Shown piece after piece: positions 1-64,000 of a stretch of 64,000 nucleotides of DNA. Under the pieces are notes generated by a model. The model made no database searches. It was not told where the DNA came from and saw only the letters and a program-made list of their open reading frames with translations. The stretch comes from Nitrosopumilus sp. b3 (lineage in GTDB: Archaea; Thermoproteota; Nitrososphaeria; Nitrososphaerales; Nitrosopumilaceae): contig NZ_MU078696.1 of assembly GCF_014078525.1 (NCBI RefSeq), positions 115,873 to 179,872 on the forward strand. The letters run 5' to 3'. A program made the translations under genes and the position numbers. Numbering within the stretch: the first letter of the stretch is position 1; each line of letters opens with the position of its first letter.

Positions 1-1464
1 GATGTTGGTTTACTTTATCTAATTACTTCACTTGGATTCTTATTCTTAGGTGGTTCATTGGCACTTGCAATTAGAGCAGAATTATTTTTGCCTGGTGCAC
101 AAATCATTACTGATTCCATGACCTTTAACAGAATCTTTACAGTTCACGGAACAACTTTGATTTTCTTGTTTATACTTCCATTTGCATCTGCAGTTGGAAA
201 CTATTACGTTCCAATTATGGTTAGATACAAAGACATGGCATATCCAAAACTAAATGCAATTGCATTTTGGATGATTCCACCATCAGGTGCTCTGATCTGG
301 TTGGGCTTTGCAGACTTTACTTGGTATGCGACACCTCCTTATTCTATAATTAGTGCCCCTGGTCCTGCAGCCGATATGTGGATATTTGGCCTAAAGATTC
401 TAGGTATCTCATCAGTTCTTGGTGCAATTAATTTTGTAGTTACTATTCTCAAATGTAAACATCCTGATATGTCCATTGGACAAGTTCCATTATTGGCCTG
501 GTCATACCTATCATCCTCTCTAATTATCCTAGTTGCAATTCCGACATTTGCAGCTGCACTTCTAATGTTACTCACTGACAGACTTGGAGTTAGTGGATTC
601 TTCAATCCTGCAATGGGTGGAGATCCTATTGCATATGCTCATTTATTTTGGTTTACTTTTCATCCTGAAGTATACGTACTTGTAATTCCAGCTATTGGTA
701 TGATGTATGAAATCATTCCAAGATTTTCACGAAAACCAATTTACAGCTACAACTCTGGAATCTTTGCATTTGTCTTATTATCCATTGTAGGCTTTTCATC
801 TTGGGCACATCACATGTTTGCAACCGGAATGTCATTTACTGAAAAAACAGTCTTTATGGTAGGAACTCTTGCAGCAGTTCCAGCTTCTGCAATGCACGTC
901 TTTAACTTTATTGCAACAATGTGGAATGGTAGAATCAAATTCTCAACACCAATGATGTGGTCTGTTGGTGGAATTGCATTGTTCTTTGGTGCAGGAGCAG
1001 GTGGTGTAGTTAATAGTGCAATGCCTTTGGACTTTTCAACACACGACACATATTGGGTAGTTGGACACTTCCATCTCTTTGTAATGGGAACCATTGCATT
1101 TGGTTCAATTGCTTTCTTCTACTACATGTTCCCATATGTGACTGGTAGAATGTATAATGAAACAATGGGTAAGATACATTTTGTTATGTCCTTTATAGGA
1201 ACAATTTTGGTATTCTTTACACAACACGTACTTGGATTGTATGGAATGCCAAGAAGAATTTTCGATTATCCTCCAATTCCAGAATGGATTGCTATGAACC
1301 AGATTGCAACAGTTGGTGCCATGATAATTGGTGTAAGTATGGCAATATTCTTGGCAAATATGATTTACAGTTCAGGAAAAGGAAAACTTGCAAACACTGA
1401 GGATCCATTTGGTGTCGGTGGCAAGTATTACTATCCATTTGAGGCAAAGAACCCATCACACTAG
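1..1464 (+). CDS. coxA: Heme-copper terminal oxidase subunit I (5' truncated by window edge)
   Basis: Catalytic subunit of the aerobic terminal oxidase, a multi-pass membrane protein that reduces O2 and pumps protons. The frame is open from base 1, so the true start lies upstream. Visible motifs: a heme-ligand His in FTVHGTTLIF, the CuB/cross-link motif HPEVY with the D-channel-type Glu, the CuB His pair in SWAHHMF, and the heme His pair in VGHFHLF. Keeping both Glu and Tyr in HPEVY fits an A-type oxidase. The cupredoxin and heme A synthase genes follow at once, as expected for a thaumarchaeal oxidase locus. Subunit II with its CuA site is not seen and probably lies upstream of the window. 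Confidence 0.95.
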   Translation, partial: DVGLLYLITSLGFLFLGGSLALAIRAELFLPGAQIITDSMTFNRIFTVHGTTLIFLFILPFASAVGNYYVPIMVRYKDMAYPKLNAIAFWMIPPSGALIWLGFADFTWYATPPYSIISAPGPAADMWIFGLKILGISSVLGAINFVVTILKCKHPDMSIGQVPLLAWSYLSSSLIILVAIPTFAAALLMLLTDRLGVSGFFNPAMGGDPIAYAHLFWFTFHPEVYVLVIPAIGMMYEIIPRFSRKPIYSYNSGIFAFVLLSIVGFSSWAHHMFATGMSFTEKTVFMVGTLAAVPASAMHVFNFIATMWNGRIKFSTPMMWSVGGIALFFGAGAGGVVNSAMPLDFSTHDTYWVVGHFHLFVMGTIAFGSIAFFYYMFPYVTGRMYNETMGKIHFVMSFIGTILVFFTQHVLGLYGMPRRIFDYPPIPEWIAMNQIATVGAMIIGVSMAIFLANMIYSSGKGKLANTEDPFGVGGKYYYPFEAKNPSH

Positions 1465-1471
1465 GAGATAA

Positions 1472-2440
1472 ATGAAAATGAGTCACGATAATCAACAAAC
1501 CATTTACAGAACAACACCAGCTAGAACTGGAAAAATGATGGCTATCATGCTAGGCATTTGTATTGTTGGCGGAGTCATATTCTTTTCAATGTGGGATTAT
1601 TGGATTTCCCAACCTCCACCAGTTGTAGCAATGATGGCAGGAGAAAAGGATCTTGCAGCACCAGCAGCACAAACTGGAAAAACAATTACCCAAGATCTTG
1701 CATTTGTTGAATCATCAGACTTTAGGACTTTGGCGTTTAATGCATTACCTGGCGAACCTGATAACAATCCTACAATTAACATGAATGTTGGAGACAAAAT
1801 AGTGTTTAACGTTGATAATGCTGGAAAGTCCTTCCACGCATTTGGTGTTACAAAGGACACTGAAGGCTTTGGTGGAATAATTCCAGGAAGTGAAGTAGGA
1901 GCTGCTGCAAACCCTTTAAAACCAGGTGAGGGTGGAACTTCTGAATTTGTTGCAGGTGAGGAAGGAACTTATTATTACATTTGTACCGTTCCAGGTCATA
2001 GAGAACAAGGAATGGTTGGAGAAATAATCGTTGGACCCTCCCAAGGTGGTGGCTCACAAGCAGCAGCTGCTCCAACAGGTGTATCTCATGACTTTACTTT
2101 GGACTTTGTAGAATCTAGTGATTTCAGAACTTTGGCGTTTAACGCATTACCTGGAGAAGAGGGACATAATCCTGAGATTCGTATAAAATCTGGCGATGAG
2201 GTAACTGTCACCGCAAATAATTTGGGTAAATCATTCCACGCATTTGGAGTTGTTACTAATCCTGAAGACTTTAACAGCATTGTGATGGACTCTGCAATTG
2301 CATCTGCATCAAATCCATTAAAACCAGGTGAAGGTGGTAGTGTTACATTTACTGCAGGTGTACCAGGAACTTATTATTACATTTGTACTGTTCCAGGACA
2401 TGCATTACAAGGAATGCAAGGTAGCTTTATCGTAGAATAA
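1472..2440 (+). CDS. Membrane-anchored protein with two tandem cupredoxin (type 1 copper) domains
   Basis: Probable extracytoplasmic blue-copper electron carrier of the oxidase. An N-terminal membrane segment (about residues 20-42) precedes two cupredoxin domains (about 70-190 and 205-322). Each ends in the ligand set His (KSFHAFGV) plus Cys-His-Met (YYYICTVPGH then GM). Only one Cys sits in each loop, so these are type 1 sites and not CuA. The halves are very alike, including a repeated FVESSDFRTLAFNALPGE stretch, so they arose by internal duplication. The gene starts 7 bp after the coxA stop, with a GGAG Shine-Dalgarno. Electron donor to, or subunit of, the oxidase is inferred from position. 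Confidence 0.85.
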   Translation: MKMSHDNQQTIYRTTPARTGKMMAIMLGICIVGGVIFFSMWDYWISQPPPVVAMMAGEKDLAAPAAQTGKTITQDLAFVESSDFRTLAFNALPGEPDNNPTINMNVGDKIVFNVDNAGKSFHAFGVTKDTEGFGGIIPGSEVGAAANPLKPGEGGTSEFVAGEEGTYYYICTVPGHREQGMVGEIIVGPSQGGGSQAAAAPTGVSHDFTLDFVESSDFRTLAFNALPGEEGHNPEIRIKSGDEVTVTANNLGKSFHAFGVVTNPEDFNSIVMDSAIASASNPLKPGEGGSVTFTAGVPGTYYYICTVPGHALQGMQGSFIVE

Positions 2441-2442
2441 TT

Positions 2443-2886
2443 TTGGCAATCCAATATCTGGCATTAGCTACATTGATAGTTTTATATTCATTGATGTTTA
2501 TCGGTGGATATATTTCAGCAGCAGGACTGGGATTGACTTGCCCTGAATGGCCATTATGCCCTAACGGAGTAATGCCATCAGAAGAATATCTTATTGAATG
2601 GATTCATAGAACAACTGCTGCTACCACTGGAGTGCTAGTTATTTCAACTATGATTGCAAGTCTGATTAACAAGAATTCTGACATTAAAATAAAAATTACT
2701 AGCTCCCTTGCAACTGCTTTAGTTATTACACAAATCACTCTTGGAGCACTAGTCATTGATACAAAACTTCATGCCGTCCTAGTTGCAATTCATTTGGGAA
2801 TTGGAATTTGGCTGTTTGCTATGGTTTTGCTGACTGTAATATTTGCATTTAGAATTTCTAAAATACCTATAAAATCTACAGTTTAG
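2443..2886 (+). CDS. ctaA: Compact heme A synthase (CtaA/COX15 family)
   Basis: 147 residues with four predicted membrane helices. Motifs include GLTCPEWPLCPNG, EWIHRTTA and LHAVLVAIHLGIG, which carry the Cys pair and heme-binding His residues of the family. It is about half the bacterial length and matches the compact archaeal form described from Aeropyrum. It makes heme A from heme O for the adjacent A-type oxidase. The start is a TTG only 2 bp after the cupredoxin stop, so the genes are cotranscribed. Its 3' end overlaps the convergent downstream gene by 11 bp. Confidence 0.85.
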   Translation: MAIQYLALATLIVLYSLMFIGGYISAAGLGLTCPEWPLCPNGVMPSEEYLIEWIHRTTAATTGVLVISTMIASLINKNSDIKIKITSSLATALVITQITLGALVIDTKLHAVLVAIHLGIGIWLFAMVLLTVIFAFRISKIPIKSTV

Positions 2887-3397
2887 ATTTTTTGAATATT
2901 TTTGGCAAGTAGATGTAGACCATCATCCCCGTAAAAACTAGGGCACCTACAATTATGGCACCAAAGAAAATTATTCCAAATGGGCTTTGAGTTCCCATGT
3001 TGAACGTATAAGTAATAATTCCATCTTTTCCTCCCATATCATACAAGTCAATTTTCACAATATGATTTCCTTGTTGCCTCCATACATAATCAAAATCCCA
3101 ATGGGCACCTTCAATTGACTTTGGTGGTATGGCATCTACTTGTTGATCATGAAAATACACTCTAATCCCCATAGTGAATCTCTCAACCTCATTAAAGTCC
3201 CCATCAGTTACTCTTACTAAAAATTGTGAAGGCTCATTAATTTGTGGAAATTCTGGCGCTGTTGCTACCTGTACTCTATATCCTGCCTCAAATTTCTCTG
3301 CAGAATTAAACATTGAATGAGCATATGCTTCATGAAATATTGAGGTAGATGAAAATATCAAAATCAAGATCAGAAAAACTGATCGCTTTTTAGTCAT
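2876..3397 (-). CDS. Secreted/membrane-anchored protein with predicted N-terminal His after signal cleavage
   Basis: 173 residues: a signal peptide ending in AYA, a beta-rich extracellular domain (about 27-135), a C-terminal membrane helix (about 140-165) and a KKSKL tail. Cleavage after AYA would expose His as the first mature residue, as in CopC-like and other His-brace copper proteins; this is an inference. The domain looks Ig/YtkA-like (NEPSQFLVRVTDGDF) but I cannot assign a family. It lies convergent to heme A synthase beside the copper oxidase locus. Function unknown. Confidence 0.7.
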   Translation of the reverse strand: MTKKRSVFLILILIFSSTSIFHEAYAHSMFNSAEKFEAGYRVQVATAPEFPQINEPSQFLVRVTDGDFNEVERFTMGIRVYFHDQQVDAIPPKSIEGAHWDFDYVWRQQGNHIVKIDLYDMGGKDGIITYTFNMGTQSPFGIIFFGAIIVGALVFTGMMVYIYLPKIFKKSKL

Positions 3398-3493
3398 TGA
3401 AATATTATGCCATCTAGATGAATATATTGTAAATCAATTACTATACGAAAATCTTCAAAACCTTTAAATCCTTATTGGCAAGAATCTCAATCG

Positions 3494-4096
3494 TTGACCC
3501 TCGTTACAAAATCAATCGATATTAAAACACCTGTAGAGAATGTTTTTACCTACTTTGCAAGACCAGAGCATGTTTCTGATCAAATCAAAAATGACACAGT
3601 AGGTATGACCGTAGTTCCTATGGATATCAAAGAAGGAATGGGTGTTGGTACGACCTTTAGAATTATCGGTGACTTTAGCGGAAAACGTCTAGAGTGGGAT
3701 TGTGAGACAACTGAATTCATTAGAAATGAAAAAATTTCAGCAATACAAATTGAAGGTCCATTTAAGAAATGGCAAATCACCAATGAATTCAAAGCATTAG
3801 GGAATAATCTCACTAGAGTAACAATGTCAGTAGATTATGAAATGCCATTTGGTCCGCTAGGAGCAATCTTGGATAAAGCAAAATTTGCCAAATCTGCTGA
3901 AAAAGGAATGGAGACTGCTCTTTACAACGTTAGAGGTTTACTTGAAGGAAATGGTTCAATTCCAGTTTACATCACACTAGATGCATACCAAAAACTTCTT
4001 GCCGAAAAGAAAAAGATGAATGATGTTCCAGTTTCAACTGCACTTACAGCAATTATTGAAAAGTACAATGAAATTGAAGCTAAAGCCCAAAACTAA
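3494..4096 (+). CDS. SRPBCC/START-fold family protein with extra C-terminal helix
   Basis: 200 residues. Residues 1-150 resemble the polyketide cyclase/SRPBCC ligand-binding fold: an opening VTKSIDIKTPVENVFTYFARPEH, a DFSGKRLEWDCETTEF strand region, and a long helix near KSAEKGMETALYNVRGLLEG. The last 50 residues form a Lys/Glu-rich helical tail. The start is TTG, with a TATA-like TTTAAA at 3461-3466. Ligand unknown. A monocistronic gene between the oxidase region and tRNA-Lys. Confidence 0.7.
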   Translation: MTLVTKSIDIKTPVENVFTYFARPEHVSDQIKNDTVGMTVVPMDIKEGMGVGTTFRIIGDFSGKRLEWDCETTEFIRNEKISAIQIEGPFKKWQITNEFKALGNNLTRVTMSVDYEMPFGPLGAILDKAKFAKSAEKGMETALYNVRGLLEGNGSIPVYITLDAYQKLLAEKKKMNDVPVSTALTAIIEKYNEIEAKAQN

Positions 4097-4155
4097 ATTT
4101 TACTTTATTTTAAAATCTTAAGATTAATAACAACTCTGGGCATATCAATTTTGGT

Positions 4156-4229
4156 GGGTCTATGGCGCAGCCAGGTAGCGCACCGGACTCTTAATCCGGT
4201 TGTCAAGGGTCCGAATCCCTTTAGACCCG
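4156..4229 (+). tRNA. tRNA-Lys (anticodon CTT)
   Basis: 74 nt. Acceptor GGGTCTA pairs with TAGACCC and is followed by discriminator G. The anticodon stem CCGGA/TCCGG closes loop CTCTTAA, giving CTT. A T-loop GTCCGAATCC is present. No CCA is encoded and there is no intron. Confidence 0.93.
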
Positions 4230-4292
4230 CTCTTAACTATAACAATTAATTTGATTGAAAAATAATCTCTTTTTGGTAAATATTGAACTATG

Positions 4293-4490
4293 CTAATTGT
4301 AAATTTTATGTTTTAATTTTAATTCTTGGAGTAAATGCTCTATTTTTTGTGCCGACTTTTCTATGCGATTCAGATTAGCCTTGATTCCATCATCCATCAC
4401 TCCGTCATATTGAAGTTTGATTAACTCCAATGAATTTTGAATAATCATTAAAGGATCTGCACATTTTTCAAAATCTATCTCATCATCCAA
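4293..4490 (-). CDS. Stand-alone HisKA-like dimerisation protein lacking the phospho-His
   Basis: 65 residues. The pattern DPLMIIQNSLELIK then NLNRIEKSAQKIEHLLQEL matches the two helices of a histidine-kinase dimerisation domain. Aligning DPL with the NPL of H-x-x-x-N-P-L puts Glu where the phosphorylated His should be. There is no ATPase domain and no membrane segment. The start must be TTG, since an in-frame stop lies three codons upstream and there is no ATG. It sits next to three receiver genes, so a receiver-binding, phosphatase-like or adaptor role is possible; this is inference. Confidence 0.55.
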   Translation of the reverse strand: MDDEIDFEKCADPLMIIQNSLELIKLQYDGVMDDGIKANLNRIEKSAQKIEHLLQELKLKHKIYN

Positions 4491-4595
4491 TTCTGTTTAT
4501 CTCATTGTATAACTGCTACTTATGTTGTATGACAAAAATGTGTCTTAAAAAATACATACTCATACCTATAAGAAATTTTTTGCCTATCAAATACT

Positions 4596-4961
4596 ATGAA
4601 TGGCTCAGTTGTACTGGTAGATGATAACGATGATCTGCTTGAATCCCTCAGTGAATTCCTTAAGATGAAAGGATTTAACGTTCTAGGATGTGGCCACAAT
4701 GGATTAGAGGCAGTACAATTGTATGAAGAGTATAGACCAGATGTGATTCTATTGGATCTTTTAATGCCTAATTATGATGGGATTTATGGACTTGAAAATA
4801 TCAAAAAAATCAACCCTAATGCCAAAGTCATAATATTAACTGGTCACTACAATAAAAAAAATAGAGAAAAAATTAGACCCCTTAATGTATCTAAAATCAT
4901 GGAAAAACCCTGCTCATTAACAAAATTAGATCTTGTTTTAAAATCACTTAGCATGGTATAG
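4596..4961 (+). CDS. Single-domain response regulator (CheY-like receiver)
   Basis: 121 residues, a receiver domain only. Acid pocket Asp9/Asp10, phospho-acceptor Asp54 (ILLDLLMP), switch Thr82 (ILTG) and Lys104 (MEKP) are all present, so it should be phosphorylatable. No output domain. It lies between a HisKA-like gene and two further receivers on the other strand. Cognate kinase unknown; the membrane kinase at 10.8-12.7 kb is one candidate. Confidence 0.85.
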   Translation: MNGSVVLVDDNDDLLESLSEFLKMKGFNVLGCGHNGLEAVQLYEEYRPDVILLDLLMPNYDGIYGLENIKKINPNAKVIILTGHYNKKNREKIRPLNVSKIMEKPCSLTKLDLVLKSLSMV

Positions 4962-5019
4962 TTTAATTTGATATTTTGAGAATAATTTATCAATAAAATA
5001 AAAGTAATTTTCTTGTGCT

Positions 5020-5439
5020 TTATTTGCAATACAACGTGTGTCTCTTAGATCTAAGTGATGTTTTGATTATTTTATGACGAAGCATACTTTTGAATGCTTT
5101 AATGTCTGCCTCGCTATTTGACGCTGGGGGCAATAAAGAATCAACAGCACCTAAGGATATTGCATCATTAACAATCTTGGAACCTTCTGTTGCATAATTG
5201 CTCAGTATAATTGTAGGATACATTTGAACATCATTCAATCTTTCAAGAAATGTCATTCCATCCATTTTTGGCATTTCAAGATCCAAAATTATTACGTCTG
5301 GTTTTTTAGCCTGGATATTATCTAATGCATTTTTTCCATCAACATATGATCCAATAATTTGACAATCTGAAAATGATTTTACCGTCTCTTCAATAAATAG
5401 TCGCATTGCCCTTGAATCATTAATTACCATAACTTTCAT
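5020..5439 (-). CDS. CheB-type receiver domain without methylesterase; conserved Lys lost
   Basis: About 139 residues from the ATG at 5439; an in-frame TTG at 5466 would add nine. The sequence resembles the N-terminal receiver of CheB: VINDSRAMR, LDLEMPKMDG, then a GAVDSLLPP stretch near the end. The pocket Asp and phospho-Asp are kept. The Lys of the usual K-P motif is replaced (LLPP), and no methylesterase domain follows. It could be a sequestering or adaptor receiver. There is no chemotaxis kinase in the window. Confidence 0.75.
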   Translation of the reverse strand: MKVMVINDSRAMRLFIEETVKSFSDCQIIGSYVDGKNALDNIQAKKPDVIILDLEMPKMDGMTFLERLNDVQMYPTIILSNYATEGSKIVNDAISLGAVDSLLPPASNSEADIKAFKSMLRHKIIKTSLRSKRHTLYCK

Positions 5440-5529
5440 TTTACAATAAAATGATTTTATCTTCAAGTATTAGATAATCTTGTATGATCATTTCTAACAC
5501 ACTGGCCTTCGAAACTTATTTGGCAAATT

Positions 5530-5907
5530 CTATTCTTTTGATAGACTTTCAATTGTCTTTTTGATTTCTAACCGATCAAATGGTTTTCTTATGTATTGAG
5601 AGATTCCAATTTTTTCCGCCTCATCTCTAGTATTTTTCTTATCCGATGATGAAACCATCACAATCTTTGCGTTTGGATCAATTGATTTTATTTGCTTTGC
5701 AGCCTCAATCCCATCCATTTCTGGCATATCTATATCCATAGTGACCAAATCTGGTCTTTTATCCTTGTAAGTTGTTAGAGCTTCATTGCCATTATTTGCC
5801 TGATAAATCTCGCCTACTCCAGATGTATTTGAAAAAATTTTTGAAAGCAGTGTTCTCATAAATGATGAATCATCTACTATCAATATTTTGTAATTCATAT
5901 TGTTCAT
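5530..5907 (-). CDS. CheY-like single-domain response regulator
   Basis: 125 residues, a receiver only, with all key residues: an Asp-Asp pocket at VDDSS, Asp58 in VTMDIDMPEMDG, Ser86 in VMVSSSD and Lys108 in IRKPF. The pattern is typical CheY. Met4 is an alternative start. It is transcribed in the same direction as the CheB-like receiver 90 bp downstream. Target unknown. Confidence 0.87.
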   Translation of the reverse strand: MNNMNYKILIVDDSSFMRTLLSKIFSNTSGVGEIYQANNGNEALTTYKDKRPDLVTMDIDMPEMDGIEAAKQIKSIDPNAKIVMVSSSDKKNTRDEAEKIGISQYIRKPFDRLEIKKTIESLSKE

Positions 5908-6008
5908 AGTACTATATGATCATCACACCATTATACTATATTAGATTTAGCTGATAATTCAAAAATGATCAAAAATTGTTATCAAATGACGATAATATTT
6001 AGAATAAG

Positions 6009-6083
6009 TGGGCCCACGGGGATTTGAACCCCGGATCTTCGCCGTGTAAGGGCGACGTCATAACCGACCTGGACTATGAGCCC
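6009..6083 (-). tRNA. tRNA-Val (anticodon TAC)
   Basis: 75 nt on the minus strand. Acceptor GGGCTCA pairs with TGGGCCC (one G-T pair), discriminator A. Anticodon stem TCGCC/GGCGA closes loop CTTACAC, giving TAC. T-arm GGGGTTCAAATCCCC is perfect. No intron and no encoded CCA. Confidence 0.93.
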
Positions 6084-6162
6084 AGAAACCTACCTTGTTA
6101 AAATCCATTTAAACTTTGAGACATGGGAGAATCTAGAAATTTGATAAAAAAATAGGAGTGTC

Positions 6163-7176
6163 ATGAATGATTGTGATTTTTTTTCTAGCCCTATTGGATT
6201 AGGACATGTAACTCGAGATATTGCAATTGTAAATAATTTTGAAAGCATTTCACCAAATTTTGTAACAGGTAGTGGTGCTGCTAAAATTCTAAAACATTTA
6301 CATTTTAAAGTTGAAGATGTATATCATCCTCCATCATTTATTGTTGAGAGTGGAACTTTAAAGAATCCGGCAAAATGGCTTTGGAGTTACTATAATTACT
6401 ACAAAGAATGTAAAAATATTTCAGTAAAAATTTTACAAGTTGACCATCCCAATTTGGTAATAAGTGATGAAGATTTTGCTTCATTAACTGTTGCACAAAA
6501 AATGAAAATCCCTACAGTGCTGATTACTGACATCTTAGAGACTCGTTTTACCAAAGGTTTGCTATCATTAGTTGAGAAAAAAATGAATAAATCAATGCAA
6601 GAAATTATTAAAAAATGTGATCTTGTGATTCTTCCTGAAAATGGGAATGATGCTGATAATATACGAAGAGTTGGACCTATTGTTAGAGTAACAAATCATT
6701 CAAGGAATGAATTACGAGAAAAATTCTCATTTAAAGGAAAAACAATTGTTGTATCTATTGGTGGAACTGATGCTGGAATTTTTCTTATTGAAAAAGCATT
6801 AGATTCTATTTCAAAAATTAATCAAGACATTGATGTATTTTTGGTATCTGGTCCAGCAGTTACTAGAAAATTTAAAAATGTCACAAATCTGGGTTTTGTC
6901 AATAATTTACACGAATTAATTTTTGCAGCAGATTTGCTAATTTCACTAGCTGGAAAATCTACAATAGATGAGGCAAATGCATATGGCACACCTGCAATAT
7001 TCATTCCAATTAAAGGTCATTTTGAACAAGAAGATAATGCACGAGAGCAAGGATTCTCTTTTGATGATATCAATAGACTAGATGTATTAATTTTAGAGAA
7101 ACTTGAAGAAGAGAGAAATCAAGTAAAAACTGATGGTGCAAAAATTGCATCAAATATTATTGAAAAGTTAATCTAG
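6163..7176 (+). CDS. MurG/GT28-like glycosyltransferase
   Basis: 337 residues with a GT-B layout. The N-terminal half begins SSPIGLGHVTRDIAI, a glycine loop typical of the UDP-sugar transferase superfamily. The C-terminal half holds VSIGGTDAG, LGFVNNLHELIFAADLLIS and GTPAIFIPIKGHFEQEDNA, the nucleotide-sugar binding site with its conserved Glu and Gln. An AGGAG precedes the ATG. Likely cytoplasmic or membrane-associated; substrate unknown. A lipid or surface glycan is a plausible acceptor. Confidence 0.75.
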   Translation: MNDCDFFSSPIGLGHVTRDIAIVNNFESISPNFVTGSGAAKILKHLHFKVEDVYHPPSFIVESGTLKNPAKWLWSYYNYYKECKNISVKILQVDHPNLVISDEDFASLTVAQKMKIPTVLITDILETRFTKGLLSLVEKKMNKSMQEIIKKCDLVILPENGNDADNIRRVGPIVRVTNHSRNELREKFSFKGKTIVVSIGGTDAGIFLIEKALDSISKINQDIDVFLVSGPAVTRKFKNVTNLGFVNNLHELIFAADLLISLAGKSTIDEANAYGTPAIFIPIKGHFEQEDNAREQGFSFDDINRLDVLILEKLEEERNQVKTDGAKIASNIIEKLI

Positions 7177-7221
7177 CAATCAAATGCTTAATAGAAGGCC
7201 ATTGAGTTTTGATAAAGTACT

Positions 7222-8637
7222 ATGACTAAACTTGTAGTTGCAAAATTTGGAGGCAGTGCTATAGGTCCAAATGGTGAATCTATCCCAAAAATTATTCAGC
7301 GCATAAATAATTTAAAAAAAGAATCAAAGGTCATTGCAGTTTTTTCAGCACCATTAACTATTCACAATGGAAAAAAACGTTCACTTACTGATATAATTTT
7401 AGAACAGGGAGAAAATGCCCAGAATGGAATATCTCCCACTCTTGATATTGTAGCATCCACCTATCAAAAAATTCTTGAAATGATAACTTCTGAAAATATA
7501 GAAAATTGTAAGAAAATCCTAAACTTGAATTTAGAAAAAGCACAAAAAGCACTAGATGAAGCATTTGGGAACAAAGAATTTGTAGATGAAACACGCTCAA
7601 GAGCACTGGCATTTTCTGGCGAGATACTAATGTCTCATATGATGAATTATATTCTAAAAAGTAATGGCATAAAATCTGATTCTGTAGATTTTGATGATTG
7701 GCCAATAATCACAGATAATAACATTGAATCTACCAATTTTCTAGCATCAAAATCAAGAGAAAATATTGATAAAATTTCACAACTTGTAGAACAAAATGAG
7801 GTAGTTACTATAGGTGGATTTATTGGAAAAACAGTTGAGAATGTTTTAACCACATATGAGCGTGGGGGTTCTGATAGAACTGCAGCAGATCTTGGAATAT
7901 TGTTTCACAAAAAATATGAAACAAGTATCGATTTTGAGAAAGATAGTGCAGTAGTTTCTGCAGATCCAAAAATTGTAGAATCTAATCTGTGTGAAGTTCC
8001 TCAATTGTCATATAATGAAGCAAGACTAGCAGGAATGTTTGGGATGAAAATATTAGATCCAATTGCAATAAAAGAAATTGTAGAAAATGGTGTTGATCTA
8101 CCAATAATTATTACAAATATGAATAATCCTGAAAAAATTACTACCATAAAAAGAATATTGGATGAACAGAAAGGCCATCCAATAAAAATTGTTACTGGAA
8201 AAGAAAATTGTGCAATCTTTAGAATTGAAACTAGCTCGATTCAAAAATTACTAATATCATTAGAAAAAGACAAACGATACAGTGAGTTTGTGATACTGTC
8301 CCCATTTACAAAAGATGGAATAGAATTCTCTAGAATTTTATTTTTAGATGGGGATTATGTTAAGAGAAATGAAAAATATCTTCTTGGATTTGATTCTCTT
8401 GCAACAATTACATACAACAGAGGAGTCATTACACTGATTGGAGATGAGATGTGGAGAGTACAGCAAGTTGCATCTAGGACAAGTGCAAAGATCGGTGATG
8501 CAGGATTAAACATATTGAATATGGATGCACAAGAAGAAACTTCACGAATAATTATTGTTGTGGAAGATACAAATGATAACATTAGAAAAGCTATCAAAGC
8601 AATTCATCACGAGATTTCAAAAATTAATTTTATTTAG
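7222..8637 (+). CDS. lysC: Aspartate kinase with C-terminal ACT domains
   Basis: 471 residues. Phosphorylates aspartate, the first step to Thr, Met and Lys. The N-terminal kinase fold has the KFGGS motif (Lys8-Ser12), TIGGFIGKT, and ERGGSDRTAADLG for aspartate/ATP binding. The last 150 residues contain two ACT-like regulatory segments (GKENCAIFRIETS; NRGVITLIGDEMW), so feedback control by an amino acid is expected. The gene starts 45 bp after the glycosyltransferase. A structured RNA candidate lies just past its stop. Confidence 0.9.
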   Translation: MTKLVVAKFGGSAIGPNGESIPKIIQRINNLKKESKVIAVFSAPLTIHNGKKRSLTDIILEQGENAQNGISPTLDIVASTYQKILEMITSENIENCKKILNLNLEKAQKALDEAFGNKEFVDETRSRALAFSGEILMSHMMNYILKSNGIKSDSVDFDDWPIITDNNIESTNFLASKSRENIDKISQLVEQNEVVTIGGFIGKTVENVLTTYERGGSDRTAADLGILFHKKYETSIDFEKDSAVVSADPKIVESNLCEVPQLSYNEARLAGMFGMKILDPIAIKEIVENGVDLPIIITNMNNPEKITTIKRILDEQKGHPIKIVTGKENCAIFRIETSSIQKLLISLEKDKRYSEFVILSPFTKDGIEFSRILFLDGDYVKRNEKYLLGFDSLATITYNRGVITLIGDEMWRVQQVASRTSAKIGDAGLNILNMDAQEETSRIIIVVEDTNDNIRKAIKAIHHEISKINFI

Positions 8638-8639
8638 TA

Positions 8640-8742
8640 AAAGTGTGGCGTACGGGTTTTTACACCTGTAAGCGCCATCGAGGGTTTGTTCTTGGACCAT
8701 TATCTAGATTCAGTCCGGGCGTTACCCTAAACACGCGATACC
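8640..8742 (-). ncRNA. Candidate structured ncRNA, GC-rich two-hairpin element (unassigned)
   Basis: A GC-rich island of about 100 nt in AT-rich DNA with no ORF. One hairpin has a 7-bp stem (8651-8657 with 8664-8670) plus a GGCG/CGCC helix (8647-8650 with 8673-8676). The other has a 5-bp lower stem (8681-8685/8724-8728), a large internal loop and a 4-bp upper stem (8694-8697/8713-8716). On the minus strand a TATATA at 8761-8766 lies about 25 nt before 8738. The 3' hairpin is followed directly by ACA and then a T run. This recalls an H/ACA guide RNA, but that is inference; the plus strand cannot be excluded. Confidence 0.5.
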
Positions 8743-8787
8743 TTAAGTTATCTTTTCTAGTATATAGAGCTGATCTATATAGATAAT

Positions 8788-8994
8788 CTACATACGCTCA
8801 GATATGTACCACAATACAATTCCTATTCCCAATATTGCATACCATTTTAGATTTTTTTTATTCATGAAAATATTCGCAGAACCCAAACCTTCATCTTTGT
8901 AGGTAGTTAAACGAATTTTTCTCATCTCAAAAGCCTGACCAACTAATCCCACTACTAGCAGAACAATTGCTACAAAACCTAGAATCCAATTCAT
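8788..8994 (-). CDS. Small two-helix membrane protein
   Basis: 68 residues: a membrane helix at about 4-22, a charged loop (EMRKIRLTTYKDEGLG), and a second helix at about 49-65. No known domain. Monocistronic, with its own TATA-rich upstream region. Function unknown. Confidence 0.6.
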   Translation of the reverse strand: MNWILGFVAIVLLVVGLVGQAFEMRKIRLTTYKDEGLGSANIFMNKKNLKWYAILGIGIVLWYISERM

Positions 8995-9061
8995 AAATTA
9001 ACTAGTATTTTATCCGATATTTAGTTTCCACATTCAGTAAAAATACAAAAAAAGATAATTC

Positions 9062-9067
9062 TTTAAA
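9062..9067 (+). promoter_or_regulatory. TATA box of the branched-chain aminotransferase gene
   Basis: TTTAAA centred 27 nt before the ATG at 9092. This is the spacing expected for a leaderless archaeal transcript and decides the start in favour of the ATG over the in-frame GTG at 9074. Confidence 0.65.
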
Positions 9068-9091
9068 TTAGCTGTGTTTTTTTCGACTCCT

Positions 9092-10006
9092 ATGAAAGAA
9101 GTTGGTAAAATTTGGATGAATGGGAAATTAGTACCATTCAAAGATGCCAAAGTTCACGTACTAACCCACGCATTACACTATTCTACATCCATCTTTGAGG
9201 GAATTCGATGTTATGATACTCCTAGTGGATCTGCAATATTTCGATTACCAGAACACCTTGACAGATTCTTCAAATCTGCAAAATTATATTCAATGAAAAT
9301 GCAATTTACAAAAAAAGAAATTTCAGATGCAATAATTAAAACTGTCAAAGCAAGTGGACTTAAAGAATCATACATTCGACCACTTGCATATTATGGATAT
9401 GGAACAATGGGATTAACTCCTACTGAGAATAAGGTAGATGTCTCTATCGCATGTTGGGAATGGAAGATGGGTGAATCAAAAGCTGGTAAATTCTCAGGAG
9501 CAAAATGCAAAATGTCAAGCTGGATGAAAATTGATTCAAGATCCCAACCAATGCAAGCAAAAGCTGCATCAAACTATGCAAATGCTGCACTTGCTAGAAT
9601 GGAAGCATTGGAAAATGGTTACGATGAAGCAATAATGTTGAATTCACATGGTAAAGTTGCAGAAGGAAGTGCTGAAAACATATTCGTTGTAAAGGACGAT
9701 ATTATTCAAACTCCTCCTCTTTCAGCAGGTGGATTAGAGGGAATTACTAGAGATAGTATTATTCAAATTATTGAAGAGAATAGTGGATTTGTAATTGAAC
9801 GAGATCTTGAAAGAGATGATCTTTATTCAGCTGATGAAATTTTTATGACTGGTACTGCTGCTGAAGTAAAATCCGTTACTCAGGTAGATAAAGTGAAGAT
9901 TGGAAATGGTAAGATGGGCAATATCACAAAAGCACTTCAAAAATCCTTTTCTGATGTGGTAATGGGAAAAGATGAAAGATTCTTGCCATGGTTGACATTT
10001 ATTTAA
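9092..10006 (+). CDS. ilvE: Branched-chain amino acid aminotransferase
   Basis: 304 residues from the ATG. A fold-type IV PLP enzyme that transaminates Val, Leu and Ile with 2-oxoglutarate/glutamate. The N-terminal LTHALHYSTSIFEGIR and the PLP Lys157 (QPMQAKAASNY) match the family. Later motifs EGSAENIFVV and LEGITRDSI bind the cofactor phosphate. Length is normal. Probably monocistronic. Confidence 0.92.
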   Translation: MKEVGKIWMNGKLVPFKDAKVHVLTHALHYSTSIFEGIRCYDTPSGSAIFRLPEHLDRFFKSAKLYSMKMQFTKKEISDAIIKTVKASGLKESYIRPLAYYGYGTMGLTPTENKVDVSIACWEWKMGESKAGKFSGAKCKMSSWMKIDSRSQPMQAKAASNYANAALARMEALENGYDEAIMLNSHGKVAEGSAENIFVVKDDIIQTPPLSAGGLEGITRDSIIQIIEENSGFVIERDLERDDLYSADEIFMTGTAAEVKSVTQVDKVKIGNGKMGNITKALQKSFSDVVMGKDERFLPWLTFI

Positions 10007-10046
10007 TTTTCACGACATTTTTTACCTACAAAATTGATTAAAAATT

Positions 10047-10208
10047 ATGGATTCGTGTGCACCTGGAGAAACTCATGACATTTGTTGGTTTTGTAGAAAA
10101 GGACGTCATGAAGACTGCATGAAAGAAATCCCAACACAAGGAAAGTCAGATGGACCACATGATTGCACTTTTGATACAAAACTAATTCCTTGTAAATGTA
10201 AGCATTGA
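10047..10208 (+). CDS. Cysteine-rich microprotein (53 aa)
   Basis: An ATG-started ORF of 53 residues with seven Cys and several His (CWFCRKGRHEDC near the start; PCKCKH at the end). The spacing suggests a zinc site. It fits cleanly between ilvE and the methyltransferase gene on the same strand. No known family recognised. Similar in style to the other small Cys-rich ORFs in this window. Confidence 0.55.
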   Translation: MDSCAPGETHDICWFCRKGRHEDCMKEIPTQGKSDGPHDCTFDTKLIPCKCKH

Positions 10209-10234
10209 ATAATTAATATCAAATACGGCTTTGT

Positions 10235-10801
10235 ATGAATAATTCTATGAGATACAACAAGGAATTTTGGGACAAATATGCAAATGACAATGAAGCAAGA
10301 TACAATGAAGAATTTGCAAAATTTACTAGAGATTTGGCTACATCCTTGCATTGCACAAGCATCTTGGAGATAGGTTGTGGTACTGGAATTGACTTGAGAT
10401 TATTTTCAAATGACTTTCAAATTTATGGAGTTGATCTTAATGAAAATGCACTAGAGATTGCAAAAGAAAAGATACCTTTTGCAAATTTTAAGAAATCAAA
10501 TATCACTGATTTACCCTTTGAGGATTCTTCAGTTGATTTTATTTTTACACACCAATTATTGAATTATTTAGATGATGATACACTTGATAAAGGAATTGCC
10601 GAAATGTATCGAGTTACTAGAAAATATATTATGAATTGTGAAAAATTTGAAGAAACAGAAAAACAGATAGATGAAAATCATAAATTTCGAAATGTCTACA
10701 AAAGATGGTTAAACTACAATGTGCGTATTGTAAGCAATGTGGATATGCATGAAGACATTGATCCTAATAAATCTAGATTTACCTTGCTAAAAAAACTATA
10801 A
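10235..10801 (+). CDS. Class I SAM-dependent methyltransferase
   Basis: 188 residues. Motif I ILEIGCGTGIDLR binds SAM, the acidic GVDLNENAL follows, and DLPFEDSSVDFIFTHQLLNYL is the motif IV region. The C-terminal part is short and charged. Substrate unknown; the motif pattern recalls methylases of sugar biosynthesis clusters, but no such cluster is here. Its 3' end overlaps the convergent kinase gene by 6 bp. Confidence 0.75.
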   Translation: MNNSMRYNKEFWDKYANDNEARYNEEFAKFTRDLATSLHCTSILEIGCGTGIDLRLFSNDFQIYGVDLNENALEIAKEKIPFANFKKSNITDLPFEDSSVDFIFTHQLLNYLDDDTLDKGIAEMYRVTRKYIMNCEKFEETEKQIDENHKFRNVYKRWLNYNVRIVSNVDMHEDIDPNKSRFTLLKKL

Positions 10802-12703
10802 ACTTTTTTCAATTTTAGAAATTTCTTTTAATTCTTTTGGAATCAAAATAGTAAATGTTGTAGGATTGTTTTTCACAGAAATTTTACCTAGATGTTGTTC
10901 TATTATGTTCTTACAACTGGCCAATCCCAACCCAGTTCCTTTTTGTTTTGTAGTAAAAAGTGGTTCAAATACTTTGTCAATATTTTCATCTGATATTCCT
11001 TCTCCAGAATCAATGAATTCAACTACTACAAACTCATTATTCTCAAATGATTTTATCTCGATATCGCCACCATTTGGAATTTCTTGAATTGCATTTACAA
11101 TAAGATTGATAATAACAGCTTCAAGCTTTACTGGATCGCACTTTATTTGCAAATTATTTTCAATAAATTTCAATTTTACATTTTTTGGCACATTAATTTT
11201 TTTTATACAATTTTGAATCAGTTCTGATAAAGATACTGACATTAATTTTAATGGAGAATTTCTTACATAACCCAAGACATCATCTACCTGATGAGAAATT
11301 CTATCGATGCTTTTCTTAATCAAATCTAATCGTTCTTTTACTTTGACATCAGAAATTTTTGTATCTCTATTACTCTGATTTATCAAATCTACAGACATTT
11401 TCATTACTGACAATGGATTTCTCATGTCATGTGCTAGACGACCAGATAATTCACCTATTGCAGATAGGCGTTCAGATTTTAATAATTCCTGAGTTTTTGC
11501 CTCTACAAGATGTTCTAGATTATTTTTTTGCTTTTCAAGTTCTTCAGTTCTAATTTCAACTAATCTTGTTAAGTTCTTATTTATGATTATAACAATCATT
11601 ACAAAAACTCCAAGTATTGCAAGAACTCCGAAAATTAAATTTTGAGAAGAAATTCCTTCATTTGATTGAATGAAAATTGCATTTACTAGTGAAATGACAC
11701 TAACCAAACATACAATAGATAAAGTCAATGGAATTCCAAACTGTTTGATAGTTTCAAATTGTATATTTTCAGTAAAAAACATCGCTTGTTTTTCGATTCC
11801 TGGTAATTTTGCAATTTTCAATCTAATATGTAGTGCAAAAATTAGCAGGATGAAACTATATACAAACATCAAATCAACTGGGTGTCCATCATAATACGAA
11901 TCATCAAGCTCAGCAAAAAGGAAGAATGTATCTGAAATATTGTAAACTATCAATCCGAATAAGATAAGCATCCATGAAAAGTTTGCACCTTTTTTGGCTA
12001 GAAATAATATGCCGATTATTGCTGGAACTAATTTGATTGAAGCCAATATTGTATATGTTAGTGCAATTGATATTGCAAATGCATCTTCACCTACAATGTC
12101 ATTGTATGATGCTAGAATGGATGGAATCAACAAAGCAAATGATAATGCCATTGCAAACAACCAAGCATTTCTAGAAACTGTTTTGATTATTGGTTTTATT
12201 GAAATAAATAAAAATGCAATCATAAATGGATATGATGCAAGATAAAAAATATCAGCTTCTGACGGAAATGGTTCACCTTCCCAAATATGATCATAAGCTT
12301 GCCAAATTTGTTCAGCTATAAACCACGCTGCAGTAGCTAATGCAAAGAAAAAAAATGCTTTAGCTTGAAAGTGTTTTTGTCTAAATAATTTTATTGCAAG
12401 GATACTGGAATAAACTGTAAGTAATCCTGGAAGAATTGAATATGTTGGAATTGAAATCCAACTAAATTGTTCATCATTAAGAAATGGTCTTAACTGATAG
12501 ATGGCACTAATTGCTACTAAAACTAAAATTAAAAAAATTAGAATTTGTTTATAATGAATGCTTGATTTTGATAAAACATCACTGCTCAACGATTTGACCT
12601 CTTCGAAACACATTTTTTCAGAATGTATAAAGATGTATTTTTTACAAAATTCAATTTTAGCCTCATTTTCAAATGATGTTATTGTCTGTACTAATTGTAA
12701 CAA
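10796..12703 (-). CDS. Membrane-bound sensor histidine kinase
   Basis: 635 residues. Residues about 52-375 hold a block of some ten membrane helices with short loops, so the signal is probably sensed in or at the membrane. A coiled segment (380-415) leads to HisKA with phospho-His425 (LAHDMRNPLS), then a HATPase_c domain with N-box VNAIQEIP, G1 DSGEGIS and G2 GTGLGLAS. The longest frame starts at TTG 12703. Met31 (ATG at 12613) may be the real start, because the shared TATA region would place transcription inside the TTG form. Divergent from the receiver gene at 12743, its likely partner. Confidence 0.87.
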   Translation of the reverse strand: MLQLVQTITSFENEAKIEFCKKYIFIHSEKMCFEEVKSLSSDVLSKSSIHYKQILIFLILVLVAISAIYQLRPFLNDEQFSWISIPTYSILPGLLTVYSSILAIKLFRQKHFQAKAFFFFALATAAWFIAEQIWQAYDHIWEGEPFPSEADIFYLASYPFMIAFLFISIKPIIKTVSRNAWLFAMALSFALLIPSILASYNDIVGEDAFAISIALTYTILASIKLVPAIIGILFLAKKGANFSWMLILFGLIVYNISDTFFLFAELDDSYYDGHPVDLMFVYSFILLIFALHIRLKIAKLPGIEKQAMFFTENIQFETIKQFGIPLTLSIVCLVSVISLVNAIFIQSNEGISSQNLIFGVLAILGVFVMIVIIINKNLTRLVEIRTEELEKQKNNLEHLVEAKTQELLKSERLSAIGELSGRLAHDMRNPLSVMKMSVDLINQSNRDTKISDVKVKERLDLIKKSIDRISHQVDDVLGYVRNSPLKLMSVSLSELIQNCIKKINVPKNVKLKFIENNLQIKCDPVKLEAVIINLIVNAIQEIPNGGDIEIKSFENNEFVVVEFIDSGEGISDENIDKVFEPLFTTKQKGTGLGLASCKNIIEQHLGKISVKNNPTTFTILIPKELKEISKIEKSL

Positions 12704-12742
12704 ACGTAGTCTTTAATAGTAAAGTATGAGCATATGATATAC

Positions 12743-13120
12743 ATGAATAGTATTATTCTATTAGTTGAAGATGATAAGGACTTAATTTCTATCTATAAAG
12801 AAATTCTAGAATTGCATGGATTTGAACTTCAAACAGCAGTTAATGGAGAAGAGGCAGTTGAAAAATTCAAAAATGTCAATCCTTCTTTAGTAATTATGGA
12901 TGGTGATATGCCAGTTCTTGATGGATATGAAGCTTTTAAACAAATCAAAGAGATTGATAATAATGCCAAAGTTGTAATGGTAACTGGATATTCGCAATTT
13001 GACCCAAAAAATCAAGAAGCTGCAAAAGAAGGATTAATCAAAATAATCTCAAAACCCTTAGGTGTAGATGAATTAATTGCTCTTGCACAACAATACACTG
13101 AACCCAAAATAAAACAGTAA
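12743..13120 (+). CDS. Single-domain response regulator, divergent partner of the histidine kinase
   Basis: 125 residues from ATG 12743; an in-frame ATG lies three codons upstream. A receiver with VEDDKD pocket, phospho-Asp in VIMDGDMP, switch Thr in VMVTGY and Lys in ISKPL. No output domain. A TTTAATAG at 12714-12721 lies about 26 nt before 12743, supporting this start. It faces away from the kinase gene with about 40 bp between them, so they likely form a two-component pair. Confidence 0.85.
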   Translation: MNSIILLVEDDKDLISIYKEILELHGFELQTAVNGEEAVEKFKNVNPSLVIMDGDMPVLDGYEAFKQIKEIDNNAKVVMVTGYSQFDPKNQEAAKEGLIKIISKPLGVDELIALAQQYTEPKIKQ

Positions 13121-13148
13121 TTTTTTAAATTAAAACAACGAGAAATCA

Positions 13149-13201
13149 TTGGAAAACATATGAGTCTAGGAACGATTATCATAACATGAATTGTTTTCCA
13201 A
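13149..13201. repeat. Inverted repeat, 9-bp perfect stem with 35-nt loop
   Basis: TTGGAAAAC at 13149-13157 pairs with GTTTTCCAA at 13193-13201. It lies about 30 bp downstream of the receiver stop in a 185-bp gene-free stretch (13121-13305). It could be a terminator, an operator or part of a small RNA; nothing decides between these. Confidence 0.4.
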
Positions 13202-13305
13202 ACCTATCATTCTACTACGCAGAACAACGGATTCTCGTCAACATTATTACGTCAAAATAATATTTAACCTTGTTCAGGATTTTTCCCTGATGCTAACATC
13301 TAGAA

Positions 13306-13401
13306 TTATTTTCTAAAAAGTATCCAGATTCTAGAACCGACAAAAATCCCAACAGCTCCTATTATTAATGCAATCATTATGATTTGTCCTACATCTTCCA
13401 T
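13306..13401 (-). CDS. 31-residue single-pass membrane microprotein
   Basis: ATG-started ORF: MEDVGQ, then a hydrophobic helix (IIMIALIIGAVGIFVG), then a basic end RIWILFRK. Positive-inside charge predicts the C-terminus in the cytoplasm. A TATA-like TAGTTTAAG (13425-13433, minus strand) lies 28 nt before the ATG, right for a leaderless mRNA. Function unknown. Confidence 0.5.
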   Translation of the reverse strand: MEDVGQIIMIALIIGAVGIFVGSRIWILFRK

Positions 13402-13451
13402 AATTCTCTTAGTATCAAGCAGTTCTTAAACTATAATGAAATAAGTCTTAC

Positions 13452-13904
13452 ATGGAAAATATTGATGTAAGAGAGGCTTCAAGTAAGGATATCCCCATTA
13501 TTCTTGGATTGCTTTATGATCTTGGTCGTCCAAAACCACAAAAAGATTCTGATGTTGATTATTTTAGAAAACTAGTAAAAAATTACATTACTGATAATGA
13601 TAAAAAAATTCTTGTTGCGCTACATGATGATACTGAAATAATTGCAATGGTAAGTATTATTTTTCTATCAAGACTTAATCAAAATTCTTTGGAGTTATAC
13701 ATTCCCGAATTAATTGTTCGAGATAAATTTCAACATATGGGAGTTGGAAAAAAACTAATCAGTTATTGCATATCTATTGGAAAAGAGAAAAAATGTCATA
13801 GAATTAGGCTTGAATCTGGAAATAAACGAACTGAATCACACAAGTTTTATAAAAAATTAGGATTTGATCAATCTGGTCTTTCATTTACACTTGCTTTGAA
13901 TTAG
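13452..13904 (+). CDS. GNAT-family N-acetyltransferase
   Basis: 150 residues. The N-terminal VREASSKDIPIILGLLYDLGRP is typical GNAT. The acetyl-CoA loop region reads VRDKFQHMGVGKKLISYCI (Q/R-x-x-G-x-G/A type), and HKFYKKLGF closes the fold. Substrate unknown. Its 5' region is shared with the divergent microprotein gene at 13401. Confidence 0.82.
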   Translation: MENIDVREASSKDIPIILGLLYDLGRPKPQKDSDVDYFRKLVKNYITDNDKKILVALHDDTEIIAMVSIIFLSRLNQNSLELYIPELIVRDKFQHMGVGKKLISYCISIGKEKKCHRIRLESGNKRTESHKFYKKLGFDQSGLSFTLALN

Positions 13905-13935
13905 AACTATCGATAAGATAAGAGATTGGATTAGT

Positions 13936-14427
13936 TCATCCAATCTTACAACAACTTTTACTTTGAAGATCTCTTGTAATCCAAAAAATGGAGAAAATCA
14001 AAACTCCCACTGAAATGAATTTTAATTCTAATCCTTGCATTGGAAATAACGACAATCCACCAACTGCTCCCAAAATTACAGCAAGTGGAGCAGTACATGC
14101 AGGGCATCCTGGAGTAAATGCTGCAAAGGCACCTCCTAAGACAGCTGATGAATTACCTTTGATGGAATTCATCATCTTCATTCTTTTAATTTTAAAAGCC
14201 ATCAGTGCAAAATTGATTCCAGCTAAAGCTGAAATTATTACTGTTAATGTAATTGTTGTAATGATATAAGATGGCATCAATTCCATTGTAGTCTCCAAAT
14301 GAGATGCTAGCATTGACATTGTCAAAAAATAATAGATTATTCCCAATCCAAGACCACTAATTATTGCAATTGTAGCATATCTTCTTGTTGTAAGAACATT
14401 AGAAATTAACTGTAATTTACTTACCAA
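13936..14427 (-). CDS. Four-helix membrane protein with CPAC motif
   Basis: 163 residues with four predicted membrane helices (about 17-40, 50-75, 90-120, 128-150). A GCPACTAPL segment sits at the edge of helix 3 and the C-terminus ends KSCCKIG. The CxxC plus terminal CC suggest metal or thiol chemistry. No family assigned. Start is TTG at 14427. Convergent with the GNAT gene, 31 bp apart. Confidence 0.65.
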   Translation of the reverse strand: MVSKLQLISNVLTTRRYATIAIISGLGLGIIYYFLTMSMLASHLETTMELMPSYIITTITLTVIISALAGINFALMAFKIKRMKMMNSIKGNSSAVLGGAFAAFTPGCPACTAPLAVILGAVGGLSLFPMQGLELKFISVGVLIFSIFWITRDLQSKSCCKIG

Positions 14428-14505
14428 ACAGAATCATTTACAATTCATCATATTTTAACTATTTATCAACCAAAGATTCTTAGCCATAAAAGAATTAAAA
14501 CAGAT

Positions 14506-14757
14506 ATGGCTGATTTCACATTTGAAGAAAAAACTATTCTGGTTCAATATGCAATTAAAAAATTTGAAAATGAGGAAATGGTCCTTGAAAAATTAAAAAA
14601 TATCTTATCTGAAAAAGACATTCAAAGAAATATTGATACTCTTATTGGAACCCAAAAAGTAAGACGAATTGGTCCAGAAAATATTCAAAATAATGAGAGT
14701 CATACTGAACTCCCTGAACTTCCAGAAAACCTAAAGTCCATTATTGAAAATCTTTAA
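14506..14757 (+). CDS. Small soluble protein of unknown function
   Basis: 83 residues, charged and mainly helical (FTFEEKTILVQYAIKKFENEEM; NILSEKDIQRNIDTLIGTQKVRRIG) with a Pro-rich tail ending in another helix. No recognised domain; the middle could be a small winged-helix-like fold. A separate promoter region precedes it. Confidence 0.55.
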   Translation: MADFTFEEKTILVQYAIKKFENEEMVLEKLKNILSEKDIQRNIDTLIGTQKVRRIGPENIQNNESHTELPELPENLKSIIENL

Positions 14758-14795
14758 TCTAAAAATTCTTAAATCACTCTGATTCTAGATTTAAT

Positions 14796-15248
14796 ATGAA
14801 AAAGTTATTTTTATTTTCATGCATCGTGACTTTGACGATTATTTTGTCTTTTTCAGCTGATTCAGCTTTTGCTCATCCACATCACGGAAATGTTTTAATC
14901 AATAATCATGATCATGAACCATCTATAGAGATTATTCCAATTAATTCAATGATTGGACTTGAAAAATCAACCATTTTCTTCCATGTTCCTCCAGGAAATA
15001 CATTGCCATGGGGATTTGTTGAAGGAAAAGTCACAAATCATGTTGAAGTATATCCAGTGATTATCCAAATCTTCAAAAATAATGATGCAGTTCACTTTGC
15101 TCAAACTGATATTGGAGAAGATGGTGTTTATGAATACAAATTTAGAATATTAAATTCTGATAAAAATCACATTACCAAAATATTTGAAGGCGATTATTCA
15201 GTAAAGATTTTCAAAGTTGTATATCTAAATCAAGAAAATATAATTTAG
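14796..15248 (+). CDS. Secreted His-rich protein with predicted N-terminal His
   Basis: 150 residues. The signal peptide ends in SAFA, so cleavage would leave a mature chain starting HPHHGN, followed by more His (NNHDHE). The rest is beta-rich (GFVEGKVTNHVEVYPVIIQIFKN; IGEDGVYEYKFRI; FEGDYSVKIFKV), a pattern common in thaumarchaeal extracellular Ig-like domains. Metal binding by the His-rich end is likely but inferred. 3' end overlaps the convergent radical-SAM gene by 4 bp. Confidence 0.65.
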   Translation: MKKLFLFSCIVTLTIILSFSADSAFAHPHHGNVLINNHDHEPSIEIIPINSMIGLEKSTIFFHVPPGNTLPWGFVEGKVTNHVEVYPVIIQIFKNNDAVHFAQTDIGEDGVYEYKFRILNSDKNHITKIFEGDYSVKIFKVVYLNQENII

Positions 15249-16135
15249 AATCCTCTTAGACCTTGTGGACGCATTATTTCTGGATGCTGCTTCATCCATT
15301 CTACTTTTTCTATCATTTCTTGCTTGTCTTGAGGAAAAGTCCCCTTGATTGTATATGCATTTGAACCGTGATTTGCTCTAAAGACAATCTCTTCTTTTGT
15401 ATCAATCTGACTTAGTAAATCATGAAGTTCGTCTAATGATTCATCATCATTAATTTTGACAAATTCTCCATCATACTTGTCAATAAATTCCTGTTTAATC
15501 CCATTTTCTAAATACAGGGTAAGAGCACCTACATAATTTGGAGAACATGCACTTATCACTTCAGCAGTTCCTTTGATGTGCTCTTTAGAATATTTTTTTC
15601 CTCCTAATCCCAAAATCACCATGCATGACATGATGTACCCTGCTTCTTTTGCTTTGTTAACAGACTTGATGATTGTTTTTCCAGTTGCCCCTTTTGTAAC
15701 TTTTTTTAAAACAATATCTGAACCACTTTCTATACCCAAATAAAACATGTCTAAACCTGCTTCATTCATTTTCTTTAATTCTTCAGATGATTTTTTTAGA
15801 ATATTCATTGGCATTGCATAACATGAAATTCTTTCAAGATTTGCAAATTTTTCTTTAATGTATTTTACAATTTTTATCATATACTCAGAATCAAGATTTA
15901 ATGCATCACCATCTGCCAGAAAAACTCGCTTTGTATCTGGAAGATAATTTGCCATCGTATCAATTTCAGCTTTGACATCTTCCCATGGTCTTTCTGAATA
16001 TTCTTTTGATCTATACATATCACAAAATGAACATTCGTTAAAAGAACAGCCTAATGTTACCTGAAAAATTAATGATCTAGCTTCTGATGGTGGTCTGTAT
16101 AACGGTGCATCATAATTTAACATCATATCTTTCAA
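15245..16135 (-). CDS. Radical SAM protein with CX4CX2C cluster motif
   Basis: 296 residues. Cys30-x4-Cys35-x2-Cys38 (GCSFNECSFCDMY) would bind the 4Fe-4S cluster. The spacing differs from the usual CX3CX2C, but the surrounding CSFNECSFCDMYRSKEY is a family signature. The barrel follows with FLADGDAL, YLGIESGSD and MVILGLGGK. Reaction unknown; related to the Elp3/MiaB-like B12-independent group. Monocistronic. Confidence 0.82.
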   Translation of the reverse strand: MKDMMLNYDAPLYRPPSEARSLIFQVTLGCSFNECSFCDMYRSKEYSERPWEDVKAEIDTMANYLPDTKRVFLADGDALNLDSEYMIKIVKYIKEKFANLERISCYAMPMNILKKSSEELKKMNEAGLDMFYLGIESGSDIVLKKVTKGATGKTIIKSVNKAKEAGYIMSCMVILGLGGKKYSKEHIKGTAEVISACSPNYVGALTLYLENGIKQEFIDKYDGEFVKINDDESLDELHDLLSQIDTKEEIVFRANHGSNAYTIKGTFPQDKQEMIEKVEWMKQHPEIMRPQGLRGF

Positions 16136-16225
16136 AGAAAATTATCTTTTTCTGTTTTTATACTTTCCATTTTATTTCAATCCCAAAATACCTTTTAGTA
16201 GTAATTCAAAAGAATTTCATAACTT

Positions 16226-16528
16226 ATGGCAAATGATCCCGATGCAAAAAGATTACTTTGGTTTGTTTTTGCAGGTTCGCGTGGAGGATTAAATAGATTA
16301 AAAATAATTTCAAAACTAAAAGAAAAACCATTCAATACTAATCAGTTAGCTAAAGAGATGAATTTAGATTACAAAGCCATTCAACATCACATTAGGGTTC
16401 TTGAAAAAAATAACATGGTTACAAAAATTGGGGAAAAATATGGTGTTGCATACTTTATCTCTAACTTTCTTGAAGTAAATATGGAGACATTTGAAGAAAT
16501 TGAAGCAGAATTGGACAAAAGTAAATAA
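16226..16528 (+). CDS. ArsR-like winged-helix regulator
   Basis: 100 residues with one winged HTH: RLKIISKLKEKPFNTNQLAKEMNLDY, recognition helix YKAIQHHIRVLEKNNMV, wing KIGEKYGVAYF. No sensor domain. First gene of a run of four same-strand genes (two membrane proteins and an RNase H-like protein), so it may regulate or sense through its membrane neighbours; that is inference. Confidence 0.8.
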   Translation: MANDPDAKRLLWFVFAGSRGGLNRLKIISKLKEKPFNTNQLAKEMNLDYKAIQHHIRVLEKNNMVTKIGEKYGVAYFISNFLEVNMETFEEIEAELDKSK

Positions 16529-16553
16529 AAGCTCAATAGGTGTTTTTGACTAA

Positions 16554-16838
16554 ATGGAAACTACCTCTCTTATCTTATCTATTGTTTCAATTGCAAATAT
16601 GGGAATATTGGGTATTTTAATTGCAATATTTGGTAACATGTACACTAAGACACGTGCGCAGCTTCCATTAGGAATGATTGTTGTTGCAGGTATGTTATTT
16701 TTACATAATGTAATTGGCTCTCTTGCATATTTCTCAATGGAAGAAATTTTCTCTCATGAAATTTTTCCATACATGTTAGGGGTAGGAATTGCAGAGCTAG
16801 CAGGATTGTTAATCTTCCTTAAGATTACTTTAGATTGA
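16554..16838 (+). CDS. Three-helix membrane protein next to the HTH regulator
   Basis: 94 residues, three predicted membrane helices (about 6-26, 39-57, 71-91) with short polar ends (YTKTRAQ; SMEEIFSHE). It starts 25 bp after the HTH stop. Similar small membrane proteins often neighbour archaeal ArsR-type genes, suggesting a membrane-coupled sensor pair. No catalytic motif. Confidence 0.6.
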   Translation: METTSLILSIVSIANMGILGILIAIFGNMYTKTRAQLPLGMIVVAGMLFLHNVIGSLAYFSMEEIFSHEIFPYMLGVGIAELAGLLIFLKITLD

Positions 16839-16868
16839 GTTTAATTGTAACAAACAGAATCAAAAAAT

Positions 16869-17312
16869 GTGTTACAAGAGTACCTAAAGCTTAACAAAAA
16901 TATTCTAATTGCATTTGCAGCTTCCATCATCATTTCTGCATTGATTGCACAAATTTTGTCTGACCAAGCAGATGTTCTAAATACAACATATACTACTATT
17001 ACCGATTATGTAATTTATTTTTCAGTTTTTAGTGGATTATTTTATTTTGATAATAGAAAAAAATACCAGTTAAGTTCTGGGGGGACTGATACTGCAAAAC
17101 TAAAGGCAGATCTCAAAAAATTAGTTACATCGCTTGGAATTGCAGAAATTGTTTATACAATTGTTAGATGGGGTTTCCAATTTTATTTTTTGACAATTAA
17201 CTATGATCCTTATCTGGCATCAATTGCATCGCAAGGAATATCAACAATAATTTACATGATAGTAGTTAATCTTAGTGTGAAGATAACGAGGTTGTACAAA
17301 GATGGAAATTAA
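16869..17312 (+). CDS. Four-helix membrane protein, unknown function
   Basis: 147 residues with four predicted helices (about 13-30, 43-60, 90-110, 120-138) and a charged cytoplasmic loop (FDNRKKYQLSSGGTDTAKLKADLKK). The start is GTG at 16869. Its end overlaps the RNase H-like gene by 11 bp, so the two are translationally linked. Confidence 0.6.
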   Translation: MLQEYLKLNKNILIAFAASIIISALIAQILSDQADVLNTTYTTITDYVIYFSVFSGLFYFDNRKKYQLSSGGTDTAKLKADLKKLVTSLGIAEIVYTIVRWGFQFYFLTINYDPYLASIASQGISTIIYMIVVNLSVKITRLYKDGN

Positions 17313-17658
17313 TGTATACGTTGATGGGTCTGGAGGTCCAAATGGTGGTTTTGGATTTTTTGTAAAAGAAACAGGAGAATCATTTTATGAAAAAAAACCA
17401 GATATTACAAACAATCAAGCTGAATATATGGCAATAATTTCCGCATTGAACAAATTTGTTAATTCCAATGATAAAATTACAATTTATAGTGATTCTAAAA
17501 ATACTGTAAATCAACTCAATCATGAATTTGCAATAAATAATGAACAACTTCGAGATCTCGCACGTGAAGCATGGAATGTAATGGGTAGATTTTCAAATCT
17601 CTCAATCATCTGGATTCCACGAAAAGAGAATTTGGCAGGAAAGATGTTGGGAAGCTAA
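17302..17658 (+). CDS. Type 1 RNase H-like protein with the last catalytic Asp missing
   Basis: 118 residues. The fold cleaves RNA in RNA-DNA hybrids. Asp8 (VDGSGG), Glu41 (NNQAEYMAI) and Asp64 (YSDSKNTV) match the first three catalytic acids. The fourth, usually in an N-x-x-A-D segment, is Gly113 here (KENLAGKML). Activity may be reduced or use another residue. Unusual context behind small membrane genes. Confidence 0.75.
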   Translation: MEINVYVDGSGGPNGGFGFFVKETGESFYEKKPDITNNQAEYMAIISALNKFVNSNDKITIYSDSKNTVNQLNHEFAINNEQLRDLAREAWNVMGRFSNLSIIWIPRKENLAGKMLGS

Positions 17659-17723
17659 AAATACAGAGATCAGAATTTTCTATGAATAACTTTATTATAC
17701 AAAATCCTTAGATCCAATTAATC

Positions 17724-19820
17724 ATGGCAGATTCTGTAATTTTATCACCAAAATCAATTGCTGTCATAGGTGCCTCTGATAAAAGAGGAAGTGTCGGTGC
17801 TACAATTACATCAAACATTATGAATGGTTTCAAAGGTTCAGTTTATCCAATTAGCCCATCACGAGATACAGTATTTTATAAAAAAGCATACAAGAGCGTT
17901 TTGGATGTCCCAAAACAAATTGATCTTGCAGTTGTTGTAATTAAAAATACCCTAGTTGCACCTGTCTTAGAAGAATGTGGTAAAAAGAAAATCAAAGGAG
18001 TGATAATCATTACTGCAGGTTTCAAAGAAGTTGATGAAGAAGGTGCAAAACGTGAGCAAGAACTAAAAGATATTGCTAAGAAATACAATATTCAAGTTAT
18101 TGGACCAAACTGTCTTGGTGTGATGAACCTTGATCCAAAAACAATGATGAATTCTACATTTCTTAAAGTTACACCAAAGTCTGGAAAAATTGCACTTGTA
18201 TCTCAAAGTGGCGCAATATGTGCTGCTCTAGTTGAAGATGCTAGTGCACAAGGAATAGGTTTCTCAGCAGTTGTAAGTCTTGGAAATAAAGCTGTAATGA
18301 GTGAAGTTGATGTTTTAAAGATTCTTGCCAATCACAAACAAACCAAAGTAATTGTAATGTATCTTGAAGACATGGGTAATGGCCAGGAATTCCTTAAAGT
18401 TTGTAAAAATATTACTAAAAAACTCAAAAAACCAGTTCTCGTGCTCAAATCAGGACGAAGTCCAGAGGGTGCAAAGGCTGCAATGTCTCATACTGGTGCT
18501 TTGATGGGTTCAGATGAAATCTATGATGCATTACTAAAACAATCAGGTGCAATCAGAGTAGATACCATGGAAGAACTATTTGATTATGCAACTGCATTTT
18601 CAAAGCAACCATTACCAACAGGTGGTGATCTAGTAATCGTATCAAATGCTGGAGGTCCAGCAATAATCTCAACTGATGCATGTTCAAAAATGAAAATAAA
18701 AATGGCAGACATTACTAGTGTCAGAAAAAAAATTGATCAAGTTATTCCACCATGGGGAAGTTCCAGAAATCCAGTTGACATTGTTGGTGATGCTGATTTT
18801 AATAGATTCCATAATGTTTTAGATAGAGTACTAAAACATCCAAAAGTTGGCTCTGTAATTTCCATGTGTACTCCATCTGGAACCCTCAACTATGACAAAC
18901 TTGCAGAAGTAATTGTTGAAATGTCAAAGAAATACAAAAAAACAATGTTGGCAAGTCTGATGGGACTTGATGAAGGAATTACTAACAGGGAAATTTTAGC
19001 TGATGGAAATGTTCCATACTACACATATGCAGAAGGTGCAATCAGAACACTTTCAGCAATGATTAGATTTTCAAATTGGATTAAAGCTCCAAATGGAAAA
19101 ATTACCAAATTCAAAGTTAACAAAGCAAAAGCAAAAAAGATTTTTGATAAAGTCAAAAAAGAAAAGAGACCAAATCTTTTAGAAGAAGAAGGACAAGAAG
19201 TTCTAAAAGCATATGGGTTACCACTACCTCAAAGTGCTCTTGCAAAAAATGAAACAGAAGCAATAAAAATTGCAAAAAAAATTGGCTATCCTGTTGTAAT
19301 GAAGATTGCATCACCTCAGATTATTCATAAATCTGATGCGGGCGGTGTTAAAGTGAACCTTACAAATGATGATGATGTTAAAGATGCATTCAAAACAATT
19401 GTCAAAAATGCTAAAAAATACGACAAGAAAGCCGAGATTAAAGGCGTTTTAATTGTGGAGATGGTAAAAGGTGGCAAGGAACTAATCATAGGCTCAAAAC
19501 TTGAACCTGGTTTTGGTCCAGTCATCATGCTAGGAATGGGAGGAATCTATGTAGAAGTTCTAAAAGATGTTACATTCAAACTTGCACCAGTTACTAACCT
19601 TGAAGCTGATGATATGATAGCCTCAATTAAGACTCAAAAACTTCTTCAGGGTGTAAGGGGTGAGAAACCATCTGATATTGTAAAACTTTCTGAATGTATT
19701 CAGAGATTATCACAACTAGTTTCTGACTTTAAAGAAATCAAAGAATTAGATATGAATCCAGTACTTGTCATGGAAAAGGGTAAGGGTTGTCGTATTCTTG
19801 ATGTACGAATAGGACTCTGA
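17724..19820 (+). CDS. ADP-forming acyl-CoA synthetase, likely 4-hydroxybutyryl-CoA synthetase
   Basis: 698 residues, alpha and beta parts fused. CoA-binding Rossmann domain (10-130; VIGASDKRGSVG), ligase domain with phospho-His256 (MSHTGALMG), and C-terminal ATP-grasp (about 480-698; VMKIASPQIIHKSDAGGVKV). Such ADP-forming enzymes activate 3-hydroxypropionate and 4-hydroxybutyrate in Nitrosopumilus. Lying directly before 4-hydroxybutyryl-CoA dehydratase points to the 4-hydroxybutyrate enzyme, as described for N. maritimus. It yields ADP rather than AMP, which saves energy. Confidence 0.88.
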   Translation: MADSVILSPKSIAVIGASDKRGSVGATITSNIMNGFKGSVYPISPSRDTVFYKKAYKSVLDVPKQIDLAVVVIKNTLVAPVLEECGKKKIKGVIIITAGFKEVDEEGAKREQELKDIAKKYNIQVIGPNCLGVMNLDPKTMMNSTFLKVTPKSGKIALVSQSGAICAALVEDASAQGIGFSAVVSLGNKAVMSEVDVLKILANHKQTKVIVMYLEDMGNGQEFLKVCKNITKKLKKPVLVLKSGRSPEGAKAAMSHTGALMGSDEIYDALLKQSGAIRVDTMEELFDYATAFSKQPLPTGGDLVIVSNAGGPAIISTDACSKMKIKMADITSVRKKIDQVIPPWGSSRNPVDIVGDADFNRFHNVLDRVLKHPKVGSVISMCTPSGTLNYDKLAEVIVEMSKKYKKTMLASLMGLDEGITNREILADGNVPYYTYAEGAIRTLSAMIRFSNWIKAPNGKITKFKVNKAKAKKIFDKVKKEKRPNLLEEEGQEVLKAYGLPLPQSALAKNETEAIKIAKKIGYPVVMKIASPQIIHKSDAGGVKVNLTNDDDVKDAFKTIVKNAKKYDKKAEIKGVLIVEMVKGGKELIIGSKLEPGFGPVIMLGMGGIYVEVLKDVTFKLAPVTNLEADDMIASIKTQKLLQGVRGEKPSDIVKLSECIQRLSQLVSDFKEIKELDMNPVLVMEKGKGCRILDVRIGL

Positions 19821-19862
19821 TCGCAATTCATTCCTAAAATCCATTCATACACTTTTAGAATA

Positions 19863-19868
19863 TTTATA
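19863..19868 (+). promoter_or_regulatory. TATA box of the 4-hydroxybutyryl-CoA dehydratase gene
   Basis: TTTATA centred 27 nt before the ATG at 19893. The dehydratase can therefore be transcribed on its own as a leaderless mRNA. Confidence 0.6.
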
Positions 19869-19892
19869 CAGCATCAAAACCTATAATGTTAG

Positions 19893-21419
19893 ATGGCTAA
19901 TGTCTTGAAGACAATTAGAACAGGCGATGATTACATAGAAAGTCTCAGAGGACGGGATCTCAAAATTTACCTCTTTGGAGAACTTGTAAAAGAACCAGTA
20001 GATCATCCAATGATTAGGCCATCAATTAACGCAGTTGCTGAAACTTATGATCTTGCAGTTAGAGAGGAAGAACTAGCTTCTGCTAATTCATCTCTTACTG
20101 GATTAAGGGTTAATAGATTTTTACACATTGCAGAAAGTGCTCAGGATTTAGTTTTACAAAATAAAATGCAAAGAAAACTAGGACAAAACACTGGAACATG
20201 TTTCCAGAGATGTGTTGGAATGGATGCACTGAATTCTTTACACTCTACTACATTTGAGATTGATGAGAAACATGGGACAGATTATCATAAAAGATTTTTA
20301 GAATTTGTAAAGATGGTTCAAAAGGAAAATCTTGTCATTGGTGGTGCAATGACTGATCCTAAAGGTGATAGAAGTAAAGGACCTGCAGATCAAGATGATC
20401 CAGATCTATTTACAAGAATTGTAGATAAAGATGAGAAAGGAATCTATGTTTCTGGTGCTAAAGCACATCAAACTGGATGTATCAATTCACATTGGATTAT
20501 TTTAATGCCAACAGTTAGACTGACAGAAAATGATAAAGACTGGGCAATTGTTGGGGCAATTCCAGCTGATGCAAAAGGTGTCACTTACATCTATGGTAGA
20601 CAATCCTGTGATACTCGTAGTATGGAAGAAGGTGACATTGATGATGGCAATGCAAAATATGGTGGACAAGAGGCATTAATCATTTTAGATAGAGTGTTTA
20701 TTCCATGGGACAAAGTTTTCATGAATGGAGAATATGAATTTGCATCAATGCTTATTGAACGTTTTACTTGTTATCATAGACGAAGTTATGTCTGTAAAAC
20801 TGGACTTGGAGATGTATTAATTGGTGCAGCAGCAACTATTGCTGATTACAACGGTGTTCCAAAAGTTTCACATATCAAAGATAAAATTATTGAGATGACT
20901 CATCTAAATGAAACAATTTTTGCCGCAGGAATTGCATCTTCTCACCAAGGTCAAAAGATGAAATCTGGTGTTTATCTTAATGATGATATGCTTGCTCAAG
21001 TTTGCAAGCATAATGTTACTCGTTTCCCCTATGAAATTAGTAGACTTGCACAAGACATTGCAGGTGGATTGGTAGTAACTCTTCCATCTGAAAAAGACTT
21101 TAGACATCCAGAAGCAGGACCGCTTTTGAAAAAATATCTGGCAGGAAGAAAAGGCGTTGATGTTGAAAATAGAATGAGAATATTGAGATTAATTGAAAAC
21201 ATGACTCTTGGTAGAAATGCAGTTGGTTATCTTACAGAATCAATGCACGGTGCAGGTTCTCCGCAAGCACAAAGAATTCAAATTCAAAGACAAATGCAAG
21301 TAGGTTACAAAAAGAATCTTGCGAAACATTTGGCCGGTATCACAAATGATGTTGAAGAACCACATGAGCCATCTGAATACTTTAAGCGAGTTTTCAAAAC
21401 TAAAGAATCTGTTCTTTAA
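19893..21419 (+). CDS. abfD: 4-hydroxybutyryl-CoA dehydratase
   Basis: 508 residues. FAD and 4Fe-4S enzyme that converts 4-hydroxybutyryl-CoA to crotonyl-CoA by a radical mechanism, the key enzyme of the 3HP/4HB cycle. Cluster ligands match the family: Cys103 and Cys107 (GTCFQRCVG), His295 and Cys301 (CYHRRSYVCKTG). Length matches the characterised Clostridium enzyme. It follows the matching CoA synthetase, giving two consecutive pathway steps. Confidence 0.94.
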   Translation: MANVLKTIRTGDDYIESLRGRDLKIYLFGELVKEPVDHPMIRPSINAVAETYDLAVREEELASANSSLTGLRVNRFLHIAESAQDLVLQNKMQRKLGQNTGTCFQRCVGMDALNSLHSTTFEIDEKHGTDYHKRFLEFVKMVQKENLVIGGAMTDPKGDRSKGPADQDDPDLFTRIVDKDEKGIYVSGAKAHQTGCINSHWIILMPTVRLTENDKDWAIVGAIPADAKGVTYIYGRQSCDTRSMEEGDIDDGNAKYGGQEALIILDRVFIPWDKVFMNGEYEFASMLIERFTCYHRRSYVCKTGLGDVLIGAAATIADYNGVPKVSHIKDKIIEMTHLNETIFAAGIASSHQGQKMKSGVYLNDDMLAQVCKHNVTRFPYEISRLAQDIAGGLVVTLPSEKDFRHPEAGPLLKKYLAGRKGVDVENRMRILRLIENMTLGRNAVGYLTESMHGAGSPQAQRIQIQRQMQVGYKKNLAKHLAGITNDVEEPHEPSEYFKRVFKTKESVL

Positions 21420-21549
21420 AATTATTTTAAATTCAATAAGCAATTAGATATTCCACTTGAAATTTTTTACTAATTCATAAGTGATTCTACTCTTGAAACT
21501 TATAATTTCTGAGTATCATTTTTTAGTAAATTCCTCATATTGATACCAC

Positions 21550-21576
21550 CAAGCAAGCAGGACGATCTATTGCTTG
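21550..21576. repeat. Hairpin between convergent genes
   Basis: CAAGCAA (21550-21556) pairs with TTGCTTG (21570-21576) around a 13-nt loop. It lies in the 207-bp gap between abfD and the signal peptidase gene, so transcription termination for one or both is the simplest role. No other feature seen in 21420-21626. Confidence 0.35.
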
Positions 21577-21626
21577 AATCTAAAGAGCATATGTGAACCT
21601 GTTTGCCTGATTTCTAGCAGAACTTT

Positions 21627-22385
21627 TCAGTTCTTTTTTTCATCAGTTTTATCATCAACTGATTTTTCAATTGATTCATCTATGTCTTCCATTTCTTTTT
21701 TCATTTCTTCCATTTTTTCTAAATATTCAGAATCATCAACGTCTCCTAACTCATCAACTTCTTTAGATTTTTCTGTATGCTCAGAATATTCAGTGTCTTT
21801 CTCTATTTTATCAATATCTGATAACTCATCAGTAGTTTCAGAGTTTTCTGAATTTAGCGGATCTGAAAGTGGAAGTTCTTTTTCACTTTTCTTCTTTGCC
21901 ATCTGTTTTACAACCATTATGCCTATCACAACTGCAATTATGACATAGTTGATTGGTGGTTTTAGCAGCTGTGTGACATATCCAACCTGTGGAATCGTAT
22001 AAGCGACTTTACCTATGTATTCTTTTTCAGTAATCGGAAAATCAGTTCCTGGAATTGATGCTGGATTTGCATCACCTTTTGTTCTGATTGTTTTAGGATC
22101 ATCATCGATTATTGAGGCTACTCTATGCACAATCACTCTATTATGATCAGATGGTCGATTAAACACAATAATGTCCCCCACTTCAATGTCCTCAAATGGT
22201 TCATGTCCTTGTACCACTAGTACATCATAAACTTCTAAAACTGGAATCATACTTCCGCTTGCAACCACATAAAATGGATTTTGGGTTCCAAAAGCAACTT
22301 GTAATCCTATCCAAATAACTAAAACTCCAACGCCTACAATGACAATATCTTTGATAACACCTTTGGAGATGGATTTTTTTGCCAA
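21627..22385 (-). CDS. Signal peptidase I (archaeal Sec11 type) with acidic C-terminal tail
   Basis: 252 residues. Cleaves signal peptides at the outer membrane face. N-terminal helix (12-32), Ser45 (ASGSMIP), His87 (VIVHRV) and Asp105 (TKGDANP) form the Ser-His-Asp set of archaeal and ER enzymes. A second helix lies at about 146-165. The last 75 residues are very acidic (Ser/Asp/Glu/Lys) and probably disordered, an unusual extension. The window encodes many signal-peptide substrates. Confidence 0.88.
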   Translation of the reverse strand: MAKKSISKGVIKDIVIVGVGVLVIWIGLQVAFGTQNPFYVVASGSMIPVLEVYDVLVVQGHEPFEDIEVGDIIVFNRPSDHNRVIVHRVASIIDDDPKTIRTKGDANPASIPGTDFPITEKEYIGKVAYTIPQVGYVTQLLKPPINYVIIAVVIGIMVVKQMAKKKSEKELPLSDPLNSENSETTDELSDIDKIEKDTEYSEHTEKSKEVDELGDVDDSEYLEKMEEMKKEMEDIDESIEKSVDDKTDEKKN

Positions 22386-22424
22386 TTACATTATCGCCTT
22401 AGTGTCATTGATTAAATTTTCTAA

Positions 22425-23150
22425 CTAAATCTTGGTTCCACACTCTTCACAGAACTTGGATCCTTCTTTATTTCCAAATCCACAGTTTGAGCATTTTCCT
22501 GGTTGAACTGTTTCTTCTGGATTTCCCAAAAGAATAACTTCACCAACCTTTTTGATATTGCTCCACGGAATGCTACCTTCAGAACCATCATTTTTAGTAA
22601 TTACTAAAACCATTGATTGTGTTGAATCAATTCCGACTTGTTTTGCAGTTCCAATCTTGTTTGCATTTTCATCATACACTCCTCTTCCTTCAATGGAGCT
22701 GACTGATGTTGATGGGCCTGGTTGTGTAACTGTTTCCTGTGGGGTTTGTACTGTAGGTTCCACATTTTGTTCTGGCGCACTTTCAACTGAAGGCTCTAAT
22801 GGTTTTGCAACTCCTACATCTCCAGCTTCATCTTGTTTTCTAAATTCTCTATACTCTGCAATTGATGCATTACATGAATTGCAAATGTATTGACCTTTTT
22901 CATATAAGATTAAATTTTCTGCAACTTCTTCATTTGGGTTTTCAAACTCTATTTTTGGAGAACCCTCAAATTCTTTTTCACAAGTATTGCAAAAATGTTT
23001 AGTAATTCTTTCTGCTTCCAGTCTTCCGATAGGTGCTAAAAATAGATCTGGACCTCCTAAATTCCCTTTCATCTGTTGTTCATCTGTAACTGTGGCCATA
23101 ACATAGCCTCCAGAACCTCGTAATTTCTTTAATCTAAGCTCTGAACTCAT
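22425..23150 (-). CDS. PRC-barrel-like protein with zinc ribbons
   Basis: 241 residues. An N-terminal region with Cys pairs (CNTCEKEF; CNSCNAS) spaced like a treble zinc site, a Pro/Gln/Thr linker (about 120-150), a PRC-barrel-like segment (GRGVYDENANKIGTAKQVGID...IPWSNIKKVGEVILLG) and a C-terminal zinc ribbon (CSNCG...FCEECG). PRC barrels often act in RNA metabolism or assembly. It lies 39 bp upstream of the signal peptidase, same strand. Confidence 0.68.
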   Translation of the reverse strand: MSSELRLKKLRGSGGYVMATVTDEQQMKGNLGGPDLFLAPIGRLEAERITKHFCNTCEKEFEGSPKIEFENPNEEVAENLILYEKGQYICNSCNASIAEYREFRKQDEAGDVGVAKPLEPSVESAPEQNVEPTVQTPQETVTQPGPSTSVSSIEGRGVYDENANKIGTAKQVGIDSTQSMVLVITKNDGSEGSIPWSNIKKVGEVILLGNPEETVQPGKCSNCGFGNKEGSKFCEECGTKI

Positions 23151-23255
23151 ATCTGGATTTTGTCAAAACGTCATTTAAGTATATATGAAATTTTATTGTA
23201 CAACAAAAAAATGGTGTTAATTCTGGTGAACATTTTTAGGTACGTTTAACTCAAT

Positions 23256-23591
23256 ATGATTACAATGGGAATTACTCAAATTTCAGATGCAAAGTCATGG
23301 GAAGTCGATGTAATAAACTCTGACGTTCCTGTATTTGTAGACTTTTGGGCCGAATGGTGTGGTCCATGTAGAATGGTAGGTCCAGTAGTTGAAGAATTGG
23401 CTAATGACTATGATGGCAAAGTAAAATTTGTCAAGGTTAATGTTGATGAAGCCAATGAATTGGCATCTAAATACAATGTCTTTAGTATTCCAACCTTAAT
23501 CCTCCTTAACAAAGGAGAAATAGTTAGCCAACAAGTAGGTGCAGCTTCAAAAGAATCATACAAAAATATGATTGATAGAGCACTTGCGTAA
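23256..23591 (+). CDS. trxA: Thioredoxin
   Basis: 111 residues with the WCGPC active site (Cys35, Cys38), FVDFWAEW strand and cis-Pro in SIPTLIL. A general dithiol reductant in the cytoplasm. Starting at the ATG 23265 (Met4) fits a TTTTTAGG element at 23233-23240 and a leaderless mRNA better than 23256. Confidence 0.92.
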   Translation: MITMGITQISDAKSWEVDVINSDVPVFVDFWAEWCGPCRMVGPVVEELANDYDGKVKFVKVNVDEANELASKYNVFSIPTLILLNKGEIVSQQVGAASKESYKNMIDRALA

Positions 23592-23656
23592 ACTCAAACA
23601 CGTTTTCCTCTTTTTTGATCCTAAAGTAATTAATATTCCAAAACATTACTGAGAAT

Positions 23657-24190
23657 ATGTCATTTGGTGAAGTAGATACTCTCAATATGCTATTTGATAA
23701 ATTACAGAGTTTGTTTGATGAATCTCAAGGCTACTATGAATCTTTTCTAGATACAAATAACATGTACAAAAAGGGTCAGATCAGTGACAAAGAATTCTTC
23801 CAAAAATTAGGTGATTACACCGTAGCCTATTCTGCATTAGAATTCCTTGCAATCAAAGTAATATTTGAAATGAAAAAATCAATGGGATCTGGATCTGGAA
23901 ATACACAGTCTCCAGGCTTGATGCCAGGAATGGCTAATCCTGGAATGATGGCAGGAGGTATGGGTGCACCACCAAGAGCAGGAACTGCACAAAATCCAGT
24001 TGGCGGAGGTCCACCAGGAATTGTATCTGCACAAGAAGCATTTGGAGATGTTGGAACTTTACCATCACCTGATCCGGCATTGATTCCAAGACAAACACCC
24101 CCACAAACTAGTGGTGATGGATGCTCTTCATGTGGTGCTGCATTAAGAGCCAATGCAAAATTTTGTACAAAATGTGGCGCTAAAGCATAA
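23657..24190 (+). CDS. Helical protein with Gly/Met/Pro-rich linker and C-terminal zinc ribbon
   Basis: 177 residues. Helical N-terminal region (1-78), a low-complexity linker rich in Gly, Met, Pro and Ala (80-150), and a zinc ribbon CSSCG...FCTKCG at the end. Unknown function. It faces another zinc-ribbon gene (24218-24574), and a third lies 500 bp upstream. Confidence 0.65.
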   Translation: MSFGEVDTLNMLFDKLQSLFDESQGYYESFLDTNNMYKKGQISDKEFFQKLGDYTVAYSALEFLAIKVIFEMKKSMGSGSGNTQSPGLMPGMANPGMMAGGMGAPPRAGTAQNPVGGGPPGIVSAQEAFGDVGTLPSPDPALIPRQTPPQTSGDGCSSCGAALRANAKFCTKCGAKA

Positions 24191-24217
24191 AATTATTTGA
24201 AAATTTTTTTAATTATT

Positions 24218-24574
24218 TTATTGTGTTGTACCACATTCAGGACAAAACTTTGCAGTAGCAGATAAACTAGATCCACATTCTGAACAAAACTTTCCATCTG
24301 TCTGCACTTCATTGTATGCATTTCCTACAACTGCTGAACTTCTTACAGCCCCTGATGGTTCATATTTATCATCATCAATTAAGACTGGTTGAAAGTCCTG
24401 CTCTGTCAAATAAGTCATCATTCTTGGAATTCCTTCTCCCTCATTTTTTGGATCTGGCACTGAATCGCCTAGCCAAAATGCAAATCTCATTAGAGTTAAT
24501 TCAGGTGTAGAGAATGCTAAAGTATGTTTTGACATGTAATCTTGTGCAGCCTTTTTGCCGTCAAAAACTTCCAT
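24218..24574 (-). CDS. Small protein with C-terminal zinc ribbon
   Basis: 118 residues. The N-terminal 90 residues (KKAAQDYMSKHTLAFSTPEL; FWLGDSVPDPKNEGEGIPRM) show no known domain. The end has the double CxxC of a zinc ribbon (FCSECG...FCPECG). Convergent with the zinc-ribbon gene at 23657; the two ribbons are similar in sequence. Confidence 0.62.
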   Translation of the reverse strand: MEVFDGKKAAQDYMSKHTLAFSTPELTLMRFAFWLGDSVPDPKNEGEGIPRMMTYLTEQDFQPVLIDDDKYEPSGAVRSSAVVGNAYNEVQTDGKFCSECGSSLSATAKFCPECGTTQ

Positions 24575-24654
24575 GAAGATTATATTTTTTATTTATGTAT
24601 AATAGTTTCTGGATAGTATTCATTCGAAATGTTTTAACTAAATGGGGAGCTATT

Positions 24655-25275
24655 ATGTTTGGGTTAAGGGGCATGGGAAAAAATGACATTAAAGAAAAGC
24701 TTATTGTGATCGGGTTCCTTGTAGGGGTATTTTTGCCTCTGAGATTAGTTTTCGTGGAATATGTCTCTGATCACTGGTTAGGCAATTTTGGTCTAATTAC
24801 TGGATTAGGTATTATAATTTTGATTTTAGCCAGAAAAGAAAGACTGGGAAAAATTGGCAGTATCTTAGAAAAGCAAATGAAAAAGACTATTTTTGGAAAA
24901 ACAGGAAAATTTGTAATAGGAATCTCTGTTCTATCTTTGCTTTATTTTGGTAGTTCTATATTTTTCATGGAGAGAGGCGAATCTATTTTTTCTGAGGATA
25001 AGACAATGTTTTATGATGCTATAGTTTCAAAAAATGATTTGAACCAAATTAATCCAAACAATCTAAAAAATATTCAGATTGTATATGATTCTGAGAACCG
25101 AATATACTCCACATTTGACTATGCATTTTCAATTACATATGCTATAATGAATGAGTTTTCTGGTGGGTGGTTAGAGCACTTGTATTTCATTTTACTTGTG
25201 GAGCAAGTTGAATTTTTAGGTATTTTCCTCTTTTGCCGTATCCATTCTAGACCAATTATTTCAGTACATGCATAG
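24655..25275 (+). CDS. Polytopic membrane protein, unknown function
   Basis: 206 residues from ATG 24655, which has a GGGGAG Shine-Dalgarno seven bases upstream; the longer frame from 24595 is less likely. Helices near residues 14-32, 43-58, 80-100 and 180-200. A soluble extracellular stretch between the last two contains MERGESIFSEDKTMFYD. No recognised motif. Confidence 0.6.
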   Translation: MFGLRGMGKNDIKEKLIVIGFLVGVFLPLRLVFVEYVSDHWLGNFGLITGLGIIILILARKERLGKIGSILEKQMKKTIFGKTGKFVIGISVLSLLYFGSSIFFMERGESIFSEDKTMFYDAIVSKNDLNQINPNNLKNIQIVYDSENRIYSTFDYAFSITYAIMNEFSGGWLEHLYFILLVEQVEFLGIFLFCRIHSRPIISVHA

Positions 25276-25327
25276 TTTTCAGATTAATCAAACACCATAC
25301 TAAGTGTAATAATTGTGTTGAATATTT

Positions 25328-25405
25328 GTGAGAATTTATATTCCAATTAGACCATCAAGAAAAAATATTTCTGAAGATACTGATGATGACCTAGATGAAT
25401 GGTAA
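25328..25405 (+). CDS. Possible 25-residue microprotein
   Basis: GTG start; reads MRIYIPIRPSRKNISED followed by an acidic end (TDDDLDEW). Very short, and no ATG is available. It shares an R-I-x-I-P-x-x-P-S pattern with the small ORF at 50606. Weak evidence. Confidence 0.25.
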   Translation: MRIYIPIRPSRKNISEDTDDDLDEW

Positions 25406-25452
25406 TTAAATTAAAAATTAAACTAATGTTATATTTATTACAAAAGTAATGG

Positions 25453-25524
25453 TGGACCGGGAGAGAATCGAACCCTCGACATCCTCGTTGCGAACGAGGC
25501 ATTATACCCCTAAATCACCGGCCC
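25453..25524 (-). tRNA. tRNA-Ala (anticodon CGC)
   Basis: 72 nt. Acceptor GGGCCGG pairs with CCGGTCC and includes the G3-T70 wobble that identifies alanine tRNAs. Discriminator A. Stem CCTCG/CGAGG closes loop TTCGCAA, giving CGC. No intron. Confidence 0.93.
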
Positions 25525-25599
25525 AATGAACTATCTCTTAGAGTTGCGCTTTTATTCATTTTCTCAACGCATAATAGACTGCAAGCATAATGTTTTGAT

Positions 25600-26991
25600 A
25601 TGACGTATGATGCTGTGATTATTGATTCACACGTTATTCTTCCTCAAGGGATGGTTGACAAAAATATAATTATTGATGAGGGAAAAATAGTTGGATTAAC
25701 ACATGATACTCCTGCATGTGATAATAAAATTAATGGAAATGGTTTGATTTCTGTCCCAGGCCCAATTGATACTCATGTTCACTATGGGGTGTATTCTCCA
25801 ATTAATGAAGCAGCAAAAACCGAATCACATGCAGCTGCAATTGGAGGAATTACAACAATGATGAGGATGCTTAGATTGGGAGATCCATTTACAAAATCAC
25901 TACAATCTCAACTTGATGCAGCATCAAAGTATCATTATGTTGATTATGCAATACATGCTTCAATTTTTACTAAAAATCAAATCAATGAGATGAATTTTTG
26001 TGTTGATAAAGGAATCACATCTTTTAAGATTTACATGAATCTAGGTGGTGAAATTGGTCATGTTTACATGGATATGCCGCCTGATTCATCTGATCTTGTT
26101 GCAGCCCAAGTTGATGTAACTGATGAAATAGTTGAACAGACAGTAAAGACTGCAGCATCACTTGGTTGTCCAGTACTAGTTCATGCTGAAGACTATGAGT
26201 CATGTGGTTGTGGAATTAAAACTGCAAAAGAGAAAAACCAAGATGGATTGCATGCCTGGTCTGAAAGTCGCTCTACAGAGTCTGAGGCAAAAGCAATCAA
26301 GACAGTTTCTAAATTTGGACGAGATTACAATTGTGTAATATATTTTGTGCATATTGGTTCTGAGAGGGCTCTTGCACAGATTGAAGAAGAAAGAAAACTT
26401 GGGACTAAAATTTTTGTTGAAACCTGCCCACACTATCTAACGCTATCTTATGAGAAACAACAAGGGTATTTAGCTAAAGTTATGCCTCCAATTAGAACAG
26501 AAAAAGACTCCAAGGCTGTTTGGAGCGCTTTATCAAACAATTTGATAAACACAATTGGTACAGATCATGTTGCAAATCAATTAAAACTTAAACTTGGTGG
26601 CGATGATGTTTGGGGGGCTCTTGCAGGTTTTCCAGGAATTGGAACTGTACTCCCAATCCTGCTCAATGATGGGGTAAATCAAAATAGAATAACTCTAGAG
26701 CAATTTGTAAAGTTTACTAGTCAAAACGCTGCTCAAATTTTTGGAATGTATCCTAAAAAAGGAACGCTTGAAAAGAATTCTGATGCAGATATCACTATGA
26801 TAGATTTGAAAAAAGAGAAAAAAGTTACATCTGATTTGTTTGGAGGCTTTTCTGATTATATTGTATATGAGGGAAGAATTCTAAAAGGATGGCCCGTAAA
26901 AACACTTGTGCGTGGAGAAATTATTGCTGAAAACTTTGAAGTCATTGGTAAACTTGGACACGGCAAACTAGTCGAAAGAAAAATAAATTAA
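25600..26991 (+). CDS. Dihydroorotase/dihydropyrimidinase-type amidohydrolase
   Basis: 463 residues, cyclic amidohydrolase superfamily with a two-metal TIM barrel. Metal ligands visible: DTHVHYG, the Lys in TSFKIYMN that is normally carboxylated, His in LVHAEDY, His in FVHIGSE and Asp in IGTDHVA. Length fits dihydropyrimidinase, allantoinase or long dihydroorotase. Pyrimidine synthesis versus cyclic-amide breakdown cannot be decided here. A separate promoter follows tRNA-Ala. Confidence 0.82.
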   Translation: MTYDAVIIDSHVILPQGMVDKNIIIDEGKIVGLTHDTPACDNKINGNGLISVPGPIDTHVHYGVYSPINEAAKTESHAAAIGGITTMMRMLRLGDPFTKSLQSQLDAASKYHYVDYAIHASIFTKNQINEMNFCVDKGITSFKIYMNLGGEIGHVYMDMPPDSSDLVAAQVDVTDEIVEQTVKTAASLGCPVLVHAEDYESCGCGIKTAKEKNQDGLHAWSESRSTESEAKAIKTVSKFGRDYNCVIYFVHIGSERALAQIEEERKLGTKIFVETCPHYLTLSYEKQQGYLAKVMPPIRTEKDSKAVWSALSNNLINTIGTDHVANQLKLKLGGDDVWGALAGFPGIGTVLPILLNDGVNQNRITLEQFVKFTSQNAAQIFGMYPKKGTLEKNSDADITMIDLKKEKKVTSDLFGGFSDYIVYEGRILKGWPVKTLVRGEIIAENFEVIGKLGHGKLVERKIN

Positions 26992-27046
26992 ATTTTACCT
27001 AATTTTATGCGATGACTTTTTATGAATAAAAATTAAATTTATTCTA

Positions 27047-27925
27047 TTGAATTTTTATTTTGCTTTTTTACTTTTGATTGCTCTTAGTATTTCTATGATA
27101 TCACTTGAAAATTCTTTTGCACAAAATATGTCTCCACATCATCAATGGAAAAATACTGCAGATCCAGATACTATTACCTGTAAATCTGGTCATTTGTTAT
27201 TGCAAAAAAATGATGGTACTCCTACTTGTGTGATGCCTTCAACATATCTAAAACTGATTGATAGAGGATATGGCAACTATGATTCATCAATTATGAGTAA
27301 TCGTCCTGAGATGATGAATCAACTAATGCAAAATATGGTATCAAATGAAAAACTAATGCATCATTGGCATGAGATGATGCAGAAAAATCCAATTATTATG
27401 ATGAACACGATGAATGATTGGGTATCTCAAATGAAGGTGAATCCTGAATTAATGAAAAATATCTTGGGCCCTATGGCAAGTGATCCTCAATTACGTGAAA
27501 AAATGATTCAAGCAATGAAAAAACACTCTAACATGGAAAACTCTCTAAAAATGCATTCAAAGTGGATGGATTCAGTTCATCACCCAATGATGAAGTCTGG
27601 AATGCATGGCTCTTCATGTTTATGGTGTCCAAATTATCAGATTAACTCTATTTCTCCTTCCATCGGATTTTCAAATTCAGATAGAATGATGGGTATTATG
27701 CATGAGTTTTGGGTTAATTCTGGTATGAGTTATGATATGCACCAACTAATGATCCAAAATCCCTCACACATGTCAAAGATGTCTGAACAAATGATGAATC
27801 CTATACTTGATTCAATAATGGATGATGAAGATTTACGTCAACAAATGATAGAATTATTGTTAGAACATCCTGAATTTATGAATTCTATAAGACATTCTGA
27901 TTCTGAAACAAACACTGATAATTAA
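27047..27925 (+). CDS. Secreted Met- and His-rich protein, possible copper binder
   Basis: 292 residues with signal peptide (cleavage near NSFA-QNMS). Exceptionally rich in Met, often as MM or M-x-x-M (for example MHHWHEMMQ, PIIMMNTMNDW), with many His. Met clusters of this kind bind Cu(I) in known copper proteins; the role here is inferred. Residues about 40-70 carry a small two-Cys module (TCKSGHLLLQK...PTCVMPSTYLKLIDRG) that recurs at the C-terminus of the protein at 54723. TTG start. Confidence 0.65.
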   Translation: MNFYFAFLLLIALSISMISLENSFAQNMSPHHQWKNTADPDTITCKSGHLLLQKNDGTPTCVMPSTYLKLIDRGYGNYDSSIMSNRPEMMNQLMQNMVSNEKLMHHWHEMMQKNPIIMMNTMNDWVSQMKVNPELMKNILGPMASDPQLREKMIQAMKKHSNMENSLKMHSKWMDSVHHPMMKSGMHGSSCLWCPNYQINSISPSIGFSNSDRMMGIMHEFWVNSGMSYDMHQLMIQNPSHMSKMSEQMMNPILDSIMDDEDLRQQMIELLLEHPEFMNSIRHSDSETNTDN

Positions 27926-27982
27926 AATCATTTAGGATAATTTGCAGAGTGTTTTAATTGGAAAAAACACCAACTTGTTTAA

Positions 27983-28648
27983 TTGAGAAATAAAACAATA
28001 GAAAAAAAATACCAAACAGCATTAAATGATTTAATTAATTATTTAAAAAATTCACGATTTTTAAATGATAAAAATGTTGAGGATGCTTTTAGAAATATCC
28101 CTAGACATGAATTTGTTCCAGAATCTGAATTAGATTATGCATATAACAATGAACCACTACTTATCAAGAACAAACAAACAATTTCTCAACCAGGTGTAGT
28201 TTCAAGAATGACTGAATGGTTGGATGTTAGGGAAGGACAAAAAATACTTGAGATAGGTACTGGTTCTGGATGGCAAACTGCTATTCTTTCTTACTTGGTA
28301 GGAGAAGGAACTGTATATTCTGTTGAAAGATATTCTGAACTCGTAAAATTTGCACAAGAAAACCTAAAAAAATTAAACATAGATAATGTTCATGTAATTC
28401 TTGGTGATGACAGTGTTGGATTTGCAAAAGAATCGCCTTATGATAGAATCATTATTACTGCAGCATGTACTGAAATCCCTTTACCTCTAATTGAGCAACT
28501 AAAAGAAGGTGGACTCATACTTGCACCCGTTGGTGATTCATCACAATCATTAGTTTTGTTACAAAAAACATTCAAAGGAATTATTGAAATCAAAAATGAA
28601 TCACATTATGTTTTTGTTCCACTGCGTGGAAAATTTGGGAAAAAGTAA
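27983..28648 (+). CDS. pcm: Protein-L-isoaspartate O-methyltransferase
   Basis: 221 residues. Repairs isoaspartyl residues using SAM. Motif I ILEIGTGSGWQTA, VEDAFRNIPRHEFVP and QTISQPGVVSRMTEWL are PCMT hallmarks; the C-terminal HYVFVPLRG also fits. Start is TTG 27983. Length is normal. Confidence 0.92.
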   Translation: MRNKTIEKKYQTALNDLINYLKNSRFLNDKNVEDAFRNIPRHEFVPESELDYAYNNEPLLIKNKQTISQPGVVSRMTEWLDVREGQKILEIGTGSGWQTAILSYLVGEGTVYSVERYSELVKFAQENLKKLNIDNVHVILGDDSVGFAKESPYDRIIITAACTEIPLPLIEQLKEGGLILAPVGDSSQSLVLLQKTFKGIIEIKNESHYVFVPLRGKFGKK

Positions 28649-28664
28649 ACATTTTCTTTTTTAA

Positions 28665-29495
28665 CTAAACAAATTTTATTGAGCCGTAACCTACTACTGA
28701 TTCTGTATCTCCTGATACATCCCCACTTGTTGCATAGCTTAGAAGTTCCCCTTTTCTAGCACCCAACTTTTTACATGCAATCATCGCTGAAGCCATTGCT
28801 CCATACCCACAGGCGGTTACTCTTTTTTCATACAACACTTGATAAAATCTATCCACATCCAAATCTAAGATGGGTTCTATCAGCGATTTGTCTTGTTGAT
28901 GCGCAAATGAATTTTCTTCATAATGTGTAAAATCAGATGAGGCAATAATTATTGCATTTTTCTTTTTTGCAATTTCATATACTGCATTTCCAACATCCAT
29001 AGCGGCTTTCATGTCTTGTGCACGCAAAATTATGGGAAGAATTTGAAATTCATTTGAAAGTATTCCCTGCAGCATTGGAATCTGTACTTCTAAACTATGA
29101 TCTTGAGAGTGAGAATACTCGTCAATTTCAATAAACTCTGATATTTCTGCTATTTGTTTTGCTGAATCTGAATCTACTTGAACCATCCCTAAAGGTGTCT
29201 TCCATTGTGCATCAATCATGGTAGCAGCATCTTTTCCTACGCCGAAGTGATTTGGTCCGATAATTATTGCAAGTTCAGGATTCTGAGATGAGATGGCCTT
29301 GTAAGAATGACATGCAGTGGGCCCAGAGTAAATATATCCAGCATGTGGGCAAACAATTCCTAAAACCTTCTCTGTTGATTCTATTGAATCTGAACCGGGA
29401 CCAAGATTGTGATTAAAACAAGATTGAATCAGGTTTTCCAAATCCTCTTTTCTATCAGGATAAAACTGACCTGCAACAATCGGCTCTCTGATCAT
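28665..29495 (-). CDS. MEMO1-family protein (AmmeMemoRadiSam system B)
   Basis: 276 residues from ATG 29495; a GTG two codons upstream is less likely. Begins IREPIVAGQFYPDRKEDLE and contains GIVCPHAGYIYSGPTACHSYK, IIGPNHFGVG, SQDHSLEVQIPML and ASSDFTHYE, the His/Asp/Cys metal-site pattern of the MEMO family, related to extradiol-type dioxygenases. It lies 15 bp behind the AMMECR1 gene on the same strand and near the radical-SAM partner. Confidence 0.9.
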   Translation of the reverse strand: MIREPIVAGQFYPDRKEDLENLIQSCFNHNLGPGSDSIESTEKVLGIVCPHAGYIYSGPTACHSYKAISSQNPELAIIIGPNHFGVGKDAATMIDAQWKTPLGMVQVDSDSAKQIAEISEFIEIDEYSHSQDHSLEVQIPMLQGILSNEFQILPIILRAQDMKAAMDVGNAVYEIAKKKNAIIIASSDFTHYEENSFAHQQDKSLIEPILDLDVDRFYQVLYEKRVTACGYGAMASAMIACKKLGARKGELLSYATSGDVSGDTESVVGYGSIKFV

Positions 29496-29516
29496 CAACA
29501 CACTTTACACACTATT

Positions 29517-30137
29517 TTATAAAAAATGATTAGACGATTCTCTGATTATTTCTCCATTAGGTGACTCTTCTTTGAAAATCATTCCTTGAAATCTTGAGAT
29601 TTTAGTTTCTTTGTCTTTCCATGCATCTTTTTCTAGCCCTGCTTTTTGACATGTGTATTCAAGAAATTCTTCTACACTCCAGTTGTACTCTATAGGGACT
29701 TGTGGTAAAAGTAAACCTGATGTAAATGGATTTTCTACGATTAATCCATCTTTTCCAACTTTGATCTCTGTAAGATATTCTGAAAAATTATTCACTTTAA
29801 CTTCTTCTGGAGGAGTGAGAACTGTCACCTCAAAAACAATCTTGTCTAATTCTTCAGGAGTTACTGGACTGAATCGTGGATCTTGAGTTGCAGCAGATAT
29901 TGCAGCATCAACTAGTCCTTTTGATAATTTCATTTCTGGAAGAGGATATCCGATACATCCTCTCAATGAATCTTGTTTGTTTAAAGTAACAAAAACACCT
30001 GAATTAAAATTAAATTTAGAATTAAATGAAGGCTCTTCAATCTTTGAATCATTTCTCAAAAATTCAGTTACAGCTTTTCTTGCCATCATTACTAATTCTT
30101 TACCATCAGAATCAGAAAGTTTCTTTAACTCATTCAT
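29517..30137 (-). CDS. AMMECR1-domain protein (AmmeMemoRadiSam system A)
   Basis: 206 residues. GVFVTLNKQDSLRGCIGYPLP holds the conserved LRGCIG of the AMMECR1 family; DPRFSPVTPEELDKIVFEVTVL and LLPQVPIEYNWSVEEFLEYTCQKAG follow. First gene of a two-gene unit with MEMO. Divergent from the radical-SAM gene with a 34-bp shared promoter region. Molecular function not established. Confidence 0.9.
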   Translation of the reverse strand: MNELKKLSDSDGKELVMMARKAVTEFLRNDSKIEEPSFNSKFNFNSGVFVTLNKQDSLRGCIGYPLPEMKLSKGLVDAAISAATQDPRFSPVTPEELDKIVFEVTVLTPPEEVKVNNFSEYLTEIKVGKDGLIVENPFTSGLLLPQVPIEYNWSVEEFLEYTCQKAGLEKDAWKDKETKISRFQGMIFKEESPNGEIIRESSNHFL

Positions 30138-30171
30138 ACTTGTTAAATACGTAAAAACACAATAAAAAACA

Positions 30172-31242
30172 TTGACAACTTTACTTGGAAAAGAGGCAGA
30201 ACTTTATGAGACATTACCTGATGACAAAGTAAAGTGTACAGCTTGTGCACGTTATTGTGAAATTGGTAAAAGGCAAATTGGTTTATGTGGAATTAGAGGA
30301 AATGAAAATGGAAAACTGCAATTATACGCTTACGGTAAAGTAATTTCAGGTCATGTTGACCCTATTGAAAAAAAACCACTAATTCACTATAACCCTGGTA
30401 GCAAAGTATACTCTATTGCCACAACTGGATGTAATTGGCTCTGTAGATATTGCCAAAATTCTGATATCAGTCAGCGTAGAACTGTTGAAGGAATTGATAT
30501 GACTCCTGATGAAGTTGCAAATACTGCAGTAAAATATGGTGCACATGGAATTGCTTACACATACAATGAACCCTCCATCTTTATTGAATTTGCCCGAGAT
30601 TGTGGAATAGCTGCCAGAAAGAAAGGCTTGTTCAATGTCTTTGTCTCAAATGGATATGATACTCCTGAATCAGTTTCAATGATGAATGAATTTCTTGATG
30701 GAATCACTGTTGATTTCAAAGGAAGCGCAGAAAAAGAATTCACTAGGAAATTTATTGGAGTTCCTGATCCTCAACCAATCTTTGACACTCTTTTAGAAAT
30801 TAGAGATAAAACAAAAATTCATGTTGAAATAACTGATTTGATTGTTCCCAAAGTAGGCGATAATCTAGATCATGCAAGAAAACTTTCAAAATTCATTTAT
30901 GATGAATTTGGACCTGAAATGCCAATTCACTTCTTGAGATTTCATCCTGATTACAAAATGATGGAGTATCCTAGCACTCCTGTTGAAACTTTGGAAAAAC
31001 ATTATCACGTTGCAAAAGATGTGGGTTTGAAGTATGTGTATTTGGGAAATATTCCTGGTCACAAATGGGAGCACACATACTGTTCTGAATGTAACAAAAT
31101 AGTTGTAAATCGTTATGGATTTAGTATACGAGAGTGGCATCTTGATAAGAAAAATTGTTGTGAATTTTGTGGAAATCCAATACCAATAGAGGGTAAATTA
31201 CAAGAAGGATACAAACAAGATCGTTTTCAGTTCGTATCTTAG
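30172..31242 (+). CDS. amrS: AmmeMemoRadiSam-system radical SAM enzyme
   Basis: 356 residues. The N-terminal CTACARYCEIGKRQIGLCG precedes the radical-SAM CX3CX2C (Cys87, Cys91, Cys94; TGCNWLCRYCQ). This resembles pyruvate formate-lyase activases but belongs to the AmmeMemoRadiSam group. The C-terminal end has an additional four-Cys knuckle (CSEC...CCEFCG). Start is TTG. Divergent from AMMECR1-MEMO, completing the triad. Confidence 0.9.
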   Translation: MTTLLGKEAELYETLPDDKVKCTACARYCEIGKRQIGLCGIRGNENGKLQLYAYGKVISGHVDPIEKKPLIHYNPGSKVYSIATTGCNWLCRYCQNSDISQRRTVEGIDMTPDEVANTAVKYGAHGIAYTYNEPSIFIEFARDCGIAARKKGLFNVFVSNGYDTPESVSMMNEFLDGITVDFKGSAEKEFTRKFIGVPDPQPIFDTLLEIRDKTKIHVEITDLIVPKVGDNLDHARKLSKFIYDEFGPEMPIHFLRFHPDYKMMEYPSTPVETLEKHYHVAKDVGLKYVYLGNIPGHKWEHTYCSECNKIVVNRYGFSIREWHLDKKNCCEFCGNPIPIEGKLQEGYKQDRFQFVS

Positions 31243-31269
31243 ATTATGTGAAACAAAAAAAAAATAAAA

Positions 31270-31743
31270 TTATTGTACACTAACTGATTTTTTCTTTTGT
31301 ACTTGTGTGGGTTTGCTTTTTGGTAGAGTCACATCTAAAACACCATCAGTCAGTTTTGCCTTTACTTTTCCAGGAATTACCTTCTCAGACAATGGTATGG
31401 TCTGAAAATATGACATACTATGCCTTTCCTTTCTCAAATAATTTTTCTTCTTTTCTTCCTCTTTGTGCTCTCCTGTCACCTCAATCGAATTATCTGTTAC
31501 ATTGAGATTGATCTCATTTTTCTTCAATCCCGGCATATTCATCTTCATACGGAATTGTTTTCCCTCATCAATTACGTCACATCCAGTTTCATACAATTTC
31601 GGAAATGATGAAAAATCTATTTTTGGGAAAGAAGAAAATGATTTTTCTAAATCTCTTCTAAAATTGTCAAAAACTCTATCAAACTCAGAAAAACTTGACT
31701 TTGCTGGTGTTGATGCTAGTTTTTTTACAGGTTTCTTTGCCAT
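31270..31743 (-). CDS. hsp20: Small heat-shock protein (Hsp20/alpha-crystallin)
   Basis: 157 residues from ATG 31743. An N-terminal Lys/Ser region, then the crystallin domain (about 45-140: ETGCDVIDEGKQFRMKMNMPGLKKNEINLNV, ending GVLDVTLPK) and a short tail. ATP-independent chaperone. Probably monocistronic. Confidence 0.9.
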   Translation of the reverse strand: MAKKPVKKLASTPAKSSFSEFDRVFDNFRRDLEKSFSSFPKIDFSSFPKLYETGCDVIDEGKQFRMKMNMPGLKKNEINLNVTDNSIEVTGEHKEEEKKKNYLRKERHSMSYFQTIPLSEKVIPGKVKAKLTDGVLDVTLPKSKPTQVQKKKSVSVQ

Positions 31744-31810
31744 GCACAAAGAAAGTTAAAGTGATTATCAACTTTTTTGCTAATTATCATAAATGAAAAT
31801 ATAGCACTAG

Positions 31811-31816
31811 TTTAAC
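31811..31816 (+). promoter_or_regulatory. TATA-like box of the 31840 microprotein gene
   Basis: TTTAAC centred about 26 nt before the ATG at 31840, in AT-rich DNA. The spacing supports real, leaderless expression of the small gene. Confidence 0.45.
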
Positions 31817-31839
31817 TACAAAGATTCCTGCCTAGAACC

Positions 31840-31962
31840 ATGACATCAGATAATTTCTGTCATTGTGGTTCTTGTGGGCATGAAAAAATTGATGAATGTT
31901 ATACTAAACAGTGTGCATGTTGTTTGACTGATCATCAGGGTCCATTTGGTAAAAATAGATAA
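31840..31962 (+). CDS. Cysteine-rich 40-residue microprotein
   Basis: ATG-started ORF with seven Cys among 40 residues (FCHCGSCGHEK; CYTKQCACC), plus three His. The density suggests a metal-thiolate protein, metallothionein-like or zinc-binding, but no family is recognised. It stands alone between hsp20 and rpiA. Confidence 0.55.
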   Translation: MTSDNFCHCGSCGHEKIDECYTKQCACCLTDHQGPFGKNR

Positions 31963-31973
31963 TGAAATGAATT

Positions 31974-32648
31974 TTAGATAATATCAAATTTACCATCTGA
32001 TTTGGCTCTGTAAATAATATCTGGCTTTCTTAGAAAAATACCCGACTCTAAAACTCCTGTTGTTTGCTTAATTTTCTGAGTAAGAACTTTGGGATTCTTT
32101 ATTGTTCCAAAATCACAATCTAAGATTATGTTGCCATTTTCTGTAAAAAATGGATATCCTCTATCTAGTGAGCGTAATTCTGCCTTTCCTCCTAATTTCT
32201 CAATAGATCTTACTACTGAATTTCTTGCAAGTGGATGGATTTCTACTGGAATAGTTCTTGTGAAATTTTTTACAAACTTTGTCTTGTCTGCCATCACTAC
32301 AACTTTTTTTGCAAGACTAAACAAAATATTTTCTCGTAATAATGCTCCTCCGCCTCCTTTGATAACATATTTTTGAGAATCAATTTGATCTGCTCCATCG
32401 AATACGATATCAATATGATTAACTTGATCAGCCTCTGCTAATGGAATGCCTACTTTTTCTGCAATCAATTTGATTTGCAATGATGTTGGAATTCCTATGA
32501 TACTATAATTTTTTAGTTTGATTAATTTTCCAAGTGATTTTACAAGTGTAGTAGCTGCCCTACCACTGCCTAAACCGATGACAAAATTGTCTTTAACCGA
32601 CTTTAATGCATCATTTGACAATGCCACGATGGCATTATCGAAAGACAA
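31974..32648 (-). CDS. rpiA: Ribose-5-phosphate isomerase A
   Basis: 224 residues. Interconverts ribose-5-P and ribulose-5-P. GLGSGRAATTLVKSLG, FDGADQID and IKGGGGALLRE are the signature segments, with the catalytic Asp and Lys. The TTG start immediately abuts the stop of the upstream coiled-coil gene, so it is read from the LSm-L37e operon. Confidence 0.93.
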   Translation of the reverse strand: MSFDNAIVALSNDALKSVKDNFVIGLGSGRAATTLVKSLGKLIKLKNYSIIGIPTSLQIKLIAEKVGIPLAEADQVNHIDIVFDGADQIDSQKYVIKGGGGALLRENILFSLAKKVVVMADKTKFVKNFTRTIPVEIHPLARNSVVRSIEKLGGKAELRSLDRGYPFFTENGNIILDCDFGTIKNPKVLTQKIKQTTGVLESGIFLRKPDIIYRAKSDGKFDII

Positions 32649-33614
32649 TTACTCTACCTCTGCTTGATCGAGCTTTGACAAAACTCTCATGATGTTTCCT
32701 TTGATTTTATCCAAATCATCGGTATCATCATCAAAGTCATCGTCTAATGTTGTAGTCTTTGGTTTTTCTGGTTCTGGTAATGCTTTATGTTCTGTAATTT
32801 TTGCTACTTCTTTGTTAATGTCTGGTTTAGTTTCAATCCTTACTTCTGGCTTTGGTGTAACTGTTTGAATAATCTCTATTTTATCTTCTACTTTTGGTTT
32901 TGGTTGAATTATTTCTTCAACTATATCTTCTTTAGGTTTGATTAGTTCAGTTTGTATTACTCTTGGCTCTGGCATTGGTTTGACAACCTGTTTTTCTTCT
33001 TTTTCAAACAGTGGGAATTTTGGTTCATTTTTTGAAATGTTTGTTAGTGTAGTTAATTCAAATGATTGTCTTGATCTTGTTGCAGGAATCTCTATTGGTT
33101 TTGATTCTGTCTTTTTTGGGATGTCAAAGTTGAATGTATTTTTGAAAGACTTTGAAATATCTTGTTTTGGTTCTTTCTTTACTTCTTTTTCTTTACTTTC
33201 TGTCTCAACTTTTGAAGTTACAATCTTTGATGATAACTCATACAACCTATCATCTAGCTTTGATAGTTTTTGATCCATCAAAGTAATCAAACCATCGCCA
33301 ACTGGACCTAAGTCAGGGTGCTTGCTTGCTTGGTCTAGTTTTTCTAGCTTTGCTAAAACAATTCCTAACTGATGTTGATATTTGAGTAATAATTTATCTT
33401 TTTGAATTTTAGAAAATTCTGTGTCTGCTTGATATAATCTTGAAATTGTTTTAGTTAGAATATCTTTTTCAATTTTTAGGGAATTAATTTGACTTTTAAT
33501 GTGAGAACTAGCTCCTAAACTAAGTAATTGATTTTTGTCTCTTGGCATTTTTCGTACTGCAGCAGCCGTTGCAACACCTGCTAATGAACTAAGAATTAAA
33601 ACAATTTCTTGCAT
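32649..33614 (-). CDS. Coiled-coil protein of unknown function in the LSm-L37e-RpiA operon
   Basis: 321 residues. N-terminal hydrophobic segment (4-20), a long coiled coil (about 40-140: SQINSLKIEKDILTKTISRLYQ...), then a Lys/Glu/Pro-rich, probably disordered region and an acidic C-terminal helix (DDDFDDDTDDLDKIKGNIM). No family recognised. Its ATG abuts the stop of L37e and its stop abuts rpiA, so it is firmly in the operon. Confidence 0.68.
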   Translation of the reverse strand: MQEIVLILSSLAGVATAAAVRKMPRDKNQLLSLGASSHIKSQINSLKIEKDILTKTISRLYQADTEFSKIQKDKLLLKYQHQLGIVLAKLEKLDQASKHPDLGPVGDGLITLMDQKLSKLDDRLYELSSKIVTSKVETESKEKEVKKEPKQDISKSFKNTFNFDIPKKTESKPIEIPATRSRQSFELTTLTNISKNEPKFPLFEKEEKQVVKPMPEPRVIQTELIKPKEDIVEEIIQPKPKVEDKIEIIQTVTPKPEVRIETKPDINKEVAKITEHKALPEPEKPKTTTLDDDFDDDTDDLDKIKGNIMRVLSKLDQAEVE

Positions 33615-33782
33615 CTATGTATACCATTTAATCCAGGAATACTTTCTGCGTTTAGCCTCTGGGAATCCACAACTTGCGCATTCATGATGACGCTTATGGA
33701 GTGAGTTTTTACCACATCGTCTACATCTGATGTGAACTTTTTTCTTTGTAAAACCACCCATAGAAGTTGTGCCTTTAGTCAT
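33615..33782 (-). CDS. rpl37e: Ribosomal protein L37e
   Basis: 55 residues with [34 protein letters not shown] (four-Cys zinc site) and RKYSWIKW, the L37e signature. Lies 10 bp behind the LSm gene, as in most archaea. A small large-subunit protein that binds 23S rRNA. Confidence 0.95.
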
Positions 33783-33792
33783 CTCAAATCAC

Positions 33793-34029
33793 CTAATGTT
33801 GTGCTGGTGGAGGGGATATCATAACGACATTGTCTCCTCTAACTACAATGCTTCCAAGGCTTTTAGAATCGCCTTCAGCAGGAATTTCCTCTGAAGAATC
33901 GAGTAGCAGGTTCATGTGTTGGTCAAAACCTAGAAGCATTCCTCTAATGGTTTTGTTTCCTTTGAGCTTTATCAATACGACTTGATTAATACTCTCATCC
34001 AATACTTTTACTGCCATATCAACGGACAT
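33793..34029 (-). CDS. lsm: LSm/Sm-like archaeal protein
   Basis: 78 residues. Sm1 motif ([30 protein letters not shown]) and Sm2 motif ([14 protein letters not shown]). Forms heptameric rings that bind U-rich RNA. First gene of the LSm-L37e-coiled coil-RpiA operon. Confidence 0.95.
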
Positions 34030-34087
34030 CTATAATCACTTATTGACTTGGATATTGAGGCGTTATATTAAATTTCCATTGGTGAAA

Positions 34088-34819
34088 CTATGAGCTATGC
34101 CCAGTAAGGCAAGTTTGACACCTTTTTGATAGATTATTGATGATTTCAGCTAAAATTGCTTGTCCATCTTTCTTTGTAGCTTTTGTTGGATCTCCCCAAA
34201 TTCCATTTTTGGTAGCTTTTGGAAATGATTGATTTGCCAGTTTTCCAAGTTTTTGAATTTCTTTTTTTGTCATTTTGTCTGTGATGAGTCCTTTTTTAGC
34301 CGAATTCATTTTGACATTTTTTGATATTGCAAGCATTAGTGATGTTTCGACAAACCCTGCATGATCAAACTCCCTTTTCATAAAATGCCAATATGATAAT
34401 GAAAAAACCTTTAGCTTGTTTTTTGAGAGTTTCTTTAATCTGGTATCCATATTTTTTATTGGTTTAAGATTACCATGATGCCCATTAATTATGAAAACTG
34501 TTTTAATGCCATTTGATAATAATGACATACACAAATCAGAGATAACTGTACGGAGAGTTGATTGTTTAATACTTAGATTGAAAAATGGTGCATGCTCAAA
34601 TGAAACGCCATATGTGATAGTTGGAAGTAGGAAAAATCCCTTTATCTCGGAAATTCTTTTTGCAACTTCCGTTACAATATCTGTATCAGTTGATATTGGC
34701 AAGTGTGGACCATGTTGCTCAATTGAACCTACTGGAATAACTGCAACTTGTTTTTTCTTTAAAATTAATCTTCTAAGATTTGGATCAAATTGAGATTTAA
34801 TTTCTACCATCTGATTCAC
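34088..34819 (-). CDS. Creatininase-family hydrolase, possibly ArfB-like
   Basis: 243 residues. Metal-site motifs VIPVGSIEQHGPHLPISTDTD and FIINGHHGN are typical of the creatininase fold. In archaea this family includes ArfB, the formamide hydrolase of riboflavin/F420 synthesis; that assignment is plausible but not shown. Overlaps the upstream PurU-like gene by 4 bp (ATGA), so coupled to a formyl-transfer enzyme. Confidence 0.78.
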   Translation of the reverse strand: MNQMVEIKSQFDPNLRRLILKKKQVAVIPVGSIEQHGPHLPISTDTDIVTEVAKRISEIKGFFLLPTITYGVSFEHAPFFNLSIKQSTLRTVISDLCMSLLSNGIKTVFIINGHHGNLKPIKNMDTRLKKLSKNKLKVFSLSYWHFMKREFDHAGFVETSLMLAISKNVKMNSAKKGLITDKMTKKEIQKLGKLANQSFPKATKNGIWGDPTKATKKDGQAILAEIINNLSKRCQTCLTGHSS

Positions 34820-35685
34820 TTAGATTTGATGTGAACCTTTCTCCAGCGAACTTCCAGCTTGTTTTCTAGATGCATCTTTGTTGCTTTGAGCAGTGTATCT
34901 GCCTCTAGTTTTTGCCCCTTTGCTTTTATTTTTTCAAGAGTATCATTAGGATCAACCTTGAATGAATCTTGAAATATTATTGGTCCTTGGTCCAAGTTTT
35001 CCGTAACGTAATGTGAAGTTACACCAACAATTTTTGTGCCTCTCTCAAAAGCCTGTGCATATGCTAATGCGCCTGGAAATGCAGGCAACAGTGAAGGATG
35101 AATGTTAATGATTCTATTTGGATATCTCCAAACAAAGTTAGGGCTAAGAATTCTCATGTATCTTGCAAGTGTGATCAAATCAATGTCATATTTTTTACAG
35201 ATTTGAATAATTTTCTCTTCTGCTTTGTCTTGATTTTTTTCTTCTACTGATACAAATGGAATATTTGCTTTTTTTGCTAGTGGCTCTAATGTTTTTTCAG
35301 TACCAACTATAACTGATATTTTTCCTTTTAGAGACTTTGCATTTTTAAGAATAGTTTCAAGACATAATGGCTCTTTTGTTACAAATACTGCAATATTTTT
35401 TTGTGAATTAGTTTCATGATGAGTACTTACATCCATCTTTTCTTTTTTAGCCAAATTTTGAATCTCTGAATCAAATTTCTTTACATCCAGTGATTTTGAG
35501 AATGATACTTCTAAATACATTCCAAAAAGACCTTTGATTACATTCTGATTTACTTTCTCAATGTTACCGCCTTTTGAAAATGCAAAATTAGTAAATACAG
35601 CTACAATTCCCTCTCTATCTTTACCAACAACTGTAATTCCAACTACTGTCTTTTTCATGACTTTGTTTGATGAAGACTTTCTCAT
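34816..35685 (-). CDS. purU: PurU-like formyltetrahydrofolate hydrolase (ACT + formyltransferase fold)
   Basis: 289 residues. N-terminal ACT domain (about 10-90; VVGITVVGKDREGIVAVFTNF) and C-terminal formyltransferase fold with INIHPSLLPAFPGALAYAQAFERG and SHYVTENLDQGPII, holding the catalytic Asn, His and Asp. It releases formate and THF from 10-formyl-THF, setting the one-carbon balance. Met9 is an alternative start. tRNA-Leu lies just upstream. Confidence 0.85.
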   Translation of the reverse strand: MRKSSSNKVMKKTVVGITVVGKDREGIVAVFTNFAFSKGGNIEKVNQNVIKGLFGMYLEVSFSKSLDVKKFDSEIQNLAKKEKMDVSTHHETNSQKNIAVFVTKEPLCLETILKNAKSLKGKISVIVGTEKTLEPLAKKANIPFVSVEEKNQDKAEEKIIQICKKYDIDLITLARYMRILSPNFVWRYPNRIINIHPSLLPAFPGALAYAQAFERGTKIVGVTSHYVTENLDQGPIIFQDSFKVDPNDTLEKIKAKGQKLEADTLLKATKMHLENKLEVRWRKVHIKSK

Positions 35686-35712
35686 TATTAATCATTCACA
35701 GAAATAAAATGG

Positions 35713-35797
35713 TGCGGGAGGTGGGATTTGAACCCACGAACTCCTAAGAGATAGGGTCCTAAGCCCTACGCCTTTGACCAGGCTGGGCGACTCCCGC
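35713..35797 (-). tRNA. tRNA-Leu (anticodon TAG)
   Basis: 85 nt with a long variable arm (class II). Acceptor GCGGGAG/CTCCCGC, discriminator A. Stem TAGGG/CCCTA closes loop CTTAGGA, giving TAG. T-arm GTGGGTTCAAATCCCAC is perfect. No intron. Confidence 0.93.
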
Positions 35798-35844
35798 AAC
35801 GATTTTGCCATTAAACACAAATTTATCTATTATTGAATACTTTC

Positions 35845-37194
35845 ATGGCAAAATTTTTTGGAACTAATGGAATACGTGGTGTTTTCTCCGAAGATTTTAC
35901 TTTAGAATTTGTACATGATATGACTTTGGCTATTGGAACTTACTTTGAGAGAGGACCTGTTTTAATTGGATATGATGGACGAGAATCAAGTCCTATCATA
36001 TGCAAGGTTGTAAGCTCAGCTCTTAACTCAATTGGTATTGACTGTAATGTTGCAGGAATTGTTCCAACACCATGTCTTGAATTTGGTGTAAAGAGTTTAG
36101 GATATTCTGGTGGTATCATGATAACTGCATCACACAACCCACCACAATACAATGGCATCAAGCCTGCTGCAAAAGATGGTGTAGAGATTTCCCGAGATGA
36201 TGAATTAATAATTGAAGATATTTACCTTAAAAAAAACTGGATTACAAATCCTCCCAAATGGGGTACTACAGGAACAGAGGAGAGGACAATTGAGACCTAC
36301 CTTAATGGAATTTTGGCTCATATTGATTCTAGTATTATAGAATCAAAAAAGTTTAGAGTTGTTTTAGATTTAGGAAATGGTGCACAGGCAGTATCTGCAC
36401 CAGATTTTTGTAAAAAGTTACAGTGTGAAACTTTTTTGGTAAATCAAAATATTGATGGCAATTTCCCAGGACGAGGTTCAGAGCCAACACCTCAAAACCT
36501 CTCAGCACTTTCAAAGACAGTACTTGAAAATCATGCAGATGTTGGAATTGCTTTTGATGGTGATGGGGATAGAAGTATCTTTTGTGATGATAAAGGTAAT
36601 ATTTTAACTGGTGACAAGTCTGCACTTTTACTAACCCAACATATCTTATCGAATAACCCAAACTCTTTGGTTGTAACTTGTTTGAATTCAGGATCTAATA
36701 TAGAAAAAATTTCTGAGAAGTTTAATTCCAAAGTTATCCGTACCAAAGTTGGAAGTGTTGAAGTGTCCCGAAAGATGGTTCCAACTAATGCTTTAATTGG
36801 ATTTGAAGAAAATGGTGGATTCATGTATGGCAAGCATAACCAAGTAAGAGATGGTTGTATGACATTAGGATTAATGCTTGATCTTTTAGCAACTTCTGGA
36901 AAATCCCTTTCTGATGAGGTTTCTCTTTTACCTCCTTCCTTTACTACAAAGGACAAGGTATCATGCCCCCCTGAAAAAGTAGTAGAATTGATCTCTTCTC
37001 TTAAAGAAGCGTTCCCAAACTCAGATGTCACAGATGGAATCAAAATTTCAAATGATCCCAAAAACTGGGTAATGATTAGACCTAGTGGAACAGAACCAAT
37101 AGTTAGAGTATATGCAGAAGCTGAAAATCAAGATAAACTAGACTCTTTGATGTCTGAATACCTCAAAAAAGTCAAGACAATCATTTCCCGATAA
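35845..37194 (+). CDS. glmM: Phosphoglucosamine/phosphomannomutase family
   Basis: 449 residues from ATG 35845; an upstream in-frame TTG at 35833 is less likely. Opening FFGTNGIRG, phospho-Ser96 (TASHNPPQYNG), metal loop DGDGDRS (238-244), sugar loop EENGGF and phosphate loop RPSGTEP cover all four domains. Isomerises hexose phosphates for nucleotide-sugar synthesis; glucosamine versus mannose specificity is not resolved. Confidence 0.9.
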   Translation: MAKFFGTNGIRGVFSEDFTLEFVHDMTLAIGTYFERGPVLIGYDGRESSPIICKVVSSALNSIGIDCNVAGIVPTPCLEFGVKSLGYSGGIMITASHNPPQYNGIKPAAKDGVEISRDDELIIEDIYLKKNWITNPPKWGTTGTEERTIETYLNGILAHIDSSIIESKKFRVVLDLGNGAQAVSAPDFCKKLQCETFLVNQNIDGNFPGRGSEPTPQNLSALSKTVLENHADVGIAFDGDGDRSIFCDDKGNILTGDKSALLLTQHILSNNPNSLVVTCLNSGSNIEKISEKFNSKVIRTKVGSVEVSRKMVPTNALIGFEENGGFMYGKHNQVRDGCMTLGLMLDLLATSGKSLSDEVSLLPPSFTTKDKVSCPPEKVVELISSLKEAFPNSDVTDGIKISNDPKNWVMIRPSGTEPIVRVYAEAENQDKLDSLMSEYLKKVKTIISR

Positions 37195-37197
37195 CAC

Positions 37198-37205
37198 TTT
37201 TAAAA
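37198..37205 (+). promoter_or_regulatory. TATA box of the L7Ae ribosomal operon
   Basis: TTTTAAAA right after the glmM stop. Expected transcription start is about 37228, leaving a 5' leader of roughly 29 nt. That differs from the leaderless pattern elsewhere and leaves room for the hairpin at 37236-37250. Confidence 0.55.
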
Positions 37206-37232
37206 CCATTCCAACGTTTTGAGAGAATGGAG

Positions 37233-37251
37233 AATGAACCCTAAGGGTGAC
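37233..37251 (+). promoter_or_regulatory. K-turn-like hairpin covering the Shine-Dalgarno of L7Ae
   Basis: The leader reads AAT-GA-ACCC-TAA-GGGT-GA-C. A 4-bp stem (37238-37241/37245-37248) is flanked by GA on both sides with a three-base AAT bulge, the core layout of a kink-turn. GGGTGA also matches an archaeal Shine-Dalgarno, seven bases before the ATG. L7Ae binds K-turns and represses its own mRNA this way in Sulfolobus; the same here is inference. The outer stem is weak (a single clear G-C pair). Confidence 0.4.
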
Positions 37252-37256
37252 GAAGT

Positions 37257-37643
37257 ATGGGAAAATCATATTATGTTAAATTTGAAACGCCAGAGGACCT
37301 CGTAAATCCAATCTTAGAGGCAGTTAGAGTAGCATCAACTAGCGGTAAAGTAAAGAAAGGAACTAACGAAGCCACAAAGGCAATCGAACGTGGTACTAGC
37401 AAACTAATTGTTATCGCTGAAGATGTAGAACCACCTGAGGTAGTAGCACATCTTCCAATTCTATGTGAGGAACAAGGTGCAGCATATGCATTTGTACCAA
37501 ACAAACAAGAATTAGGTAAGTCTTTGGGTATTGATATCACTTCTGCCGCTGCAGCAATTTTGGATGCTGGTGATGCACAACACATCGTAGACCAAGTTGT
37601 ATCATCAATTGCTAAAATTAAAGGCGGTAAGACTGAAGAATGA
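37257..37643 (+). CDS. rpl7ae: Ribosomal protein L7Ae
   Basis: 128 residues. RNA-binding protein of the large subunit that also binds K-turns in box C/D and H/ACA RNAs and RNase P. Signature [25 protein letters not shown] and [18 protein letters not shown]. First gene of the operon with S28e, L24e, NDK and aIF5B; S28e overlaps by 4 bp. Confidence 0.96.
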
Positions 37644-37852
37644 GTCAAAACGCTGAAGAAGTAGTTCAATCTGAAATTATTCAAATTGTTGGACGAACTG
37701 GCATTGCTGGTGAAGTTATTCAGGTTAGAGTGAAAGTTCTTACTGGTAAAGATAAAGGTAGAATACTTACAAGAAACGTCAAAGGATCTGTTAGAGTAGG
37801 AGAAATTCTAATGCTAAGAGAAACAGAGAGAGAAGCAAAGAAAATCAAATAG
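37640..37852 (+). CDS. rps28e: Ribosomal protein S28e
   Basis: 70 residues, with [22 protein letters not shown] and RGxL-like end [15 protein letters not shown]. Small-subunit protein near the mRNA exit. Start overlaps the L7Ae stop by 4 bp. Confidence 0.95.
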
Positions 37853-37862
37853 GTGATATGAT

Positions 37863-38063
37863 ATGAGTCTTTTAGTTAAACCATGTAATTTCTGTGACAG
37901 ACCTGTCGCCAAAGGTTCTGGAACAATGCTTGCCAAAAATGATGGAACCGTTTTATGGTTTTGCTCTTCAAAATGCAAAAAGAATATGCTAGAATTAAAA
38001 CGTGATCCAAGAAAATTAAAGTGGACAAAGAAATACGTCAAAGGCGGCATTAGAAAGAAGTAG
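37863..38063 (+). CDS. rpl24e: Ribosomal protein L24e
   Basis: 66 residues with zinc-binding Cys pairs (PCNFCDRPVAKGSG; WFCSSKCKKN) and the WTKKYVKGG end. Follows S28e by 10 bp; NDK follows 2 bp after its stop. Confidence 0.95.
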   Translation: MSLLVKPCNFCDRPVAKGSGTMLAKNDGTVLWFCSSKCKKNMLELKRDPRKLKWTKKYVKGGIRKK

Positions 38064-38065
38064 CA

Positions 38066-38467
38066 TTGACTGAACAATCTCTATTCATTGTAAAACCAGA
38101 TGCAGTAGCTAGAAATCTAGTTGGTGAAGTAATATCAAGATTTGAAAAAAAAGGATTCAAACTAATAAAATTAAAGATGTTTACATTTTCTCAACAACAA
38201 GCAGAGAACTTTTACGGTGTGCATAAAGACAAACCATTCTTTGGTGAATTGACATCCTTTATCACATCAGGACCTGTAGTTGCAGCAATTATTGAAGGTA
38301 ATAATGCAATTGCAACTACTAGAATAATGATTGGAGCTACAAAATCATTTGAAGCTGAACCTGGTTCCATAAGAGGAGATTATGGATTAGGATTTAGTGA
38401 AAACATTATTCACGCATCAGATTCACAAGAAAGTTTTGATCACGAATCGAGGGTAGCATTTGAGTGA
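38066..38467 (+). CDS. ndk: Nucleoside diphosphate kinase
   Basis: 133 residues. Transfers the gamma phosphate among NTPs through phospho-His116 (ENIIHASDS). TEQSLFIVKPDAVARNLVG and RGDYG also match. TTG start 2 bp after L24e. The middle is shorter at the Kpn loop than in longer NDKs, as in other archaea. Confidence 0.93.
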   Translation: MTEQSLFIVKPDAVARNLVGEVISRFEKKGFKLIKLKMFTFSQQQAENFYGVHKDKPFFGELTSFITSGPVVAAIIEGNNAIATTRIMIGATKSFEAEPGSIRGDYGLGFSENIIHASDSQESFDHESRVAFE

Positions 38468-38473
38468 TCTGAT

Positions 38474-40255
38474 TTGCAAATTCGTCAGCCCATAGTGGCA
38501 GTTCTTGGTCACGTAGACTCTGGAAAAACATCTCTTTTAGATAGAATTCGTGGAACTGGGGTTCAAGGTAGAGAAGCAGGAGGTATTACTCAACATATTG
38601 GTGCAAGCTTTCTTCCATCTGAGACAATCAAAGAAACATGTGGAATACTATACAAAAAACTTGAACAGGCAGAACACAAGGTACCTGGAATTTTAGTAAT
38701 AGATACACCCGGACATGAAGTTTTTACAAATCTTCGTTCACGTGGGGGTTCAGCTGCTGATATTGCAATTTTAGTAGTTGATGTAAATCGTGGATTTCAA
38801 CCGCAAACCAATGAAAGTCTGAAAATCTTGCAGAGCAGGAAAGTGCCTTTTGTAGTAGCTCTGAACAAATGTGATCAAATTTCTGGATGGAGAAAATCAG
38901 AAACAAAATTCATTTCCCAAGCAATCAAAGAACAAGACGCATCAATTCAGACTGATCTTGATCAAAAAATCTATGATGTTGTAGGTACCCTGTCAATTCT
39001 TGGATATCAATCAGAGGCATTTTATCGTGTTAAAGACTTTAAATCCGAAATTGCCATTGTTCCAATCTCTGCAAGATCTGGTGTTGGAATACCTGAACTT
39101 CTAAGTGTTTTAGTAGGATTGACTCAACAATATCTTCAGAAAAGGCTCAATCAGGAAGAAAAAGAACCACGTGGAATAGTTTTGGAAGTAAATGATGAAG
39201 TAGGATTGGGACAAACTGCCAACATCATTCTAATTGATGGATCAATAAAAAAAGAAAATAGCATTGTTGTAGCAAAAAGAGATTCTGTAATTGTTACAAA
39301 ACCTAAGGCCATATTATTACCAAAACCTCTTGATGAAATGCGAGATCCTCGAGATAAATTCAAACCAGTACCACAAGTTGACGCAGCAGCTGGCCTAAAA
39401 ATTGCATCTCCAGATCTTGAAGGTGTACTTCCTGGAAGTACTCTGTATGTTGCTAGAAATGATGCTGAGATTGAAAAATTTACTAAACTAATTGAGGCTG
39501 AAATGAAATCGGTCTTCATTGATACCGAAACAAATGGAATAATCCTCAAATGTGACACTATAGGTTCGCTTGAGGCAATTGTTGAGATGCTAAGACGATC
39601 ACAAGTACCCGTGGCAAAAGCCGACATAGGCCCTGTGAATAGACGAGACATAATGGAAGCCAAAGCAATCAAAGAAAATGATAGACATCTTGGAATAATT
39701 TTGGCATTTAATGTAAAGATTTTACCTGATGCAAAAGAGGAATCTGAAGATAGCCATATCAAAATTTTTGAGGATCGAGTAATCTATAGCCTGATTGACA
39801 ATTACAATGCATGGGTTGAAGAAGATACTGCAAACGAAGAAGATGCAATGTTTGCAGAATTAACCCCCATAGCAAAATTTAGTTTTCTTAAAGGAATGGT
39901 CTTTAGAAATAACAATCCTGCAGTATTTGGTGTTCGTGTAGATGTTGGAACTCTAAAACATAAAATCCCATTTATGAATATGTCTGGACGTAAAGTTGGA
40001 ACAATTCACCAATTACAACTTGATAAAAAAACAGTATCTTCTGCAAAGGCAGGTGATGAAGTTGCATGTTCTGTTAACGATGTGACAATTGGAAGACAAA
40101 TTTTTGAAGAAGAAGTTTTCTATACGTTTCCTCCATCCCCTGAAGCTAAAAAATTACTTACCAAGTATATGCATAAACTAAGTCCTGAAGAACAAGAAAT
40201 TCTAAATGATATAGTTAGAATTCAGAGAGAAAAAGAACCAATTTATGGTTATTAA
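38474..40255 (+). CDS. infB: Translation initiation factor aIF5B
   Basis: 593 residues. GTPase that promotes subunit joining. G1 GHVDSGKTS, G2 GGITQHIGA, G3 DTPGHE and G4 NKCD lie in the first 140 residues; barrel domains and a C-terminal region for aIF1A contact follow. Length fits archaeal IF5B. TTG start 6 bp after ndk; last gene of the ribosomal operon. Confidence 0.95.
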   Translation: MQIRQPIVAVLGHVDSGKTSLLDRIRGTGVQGREAGGITQHIGASFLPSETIKETCGILYKKLEQAEHKVPGILVIDTPGHEVFTNLRSRGGSAADIAILVVDVNRGFQPQTNESLKILQSRKVPFVVALNKCDQISGWRKSETKFISQAIKEQDASIQTDLDQKIYDVVGTLSILGYQSEAFYRVKDFKSEIAIVPISARSGVGIPELLSVLVGLTQQYLQKRLNQEEKEPRGIVLEVNDEVGLGQTANIILIDGSIKKENSIVVAKRDSVIVTKPKAILLPKPLDEMRDPRDKFKPVPQVDAAAGLKIASPDLEGVLPGSTLYVARNDAEIEKFTKLIEAEMKSVFIDTETNGIILKCDTIGSLEAIVEMLRRSQVPVAKADIGPVNRRDIMEAKAIKENDRHLGIILAFNVKILPDAKEESEDSHIKIFEDRVIYSLIDNYNAWVEEDTANEEDAMFAELTPIAKFSFLKGMVFRNNNPAVFGVRVDVGTLKHKIPFMNMSGRKVGTIHQLQLDKKTVSSAKAGDEVACSVNDVTIGRQIFEEEVFYTFPPSPEAKKLLTKYMHKLSPEEQEILNDIVRIQREKEPIYGY

Positions 40256-40657
40256 TTATTGAGTGTGTTTTTTACAAATCATATGAATTCCGGGGGCTCC
40301 AACTGCTCCCATCATTTTATCTACAATCTGGCCTGACTTAAACATGATAAATGTTGGAATTGATTGTACGCCAAACTTCATTGAAATATTCTGATTTTGA
40401 TCTACATTCACTCTAGCAAATTTCACATTGGGGTATTTTTTTGAAAGACTCTCAAATATTGGATGCATAGACTTGCATGGACCACACCATTCTGCCCAAA
40501 AATCTACTAATGTTGGATTATCAGCTGATACTACCTGATCAAAATTTGTTCCATTCAAATCTATTATTCCAGGCTCAATTTTTGGCTGGTTTTTTTGATC
40601 AAGCATTTCTGCTAATTTTTTTTGCATTATTTTTTGAATTTCTGGATCTTCAGACAT
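40256..40657 (-). CDS. Thioredoxin-domain protein with N-terminal helix
   Basis: 133 residues. A 30-residue helical extension (EIQKIMQKKLAEMLDQK) precedes a thioredoxin fold with WCGPC (Cys58, Cys61) and SIPTFIMFKSG. Cytoplasmic disulfide reductase or adaptor. Abuts the convergent infB stop. Confidence 0.88.
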   Translation of the reverse strand: MSEDPEIQKIMQKKLAEMLDQKNQPKIEPGIIDLNGTNFDQVVSADNPTLVDFWAEWCGPCKSMHPIFESLSKKYPNVKFARVNVDQNQNISMKFGVQSIPTFIMFKSGQIVDKMMGAVGAPGIHMICKKHTQ

Positions 40658-40745
40658 TGATTACAAGAAAACCCCTCTATTAAAAAATCTAGCCTACTTT
40701 TTTTACCACAAATTAGCACTATGAATAAAATAACTTTCTGATTAT

Positions 40746-40910
40746 ATGCTAAAAATAGATATTGCCATTATGAAAAGAACTTGCAAGAATTGCAATATTG
40801 AATTTGAGAATCGGTATAGTGATTTTTGTTCTCAAACTTGTTCAATGGAATATGTTCAAAACTCAATCATTGATATCCAATCAAACCAAAGTCATCTTAG
40901 TGCTCAATGA
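40746..40910 (+). CDS. Four-Cys zinc-finger microprotein (54 aa)
   Basis: ATG ORF with two CxxC/CxxxC pairs (TCKNCNIEF; FCSQTCSMEY), like a small treble-clef or FCS-type finger. Met9 (MKRTC) is an alternative start. The C-terminal part is polar. Faces the zinc-ribbon ORF at 40918-41064. Confidence 0.5.
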   Translation: MLKIDIAIMKRTCKNCNIEFENRYSDFCSQTCSMEYVQNSIIDIQSNQSHLSAQ

Positions 40911-40917
40911 TTGTAAC

Positions 40918-41064
40918 TTAATCCTTATCAATATTTAGTGGAATTGCTTCAAATCTCCTTGATTTACACATAGGACATTGGTCTATGTATTTTGTAAAGC
41001 TGACAGAAGTATATGCAATACCACAGTCACCACAAATTCTAAGATTTCGACTTAGCTTTCCCAT
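40918..41064 (-). CDS. Zinc-ribbon microprotein (48 aa)
   Basis: ATG ORF: ICGDCGIAYTS then QCPMCKSRRF gives two CxxC knuckles about 17 residues apart, a rubredoxin-like zinc ribbon. Ends acidic. No family name. Convergent with the zinc-finger ORF at 40746. Confidence 0.55.
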   Translation of the reverse strand: MGKLSRNLRICGDCGIAYTSVSFTKYIDQCPMCKSRRFEAIPLNIDKD

Positions 41065-41112
41065 GTTAGTTCTGATAAAACATTATGATTAAAACTTAAC
41101 CCTTTTTGATAC

Positions 41113-43869
41113 TTACCAAAATTGCCACCAAGGTTTTACAACTGGTTTCTCAATAATTGTGCACACCCCTTCGATAAGCTTTGTTCCGGGACCACATATT
41201 CCAAACTTTTTCTCTACAACTTTAGGTTCTTCAATTCCTACTGCCTGATAAATTGACTCATACTCTGAAAAATTATCATCAAACCATTTCTTGTAGCTTG
41301 CCTCATTGTTGTATCTGTCAACATAACTCTGCGGATCTTTTGTTTCATCAACGAATGAAGCTGGAATTTGTAATGGCTCCTCAATTCCTACTGCCTGATA
41401 AATTGACTCATACTCTGAAAAATTATCATCAAACCATTTCTTGTAGCTTGCCTCATTGTTGTATCTGTCAACATAACTCTGCGGATCTTTTGTTTCATCA
41501 ACGAATGATGCTAATCCAAGCTCTTCTGGCTCTGTTTCTGGCTCTGTTTCTGGCTCTGTTTCAGGTTCTGAATTACCTACAATATCATTTACAGTAATTG
41601 TAATTGCTTTTTTATCTGATAATCCATCCTTTTTTGCTACAACATCAAATGTGTATGTTTTCCCACCATCTGATGTTGATGGAGTCCATGAAAACATGCC
41701 TGTGTTTGAAATAATTTTTGCACCCGCTGGTGGATTTTTTTCCAAACTAAATACGACATCCTTTACTGAATTATCTACAAGTTTAACAATAAAAGATAGG
41801 AATTTTCCTTCGTCAATTGTAAGTTTCCCTATAGGACTGATTTGGACATTTGTTGATTTTGGTGTAGCAGAAAATTCATTTGATGGCTCACTTGTTCCTA
41901 CATTATTAATTGCTGAGACCTTATACGTATACTTTGTATTTGTAATTAGGTTTGTATGTGAGTATGTTCTAGTTGTACTTTCAGAATCTTCAACTAATGT
42001 AGTGTATGGATTACTATCTTTTTTCACTTCAATTTTATAACCTGTTATTGGAGTATTTCCATCCATAACTGGTGGACTCCATGATAGATTGATCTGAGTT
42101 CCTGAAACAACTGTTGCTGTTAATTTTATTGGTGGTGAAGAAACTGTCATTTGAACTGCCGTAGATTCTATAGGTTCTTCTGTTGTATCTACAGAATCAT
42201 TTCTTGGAGTTGCTGATGCTGTGTTTGATTCTTGTGTAGAACCAAACCCAATCTTTGCACTTACTGCAAAAGAGTATGTTTTGTCAGTTGCTAAATTACT
42301 AATAATCAATGTTCTAGTGCTGCCATTTGTCTCACCTACATCATCATAGACTCCTGGAATAATTTCTCGTTTGATTTCATATCCTTTAATTGTTTGACCA
42401 AACGTTTCTGATGGTGGTAACCATGAAAGCTTTATCTGACTGGGAGAAATTGCTGTTGCAGTTAATGCTGTAGGAGTTGTGGTATGTTCTGGTTTTACAG
42501 AGACAGTTGATGAAGAAACACTTGTGCCTTCTGAATTAATAGAGTATACCCGATAAAAATAAACTTCATCTGAATCCAGTCCTTGATGAATAAATGATGT
42601 AGATGTACTTGCAGTGTTTGCAGTAATTATGATAAAGTCTCCTGAACTAATTTTGTATTCTATCTTGTATCCCGTGATTTTAGGTACATCTTCATCCATT
42701 ATCGGTTCATCCCAAGAAATCATTACTGAAGTTGGTGATACTGGAAATGCCTTTAGATTGTCTGGCTTATCTGGAATTAATGCAACTGGTTCTGGATTTA
42801 CATTAAATGCTTGTATTCTATCGTTATCTGAATCAGCTACGAACAATAATTCATTTGTTGGATCAAGTGCTATTCCCATAGGAGAATCAAAATTCCCATT
42901 ACCTGTTCCCAAAGTACCAAATTCTTCTACAAAACAAACACCATCTATAACCTCCTCAGTTCCACTAGGACAAGTTGTACCATCAATTATTTCAAATATC
43001 TGTATTCTATCGTTGTCCGTATCTGAAACATAAAGTAGATTATTGGTTGAATCAAATGCTAGACCCGAGGGATCATCAAATTCCCCATTATCATCCCCTG
43101 AAGTGCCAAACTGTTTGACAAAACAAACACCATCAACTGATTCCTCAGTTCCACTAGGACAAGTTGTATCGTCAACTAGTTCAAAAATTATAATCCTATC
43201 ATTTCCTGAATCTGTAACATATAACATATCTTCAGAGTTATCCATTATCATGTTTGTTGGATTTTGAAAATCATCGTTTCCATCAAATGAATCAAATTTA
43301 AACAGAAAATCACCTGAAGAATCAAAAACGGAAATTGAATCCCTTTCAATATCAGAAATTAAAATATTATTTGTTGATTCTTGTATTGTGATTCCTATAG
43401 CTGACCCAAGATATTCATCAATACCACTATCTGATGAACCAAATTTAAATTGAAATTCTCCATCATCATCAAATACCTGAATTCTAGCATTATCTGAATC
43501 TACAACAAAGAATTTCCCAAATGCATCCTTGGCAATGCTGACAGGATCGTTGAATTGACCATCCCCATCTTCATCTGCACCATCTGCATTACTATTACAA
43601 TTCTGAATTTCTACAATATCACAAAATGAACCATAAAGAAAATCATCGTCCCCATCATCCTCAAAAACATTAATTCTGTTATTCTTGCTATCTACAACAT
43701 AGAGATTTTTCCCATTTTTATCCATAATAACATCAGTTGGTGTGTCAAGTTCATCTTTGTCTGAGCCTACTGTTCCAAATTTGAAGGCAAATTCTGGCTC
43801 AGCATATACATTTTGAATTGATGCTATACAAAGCAGAAATAGTATACTAAAAATTATTTTCATCTTCAA
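41113..43869 (-). CDS. Secreted multi-domain surface protein: NHL repeats, fibronectin III, repeat modules
   Basis: 918 residues. Signal peptide (1-23); NHL-type beta-propeller repeats (about 30-365; FGTVGSDKDELDTPTDV..., with DSDNDRIQ-type strands); three fibronectin III domains (about 370-460, 465-560, 575-670); a putative Ig domain (680-770); a Glu/Pro/Thr spacer (PETEPETE); two 50-residue modules (ASFVDETKDPQSYVDRYNN...); and an end with CGPGTKLIEGVC and PWWQFW. Extracellular adhesion or surface structure is likely. The two modules lie in the 289-bp identical segment shared with the next gene. Confidence 0.8.
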   Translation of the reverse strand: MKMKIIFSILFLLCIASIQNVYAEPEFAFKFGTVGSDKDELDTPTDVIMDKNGKNLYVVDSKNNRINVFEDDGDDDFLYGSFCDIVEIQNCNSNADGADEDGDGQFNDPVSIAKDAFGKFFVVDSDNARIQVFDDDGEFQFKFGSSDSGIDEYLGSAIGITIQESTNNILISDIERDSISVFDSSGDFLFKFDSFDGNDDFQNPTNMIMDNSEDMLYVTDSGNDRIIIFELVDDTTCPSGTEESVDGVCFVKQFGTSGDDNGEFDDPSGLAFDSTNNLLYVSDTDNDRIQIFEIIDGTTCPSGTEEVIDGVCFVEEFGTLGTGNGNFDSPMGIALDPTNELLFVADSDNDRIQAFNVNPEPVALIPDKPDNLKAFPVSPTSVMISWDEPIMDEDVPKITGYKIEYKISSGDFIIITANTASTSTSFIHQGLDSDEVYFYRVYSINSEGTSVSSSTVSVKPEHTTTPTALTATAISPSQIKLSWLPPSETFGQTIKGYEIKREIIPGVYDDVGETNGSTRTLIISNLATDKTYSFAVSAKIGFGSTQESNTASATPRNDSVDTTEEPIESTAVQMTVSSPPIKLTATVVSGTQINLSWSPPVMDGNTPITGYKIEVKKDSNPYTTLVEDSESTTRTYSHTNLITNTKYTYKVSAINNVGTSEPSNEFSATPKSTNVQISPIGKLTIDEGKFLSFIVKLVDNSVKDVVFSLEKNPPAGAKIISNTGMFSWTPSTSDGGKTYTFDVVAKKDGLSDKKAITITVNDIVGNSEPETEPETEPETEPEELGLASFVDETKDPQSYVDRYNNEASYKKWFDDNFSEYESIYQAVGIEEPLQIPASFVDETKDPQSYVDRYNNEASYKKWFDDNFSEYESIYQAVGIEEPKVVEKKFGICGPGTKLIEGVCTIIEKPVVKPWWQFW
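41220..41508. repeat. 289-bp direct repeat copy A (two internal 128-bp repeats)
   Basis: By eye identical over 289 bases to 44577-44865. Inside it a 128-bp unit occurs twice (41231-41358 and 41381-41508; period 150 bp). It encodes two 50-residue modules at the C-terminal end of the surface protein. Confidence 0.9.
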
Positions 43870-43965
43870 GTTTTAATTAATTCCTTGAAGGGAAATTTAT
43901 TAAACTGGATAATTAATTTCACTACTCATTTGATCAATTGAGGTTAACAATATTTGCAAAATTTT

Positions 43966-45594
43966 TTAAATTTTCATGTATTTTCTAGATTTTAAAATTA
44001 TAATTGCAGGTGCCACAAAATACAATCCTATATTCATCATAATGACACCTATTCCATAACCTAAAACTTCTGATTCTGATTCTGCAAATGATAGAATTGA
44101 CAATGATGATAGTAATGGAGTAATTCCAATCTTTACTGCTTCTCTAAATACTGGATTTTCCCTTTCAATATCTGCAATTGTTGGTGAGAATGAATAGTAG
44201 ATTTGATTAAATCCTGACATAAATGATGCACCAGATTCAGTGTTCATTAATTGATTATCACGAATTTCTCTTAGTAATTGAACTTGTGGGGCCATCTCTG
44301 TACCATATGTTGCAGTTGCAATGAGACAACCTCCTCCTCCAGAATTATCAATAATTACACATACTCCATCTACCAAATCAGTTCCTTCTCCACACTCGCC
44401 ACTCTCTGGTTCATCCATTACTGGTTCTTCAATTACTGGTTCTTGAATACCTACAGCATCGTATATTGTTATGTCTGGATATGTTTTATCAAACCATTTC
44501 TTGTATGTGTCTTCCCTATTGTATCTGTCAATATAGTATTGAGGATCCAAATTTGGATCAACAAATGCTGCTAATTCTTTAGGTTCTTCAATTCCTACTG
44601 CCTGATAAATTGACTCATACTCTGAAAAATTATCATCAAACCATTTCTTGTAGCTTGCCTCATTGTTGTATCTGTCAACATAACTCTGCGGATCTTTTGT
44701 TTCATCAACGAATGAAGCTGGAATTTGTAATGGCTCCTCAATTCCTACTGCCTGATAAATTGACTCATACTCTGAAAAATTATCATCAAACCATTTCTTG
44801 TAGCTTGCCTCATTGTTGTATCTGTCAACATAACTCTGCGGATCTTTTGTTTCATCAACGAATGAAGCTGGAATTTGTAATGGTTCAGGTTCTGGTTCCG
44901 GTATGGTTTGTTTTGGTTTTGGTGCAGGCTCCTCATATGCCTTTTTTACAGTAATTGTTATTTTTTCTCTGTCTTCCTGACTTCCCTTATTTACAACAAT
45001 GTCAAATGTGTAAAAGACATCTTGTATGTTTCCTTGTGATTTTGTTGGAGTCCAAACAAACTTGCCCGTACTAGAATCAATTGTAGCACCAGTTGGTTCT
45101 CCCTCTAAACTAAAAACTACATCTGTAATTGAGCTATCAATTAGACCCGCAGTAAATGAAATAGTTTTTTCTACTTCAACTGATCTATTCGCAATAGATT
45201 TTAGTTCTAATACAAAGTCTGGAACTTCAAACAATTTTTTTCCATCAAATTCTAGTTTTATTGTAAACCCTTCTTCTTCTTTTTGACTATCGACAAAAGC
45301 TGTTGCATTATAGATTCCTTCACTGGTAAAGAAATTTGGAACCGGTCTTGGAATTGCGGTGAATTCCCCTTGATCTGGTGAAGGATCAGATAGCATCCCT
45401 TTGAAATTACCTCCTGCATCACGAATTATGATGAAAACGGTTTCTTTCCCGTCTTGGGTTCCAATTAATTTGAAACTCTCATCAGTTGTGTAAAACCCCT
45501 TTTCTAGGGACATTGAAGTTACATTGGCATAAGCCGGTGTCATTACAACTAGCAATAACAATAATGCCGATAACCCAGATAATTTTATGAGCAC
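43966..45594 (-). CDS. Secreted surface protein with CFI-box-like C-terminal region
   Basis: 542 residues. Signal peptide (1-23), beta-rich domain, a putative Ig domain (about 130-215; FSLEGEPTGATIDSSTGKFVWTP), Pro/Glu spacer, two modules identical in DNA to the neighbour gene, a third diverged one (LAAFVDPNLDPQYYIDRYNRE), CGEGTDLVDGVC, then GGGGCLIATATYGTEMAPQVQLLR...SP. The last segment matches the CFI-box C-terminal type and is followed by membrane helices near 465-530. Probably surface-anchored. Same strand as 41113-43869, about 100 bp upstream. Confidence 0.78.
   Translation of the reverse strand: MLIKLSGLSALLLLLVVMTPAYANVTSMSLEKGFYTTDESFKLIGTQDGKETVFIIIRDAGGNFKGMLSDPSPDQGEFTAIPRPVPNFFTSEGIYNATAFVDSQKEEEGFTIKLEFDGKKLFEVPDFVLELKSIANRSVEVEKTISFTAGLIDSSITDVVFSLEGEPTGATIDSSTGKFVWTPTKSQGNIQDVFYTFDIVVNKGSQEDREKITITVKKAYEEPAPKPKQTIPEPEPEPLQIPASFVDETKDPQSYVDRYNNEASYKKWFDDNFSEYESIYQAVGIEEPLQIPASFVDETKDPQSYVDRYNNEASYKKWFDDNFSEYESIYQAVGIEEPKELAAFVDPNLDPQYYIDRYNREDTYKKWFDKTYPDITIYDAVGIQEPVIEEPVMDEPESGECGEGTDLVDGVCVIIDNSGGGGCLIATATYGTEMAPQVQLLREIRDNQLMNTESGASFMSGFNQIYYSFSPTIADIERENPVFREAVKIGITPLLSSLSILSFAESESEVLGYGIGVIMMNIGLYFVAPAIIILKSRKYMKI
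44577..44865. repeat. 289-bp direct repeat copy B (two internal 128-bp repeats)
   Basis: Same sequence as 41220-41508 with no difference seen; internal units at 44588-44715 and 44738-44865. The two copies are about 3.36 kb apart in the same orientation. Confidence 0.9.
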
Positions 45595-45673
45595 AATGTA
45601 TGCTTGCTAGAGTTTATTTTTAAAAAACACGTATAATTTCTTCTTGCTTTAAGCAAAGAAATTTTCACCACGC

Positions 45674-46090
45674 TCATAAATCAAGTAAAAATCTCATGTA
45701 TACTTCACCATTTGTTCTAATTTCCATGTCATAAAATGTTGGAGCCTTTATCTCTACTTTGAAATTGTGCTTTTGCACATCAAGTGGCTCCCCATATGCT
45801 GTTGCACTTATGGCATAACCGTCTTTTTCCTTAAGATCAAACTCTATTCGTTTTATTGCAAATCCTTCTGTAATCATAAGAAATGGGATCTCTTCAAGCC
45901 AGCTGAAAAGAAGATAACGTAAGTCTTTACCACTTGCATTGAAGTCTCTCTTTTCTTTTTCTTCAACTTTGTCTTGATCAAGTGTGAGATTAATTTCTGC
46001 TTCTGCTGCTACAGCAAATGCCTCTTTGATATCTTTTGCAGTAACCTCTATGATTGCATCTGTTGCATGATCTAAAAACTTGTAACTCAA
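45674..46090 (-). CDS. Archease
   Basis: 138 residues. Activates the RtcB tRNA ligase used in tRNA splicing. MSYKFLDHATDA with the conserved Asp, SWLEEIPFLM, GEPLDVQKH and the C-terminal VYMRFLLDL match the family. RtcB itself is not in the window. Confidence 0.93.
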   Translation of the reverse strand: MSYKFLDHATDAIIEVTAKDIKEAFAVAAEAEINLTLDQDKVEEKEKRDFNASGKDLRYLLFSWLEEIPFLMITEGFAIKRIEFDLKEKDGYAISATAYGEPLDVQKHNFKVEIKAPTFYDMEIRTNGEVYMRFLLDL

Positions 46091-46168
46091 TTGTATTTTT
46101 TAGAAAACTTTCTGATTATTAATCTAGCCTATATGAAGTATGGCTAGACAATTAATTATTTTCTGATT

Positions 46169-46708
46169 CTAATTGATATCTCTTTGACCATATCTCTTTA
46201 AAATATGATTTATTGTTTCTAATAATGTTGTAATTTTAGGAAAATCTGAATTCATCAAATCCTTTTTAATGATTGATAAATGATTTCTCTTTTGTTTTAT
46301 CTCTCTTAGTTTTTTTGATTTTGATGCATCATAATTTTTTAAATCACTCAAGTTTGCTGAAATATCACAAAGTTTGATTAATTTTGCTTCAAATGAGGCT
46401 TGCTTGAGTTGTATTCTGTATGTTTTTTCTCTTTGTTTTCTAGGTAGTGTTTTATCTTCAGTCAAAGATGATACAATTACAGTAATTCTATTTCCAAACT
46501 GCTCATACAAATTATCAAAACTTACATCTGTATCTTCAATAATCTCATGAAGCCATCCCGCACTTAGAAGTTCATCATCAATAACACCTAAACTCTTGAG
46601 TCTGTTCACTACATCTTCTAGATGCTTTGAGAAGGTACTGCCATCCTTTCTCAAATGTCCTGCATGTTTCTTTTTGGCAAGTAGTTCTGCACTTTTTACT
46701 AATTCCAA
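46169..46708 (-). CDS. HD-superfamily (RelA/SpoT/MESH1-like) protein with HE in place of HD
   Basis: 179 residues. Helical hydrolase fold with His29 (FSKHLEDV), AGWLHEIIEDTDVS and IKLCDISANLSDL, matching the (p)ppGpp-hydrolase type. The metal-binding HD doublet reads His54-Glu55, an odd change in a strongly conserved pair. It might still bind metal or have altered activity. No synthetase domain. Confidence 0.75.
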   Translation of the reverse strand: MELVKSAELLAKKKHAGHLRKDGSTFSKHLEDVVNRLKSLGVIDDELLSAGWLHEIIEDTDVSFDNLYEQFGNRITVIVSSLTEDKTLPRKQREKTYRIQLKQASFEAKLIKLCDISANLSDLKNYDASKSKKLREIKQKRNHLSIIKKDLMNSDFPKITTLLETINHILKRYGQRDIN

Positions 46709-46755
46709 GATTTATTTCTAATGTGGTAAAATTTGTATTTTCATAATTGTATGGA

Positions 46756-47121
46756 TTAATGCGCTTTCTCATCCATTTCTATAATTCCAAACATGTTCCC
46801 TTCAGTATCCGTGCACTGGGCAAACCATCCAATTTTTGGAATTGCCATTTTTGGAACAATTAACTGCCCTCCTTTTTCTAGAATTTTTTTAGAATATTCA
46901 TTTATCGATGGAACATTGATTGTATTTGAGATTCCTATCTGTCCTGTCATTCTTTTTGACAACCCACCGTTAATTCCAGGCTCTTCTGTTCCTGTGGTGG
47001 CCATCCAATAGTCCATTGGTCCATCCCACTTCTCAAATTTCCAATCAAATACTTCTTTGTAGAATTTTTGTGCTCTTTCAGGATCATCTGCAGGTATATC
47101 GAAATGTGAAATTCTTGGCAT
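46756..47121 (-). CDS. VOC/glyoxalase-family protein
   Basis: 121 residues from ATG 47121 (MPRISHFDIPADDPERAQKFY), preceded by GAGG and a TTTAAATAA-like box; a longer frame to 47238 adds an atypical leader. DTEGNMFGIIEMD gives the second metal-site strand. Possible lactoylglutathione lyase-like or resistance role; substrate unknown. Divergent from the ADH gene. Confidence 0.82.
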   Translation of the reverse strand: MPRISHFDIPADDPERAQKFYKEVFDWKFEKWDGPMDYWMATTGTEEPGINGGLSKRMTGQIGISNTINVPSINEYSKKILEKGGQLIVPKMAIPKIGWFAQCTDTEGNMFGIIEMDEKAH

Positions 47122-47212
47122 GATTTTTGTCCTCACTAAATTATTTAAAATTGAGCTTTTAATTTTAAAAAATTTCAGTATTTTAAAATTGGATACTTTA
47201 TGAAATGATTTG

Positions 47213-48163
47213 ATGAAAGCTGCTTTTTTTGATGGCAAAAAAATTATTTTTGATCAAAACTATCCAGAACCAATTTCTTCTGAATCATTAGTTAGAGTAA
47301 ACTTGGCGGGAATTTGTGGAACTGACTTGGAGATCCTAAACGGGTACATGAAGTATAATGGAATCTTGGGTCATGAATTTGTCGGGACTGTAGAAAAATC
47401 AGAAAATTCTAAACTAGTTGGAAAACGAGTTGTAGGTGAAATTAATGCTGGATGTGGAGTTTGCAATTCTTGTAAAAACGGAATGTCCCGTCATTGCCCT
47501 AACAGAACAGTTCTTGGAATTTTAAAAAGAAATGGAGCATTTGCAGAGTTTGTTTCACTTCCAGAAAAAAACTTGCATGTTTTACCTGATTCAATTAGTG
47601 ATGAACAAGCTGTCTTTGTAGAACCGCTAGCAGCAGCATTTGAAATCAAGGAACAAGTAAAACTTGATCCTATATGGAATGTTGCAGTGATTGGTGATGG
47701 AAGGTTGGCACAATTAATTGCACGAGTGATAAAGTTATCTTGTAAGAATATCACCTGTTTTGGTAGACACAAAAATAAACTACAAAGTTTAGAGAAACTA
47801 GGAATCAAAACAAAGATTGGAATTGAACCCTCAGATGAATTTACTTTTGATTTAGTGATAGAAGCTACAGGTAGTAACTCAGGATTCTCTGATACTTTGA
47901 AACTAACAAGACCACGTGGAATTGTAATCTTAAAATCAACTATTGCTTCTAGAGAAAATTTAGATTTGACTCCAGCTGTAGTAAATGAAATAACCCTCGT
48001 TGGTTCTCGTTGTGGTTTGTTTAAACCTGCAATTGATGCACTCGCTACCGGAATGATTGCAGTTGATGACATGATTGATTCTACATTCCCTCTTGAGAAG
48101 TTTCAAGAAGCAATAATTCATGCAAAAAAGCCTGATACACTAAAGGTATTTCTAAAACCATGA
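47213..48163 (+). CDS. Zinc-dependent alcohol dehydrogenase (MDR family)
   Basis: 316 residues. Catalytic zinc: Cys (AGICGTD) and GHE. Structural zinc Cys set (GCGVCNSCKNGMSRHCP). Rossmann GDGRLAQL. Resembles L-threonine/glucose-type dehydrogenases; substrate unresolved. ATG 47213 is preferred to the TTG one codon upstream. Confidence 0.85.
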   Translation: MKAAFFDGKKIIFDQNYPEPISSESLVRVNLAGICGTDLEILNGYMKYNGILGHEFVGTVEKSENSKLVGKRVVGEINAGCGVCNSCKNGMSRHCPNRTVLGILKRNGAFAEFVSLPEKNLHVLPDSISDEQAVFVEPLAAAFEIKEQVKLDPIWNVAVIGDGRLAQLIARVIKLSCKNITCFGRHKNKLQSLEKLGIKTKIGIEPSDEFTFDLVIEATGSNSGFSDTLKLTRPRGIVILKSTIASRENLDLTPAVVNEITLVGSRCGLFKPAIDALATGMIAVDDMIDSTFPLEKFQEAIIHAKKPDTLKVFLKP

Positions 48164-48190
48164 TTTGAATTATTTTTAACTATGAATTGA

Positions 48191-48319
48191 TTATTCTAAA
48201 GGAAAATCAATGTTACAACAAGTACATTTGCCTCTTTTACCTTTGTAACGTATTTCAAAATATTCGATAATCTCTGTACTGCATACCCAACATGTGATTT
48301 TTTCATTTTGCTCTTTCAC
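48191..48319 (-). CDS. Cys-containing microprotein (42 aa)
   Basis: GTG-started ORF with CWVC near the start and CTCC near the end, spaced as a small zinc ribbon (EKITCWVCSTEIIEYFEI; KGKRGKCTCCNIDF). Reading relies on a GTG start. Convergent with the ADH gene. Confidence 0.42.
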   Translation of the reverse strand: MKEQNEKITCWVCSTEIIEYFEIRYKGKRGKCTCCNIDFPLE

Positions 48320-48441
48320 ACTAATAGATACTTTTCATAGTTTTTATTTATGATGTAAATTATCTTAATGAAAAATATGAACCAGAGTATTTTGAAGAAT
48401 CTAAATCTCAAAAATAAAAAAATGAATTAAATTATAAAATA

Positions 48442-48570
48442 TTATTTCAATATGGCTAATTGTTTGAAGCAGGCCATCAATCCATACACCTCGTCAGATG
48501 TAAGCTCCCTTTCTTGTTTGATTGCTATTTTTAACATGTCTGCCATTAGGCGAAATTCTTTTTCTTCCAT
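48442..48570 (-). CDS. Helical microprotein (42 aa)
   Basis: ATG start with a strong GGGGAG Shine-Dalgarno. The sequence is helical and charged (EEKEFRLMADMLKIAIKQE; LTSDEVYGLMACFKQLAILK), with no Cys pair. Unknown function; the good ribosome-binding site supports translation. Confidence 0.5.
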   Translation of the reverse strand: MEEKEFRLMADMLKIAIKQERELTSDEVYGLMACFKQLAILK

Positions 48571-48892
48571 TACTCCCCTAAAATTCGAATTTTTTTTAAA
48601 TTATAAATCTCTTATTTTGAAATATTTCATTTAATGGATCTATTTTATGATCGATCACTTTTGTTTATTTTAGAAATTTATACCTGAAAAAATAAACTGT
48701 TAAATTTTTTAAAAGCAATTTATGAAAAAACCGATCACAGATTTTTTTAAAATGTTAATTTTGATATTTTCTCACAAGATTGGAAAATATGTTTTGGATA
48801 TTACGAAATTCTCATAATTGTCATGTAGTGACTAAGTCTATCATAGTTTTCACTCGGAAAGTAATTTAGTAAGATTTCATTTCCAGAAGCAA
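48571..48892. other. Gene-free AT-rich stretch upstream of DedA
   Basis: 322 bases with no ORF of interest. It holds the promoter of the DedA gene: TAATTTAG near 48861-48868, about 27 nt before the TTG start. CGATCAC occurs twice (48653-48659 and 48731-48737). Nothing else recognised. Confidence 0.5.
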
Positions 48893-49441
48893 TTGGAACC
48901 ATTTGATTCATTTCTTATCTGGATTGCAGAGTTTTTAGGAGAGCATCTTTACGAAGGAATCTTCTTGGCAGCCTTACTTGAGACTATTGTTCCTCCAATT
49001 CCCACTCTTGCAGTATTTCCTACTGCTGGATTCTTGGCATCTCAACAAGGTATCTCTCTAATTGGTCTTATTCCTATGATTCTACTTGGGGGAGTAGGTG
49101 CCACTATAGGTACATCTGCAATATACTTAATTGCATTAAAGCTAGGTAGAGTTGTTTTAATCCGTTATCTTCGATATGTTCGAGTATCTGAAAAAAAATT
49201 AGAGCGAGTAGAGATTTGGTTTGAAAAATACGGTGACAAGGCTGTATTTTTAGGAAGAATGGTTCCAGTAATGAGAGAAATGATTTCAGTTCCAGCTGGA
49301 TTATTAAAAATGAAAATTCCAAAATTTGTTATTTACACATTTGGAGGTTCATGTGTTTGGTCTACTGGAACAATTCTATCAGGATATTATTTTGGTGAGG
49401 CAATTGGACTTGGCACTAGCACTATGGCATCATTGCCTTAA
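48893..49441 (+). CDS. DedA-family membrane protein, short C-terminus
   Basis: 182 residues. LETIVPPIPTLAVFPTAGFLAS, LGRMVPVMREMISVPAG and GGSCVWSTGTILSGYYFG are DedA/SNARE-associated-domain motifs; these proteins move or flip lipids such as C55-P or PE. The chain stops 14 residues after GYYFGE, so the usual last helix seems missing. Leaderless TTG start. Confidence 0.85.
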   Translation: MEPFDSFLIWIAEFLGEHLYEGIFLAALLETIVPPIPTLAVFPTAGFLASQQGISLIGLIPMILLGGVGATIGTSAIYLIALKLGRVVLIRYLRYVRVSEKKLERVEIWFEKYGDKAVFLGRMVPVMREMISVPAGLLKMKIPKFVIYTFGGSCVWSTGTILSGYYFGEAIGLGTSTMASLP

Positions 49442-49500
49442 ATATCAAAAAGGTACTATAACTTGTAACATCCTATTGTTTGGCTGGATGCATAGCAGAG

Positions 49501-49532
49501 ATTCTTCAATGCTCCCCTAGTTATTGAAGAAT
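49501..49532. terminator. 10-bp perfect stem between convergent DedA and DUF72 genes
   Basis: ATTCTTCAAT (49501-49510) pairs with ATTGAAGAAT (49523-49532) over a 12-nt loop, immediately before the DUF72 stop. Suits a bidirectional terminator or RNA processing site. Confidence 0.45.
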
Positions 49533-49538
49533 TTCTGT

Positions 49539-50330
49539 TTAAAAATTACCTAATGTTTTTTGTCTCTTCTCTTCCCAAATCAACTCACTCATTCCTAGTT
49601 GCATCCGCAAAGAATTTGCAGTAGCAGGACCAAACCCTTCAAAATGATTATTTGTCATTACCATTGCAAGTGGAATGTCTTGAATACTTTCTAGTTTCTT
49701 TGCCCAGTCTGTGATCTTTTCTTTTCTATCTTTTGTAACTTTACCAAATTCTGAATCTGGAATGGAACGATCTCCAATTAATCTAACGTAAAGATAATTT
49801 GCTGTTACTGGAAATGGATTGTTTATTCCTGCAACATCATTCCATACTAGGCAGTGTTTATTTTGTTTTAGATATGACAGTGCTTCATCTGAAAACCATG
49901 ATTCATGTCTTCCTTCAATTGGATACAAAAAATCATCAGGCAAAATATCAAATAACTCTTCTAGTCTTGGTTTTGCCTCATCAAATGATAGGGATGGTGG
50001 TAATTGCAAAACCAGGGCTGAAACCTTTTCGTGAATTGGAATAAGAGAAGATAAAAATGAAAAAACTTCGGAATTTACTTTTTCTAACCTCTTTTCATGC
50101 GTAATAAGTGATGGAAATTTGGCTGTAAATCTAAAATGCCGTGGAGTGTCAGCATTCCATCTTCTTATTATCTCTTGAGAGGGAATTTTGTAAAATGTAG
50201 AGTTTATTTCAGTAATCTCAAAAATCTGTGAATAATATCTGAGCCAATCTTGACTCTTTAGATTTCTTGGATAAAATGTACCTGACCATCCTTGATAACC
50301 CCACCCAGTACATCCTATTTTGATATTCAT
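49539..50330 (-). CDS. DUF72-family protein
   Basis: 263 residues, TIM-barrel family. IGCTGWGYQGWSGTFYPRNL, EITEINSTFYKIPS and YPIEGRHESWF are its hallmarks. Biochemical function not known; possible links to nucleic-acid or metal chemistry are unproven. Flanked by an inverted 13-bp sequence (49467-49479 and 50443-50455). Confidence 0.85.
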   Translation of the reverse strand: MNIKIGCTGWGYQGWSGTFYPRNLKSQDWLRYYSQIFEITEINSTFYKIPSQEIIRRWNADTPRHFRFTAKFPSLITHEKRLEKVNSEVFSFLSSLIPIHEKVSALVLQLPPSLSFDEAKPRLEELFDILPDDFLYPIEGRHESWFSDEALSYLKQNKHCLVWNDVAGINNPFPVTANYLYVRLIGDRSIPDSEFGKVTKDRKEKITDWAKKLESIQDIPLAMVMTNNHFEGFGPATANSLRMQLGMSELIWEEKRQKTLGNF

Positions 50331-50391
50331 AATAATGGTTGATTATGTGGTATTTTTAAAAATTTGAAAGCTGACTGTTGCGGATTAATCT

Positions 50392-50484
50392 TTACTCAGC
50401 CTTGCTGTATGCATAGACCGGTAAACAATCACCAGCATTTGGACAATAGGATGTTGTGTCAGCTTTCTGATATACAATATGCAT
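50392..50484 (-). CDS. Possible 30-residue microprotein
   Basis: ATG-started: MHIVYQKADTTSYCPNAGDCLPVYAYSK... with two Cys. Part of the DNA (ACATCCTATTGT) recurs in opposite orientation after DedA in a shortened form, so it may be a repeat element rather than a gene. Confidence 0.25.
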   Translation of the reverse strand: MHIVYQKADTTSYCPNAGDCLPVYAYSKAE

Positions 50485-50605
50485 TCATTAAATAAAAAGT
50501 AGATCACAAATCTCAACTAGTATTAATTAAATTTGTAAGAAATTTTTTTCTTCAAATTCATTTAAGAATAATTTCTACTTGATGTTTATATTAAAATTCC
50601 AAAAT

Positions 50606-50695
50606 ATGGAAGATATGTTTAATTTCAGAAAGAAAAGAGAATTTGTATTTATTCGTATTCCTTCAATTCCATCAAGTAAAATCCCTAAAGACTAG
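50606..50695 (+). CDS. Possible 29-residue basic microprotein
   Basis: ATG-started, MEDMFNFRKKREFVFIRIPSI then PSSKIPKD. Basic, with a second in-frame ATG at 50615. Stop overlaps the convergent PQQ-type gene. Weak evidence; resembles the ORF at 25328 in its R-I-P pattern. Confidence 0.25.
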   Translation: MEDMFNFRKKREFVFIRIPSIPSSKIPKD

Positions 50696-52164
50696 ATTTT
50701 GATGAATCCGTTATTTATCATCCATTGAATGTTTTTGAAAAACTCTTCATCTGATATTAATCCCTGGCTCCACCATCCAGCATCTTTTCGTAACCATGAT
50801 GGTAATTCTTCTTCAGAGTCTCCTTCAAATATTATTCCAAAGGGCATTGAAATGATATTATTTTCTAAAAGATATTGGAGCCCTGATGAATAGTCGTTAT
50901 CTGATATTTGATTTAATGACCACCACTTTGCAGTATTTCTAACCCATTCAGGAATTTTAGAAATTATTTCCACAAAATGTTTGCCATCTTCAGTTCTGCA
51001 CTGTCTTGGATATGATTCCAATATTGGATTCCCTGATTCGGCACATTCCTCAAAACTATTGATTACATTTATGGGAGTAATTCTCAAAATTTTATCATCA
51101 TTAGGATTTGGAAATCCTCTACCGTCTTGATTGCTTGTAAGGATGTACAAAAACCCATCAGGTCCAGTTTGCACATCACGCAGTCTTCCAAATTCATCTT
51201 GGAATAGTTTTTGGTGGGATAAAACCAAGTTATTTTCTAAATCAAACTCTATCATGTGAAGATGACTTCCTCTGAGTGTAGCCACAAAATATTTCCCTTT
51301 CCAGTCAGGAATTTTATCTCCCGAATAGAACTCTGCGCCTGATGGTGCCCATGTATCATCCCCCGTGTGAAGGATAGGATTTTGTAATCCCTCCAATGTT
51401 TCATCACCAATAATGTCTGGCCAGCCATAATTTGTACCTGGAATTATCACATTAATCTCATCATGGGCTACTCCTCTCCATCCTGATGGACCATGTTCTG
51501 TTGCAACCAAATTCCCAGATTCATCCCAATCAATCCCTTGAGGATTTCTATGGCCAATTGAATAAATCGGAGAATTCTTCCATGGGTTGTCATTAGGAAT
51601 TGTTCCGTCAGAATTAATTCTTAGAATCTTTCCACCTAAGGAATTCAGATCTTGAGCTAATTTGGGATCTCCTGCTTCTCCTGTTGTAATGTATAATTTA
51701 TCATCTGGACCAAATTGAATTCTTCCTCCATCATGAAATGGGCCGCCAGGAATCCCATCAAGTAATATTTTATCTTCTGTTAATTCGCCATCTATAAATT
51801 GAAATCTAACAAGTTTGTTTATTGTTGATAAAAATTCATTGTATGTATAATAGAGATAGATGAAATTATTTTCTTCAAATTTTGGATCCACTGCAATTCC
51901 TAGCATTCCTCCCTCAACTCCTCCAACTCCAAGTGACAATATCGGCTCCTCCAATAGTTTTCCGTTTTCAATAATTCTGATGTGTCCGTTTCTTTCTGTA
52001 AATATAACGGTTCCATCAGGTAACCAATCAATACTCCATGGAATAGTGAGGTTGTCAGCTAGTATATCCACTTTCACTCCAAGATCATGATATTCTTGAG
52101 CTAGTGCTACAGGAAATGAAAACAAAAAAATTGTAAAAATTACTCCATAGAATAAATCATTCAT
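50692..52164 (-). CDS. Secreted PQQ-type aldose sugar dehydrogenase with two C-terminal WW-like modules
   Basis: 490 residues. Signal peptide (1-22), six-bladed propeller of the soluble glucose/sorbosone dehydrogenase family (IPWSIDWLPDGTVIFTERNG, GGVEGGMLGIAVDP, FHDGGRIQFGPDDKLYITTG, GHRNPQGIDWD) to about residue 370. Then two repeats, PEWVRNTAKWWSLNQISDNDY and PSWLRKDAGWWSQGLISDEEF, common in thaumarchaeal surface proteins. Oxidises sugars if PQQ is present; no PQQ synthesis genes seen here. Confidence 0.83.
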   Translation of the reverse strand: MNDLFYGVIFTIFLFSFPVALAQEYHDLGVKVDILADNLTIPWSIDWLPDGTVIFTERNGHIRIIENGKLLEEPILSLGVGGVEGGMLGIAVDPKFEENNFIYLYYTYNEFLSTINKLVRFQFIDGELTEDKILLDGIPGGPFHDGGRIQFGPDDKLYITTGEAGDPKLAQDLNSLGGKILRINSDGTIPNDNPWKNSPIYSIGHRNPQGIDWDESGNLVATEHGPSGWRGVAHDEINVIIPGTNYGWPDIIGDETLEGLQNPILHTGDDTWAPSGAEFYSGDKIPDWKGKYFVATLRGSHLHMIEFDLENNLVLSHQKLFQDEFGRLRDVQTGPDGFLYILTSNQDGRGFPNPNDDKILRITPINVINSFEECAESGNPILESYPRQCRTEDGKHFVEIISKIPEWVRNTAKWWSLNQISDNDYSSGLQYLLENNIISMPFGIIFEGDSEEELPSWLRKDAGWWSQGLISDEEFFKNIQWMINNGFIKI

Positions 52165-52205
52165 GCTACTCTTACATTGAACGTAGATAAATAATTAGAC
52201 ATTTT

Positions 52206-52394
52206 TTAGGAATTTGGCTGGCCTTGATATTGCCCTTTCTCACAAGAATCATAAATCTCTTTGATGATTAATTTGACTTTATCTACGTCATTTTCAAATT
52301 CAGCTTCAACAATAGCATTCTCCTCTTCATATCTGTGACCAAACTCCTTGATTTTATTTGGACAATCACATTTGTTGCATTGACATTTTTTCAC
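52206..52394 (-). CDS. Small protein with Cys-rich N-terminus (62 aa)
   Basis: Begins MKKCQCNKCDCPNK (four Cys in ten residues), then an acidic helix (EEENAIVEAEFENDVDKVKLIIKEIYDSC). A metal site at the N-terminus is likely. TATA-like TTTAAAA at 52427-52433 lies upstream. Confidence 0.58.
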   Translation of the reverse strand: MKKCQCNKCDCPNKIKEFGHRYEEENAIVEAEFENDVDKVKLIIKEIYDSCEKGQYQGQPNS

Positions 52395-52462
52395 ATTATT
52401 TTGGATGTTACAACTAAGTATTTACTTTAAAATCTATTAGATGATTTGTTACGAAATAGGAA

Positions 52463-52588
52463 ACGAGGTAAACTGGAAAACTACGAATTCTAGACGCTTC
52501 CATCTTTTTTCGTGTTTTCCTTTTTTTCTATCTGTCCACCTCCTCAAATTTCTCTTTTTGAATTTCGGCAGATATGATAGACCTCGTT
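52463..52588 (-). ncRNA. Candidate structured ncRNA closed by an 8-bp terminal helix
   Basis: AACGAGGT/ACCTCGTT join the two ends (52581-52588 with 52463-52470). Inside on the minus strand, TATCTG pairs with CAGATA and GGAAAAC with GTTTTCC, giving a three-way junction of two arms. A TTTAAA at 52612-52617 lies 26 nt before 52588, as for a minus-strand promoter. No credible ORF; the plus strand has T tracts that would stop transcription. Family unknown. Confidence 0.42.
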
Positions 52589-52776
52589 ATTCTAGTTGTG
52601 CAAAAATAAAATTTAAAGAGTTCCGTGTAAAATCTTAACATTTGTTTATTATCAATTATTTTATCATACAGATGTACAATAATTCGTGATTTGTACTATC
52701 TTCCATTATAAATTTTAGAATCATTTTTGCTAATTGTCTAATTGTGTTAAATACACAAAACCACATCTAATCCAAT

Positions 52777-53172
52777 ATGATAAATGAGAAATTTTCAATT
52801 GAGGATATCAAAAATAAAATCAAAGATATTTTGGCTGAGCCTGAAATTCGATATTGTGGTTTAATTGATTGCAAAGGGGAATTAATTGCAGGAGATTTTA
52901 AGGAAGGCGTAATCCCTTTTGAAAATGATGCAAGACGAAGACAGACATTTCAAGAACTAGCACACAGAGTTGCAAACAGAAAGGGATTTGATGCAAATTT
53001 AGGCAGAGTCAAATATTCTTCTTCAAGGCGAGAAAAAGTTGTGATGATGAGTTTTCCATTTGGAAGATACATCTTACTAGTTATTGCAGAGCCAAATGTA
53101 AACATCGATAGGCTTGGTTGGAAAGTCATTTACAAACTAGAGCATCAGTGGTCTGAATTTCATGGGCTGTAG
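52777..53172 (+). CDS. Conserved-looking small cytoplasmic protein, unknown function
   Basis: 131 residues, alpha/beta. RYCGLIDCKGELIAGDFKEGV and EKVVMMSFPFGRYILLVIAEPNVN recall a roadblock/profilin-like dimer fold, which often serves small GTPases, but this is a guess. Monocistronic, with AT-rich promoter DNA. Confidence 0.62.
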   Translation: MINEKFSIEDIKNKIKDILAEPEIRYCGLIDCKGELIAGDFKEGVIPFENDARRRQTFQELAHRVANRKGFDANLGRVKYSSSRREKVVMMSFPFGRYILLVIAEPNVNIDRLGWKVIYKLEHQWSEFHGL

Positions 53173-53267
53173 AAAATTGTAAAAACTATACTTTTTTGAG
53201 TATTTAGTACATTGTTTGTAATCTATAATTATAATCAGGTAAATTCCAAAATTATATCAGAACACAG

Positions 53268-53378
53268 ATGTTATACCATGATGAAGAGTTAAATGAAAAA
53301 GAATTAGAAAAGATATTTGAGAAATTAGATCCTAAAACTATCGAGCAAATCCAAAAACTCTATGAAAATACTGATTAA
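53268..53378 (+). CDS. Helical 36-residue microprotein
   Basis: ATG ORF, MLYHDEELNEKELEKIF then EKLDPKTIEQIQKLYENTD, strongly amphipathic and acidic. AT-rich upstream DNA includes possible TATA elements. Unknown function. Confidence 0.42.
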   Translation: MLYHDEELNEKELEKIFEKLDPKTIEQIQKLYENTD

Positions 53379-53415
53379 AAAAAATCTAAAGTTGTGATTT
53401 TTATTTAATTTATTT

Positions 53416-53526
53416 CTAGTCTGCTATTTCTCTTGCAATTTTATCATGACAAGTGCACTTACAAAATCTGTAAAAATCACCATCGTGCTCCGGATTGCAT
53501 CTTGAACACCCATTACCTGATGCCAT
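53416..53526 (-). CDS. Cys-rich 36-residue microprotein
   Basis: ATG ORF with five Cys and His (GCSRCNPEHDG; RFCKCTCHDK). The CxxC then CxCxC pattern suggests zinc binding. Convergent with the ORF at 53268. Confidence 0.5.
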   Translation of the reverse strand: MASGNGCSRCNPEHDGDFYRFCKCTCHDKIAREIAD

Positions 53527-53578
53527 TTTTACTGTAAGGGAATTTTGAATATTTTAATTTTTTGCTAGGAATGTTAAC

Positions 53579-54238
53579 TCAAGAAATTACAAGTTTTTTT
53601 GCCTTTGCAAATACTGCAGACCATTGCACCCAAGTTAATCTTCCTGTTTGTGTATTTTGCTTTGAAGGATGATATGATGTGATGATCTTTATGGTGTCGT
53701 ATTTGAATAGTTTATTGTGCCCAAATTTTTCGGGTTTTACCTTGTATAATTTACAAGTTGCATCATATGCGATTTTTCCAAGACAGAGAACTATTGTAAT
53801 ATTTTTTAGAATCTTTCTTTCCTGCTCCAAAAAACCAAAACAAGTGTCCATCTCTTCTCGGGTTGGTTTGTTTTGTGGTGGTGCACACCTCACTGCTGCG
53901 GTAATATACGCATTTTTGAGTATCAATCCATCATCAATATTTTGACTAGTAGGAATAGATGCAAATCCATGTTTGTGCATTACTTTTGCCACCCAGTCTC
54001 CAGATGAATCACCTGTAAACATTCTACCTGTTCTATTTCCACCGTGTGCAGCCGGTGCCAAACCAACAATGAGTAGTTTCCCATTTACATCACCAAATCC
54101 AGATAGTGGCTTACCATAGTATTTTTCATCTTTGAATCGTCTAACCTTATTTCTTGCAACATCTCTAATGTAGACTGTTAGTCTTGGACATTTTTTGCAT
54201 CTTACAATCTTTTTGTTTAGTGATTCAATTGATTTCAA
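53579..54238 (-). CDS. Uracil-DNA glycosylase, family 5 (UDGb)
   Basis: 219 residues. Removes uracil and other deaminated bases from DNA. Cys14, Cys17, Cys118 and Cys133 fit the 4Fe-4S site. Motif 1 GLAPAAHGGNRTG lacks the usual catalytic Asp/Asn, as in family 5, and motif 2 SYHPSKQNTQTGRLT also fits family 5 better than family 4. Confidence 0.88.
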   Translation of the reverse strand: MKSIESLNKKIVRCKKCPRLTVYIRDVARNKVRRFKDEKYYGKPLSGFGDVNGKLLIVGLAPAAHGGNRTGRMFTGDSSGDWVAKVMHKHGFASIPTSQNIDDGLILKNAYITAAVRCAPPQNKPTREEMDTCFGFLEQERKILKNITIVLCLGKIAYDATCKLYKVKPEKFGHNKLFKYDTIKIITSYHPSKQNTQTGRLTWVQWSAVFAKAKKLVIS

Positions 54239-54271
54239 TAGTATTGAATTAAATTTGTTGTATTAAAAATT

Positions 54272-54376
54272 CTACTGAGTATTTTTTTCAATAAAACAAG
54301 ATTCTATGTATCCGCTGCTGTTTGAATAATGATACACAATTCCATGTGGTAGTTTTGTTTGTCCAATTAATTTCAT
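54272..54376 (-). CDS. Possible 34-residue microprotein
   Basis: ATG start preceded by AAGGT: MKLIGQTKLPHGIVYHYSNSS then GYIESCFIEKNTQ. Looks like a short beta hairpin. Weak but fills the gap upstream of UDG on the same side. Confidence 0.35.
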   Translation of the reverse strand: MKLIGQTKLPHGIVYHYSNSSGYIESCFIEKNTQ

Positions 54377-54693
54377 GATTTTACCTTAAAATTTTTTTAC
54401 TTAACAAAATGCGTGTTCAAAAACTACACCATCTTTGGATCTCAATCTAGATTAATTCCCAAGGATTTAAGTCACCTTGATTCCCTCTACAAAACCATTT
54501 TCTTTTTCTTAAGCACAAGAAAATTATCATCAAACCAAGAAAAGAAATATTCACAAACTAATCTTTTTTCAAAACTAATTTGAGTTTAGAGCATTTTATT
54601 TTTCTACTAAACCAAACTTATATTTTCTAGGCGTGAATTATTCAAAAATTGTCTCATTTGTAATAATACTTACTATGATATTGACCGACATCC
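54377..54693. other. Gene-poor intergenic stretch
   Basis: About 317 AT-rich bases. A 25-codon GTG ORF with a hydrophobic core at 54633-54710 is possible but unsupported. Otherwise nothing recognised before the promoter of the next gene. Confidence 0.45.
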
Positions 54694-54701
54694 TTTATAT
54701 A
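54694..54701 (+). promoter_or_regulatory. Strong TATA box of the charged secreted repeat protein
   Basis: TTTATATA centred 25 nt before the ATG at 54723. A near-consensus archaeal TATA suggests a well-expressed leaderless mRNA. Confidence 0.7.
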
Positions 54702-54722
54702 CAAAAATAGAGAATTTGCGTA

Positions 54723-56174
54723 ATGAAAAGTACACAACTTCTAAGCGTTGTTTTTTCACTGATCATGTTTACTGGAGTAACTGCCGGTAGTACAGCCTTT
54801 GCTGATACAGATGATCTTGAAGATAGACTAGAAGACTTTTGTGAAATGAACATTGAACAGCAACGTGACTTGTTCACTGATTATCCAGATATGGCAGAAT
54901 ATGACGAAAAACTTTCTGCAATTTGTGATATTGTAGATGAAGAAGAGCGTGATGATGCACTTGATGATTTCATTTTCGATGTTGTTCTAGCTAGAGATGA
55001 TGTTGAAGACGACTTTAATTCCGAGTTTGAGGAACTTGAAGATGAGTTCAATGATGATGGAATAGAAGTAGAAGACGATAGAGACAACAAGTATGACAGA
55101 CATGCAGATCTTGATGACAGACTAGAGCACTTCTGTGATATGACTACAGATGAAAAACGTCAATTCTTTGCAGACCATCCGAGATTAGCACAATTTTCTG
55201 ATAGATTAGAAAATTACTGTGATTTATCTGAGGATGACCGAGAAAATGAAATTGACAAATTTGTTGTAGAGCATAAAGATATCATCCGTGATTACATGAA
55301 AGATAAAGTTCATGATAAAATAACTGATATGGATTATGATAGATTATGTTCAATGGCAGAATCTGACAGAGCAGCTGAAATTACCGATGTTGCAAAACTT
55401 GATAGAATCTCAAAATGGTGTAATATGACACCCAAAGAGAGAGCTGATTACAAAACTGATCACATGAAAGATGTTGTCAAAGATCATATGATGGATAAAT
55501 TCTCACATATGGATTTTAAGAAATACTGCTCAATGACTAACGCTGAGCTTGCAACTGCAACATTTGATAGAGAATTTGTAGAAAAGGCTTCAAAGTGGTG
55601 TGATATGACACCTGAAGAGCGAGAGGACTATCTAAAAGATCACATGAAAGACAAAGTTTCTGAGAGAATCAGAATGTCTGATATGTCTCCACGACTCAAG
55701 GCAATGATCATGGACAAACATGAAATTTCAGATGAGAAACGTGAAGAAATCAAGATGAAATACAGAGAAAAATACGGTGAATTGACTGATGAGAAAAAAT
55801 CAGAACTAAAGATGAAGTTCAAAGATCACATGGAAAAAGTCAAAATCAAAATCTCTGATGAGCGAAGATCAGCAATTCATGACAGATTATCTGACATGAA
55901 AGCATTCAAGGCAGAACTTCGTGAGAAAGCATCTGAAATGACTGATGAAGAAAAACAACAACTTAGAGAAGAATTCATTCAAAAGGCAAAAGACATGCAA
56001 TTAGCATGGATTTCACCACGTACACAAATTACTGCAGGCATTGATGCTGCAGAAGTCGAGTGTCGCGAAGGTTTCAGCCTTGTAATGAAAGCATCAAACG
56101 GAGTTCCAATGTGTCTCAAAGCAGATACTGCTCTTAAGATGATAGATAGAGGAATTGTTGTTCCTACTAACTAA
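54723..56174 (+). CDS. Secreted, highly charged helical repeat protein
   Basis: 483 residues. Signal peptide (1-27), then two copies of a 55-residue repeat (RLEDFCEMN...CDIVDEEER; RLEHFCDMT...CDLSEDDR), then two copies of another (KWCNMTPKERADY; KWCDMTPEEREDY), a Lys/Glu/Met-rich coiled region, and a C-terminal two-Cys module (VECREGFSLVMKASNGVPMCLK...MIDRG). Each repeat carries paired Cys. Likely an abundant extracellular protein; function unknown. Confidence 0.72.
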   Translation: MKSTQLLSVVFSLIMFTGVTAGSTAFADTDDLEDRLEDFCEMNIEQQRDLFTDYPDMAEYDEKLSAICDIVDEEERDDALDDFIFDVVLARDDVEDDFNSEFEELEDEFNDDGIEVEDDRDNKYDRHADLDDRLEHFCDMTTDEKRQFFADHPRLAQFSDRLENYCDLSEDDRENEIDKFVVEHKDIIRDYMKDKVHDKITDMDYDRLCSMAESDRAAEITDVAKLDRISKWCNMTPKERADYKTDHMKDVVKDHMMDKFSHMDFKKYCSMTNAELATATFDREFVEKASKWCDMTPEEREDYLKDHMKDKVSERIRMSDMSPRLKAMIMDKHEISDEKREEIKMKYREKYGELTDEKKSELKMKFKDHMEKVKIKISDERRSAIHDRLSDMKAFKAELREKASEMTDEEKQQLREEFIQKAKDMQLAWISPRTQITAGIDAAEVECREGFSLVMKASNGVPMCLKADTALKMIDRGIVVPTN

Positions 56175-56370
56175 TCTTTCTTTTTCATTTTTAAAAAAAT
56201 TCTATTTTGTACCATTTAATCCCATTTAATTGAAAAATTTTATTTAAAATTAATTTTCTTCAAGCCTGCAAATATTTCTCTTAACAGGATTCTTGAAGGA
56301 TATCACTTCATAGCATTTTCTGATATATATCCATACAGAAATTTAGAAAGCATGGTAATTTTACAATCCC

Positions 56371-57111
56371 TTAGGATTCACAACCAATACCGTCTTTGTC
56401 TGAATCAAATCTATGTGGATCTGGCTGTAAAACTGTAAATCCCTTTTTCTCAATGTCTTTACAATCCAAGTCTGGTGGACTGGATGGAATACAAAAGTCT
56501 GGATATGACGTATCACAATTACTTTTGGCAGGTTCTGGATTATTATTTGAATTCTCTAATTCTGAACCAGAGTTTGAACATCCATGTTTTTGGGCCCAAG
56601 ATTCTTTTCCAAATTCACTTGAATCACAAAATCTGTCTTGTAGATATCCTAAATTAGCATCTAGCAATTCTGAATTGAGATTTATACCATTGCATGTTAT
56701 TACACCAACCATTCTTCCATAACTTCCAAGTACTTGTCCATCATCTTCATCTACCAAAACTTTAGATCCTACTGGACAAATCGTTTCTATGAACTTCTTT
56801 GAATCCTGACCTTCAAACATCTTTAGTTCAGGAGCTGAAGATAATGAAAATCTAATTGATTGACCATCTACTATGATTGTATCGCCATCAATAATTTTAG
56901 TAACTGTACCCTCAAAGCATTGAGCAGTACCAGAACAATCTAATGAAGATTGTTCACTATGAGGTGATTCTAATTCAATTTGTTTTGGATCTCCTGGAGT
57001 TATCTCTGACTCTCCTAAATCAAAAGATGAATGACCATCTCCGCCTATGAAAATCATTAAAATTATGAGGGGAATTCCAACACCTGTTCCAATTATGAGT
57101 TCTTTTCGCAT
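56371..57111 (-). CDS. Secreted nuclease-like protein: SNase + Excalibur domain
   Basis: 246 residues. N-terminal signal/anchor (5-25), a thermonuclease-type domain (about 65-170; GTVTKIIDGDTIIVDGQ, IRFSLSSAPE, SYGRMVGVI) keeping the catalytic Arg/Glu/Arg pattern, a polar linker, and a C-terminal Excalibur calcium motif (DLDCKDI...DSDKDGIGCE). Likely extracellular nuclease or a scavenging enzyme. Confidence 0.83.
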   Translation of the reverse strand: MRKELIIGTGVGIPLIILMIFIGGDGHSSFDLGESEITPGDPKQIELESPHSEQSSLDCSGTAQCFEGTVTKIIDGDTIIVDGQSIRFSLSSAPELKMFEGQDSKKFIETICPVGSKVLVDEDDGQVLGSYGRMVGVITCNGINLNSELLDANLGYLQDRFCDSSEFGKESWAQKHGCSNSGSELENSNNNPEPAKSNCDTSYPDFCIPSSPPDLDCKDIEKKGFTVLQPDPHRFDSDKDGIGCES

Positions 57112-57198
57112 ATTTCTAAAATAATTCTGTAAACTCGAACATATTAAAATAAAGTTTTAAAAAAACTGCCTAGTTTTGCATAGTTTGGATGAATTTTT

Positions 57199-58185
57199 CT
57201 ACCTGTATTCGGCTCCACAATCCCCGATTTTCTCAAACAAATCATTTGATTTTACTGTAACTAAATTAATCAATGAAATATCATCATTATCTAATTTCAC
57301 ATCAAAAACTTTGGCATTGTCATTTCTGTGATTAGTAATTCCTAACCTTGCTCCTATGATTACTCCTGCAACTTGAGGTTTATCAAGTACAAATCTGGTA
57401 GCAATATTTGAAATACTGCACTGATGTTTTTTTGCAATTTCATCCAAGGTACAAAGTAATTCTTGAAATAACTGCCATCCTCCCCAAATATCTATCATAT
57501 TCTTGTATTTTTGTAAGCTAGATGTAGTTAATTCCGATCTATGTGGTTCATCTACTCCCAAATATTTTTCAGAAAAGAATCCCCCTAACAGAGTTCCATA
57601 TGTTAGAATCTTTATCCCGTTTTTAACAAAAAATGGTATCATTATTTTTTCTGGTCTCTGATCTAAAATAGAAAACTGAACTTGGTTTGATACTATATGA
57701 AATCCATTTTCAATCATTATTCTAATTCTCTCAGTATCAAAGTTTGTCAATCCCAAATGTTTGATTTTTTGTTCGCTTTGCAATTTTGACAAGTGATGAA
57801 GTGCATCAAGATAACTTGTATCATTATAATCCCACCAGTGAAATTGAAGTAAATCAATACAATCAGTATTCATTTTTTTTAATGATTGCTCAATGTAGTG
57901 GGTGACAATACTGTTACTCATTGGACCTGGATTTGGAACAAATTTTGTTAATGCTTGTGATTTAGCTTTGTCAATTTTTTCTCTAAATTCTCCTACCAAT
58001 GATTCTGCAGGACCGTAAATGTCTGCCAAATCCCAAGTTGTAAATCCTGAATTATGATATTCTATCATATCTGCAATCGCTAAATCCTTCTCAATCTGAC
58101 CATGGCCTCCTGCAACTTGCCACATTCCATTTAGTATTCTACAAACTTCCAAATCCTTTGCAAGAGTAATTTTCTCAATAGACAC
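57199..58185 (-). CDS. Aldo/keto reductase
   Basis: 328 residues, TIM-barrel. TTWDLADIYGPAESLVG holds the catalytic Asp and Tyr; FVPNP carries the Lys position, DLLQFHWWD the His. C-terminal GARLGITNHRND would bind NADP. Substrate unknown. Confidence 0.87.
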   Translation of the reverse strand: MSIEKITLAKDLEVCRILNGMWQVAGGHGQIEKDLAIADMIEYHNSGFTTWDLADIYGPAESLVGEFREKIDKAKSQALTKFVPNPGPMSNSIVTHYIEQSLKKMNTDCIDLLQFHWWDYNDTSYLDALHHLSKLQSEQKIKHLGLTNFDTERIRIMIENGFHIVSNQVQFSILDQRPEKIMIPFFVKNGIKILTYGTLLGGFFSEKYLGVDEPHRSELTTSSLQKYKNMIDIWGGWQLFQELLCTLDEIAKKHQCSISNIATRFVLDKPQVAGVIIGARLGITNHRNDNAKVFDVKLDNDDISLINLVTVKSNDLFEKIGDCGAEYR

Positions 58186-58267
58186 AAGTTTCTTAGAAAA
58201 AATCTCTTTAAAAAACTGGTATTCTCACAGAAATATCTAAATCACAACCATCTGAGAAAGAATCATC

Positions 58268-59551
58268 TTGGAACTACCACGAGGGATGAAAGATTTTGAG
58301 GGTGCAGAAAATGCAAATCTTGAACATATTCGATATCATTTCAAGCAACTTTCCAATTTGTATGGGTTCTCATTCATGGATCCTTCTCCAATTGAACTAC
58401 TATCTACTTTAGAAACAAAGTCAGGTCCAGGAATTAGAGATGAAATTTACTATTTTAAAGATAAGGGGGACAGAGAAGTCGCATTAAGATTTGATTTCAC
58501 AATGGGTCTGACAAGATACGCAGCTTCGCAAAAATCTATGAAACTACCCGCAAAACTCTCAAGTTTTGGAGGTGTGTTCAGATATGATGAGCCACAAAAG
58601 GGAAGATATCGATATTTCCATCAATGGGATATTGAGGTATATGGAAAACCCTCAATTGAATCAGAAGCTGAAATCATTGAATTGACCTCCAGACTATTTG
58701 ATTCACTTTTACTTAAAGGAATTACAATTGACATTAATCATAGAAATCTAGTAGAGTCTTACATTAACAAAATTTTCAATTCAAAAGAATCTGAACTAGT
58801 AGCTGATATTTTGAGAGCAGTAGATAAAATTGCAAAAAAATCAAAAGACGAAATTCTAAAAGAATTTCAAGCAAAAGGATACGAAACAGAAAAAATAGAA
58901 AAGATTCTAGAGTTCTCACAAATTAAAGGAACAATTTCAGAAGTTGAAAAATTATTTGATACAACACAATTAGATTCCTGGGATGAACTAAAACAACTAT
59001 TTGATTCACTTGAAAATAGAGGTGTTTCTAATGTTAGAATTAATTTTGGTATAGTTAGAGGATTAGATTACTACTCAGGAACTGTTTTTGAAGTATTTGA
59101 TAAAAATTCCACATTAGGAGCATTAGCAGGTGGTGGTAGATATGATACACTAACTAAAGCATTTGGAAGAGAAGATATTGGTGCAACTGGAGTCGCAGGT
59201 GGAGTTGAGAGAATTATTCTTACAATGCAAGAGCAAAAAATAATTCCAGAAATATTCCAAAAAAGAGTTGCAGTATTATACATCAATGAGGAAATGCAAA
59301 AAGTCGCTCATTCCATAACCTCACTATTAAGACTCAATAACATCCCCACTGATATTGACTTGGCAGGAAGGAATCTGAAAAAGCAAATGGATATTGCAAA
59401 CAATGCAAAGTTTTCAATTATAGTTGGACCTGATGAACTTGAAGAAGGAAATGTTGTTCTAAAAGATATGGTTAATGGGACAGAAGGGACAATTCCGCTA
59501 GAGAAATTGACAGAAGATCCTAAATCTGTTCTTAATTTAGAAAAGCTCTAG
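58268..59551 (+). CDS. hisS: Histidyl-tRNA synthetase
   Basis: 427 residues, class II. Motif 1 region with GPGIRDEIYYFKD, motif 2 GVFRYDEPQKGRYRYFHQWDIE, histidine loop RGLDYYSGTVFE, motif 3 GGGRYDTL...GGVERIIL, then an anticodon-binding domain. TTG start. Its end overlaps aIF6 by 20 bp, convergent. Confidence 0.95.
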   Translation: MELPRGMKDFEGAENANLEHIRYHFKQLSNLYGFSFMDPSPIELLSTLETKSGPGIRDEIYYFKDKGDREVALRFDFTMGLTRYAASQKSMKLPAKLSSFGGVFRYDEPQKGRYRYFHQWDIEVYGKPSIESEAEIIELTSRLFDSLLLKGITIDINHRNLVESYINKIFNSKESELVADILRAVDKIAKKSKDEILKEFQAKGYETEKIEKILEFSQIKGTISEVEKLFDTTQLDSWDELKQLFDSLENRGVSNVRINFGIVRGLDYYSGTVFEVFDKNSTLGALAGGGRYDTLTKAFGREDIGATGVAGGVERIILTMQEQKIIPEIFQKRVAVLYINEEMQKVAHSITSLLRLNNIPTDIDLAGRNLKKQMDIANNAKFSIIVGPDELEEGNVVLKDMVNGTEGTIPLEKLTEDPKSVLNLEKL

Positions 59552-60197
59552 TCAACATCATAATTTCAGGACCTGTGGTTAGTGATCCAACAATTATGGA
59601 ATGATTATTTGCTAATATCCCTGATGCAACATATGGAATTCCATTATTAATGGAACATTGCTCAATTTTTACGCCTAATAAATTGGAAAATGTCTTCATA
59701 TCTTCCTCGTCGGCTTCTGGATGGATGGCAGCACCAGAATTATTTGCAACCATTACAGAACCTGTTTGATTAAAACCTGCAATTTTTTTCTGAATTACTT
59801 CGACCCCTAAAACATCTGAAATATTTTTACAGTCTTGAGAAGATAACCATGGAGAAACAATTGCTCCTTTATCATTTGTACAAATTACATTTCCTAAGGC
59901 AGATAATTTTGAATCAAGAACTCCTATTTCTAATCCCGTTTCATTTTTTAGAAAATCATATTCATCTTGATATGCAGTTTTCGGAATAAGTATTCCTTTG
60001 TTATTCATTACACATAATGATCCAATTAGTCTTGTGTTTGCAATTGACATGAATAGACATTCCACATCAAGATGTTTTGCAAGTTTGTCTGCTTTTGATT
60101 GTGCATATCCCATTGGAAGTAAAATTACACTATCGTTTACTCTAGTGTAAACCCCAATGTTAGGACCACGATATACATCAAATTTGATAATATCCAT
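59532..60197 (-). CDS. eif6: Translation initiation factor aIF6
   Basis: 221 residues. Binds the large subunit and blocks early joining. Five similar pentein subdomains are visible (for example FDVYRGPNIGVYTRVNDSV, VMNNKGILIP, TNDKGAIVSP, ANNSGAAIHP, ANNHSIIVG). Normal archaeal length. Confidence 0.94.
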   Translation of the reverse strand: MDIIKFDVYRGPNIGVYTRVNDSVILLPMGYAQSKADKLAKHLDVECLFMSIANTRLIGSLCVMNNKGILIPKTAYQDEYDFLKNETGLEIGVLDSKLSALGNVICTNDKGAIVSPWLSSQDCKNISDVLGVEVIQKKIAGFNQTGSVMVANNSGAAIHPEADEEDMKTFSNLLGVKIEQCSINNGIPYVASGILANNHSIIVGSLTTGPEIMMLTRAFLN

Positions 60198-60292
60198 ATC
60201 CAGAGAATTGATGGTTCAGCGTTATGAACGTAAGGAAATCATTCCTAGTAGATCGATTTTTTACTGTGAATCCATAATTTACCTTATCTAGC

Positions 60293-60300
60293 TTTAAATA
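60293..60300 (+). promoter_or_regulatory. TATA box of ferredoxin 1
   Basis: TTTAAATA centred about 25 nt before the ATG at 60322; leaderless spacing. Confidence 0.65.
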
Positions 60301-60318
60301 ATAACCCTGAAAAATTAA

Positions 60319-60831
<513 letters not shown>

Positions 60832-60903
60832 AATTTCAAGACCCGATTATATCTAAAAATTTTTATTTTATTTTTTATTTAGTCTCGACTAATTATATCT
60901 AGA

Positions 60904-60911
60904 TTTAAATA
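60904..60911 (+). promoter_or_regulatory. TATA box of ferredoxin 2
   Basis: TTTAAATA centred about 25 nt before the ATG at 60933. So each paralogue has its own promoter. Confidence 0.65.
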
Positions 60912-60932
60912 ATATTTTGAGGTAGTCTGTTT

Positions 60933-61481
60933 ATGGTAGATCTACAAATACCCGAAGACTTTTGTCACAACGATGTAAAACCAAAAGGAAAAACAAGCCA
61001 TGCAGATGGTGAGAATTTCCACTGGATTTGGGGTGAGGGAAGAACTGATGGTGCAGCATTCTCAAATGAAGATGTAAAAGCAGCCTATGAAGCTCGAGGA
61101 GAAAAACAAGTTCCTCTTGGAATTCATGGAACTACTGTTGCAGTCGATTGGGATTCTTGTGTAGCAGCTGGTTCATGCATGAGTGTATGCCCAGTTCAAA
61201 CATTCCAATGGTACAGAACCGAAAAAGATATTCCAGCAGAAAAAGTATTGGGAGAAACTTTTGAAGGAACTGGCCTAACAGAACAAGATGAAAGATTAGA
61301 TTATACGGACAAATCACAACCAATCAGAGAACACGATTGTACTGTTTGTATGGCATGTCAAGAAATCTGTCCTGAAGGAGCTATTCGTATCGAATCAGCT
61401 AACCAAGAATGGCACGAGAAAGCAGCCGGAACATATGTAATTATGAAATCTGGTTCTGAAAACCCACACGCACACGATTAA
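60933..61481 (+). CDS. Zinc-containing 7Fe-type ferredoxin (paralogue 2)
   Basis: 182 residues. Cluster I: Cys76, Cys82, Cys86, with Ala79 (CVAAGSC) replacing the Asp of paralogue 1. Cluster II: Cys136, 139, 142, 146. His23, His30 and His65 (GIHG) keep the zinc-site pattern of Sulfolobus ferredoxin. Tandem duplicate of 60322-60831, 101 bp apart. Confidence 0.9.
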   Translation: MVDLQIPEDFCHNDVKPKGKTSHADGENFHWIWGEGRTDGAAFSNEDVKAAYEARGEKQVPLGIHGTTVAVDWDSCVAAGSCMSVCPVQTFQWYRTEKDIPAEKVLGETFEGTGLTEQDERLDYTDKSQPIREHDCTVCMACQEICPEGAIRIESANQEWHEKAAGTYVIMKSGSENPHAHD

Positions 61482-61554
61482 AGAAATTTTTTCTTTTTTC
61501 TTATTTTTCTATTCTACATCAACAAATTTTAATCACTTCTATCGAAGAGTTTTC

Positions 61555-61638
61555 GCAGAGGTCGCCTAGCTCGGTAGGGCGCGGGCCTTGAGAGCCTGTG
61601 TGCGCAAGCATACGGGGGTTCAAATCCCTCTCTCTGCG
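61555..61638 (+). tRNA. tRNA-Ser (anticodon TGA)
   Basis: 84 nt, class II with a long variable arm (GTGTGCGCAAGCATAC). Acceptor GCAGAGG/TCTCTGC, discriminator G. Stem CGGGC/GCCTG closes loop CTTGAGA, giving TGA. Ends 2 bp before the RFC stop on the other strand. Confidence 0.93.
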
Positions 61639-61640
61639 TT

Positions 61641-62591
61641 TTAATTTTCTATTTTTCCAAGTTCTGCTAGCATTGCTGATAGCTGAATTTCAGAATTAGC
61701 ACCAACTAGGACTCTATAATCATATTTTGCAATAATCTCTAAAATATCTGATAATTTTTTATGTTTTGATTTGAAAACAGCCGAGTTGAGATATTTTAGA
61801 AAATCTGATTCTGACATTCCATAAACCTTGATTAACTCAATCATCTTCTCTCTTGCTTCTCCGATCTTGCCTGATAAAGCAATCTTTAGAACATCATCTA
61901 CATCAGTGGTTTTAGTCAGACCTGCTGAACTCTTGACATACTCCTCGGTAATCCCTCCAAGACTAGCAGTTGCTTGCATTAAATTAATTGCGTGTCTCAT
62001 ATCTCCTTCAGAATAATCATAAATTGCCTTGAGTCCTTTTTTATCAAATTTGACTTTCTCTTTTTTTGCAATCTCTTCTAATCTTTTGATAAGATCCTCT
62101 TCAGGAATTGTTGTAAACTTGAAGGTAGCACATCTACTTTGAATTGGATCGATGATTTTTGATATGTTGTTTGCAATGAAAATAAATCTACAATATTTTG
62201 CAGTGTCTTCTATAATTCTTCTAAGTGCTGTTTGAGCATCTGCAGTCATCTCATCTGCTTCATCTAAAATTATTATCTTGAATGGAACTTCTCCCATTCC
62301 AGCAAATCTTGAAAATTTCTTTACTTTCTCTCTAACCATACCGATTCCTCTCTCATCAGATGCGTTTAGCTCTAACGTGTAATCTTTGAAATTTTCTCCC
62401 AAAATTTGGTTTGCGATACATAATGCAGCAGTTGTCTTTCCAACTCCAGCAGAACCTGAAAACATCAGATGTGGCATATCAGTTGGATCTTTGATTAATG
62501 CCTCCAAACTACCAATAATTTCAGTTTGATTTACAATTTCTGATAGTTTTGTTGGCCTATACTTTTCAACCCACATTCCACTATCCAACAT
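61641..62591 (-). CDS. rfcS: Replication factor C small subunit
   Basis: 316 residues. AAA+ clamp-loader subunit. MWVEKYRPTKLSEIV, Walker A GSAGVGKT (46-53), Walker B ILDEADEMT (Asp110-Asp113) and Arg finger in QSRCATFKF; C-terminal collar. Met6 is an alternative start. The large subunit is not in the window. Confidence 0.95.
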   Translation of the reverse strand: MLDSGMWVEKYRPTKLSEIVNQTEIIGSLEALIKDPTDMPHLMFSGSAGVGKTTAALCIANQILGENFKDYTLELNASDERGIGMVREKVKKFSRFAGMGEVPFKIIILDEADEMTADAQTALRRIIEDTAKYCRFIFIANNISKIIDPIQSRCATFKFTTIPEEDLIKRLEEIAKKEKVKFDKKGLKAIYDYSEGDMRHAINLMQATASLGGITEEYVKSSAGLTKTTDVDDVLKIALSGKIGEAREKMIELIKVYGMSESDFLKYLNSAVFKSKHKKLSDILEIIAKYDYRVLVGANSEIQLSAMLAELGKIEN

Positions 62592-62782
62592 GAGTCCTAA
62601 GGGCTAATCCCCATTAATAAATCCGAATTGGTTATAGTATCATACCATATCTTAAAATCAAAATCTGGTCAATTCTCTTGCGATCAGCCTGAAATTAATT
62701 AGGATCAATTGATCTCACCAAATTGTTAACAGAATTGATCGATCCGATACTTGAGGATCTAAAAGAGGATAAGTGATCTCGC

Positions 62783-63313
62783 ATGGAAATTGATAAAGTT
62801 GAAAAAGTTCATTCTATTGGATACCGCCTAAAGGATGCTAAATTTACAGTAAATCAGGATTTTAAGTTTAATGTTACTGGAGTAAAAATTGAAGCAACTC
62901 AGGGTGATACAAACAATATCCCTCAGTGGGTTGGAAAGATTCTATCTGACAATAATTTGGGAGTATTAGATTCTCCTGATATGATTACTGAATTAAAACA
63001 AGCACTATCAAAAGAAAAGATGGTTGGAGAATATCAAATATCAACACTTGATCCGCACTTTTACATTAAATTAAGAGAATCATTGAAAGAATTGAATCGT
63101 GATGATTTTGATAAAGTTGAAAGTATGATGCTTGAATTATTTAGAATGCGAAGAGGTAAACTCGTAAAGATGGCAGACTCTATCAAACTTAATTCTGAAT
63201 TATACAACAAACTTACCGTTGAAGAAAATATTTTCTACAAAACTATCTATGATAACAGCAAAGAATTTGAAAAACAAATAACAGGAGGCATAAATGAGCA
63301 CCAAACAAACTAG
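62783..63313 (+). CDS. GINS complex subunit, Gins23 type
   Basis: 176 residues. The beta-rich N-terminal region (FKFNVTGVKIEATQGDTNNIPQWVGKILSDNNLGVLD) precedes a helical domain (PHFYIKLRESLKELN; LFRMRRGKLVKMADSI). That B-A order matches Gins23/Psf2-Psf3 more than Gins51. It overlaps the MCM start by 20 bp, as in the Sulfolobus gins23-mcm pair. Part of the CMG helicase. Confidence 0.82.
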   Translation: MEIDKVEKVHSIGYRLKDAKFTVNQDFKFNVTGVKIEATQGDTNNIPQWVGKILSDNNLGVLDSPDMITELKQALSKEKMVGEYQISTLDPHFYIKLRESLKELNRDDFDKVESMMLELFRMRRGKLVKMADSIKLNSELYNKLTVEENIFYKTIYDNSKEFEKQITGGINEHQTN

Positions 63314-64000
63314 TACTTTTACTGATTCTGCTTTATCTGATAAAGTAAAAGAATTTCTAACTAGATTCAAAGACAAGAATGGTGTCTACAAGTACGTAGA
63401 CGCAATTGATGAGATGATGCCAAAGAATACCAAATACATCATCGTAGATTATAATGATTTGGTAGTAGAACCACAAATCGAAGTAATTTTCTCTTCAAAC
63501 CCTGATAGGATATTTGATGCATTTTCTAGAGCCATCAAAGAAGCTCTACAAACAAGATTTCCTGATTATGCTGAAAAAATCAAAGATGAAGTTCGTGTAA
63601 GATTAATTAATTTTCCATTAGAACGAAGTTTGAGACAAATCAATGCTGAGACAATTGGACATATCACTAGTGTTTCCGGAATGGTAGTTAGAGCATCTGA
63701 AGTAAAACCACTAGCAAAAGAATTAGTCTTTGTATGTCCTGATGAACATACTACCAAAGTAATTCAACTAAAAGGCATGGATGTAAAAATTCCAGTTGTA
63801 TGTGATAACCCAAATTGTAAACAACGTGACTTTGAATTAAAACCTGAAGCAAGTAAGTTTATTGATTTTCAAATTCTTAGATTGCAAGAACTTCCTGAAG
63901 ATTTACCTCCAGGACAACTTCCTCACTATATTGATGTCACAATTAGGCAGGATTTAGTAGATAATTCGAGGCCTGGTGATAGAATTATTCTTACAGGTGT
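63294..64000 (+). CDS. mcm: MCM replicative helicase (3' part outside window)
   Basis: First 235 residues of MCM. N-terminal A domain (LSDKVKEFLTRFKDKNGV, YIIVDYNDL), OB region with GHITSVSGMVVRASEVKPL, a zinc knuckle (CPDEHTTK...CDNPNCKQ) and LQELPEDLPPGQLPHYIDV. ATG 63294 has an AGGAGG Shine-Dalgarno inside the GINS gene, so the two are coupled. The AAA+ part lies beyond the window. Confidence 0.94.
   Translation, partial: MSTKQTSTFTDSALSDKVKEFLTRFKDKNGVYKYVDAIDEMMPKNTKYIIVDYNDLVVEPQIEVIFSSNPDRIFDAFSRAIKEALQTRFPDYAEKIKDEVRVRLINFPLERSLRQINAETIGHITSVSGMVVRASEVKPLAKELVFVCPDEHTTKVIQLKGMDVKIPVVCDNPNCKQRDFELKPEASKFIDFQILRLQELPEDLPPGQLPHYIDVTIRQDLVDNSRPGDRIILTG

Follow-up and report, generated by a model that had tools for sequence, protein, structure and literature searches.

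A complete AmmeMemoRadiSam triad in Nitrosopumilus sp. b3 and a putative exported branch among its relatives

In Nitrosopumilus sp. b3 the genes for MEMO, AMMECR1 and a radical SAM enzyme (rSAM) stand together, and it is possible, with a probability that we put at roughly 0.4, that the three form one enzyme module whose substrate is likelier to be accessible from the membrane or to belong to the envelope than to be a nucleotide or RNA. At the level of sequence the parts, their conserved catalytic residues, their joint inheritance, the fusions between them and the apparent signals for their co-export are all evident. A genetic link among the three families, as supposed in the preliminary description of this DNA, emerges from the inheritance, the natural fusions and the co-export signals far beyond chance. 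The triad matters because it bears on the ancestral biochemistry of the human disease-linked proteins MEMO1 and AMMECR1. To our knowledge humans have no partner rSAM of this family, and eukaryotes have MEMO and AMMECR1 without it.

The three genes and their products

The window (the whole stretch of 64,000 nucleotides that was analysed) carries on its minus strand the genes for MEMO (AmmeMemoRadiSam protein B, 28665 to 29495, 276 amino acids) and AMMECR1 (AmmeMemoRadiSam protein A, 29517 to 30137, 206 amino acids), and on its plus strand the gene for the AmmeMemoRadiSam rSAM (30172 to 31242, 356 amino acids). Scores of 306.8 bits for MEMO (TIGR04336, curated cut-off 26 bits), 194.5 bits for AMMECR1 (TIGR04335, 99 bits) and 322.2 bits for rSAM (TIGR04337, 220 bits) all exceed the cut-offs, with Pfam matches to PF01875 (4.3e-83) and PF01871 (1.5e-56) for MEMO and AMMECR1 respectively, and so the set had been rightly placed and rightly named as the AmmeMemoRadiSam system. 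Window MEMO matches human MEMO1 (3bcz) at 1.6e-15 with phmmer, and window AMMECR1 matches PDB entry 1vaj at 2.2e-51. The triad shares with the NCBIfam system all three members, contiguity and the conserved catalytic residues and differs from it in nothing essential; it is one more example of an already named system, treated by Burroughs and Aravind to go by the citations of their work in PMC7159879 and PMC7694686. What is added here comes from relatives and not from the window, namely a Tat/Sec-exported branch and fusions of MEMO with AMMECR1 and of AMMECR1 with rSAM.

MEMO and AMMECR1 are co-oriented with a gap of 15 to 21 bp set by the choice of MEMO start, for which ATG at 29495 is likelier than GTG at 29501, while rSAM starts with TTG at a place where relatives use TTG, GTG or ATG. 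The rSAM gene diverges from AMMECR1 with 34 bp between the start codons (30138 to 30171). Each of the 15 same-genus cassettes compared has such a spacer, 33 to 34 bp long, in which TTAAATA on the plus strand precedes the rSAM gene and ATAAAA (read as TTTTAT on the minus strand) precedes AMMECR1, and both elements are kept though the AMMECR1 proteins are just 64 to 79% identical to that of the window. These AT-rich TATA-like elements, with leaderless spacing in both directions, are probably an overlapping pair of archaeal promoters, as judged from the spacing, and the earlier claim of a 34-bp shared promoter agrees with their conservation. A scan for sigma-70-type promoters gave no more hits than shuffled sequence, as expected for an archaeon. 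The adjoining pcm gene (27983 to 28648), for protein-L-isoaspartate methyltransferase, was considered as a fourth partner and rejected, being patchy within the genus regardless of the triad.

In MEMO the residues H51 (29343 to 29345), H83 (29247 to 29249) and C229 (28809 to 28811, all on the minus strand) make a 2-His-1-Cys metal site that is conserved in 100% of 114 diverse MEMOs, and the second-shell residues H191 and E136 are likewise invariant. Human MEMO1 is a homologue with 2-His-1-Cys iron ligands in common, H49, H81 and C244 (PMC11081632); H51 and H83 lie within the stretch aligned to it, and C229 is equated with C244 by family-alignment position. The human protein binds iron and affects iron homeostasis, and dioxygenase activity was absent with the substrates tried (PMC11081632). 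Fold and metal pocket are held in common with the protocatechuate/LigB extradiol dioxygenases (PMC11081632), but the 2-His-1-carboxylate iron site of the LigB/PCAD enzymes is not found in MEMO, which has Cys229 and not a Glu ligand, and by further contrast the module of MEMO occurs in strict anaerobes. A third, bacterial class of MEMO (six loci) bears an N-terminal extension of about 110 amino acids or more, which had no Pfam match in the one case tested and by eye is a PqqD-like candidate (DGxHSLRDIQ...).

AMMECR1, ranked among the top-priority uncharacterised archaeal families (PMC6393860), carries the motif LRGCIG at residues 58 to 63 (29949 to 29966, minus strand), in which G60 and G63 are 100% and C61 94.5% conserved; a Gly-to-Asp change within this motif in human AMMECR1, G177D, is pathogenic (PMC5502304).

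Over 48 diverse archaeal and bacterial homologues three sets of Cys residues in rSAM, all encoded on the plus strand, are invariant: an N-terminal four-Cys motif (C22-x2-C25-x3-C29-x9-C39, 30235 to 30288), which the first reading had overlooked, the radical SAM Cx3Cx2C motif (C87, C91 and C94, 30430 to 30453) and a C-terminal four-Cys knuckle (C304, C307, C330 and C333, 31081 to 31170). The last is modelled as a zinc-ribbon-like beta-hairpin between two CxxC (block pLDDT about 97 to 98); it had been described as extra, wrongly, for it is a hallmark of the family and no special trait of the window protein. The AF2 model of rSAM (pLDDT 95.9, pTM 0.93) has as its closest solved fold the pyruvate formate-lyase activating enzyme PflA (3cb8, E 1.3e-14, TM 0.79 by target and 0.56 by query), and the NCBIfam models that rank next after TIGR04337 are PflA and other glycyl-radical activases. 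The core fold is thus in common with PflA, but the window enzyme is about 110 residues longer, the invariant four-Cys motifs at both ends included, and reaches 43 bits against the 231.75 of the TIGR02493 cut-off. Among the neighbouring genes, to which the scan was confined, no glycyl-radical enzyme partner was found. In some relatives an intein whose endonuclease region is of the DUF559 type (PF14890, 1.7e-12) splits the Cx3Cx2C motif just before its second Cys, at a site identical at residue level in four families of the order (four loci in as many genomes, and three further carriers).

Joint inheritance, fusions and genomic settings

Among 97 genomes of the window's family with completeness of 90% or more and contamination of 5% or less, out of 142 examined, 72 have all three genes, 23 have none and 2 are without AMMECR1 only. 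Partial sets thus number 2 where about 54 are expected under independence, a contrast that is no p-value since the genomes are related; weak TIGR04337 matches seen in many genomes (model positions 66 to 200, frames of about 240 amino acids) were taken for different radical SAM proteins, probably QueE-like, and left uncounted. Presence and absence alternate inside at least four genera (g1, g30, g31 and g35), and in most genera the three genes are unlinked, lying far apart in four complete genomes (G132 of g30, G043, G057 and G048). Genus g30, in whose complete genome G132 all the genes are unlinked, includes losers of the triad. The supposed co-occurrence of the three families is therefore borne out by the phylogenetic profile, which is all-or-none in the family even without linkage. 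In a non-exhaustive survey of the literature, from which Burroughs et al. 2019 was absent, no earlier description of such a profile with unlinked genes was found, and it may be new. A triad kept or lost as a unit among close relatives in one archaeal genus and family is a natural experiment, and species with and without it allow a comparison of metabolomes or lipidomes.

Outside the family, where 50 diverse archaea and bacteria with an rSAM were compared, 48 have MEMO and 44 have AMMECR1, and 8 of 80 rSAM loci have one or the other within about 8 kb. Control genomes include Haloferax volcanii, with AMMECR1 and no MEMO, and Thermus, with MEMO and no AMMECR1, whereas Sulfolobus acidocaldarius and Methanosarcina acetivorans carry the complete set. 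Holders of the triad include anaerobes (Methanosarcina, ANME-1 and Desulfobacteraceae). A MEMO-AMMECR1 fusion is encoded in 17 of the 50 diverse genomes and an AMMECR1-rSAM fusion in one genome of an Acidobacteriota sample; AlphaFold folds the domains of one natural MEMO-AMMECR1 protein (pLDDT 88) but places them relative to each other with uncertainty (pTM 0.63).

A mevalonate/isoprenoid operon, rpoN-eno-rpsB-MEMO-mvk-ipk-idi-prenyl synthase-gltX, contains MEMO in the majority of the Nitrosopumilaceae examined and also in several further families of the order. The genomes examined from genus g35 and from the window's own genus, the latter whether they have the triad or not, keep this operon whole except that MEMO is missing from it; in one loser of genus g30 (G101) a gap of 293 bp separates rpsB from mvk, the mevalonate kinase gene, where relatives carry MEMO. 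Triad MEMO clusters within the family's own MEMO clade, and so a foreign origin is rejected. Since the operon lacks MEMO and the triad MEMO belongs to that clade, the gene has moved to a place beside AMMECR1 and rSAM. The cassette occupies several chromosomal positions within the genus with its layout unchanged, and in four genomes that lack it pcm and rpiA flank a cleanly empty site. A Nitrososphaera-like genome (G031) has in its operon a lone, extremely divergent MEMO that has lost H133 and D188 and kept the metal ligands. In genus g35 a gene for a PEFG-CTERM sorting-signal protein (TIGR04296) sits between the rSAM and MEMO genes at two loci.

A putative exported branch

As called by motif and hydrophobicity rather than by a trained predictor, and with MAG start codons being uncertain, 15 of the 17 MEMO-AMMECR1 fusions have an N-terminal hydrophobic or lipoprotein-like signal (that of Thermophagus has none and one other is truncated). 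In those 15 genomes rSAM bears a twin-arginine leader in 11 (for example MNRRSFLKTTGAAGLL and LSRREFLKEACLFCLGTG) and a Sec-like leader in 2, and in 2 a leader was not found. In most of the 15 there is in addition another rSAM that has no leader, and in several a stand-alone MEMO likewise without one, so that, to judge by the signals, one cell would contain an exported set as well as an ordinary cytoplasmic one. A second sample, of Acidobacteriota, gave 7 further Tat-like rSAM leaders; the TIGR04337 rSAMs with twin-arginine leaders are those at loci L280, L284, L285, L267, L288, L295, L299, L378, L382 and L428 to L434, and many are paired with signal-bearing fusions. The twin-arginine motif, the hydrophobic stretch and their position recur across many phyla alongside exported partners, and the exported rSAMs tested score 384 to 396 bits with TIGR04337, above the rSAM of the window. 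The three window proteins start straight at their domains, with no N-terminal export signal.

When 133 rSAM proteins are placed on a tree, 2 state changes account for the 15 exported ones, against a shuffled mean of 14.5, and none of 500 shuffles was as low, and so they are essentially one clade. It covers at least 7 bacterial phyla, with members in Acidobacteriota, Aminicenantota, Latescibacterota, KSB1, Omnitrophota, Elusimicrobiota, Planctomycetota and Thermodesulfobacteriota. Next to the exported forms lie, among others, DsbD-type transmembrane redox proteins and DUF362 proteins, one of which carries 4Fe-4S domains; a large membrane protein that fuses a transporter to a spermidine-synthase domain recurs beside exported rSAM or fusion genes (four loci).

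The chances appear evenly balanced that this is an extracytoplasmic branch, with a Tat rSAM and a Sec or lipoprotein MEMO-AMMECR1 fusion, and that the module substrate occurs on both sides of the membrane and is not nucleic acid; it would then perhaps be a lipid or quinone, or an envelope protein. Counting against such a branch, we know of no extracytoplasmic supply of the SAM and low-potential electrons that an exported rSAM would need. If true, the branch would be an exception to the usual cytoplasmic location of radical SAM enzymes and would exclude most nucleic-acid hypotheses. It may be new: no exported radical SAM enzymes were found in the same non-exhaustive literature.

What the module may do

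On the preferred reading rSAM, AMMECR1 and MEMO would act together on one substrate, in a complex or in succession. The PflA-fold rSAM would use a 5'-deoxyadenosyl radical to functionalise an unreactive C-H, the LRGCIG loop of AMMECR1 may hold the substrate or intermediate and present it, and MEMO, at its 2-His-1-Cys iron site, might process the product as the last step. O2-dependent ring cleavage of the dioxygenase type is not the general reaction of the module, because strict anaerobes (methanogens, ANME-1 and sulfate reducers) hold it. A membrane or envelope substrate, which taken alone has about a one in two prospect of being right, is favoured because a branch of the family is apparently exported and because MEMO lies inside the isoprenoid operon in most relatives; candidates would be an isoprenoid lipid, a quinone or similar. 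Against the isoprenoid link stands the absence of MEMO from that operon in the window's own genus. Species without the triad retain the mevalonate-operon genes, and core lipids therefore do not depend on the module.

The main rival to a module with one substrate is that rSAM works as an activase in the manner of PflA, modifying a residue of MEMO or of AMMECR1 in or near LRGCIG, the modified protein then being the enzyme or regulator. The best solved fold, PflA with a peptide substrate, the next-ranking activase models and the existence of an AMMECR1-rSAM fusion all speak for it, and yet it seems rather unlikely: the score with the PflA model is far below cut-off, and a stable glycyl radical is ill-suited to aerobic ammonia oxidisers. 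LRGCIG is moreover kept in the AMMECR1 of organisms without rSAM, such as the human protein (PMC5502304), and so its conservation does not need rSAM. That MEMO is instead a carrier of iron, or copper, in a module serving metal supply or repair and not a metabolite accords with the properties of human MEMO1 described above (PMC11081632), with the invariance of its three ligands in the MEMOs compared and with the DUF362 and DsbD-like redox proteins that adjoin the exported forms. It leaves unexplained, however, both the requirement for a radical SAM enzyme and the invariant second-shell H191 and E136, and we hold it to be distinctly unlikely.

A modification of a nucleotide base or of RNA by the module has a setting to recommend it, in that AMMECR1 adjoins RNA-related genes (Mut7-C RNase and NFACT) in most of the Nitrosopumilaceae examined, and Burroughs et al. 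2019 (J Biol Chem) reportedly placed Memo in nucleotide-base as well as isoprenoid contexts; but the exported clade would be kept apart from nucleic acids, which makes the proposal very unlikely. Separate roles for three proteins that share loci and genomes by history alone would suit the scarcity of neighbouring MEMO or AMMECR1 at rSAM loci and the genomes in which MEMO or AMMECR1 occurs without other members, but are hardly credible given the two kinds of fusion and, speaking strongly against them, the all-or-none inheritance of unlinked genes and the co-export signals.

Besides the triad enzyme, Nitrosopumilaceae hold a second, paralogous clade of TIGR04337-family rSAM in varied neighbourhoods (ten members). 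Elsewhere in the window two convergent small genes (23657 to 24190 on the plus strand and 24218 to 24574 on the minus strand) have products that share a C-terminal zinc ribbon type (CxxCGxxL...FCxxCG).
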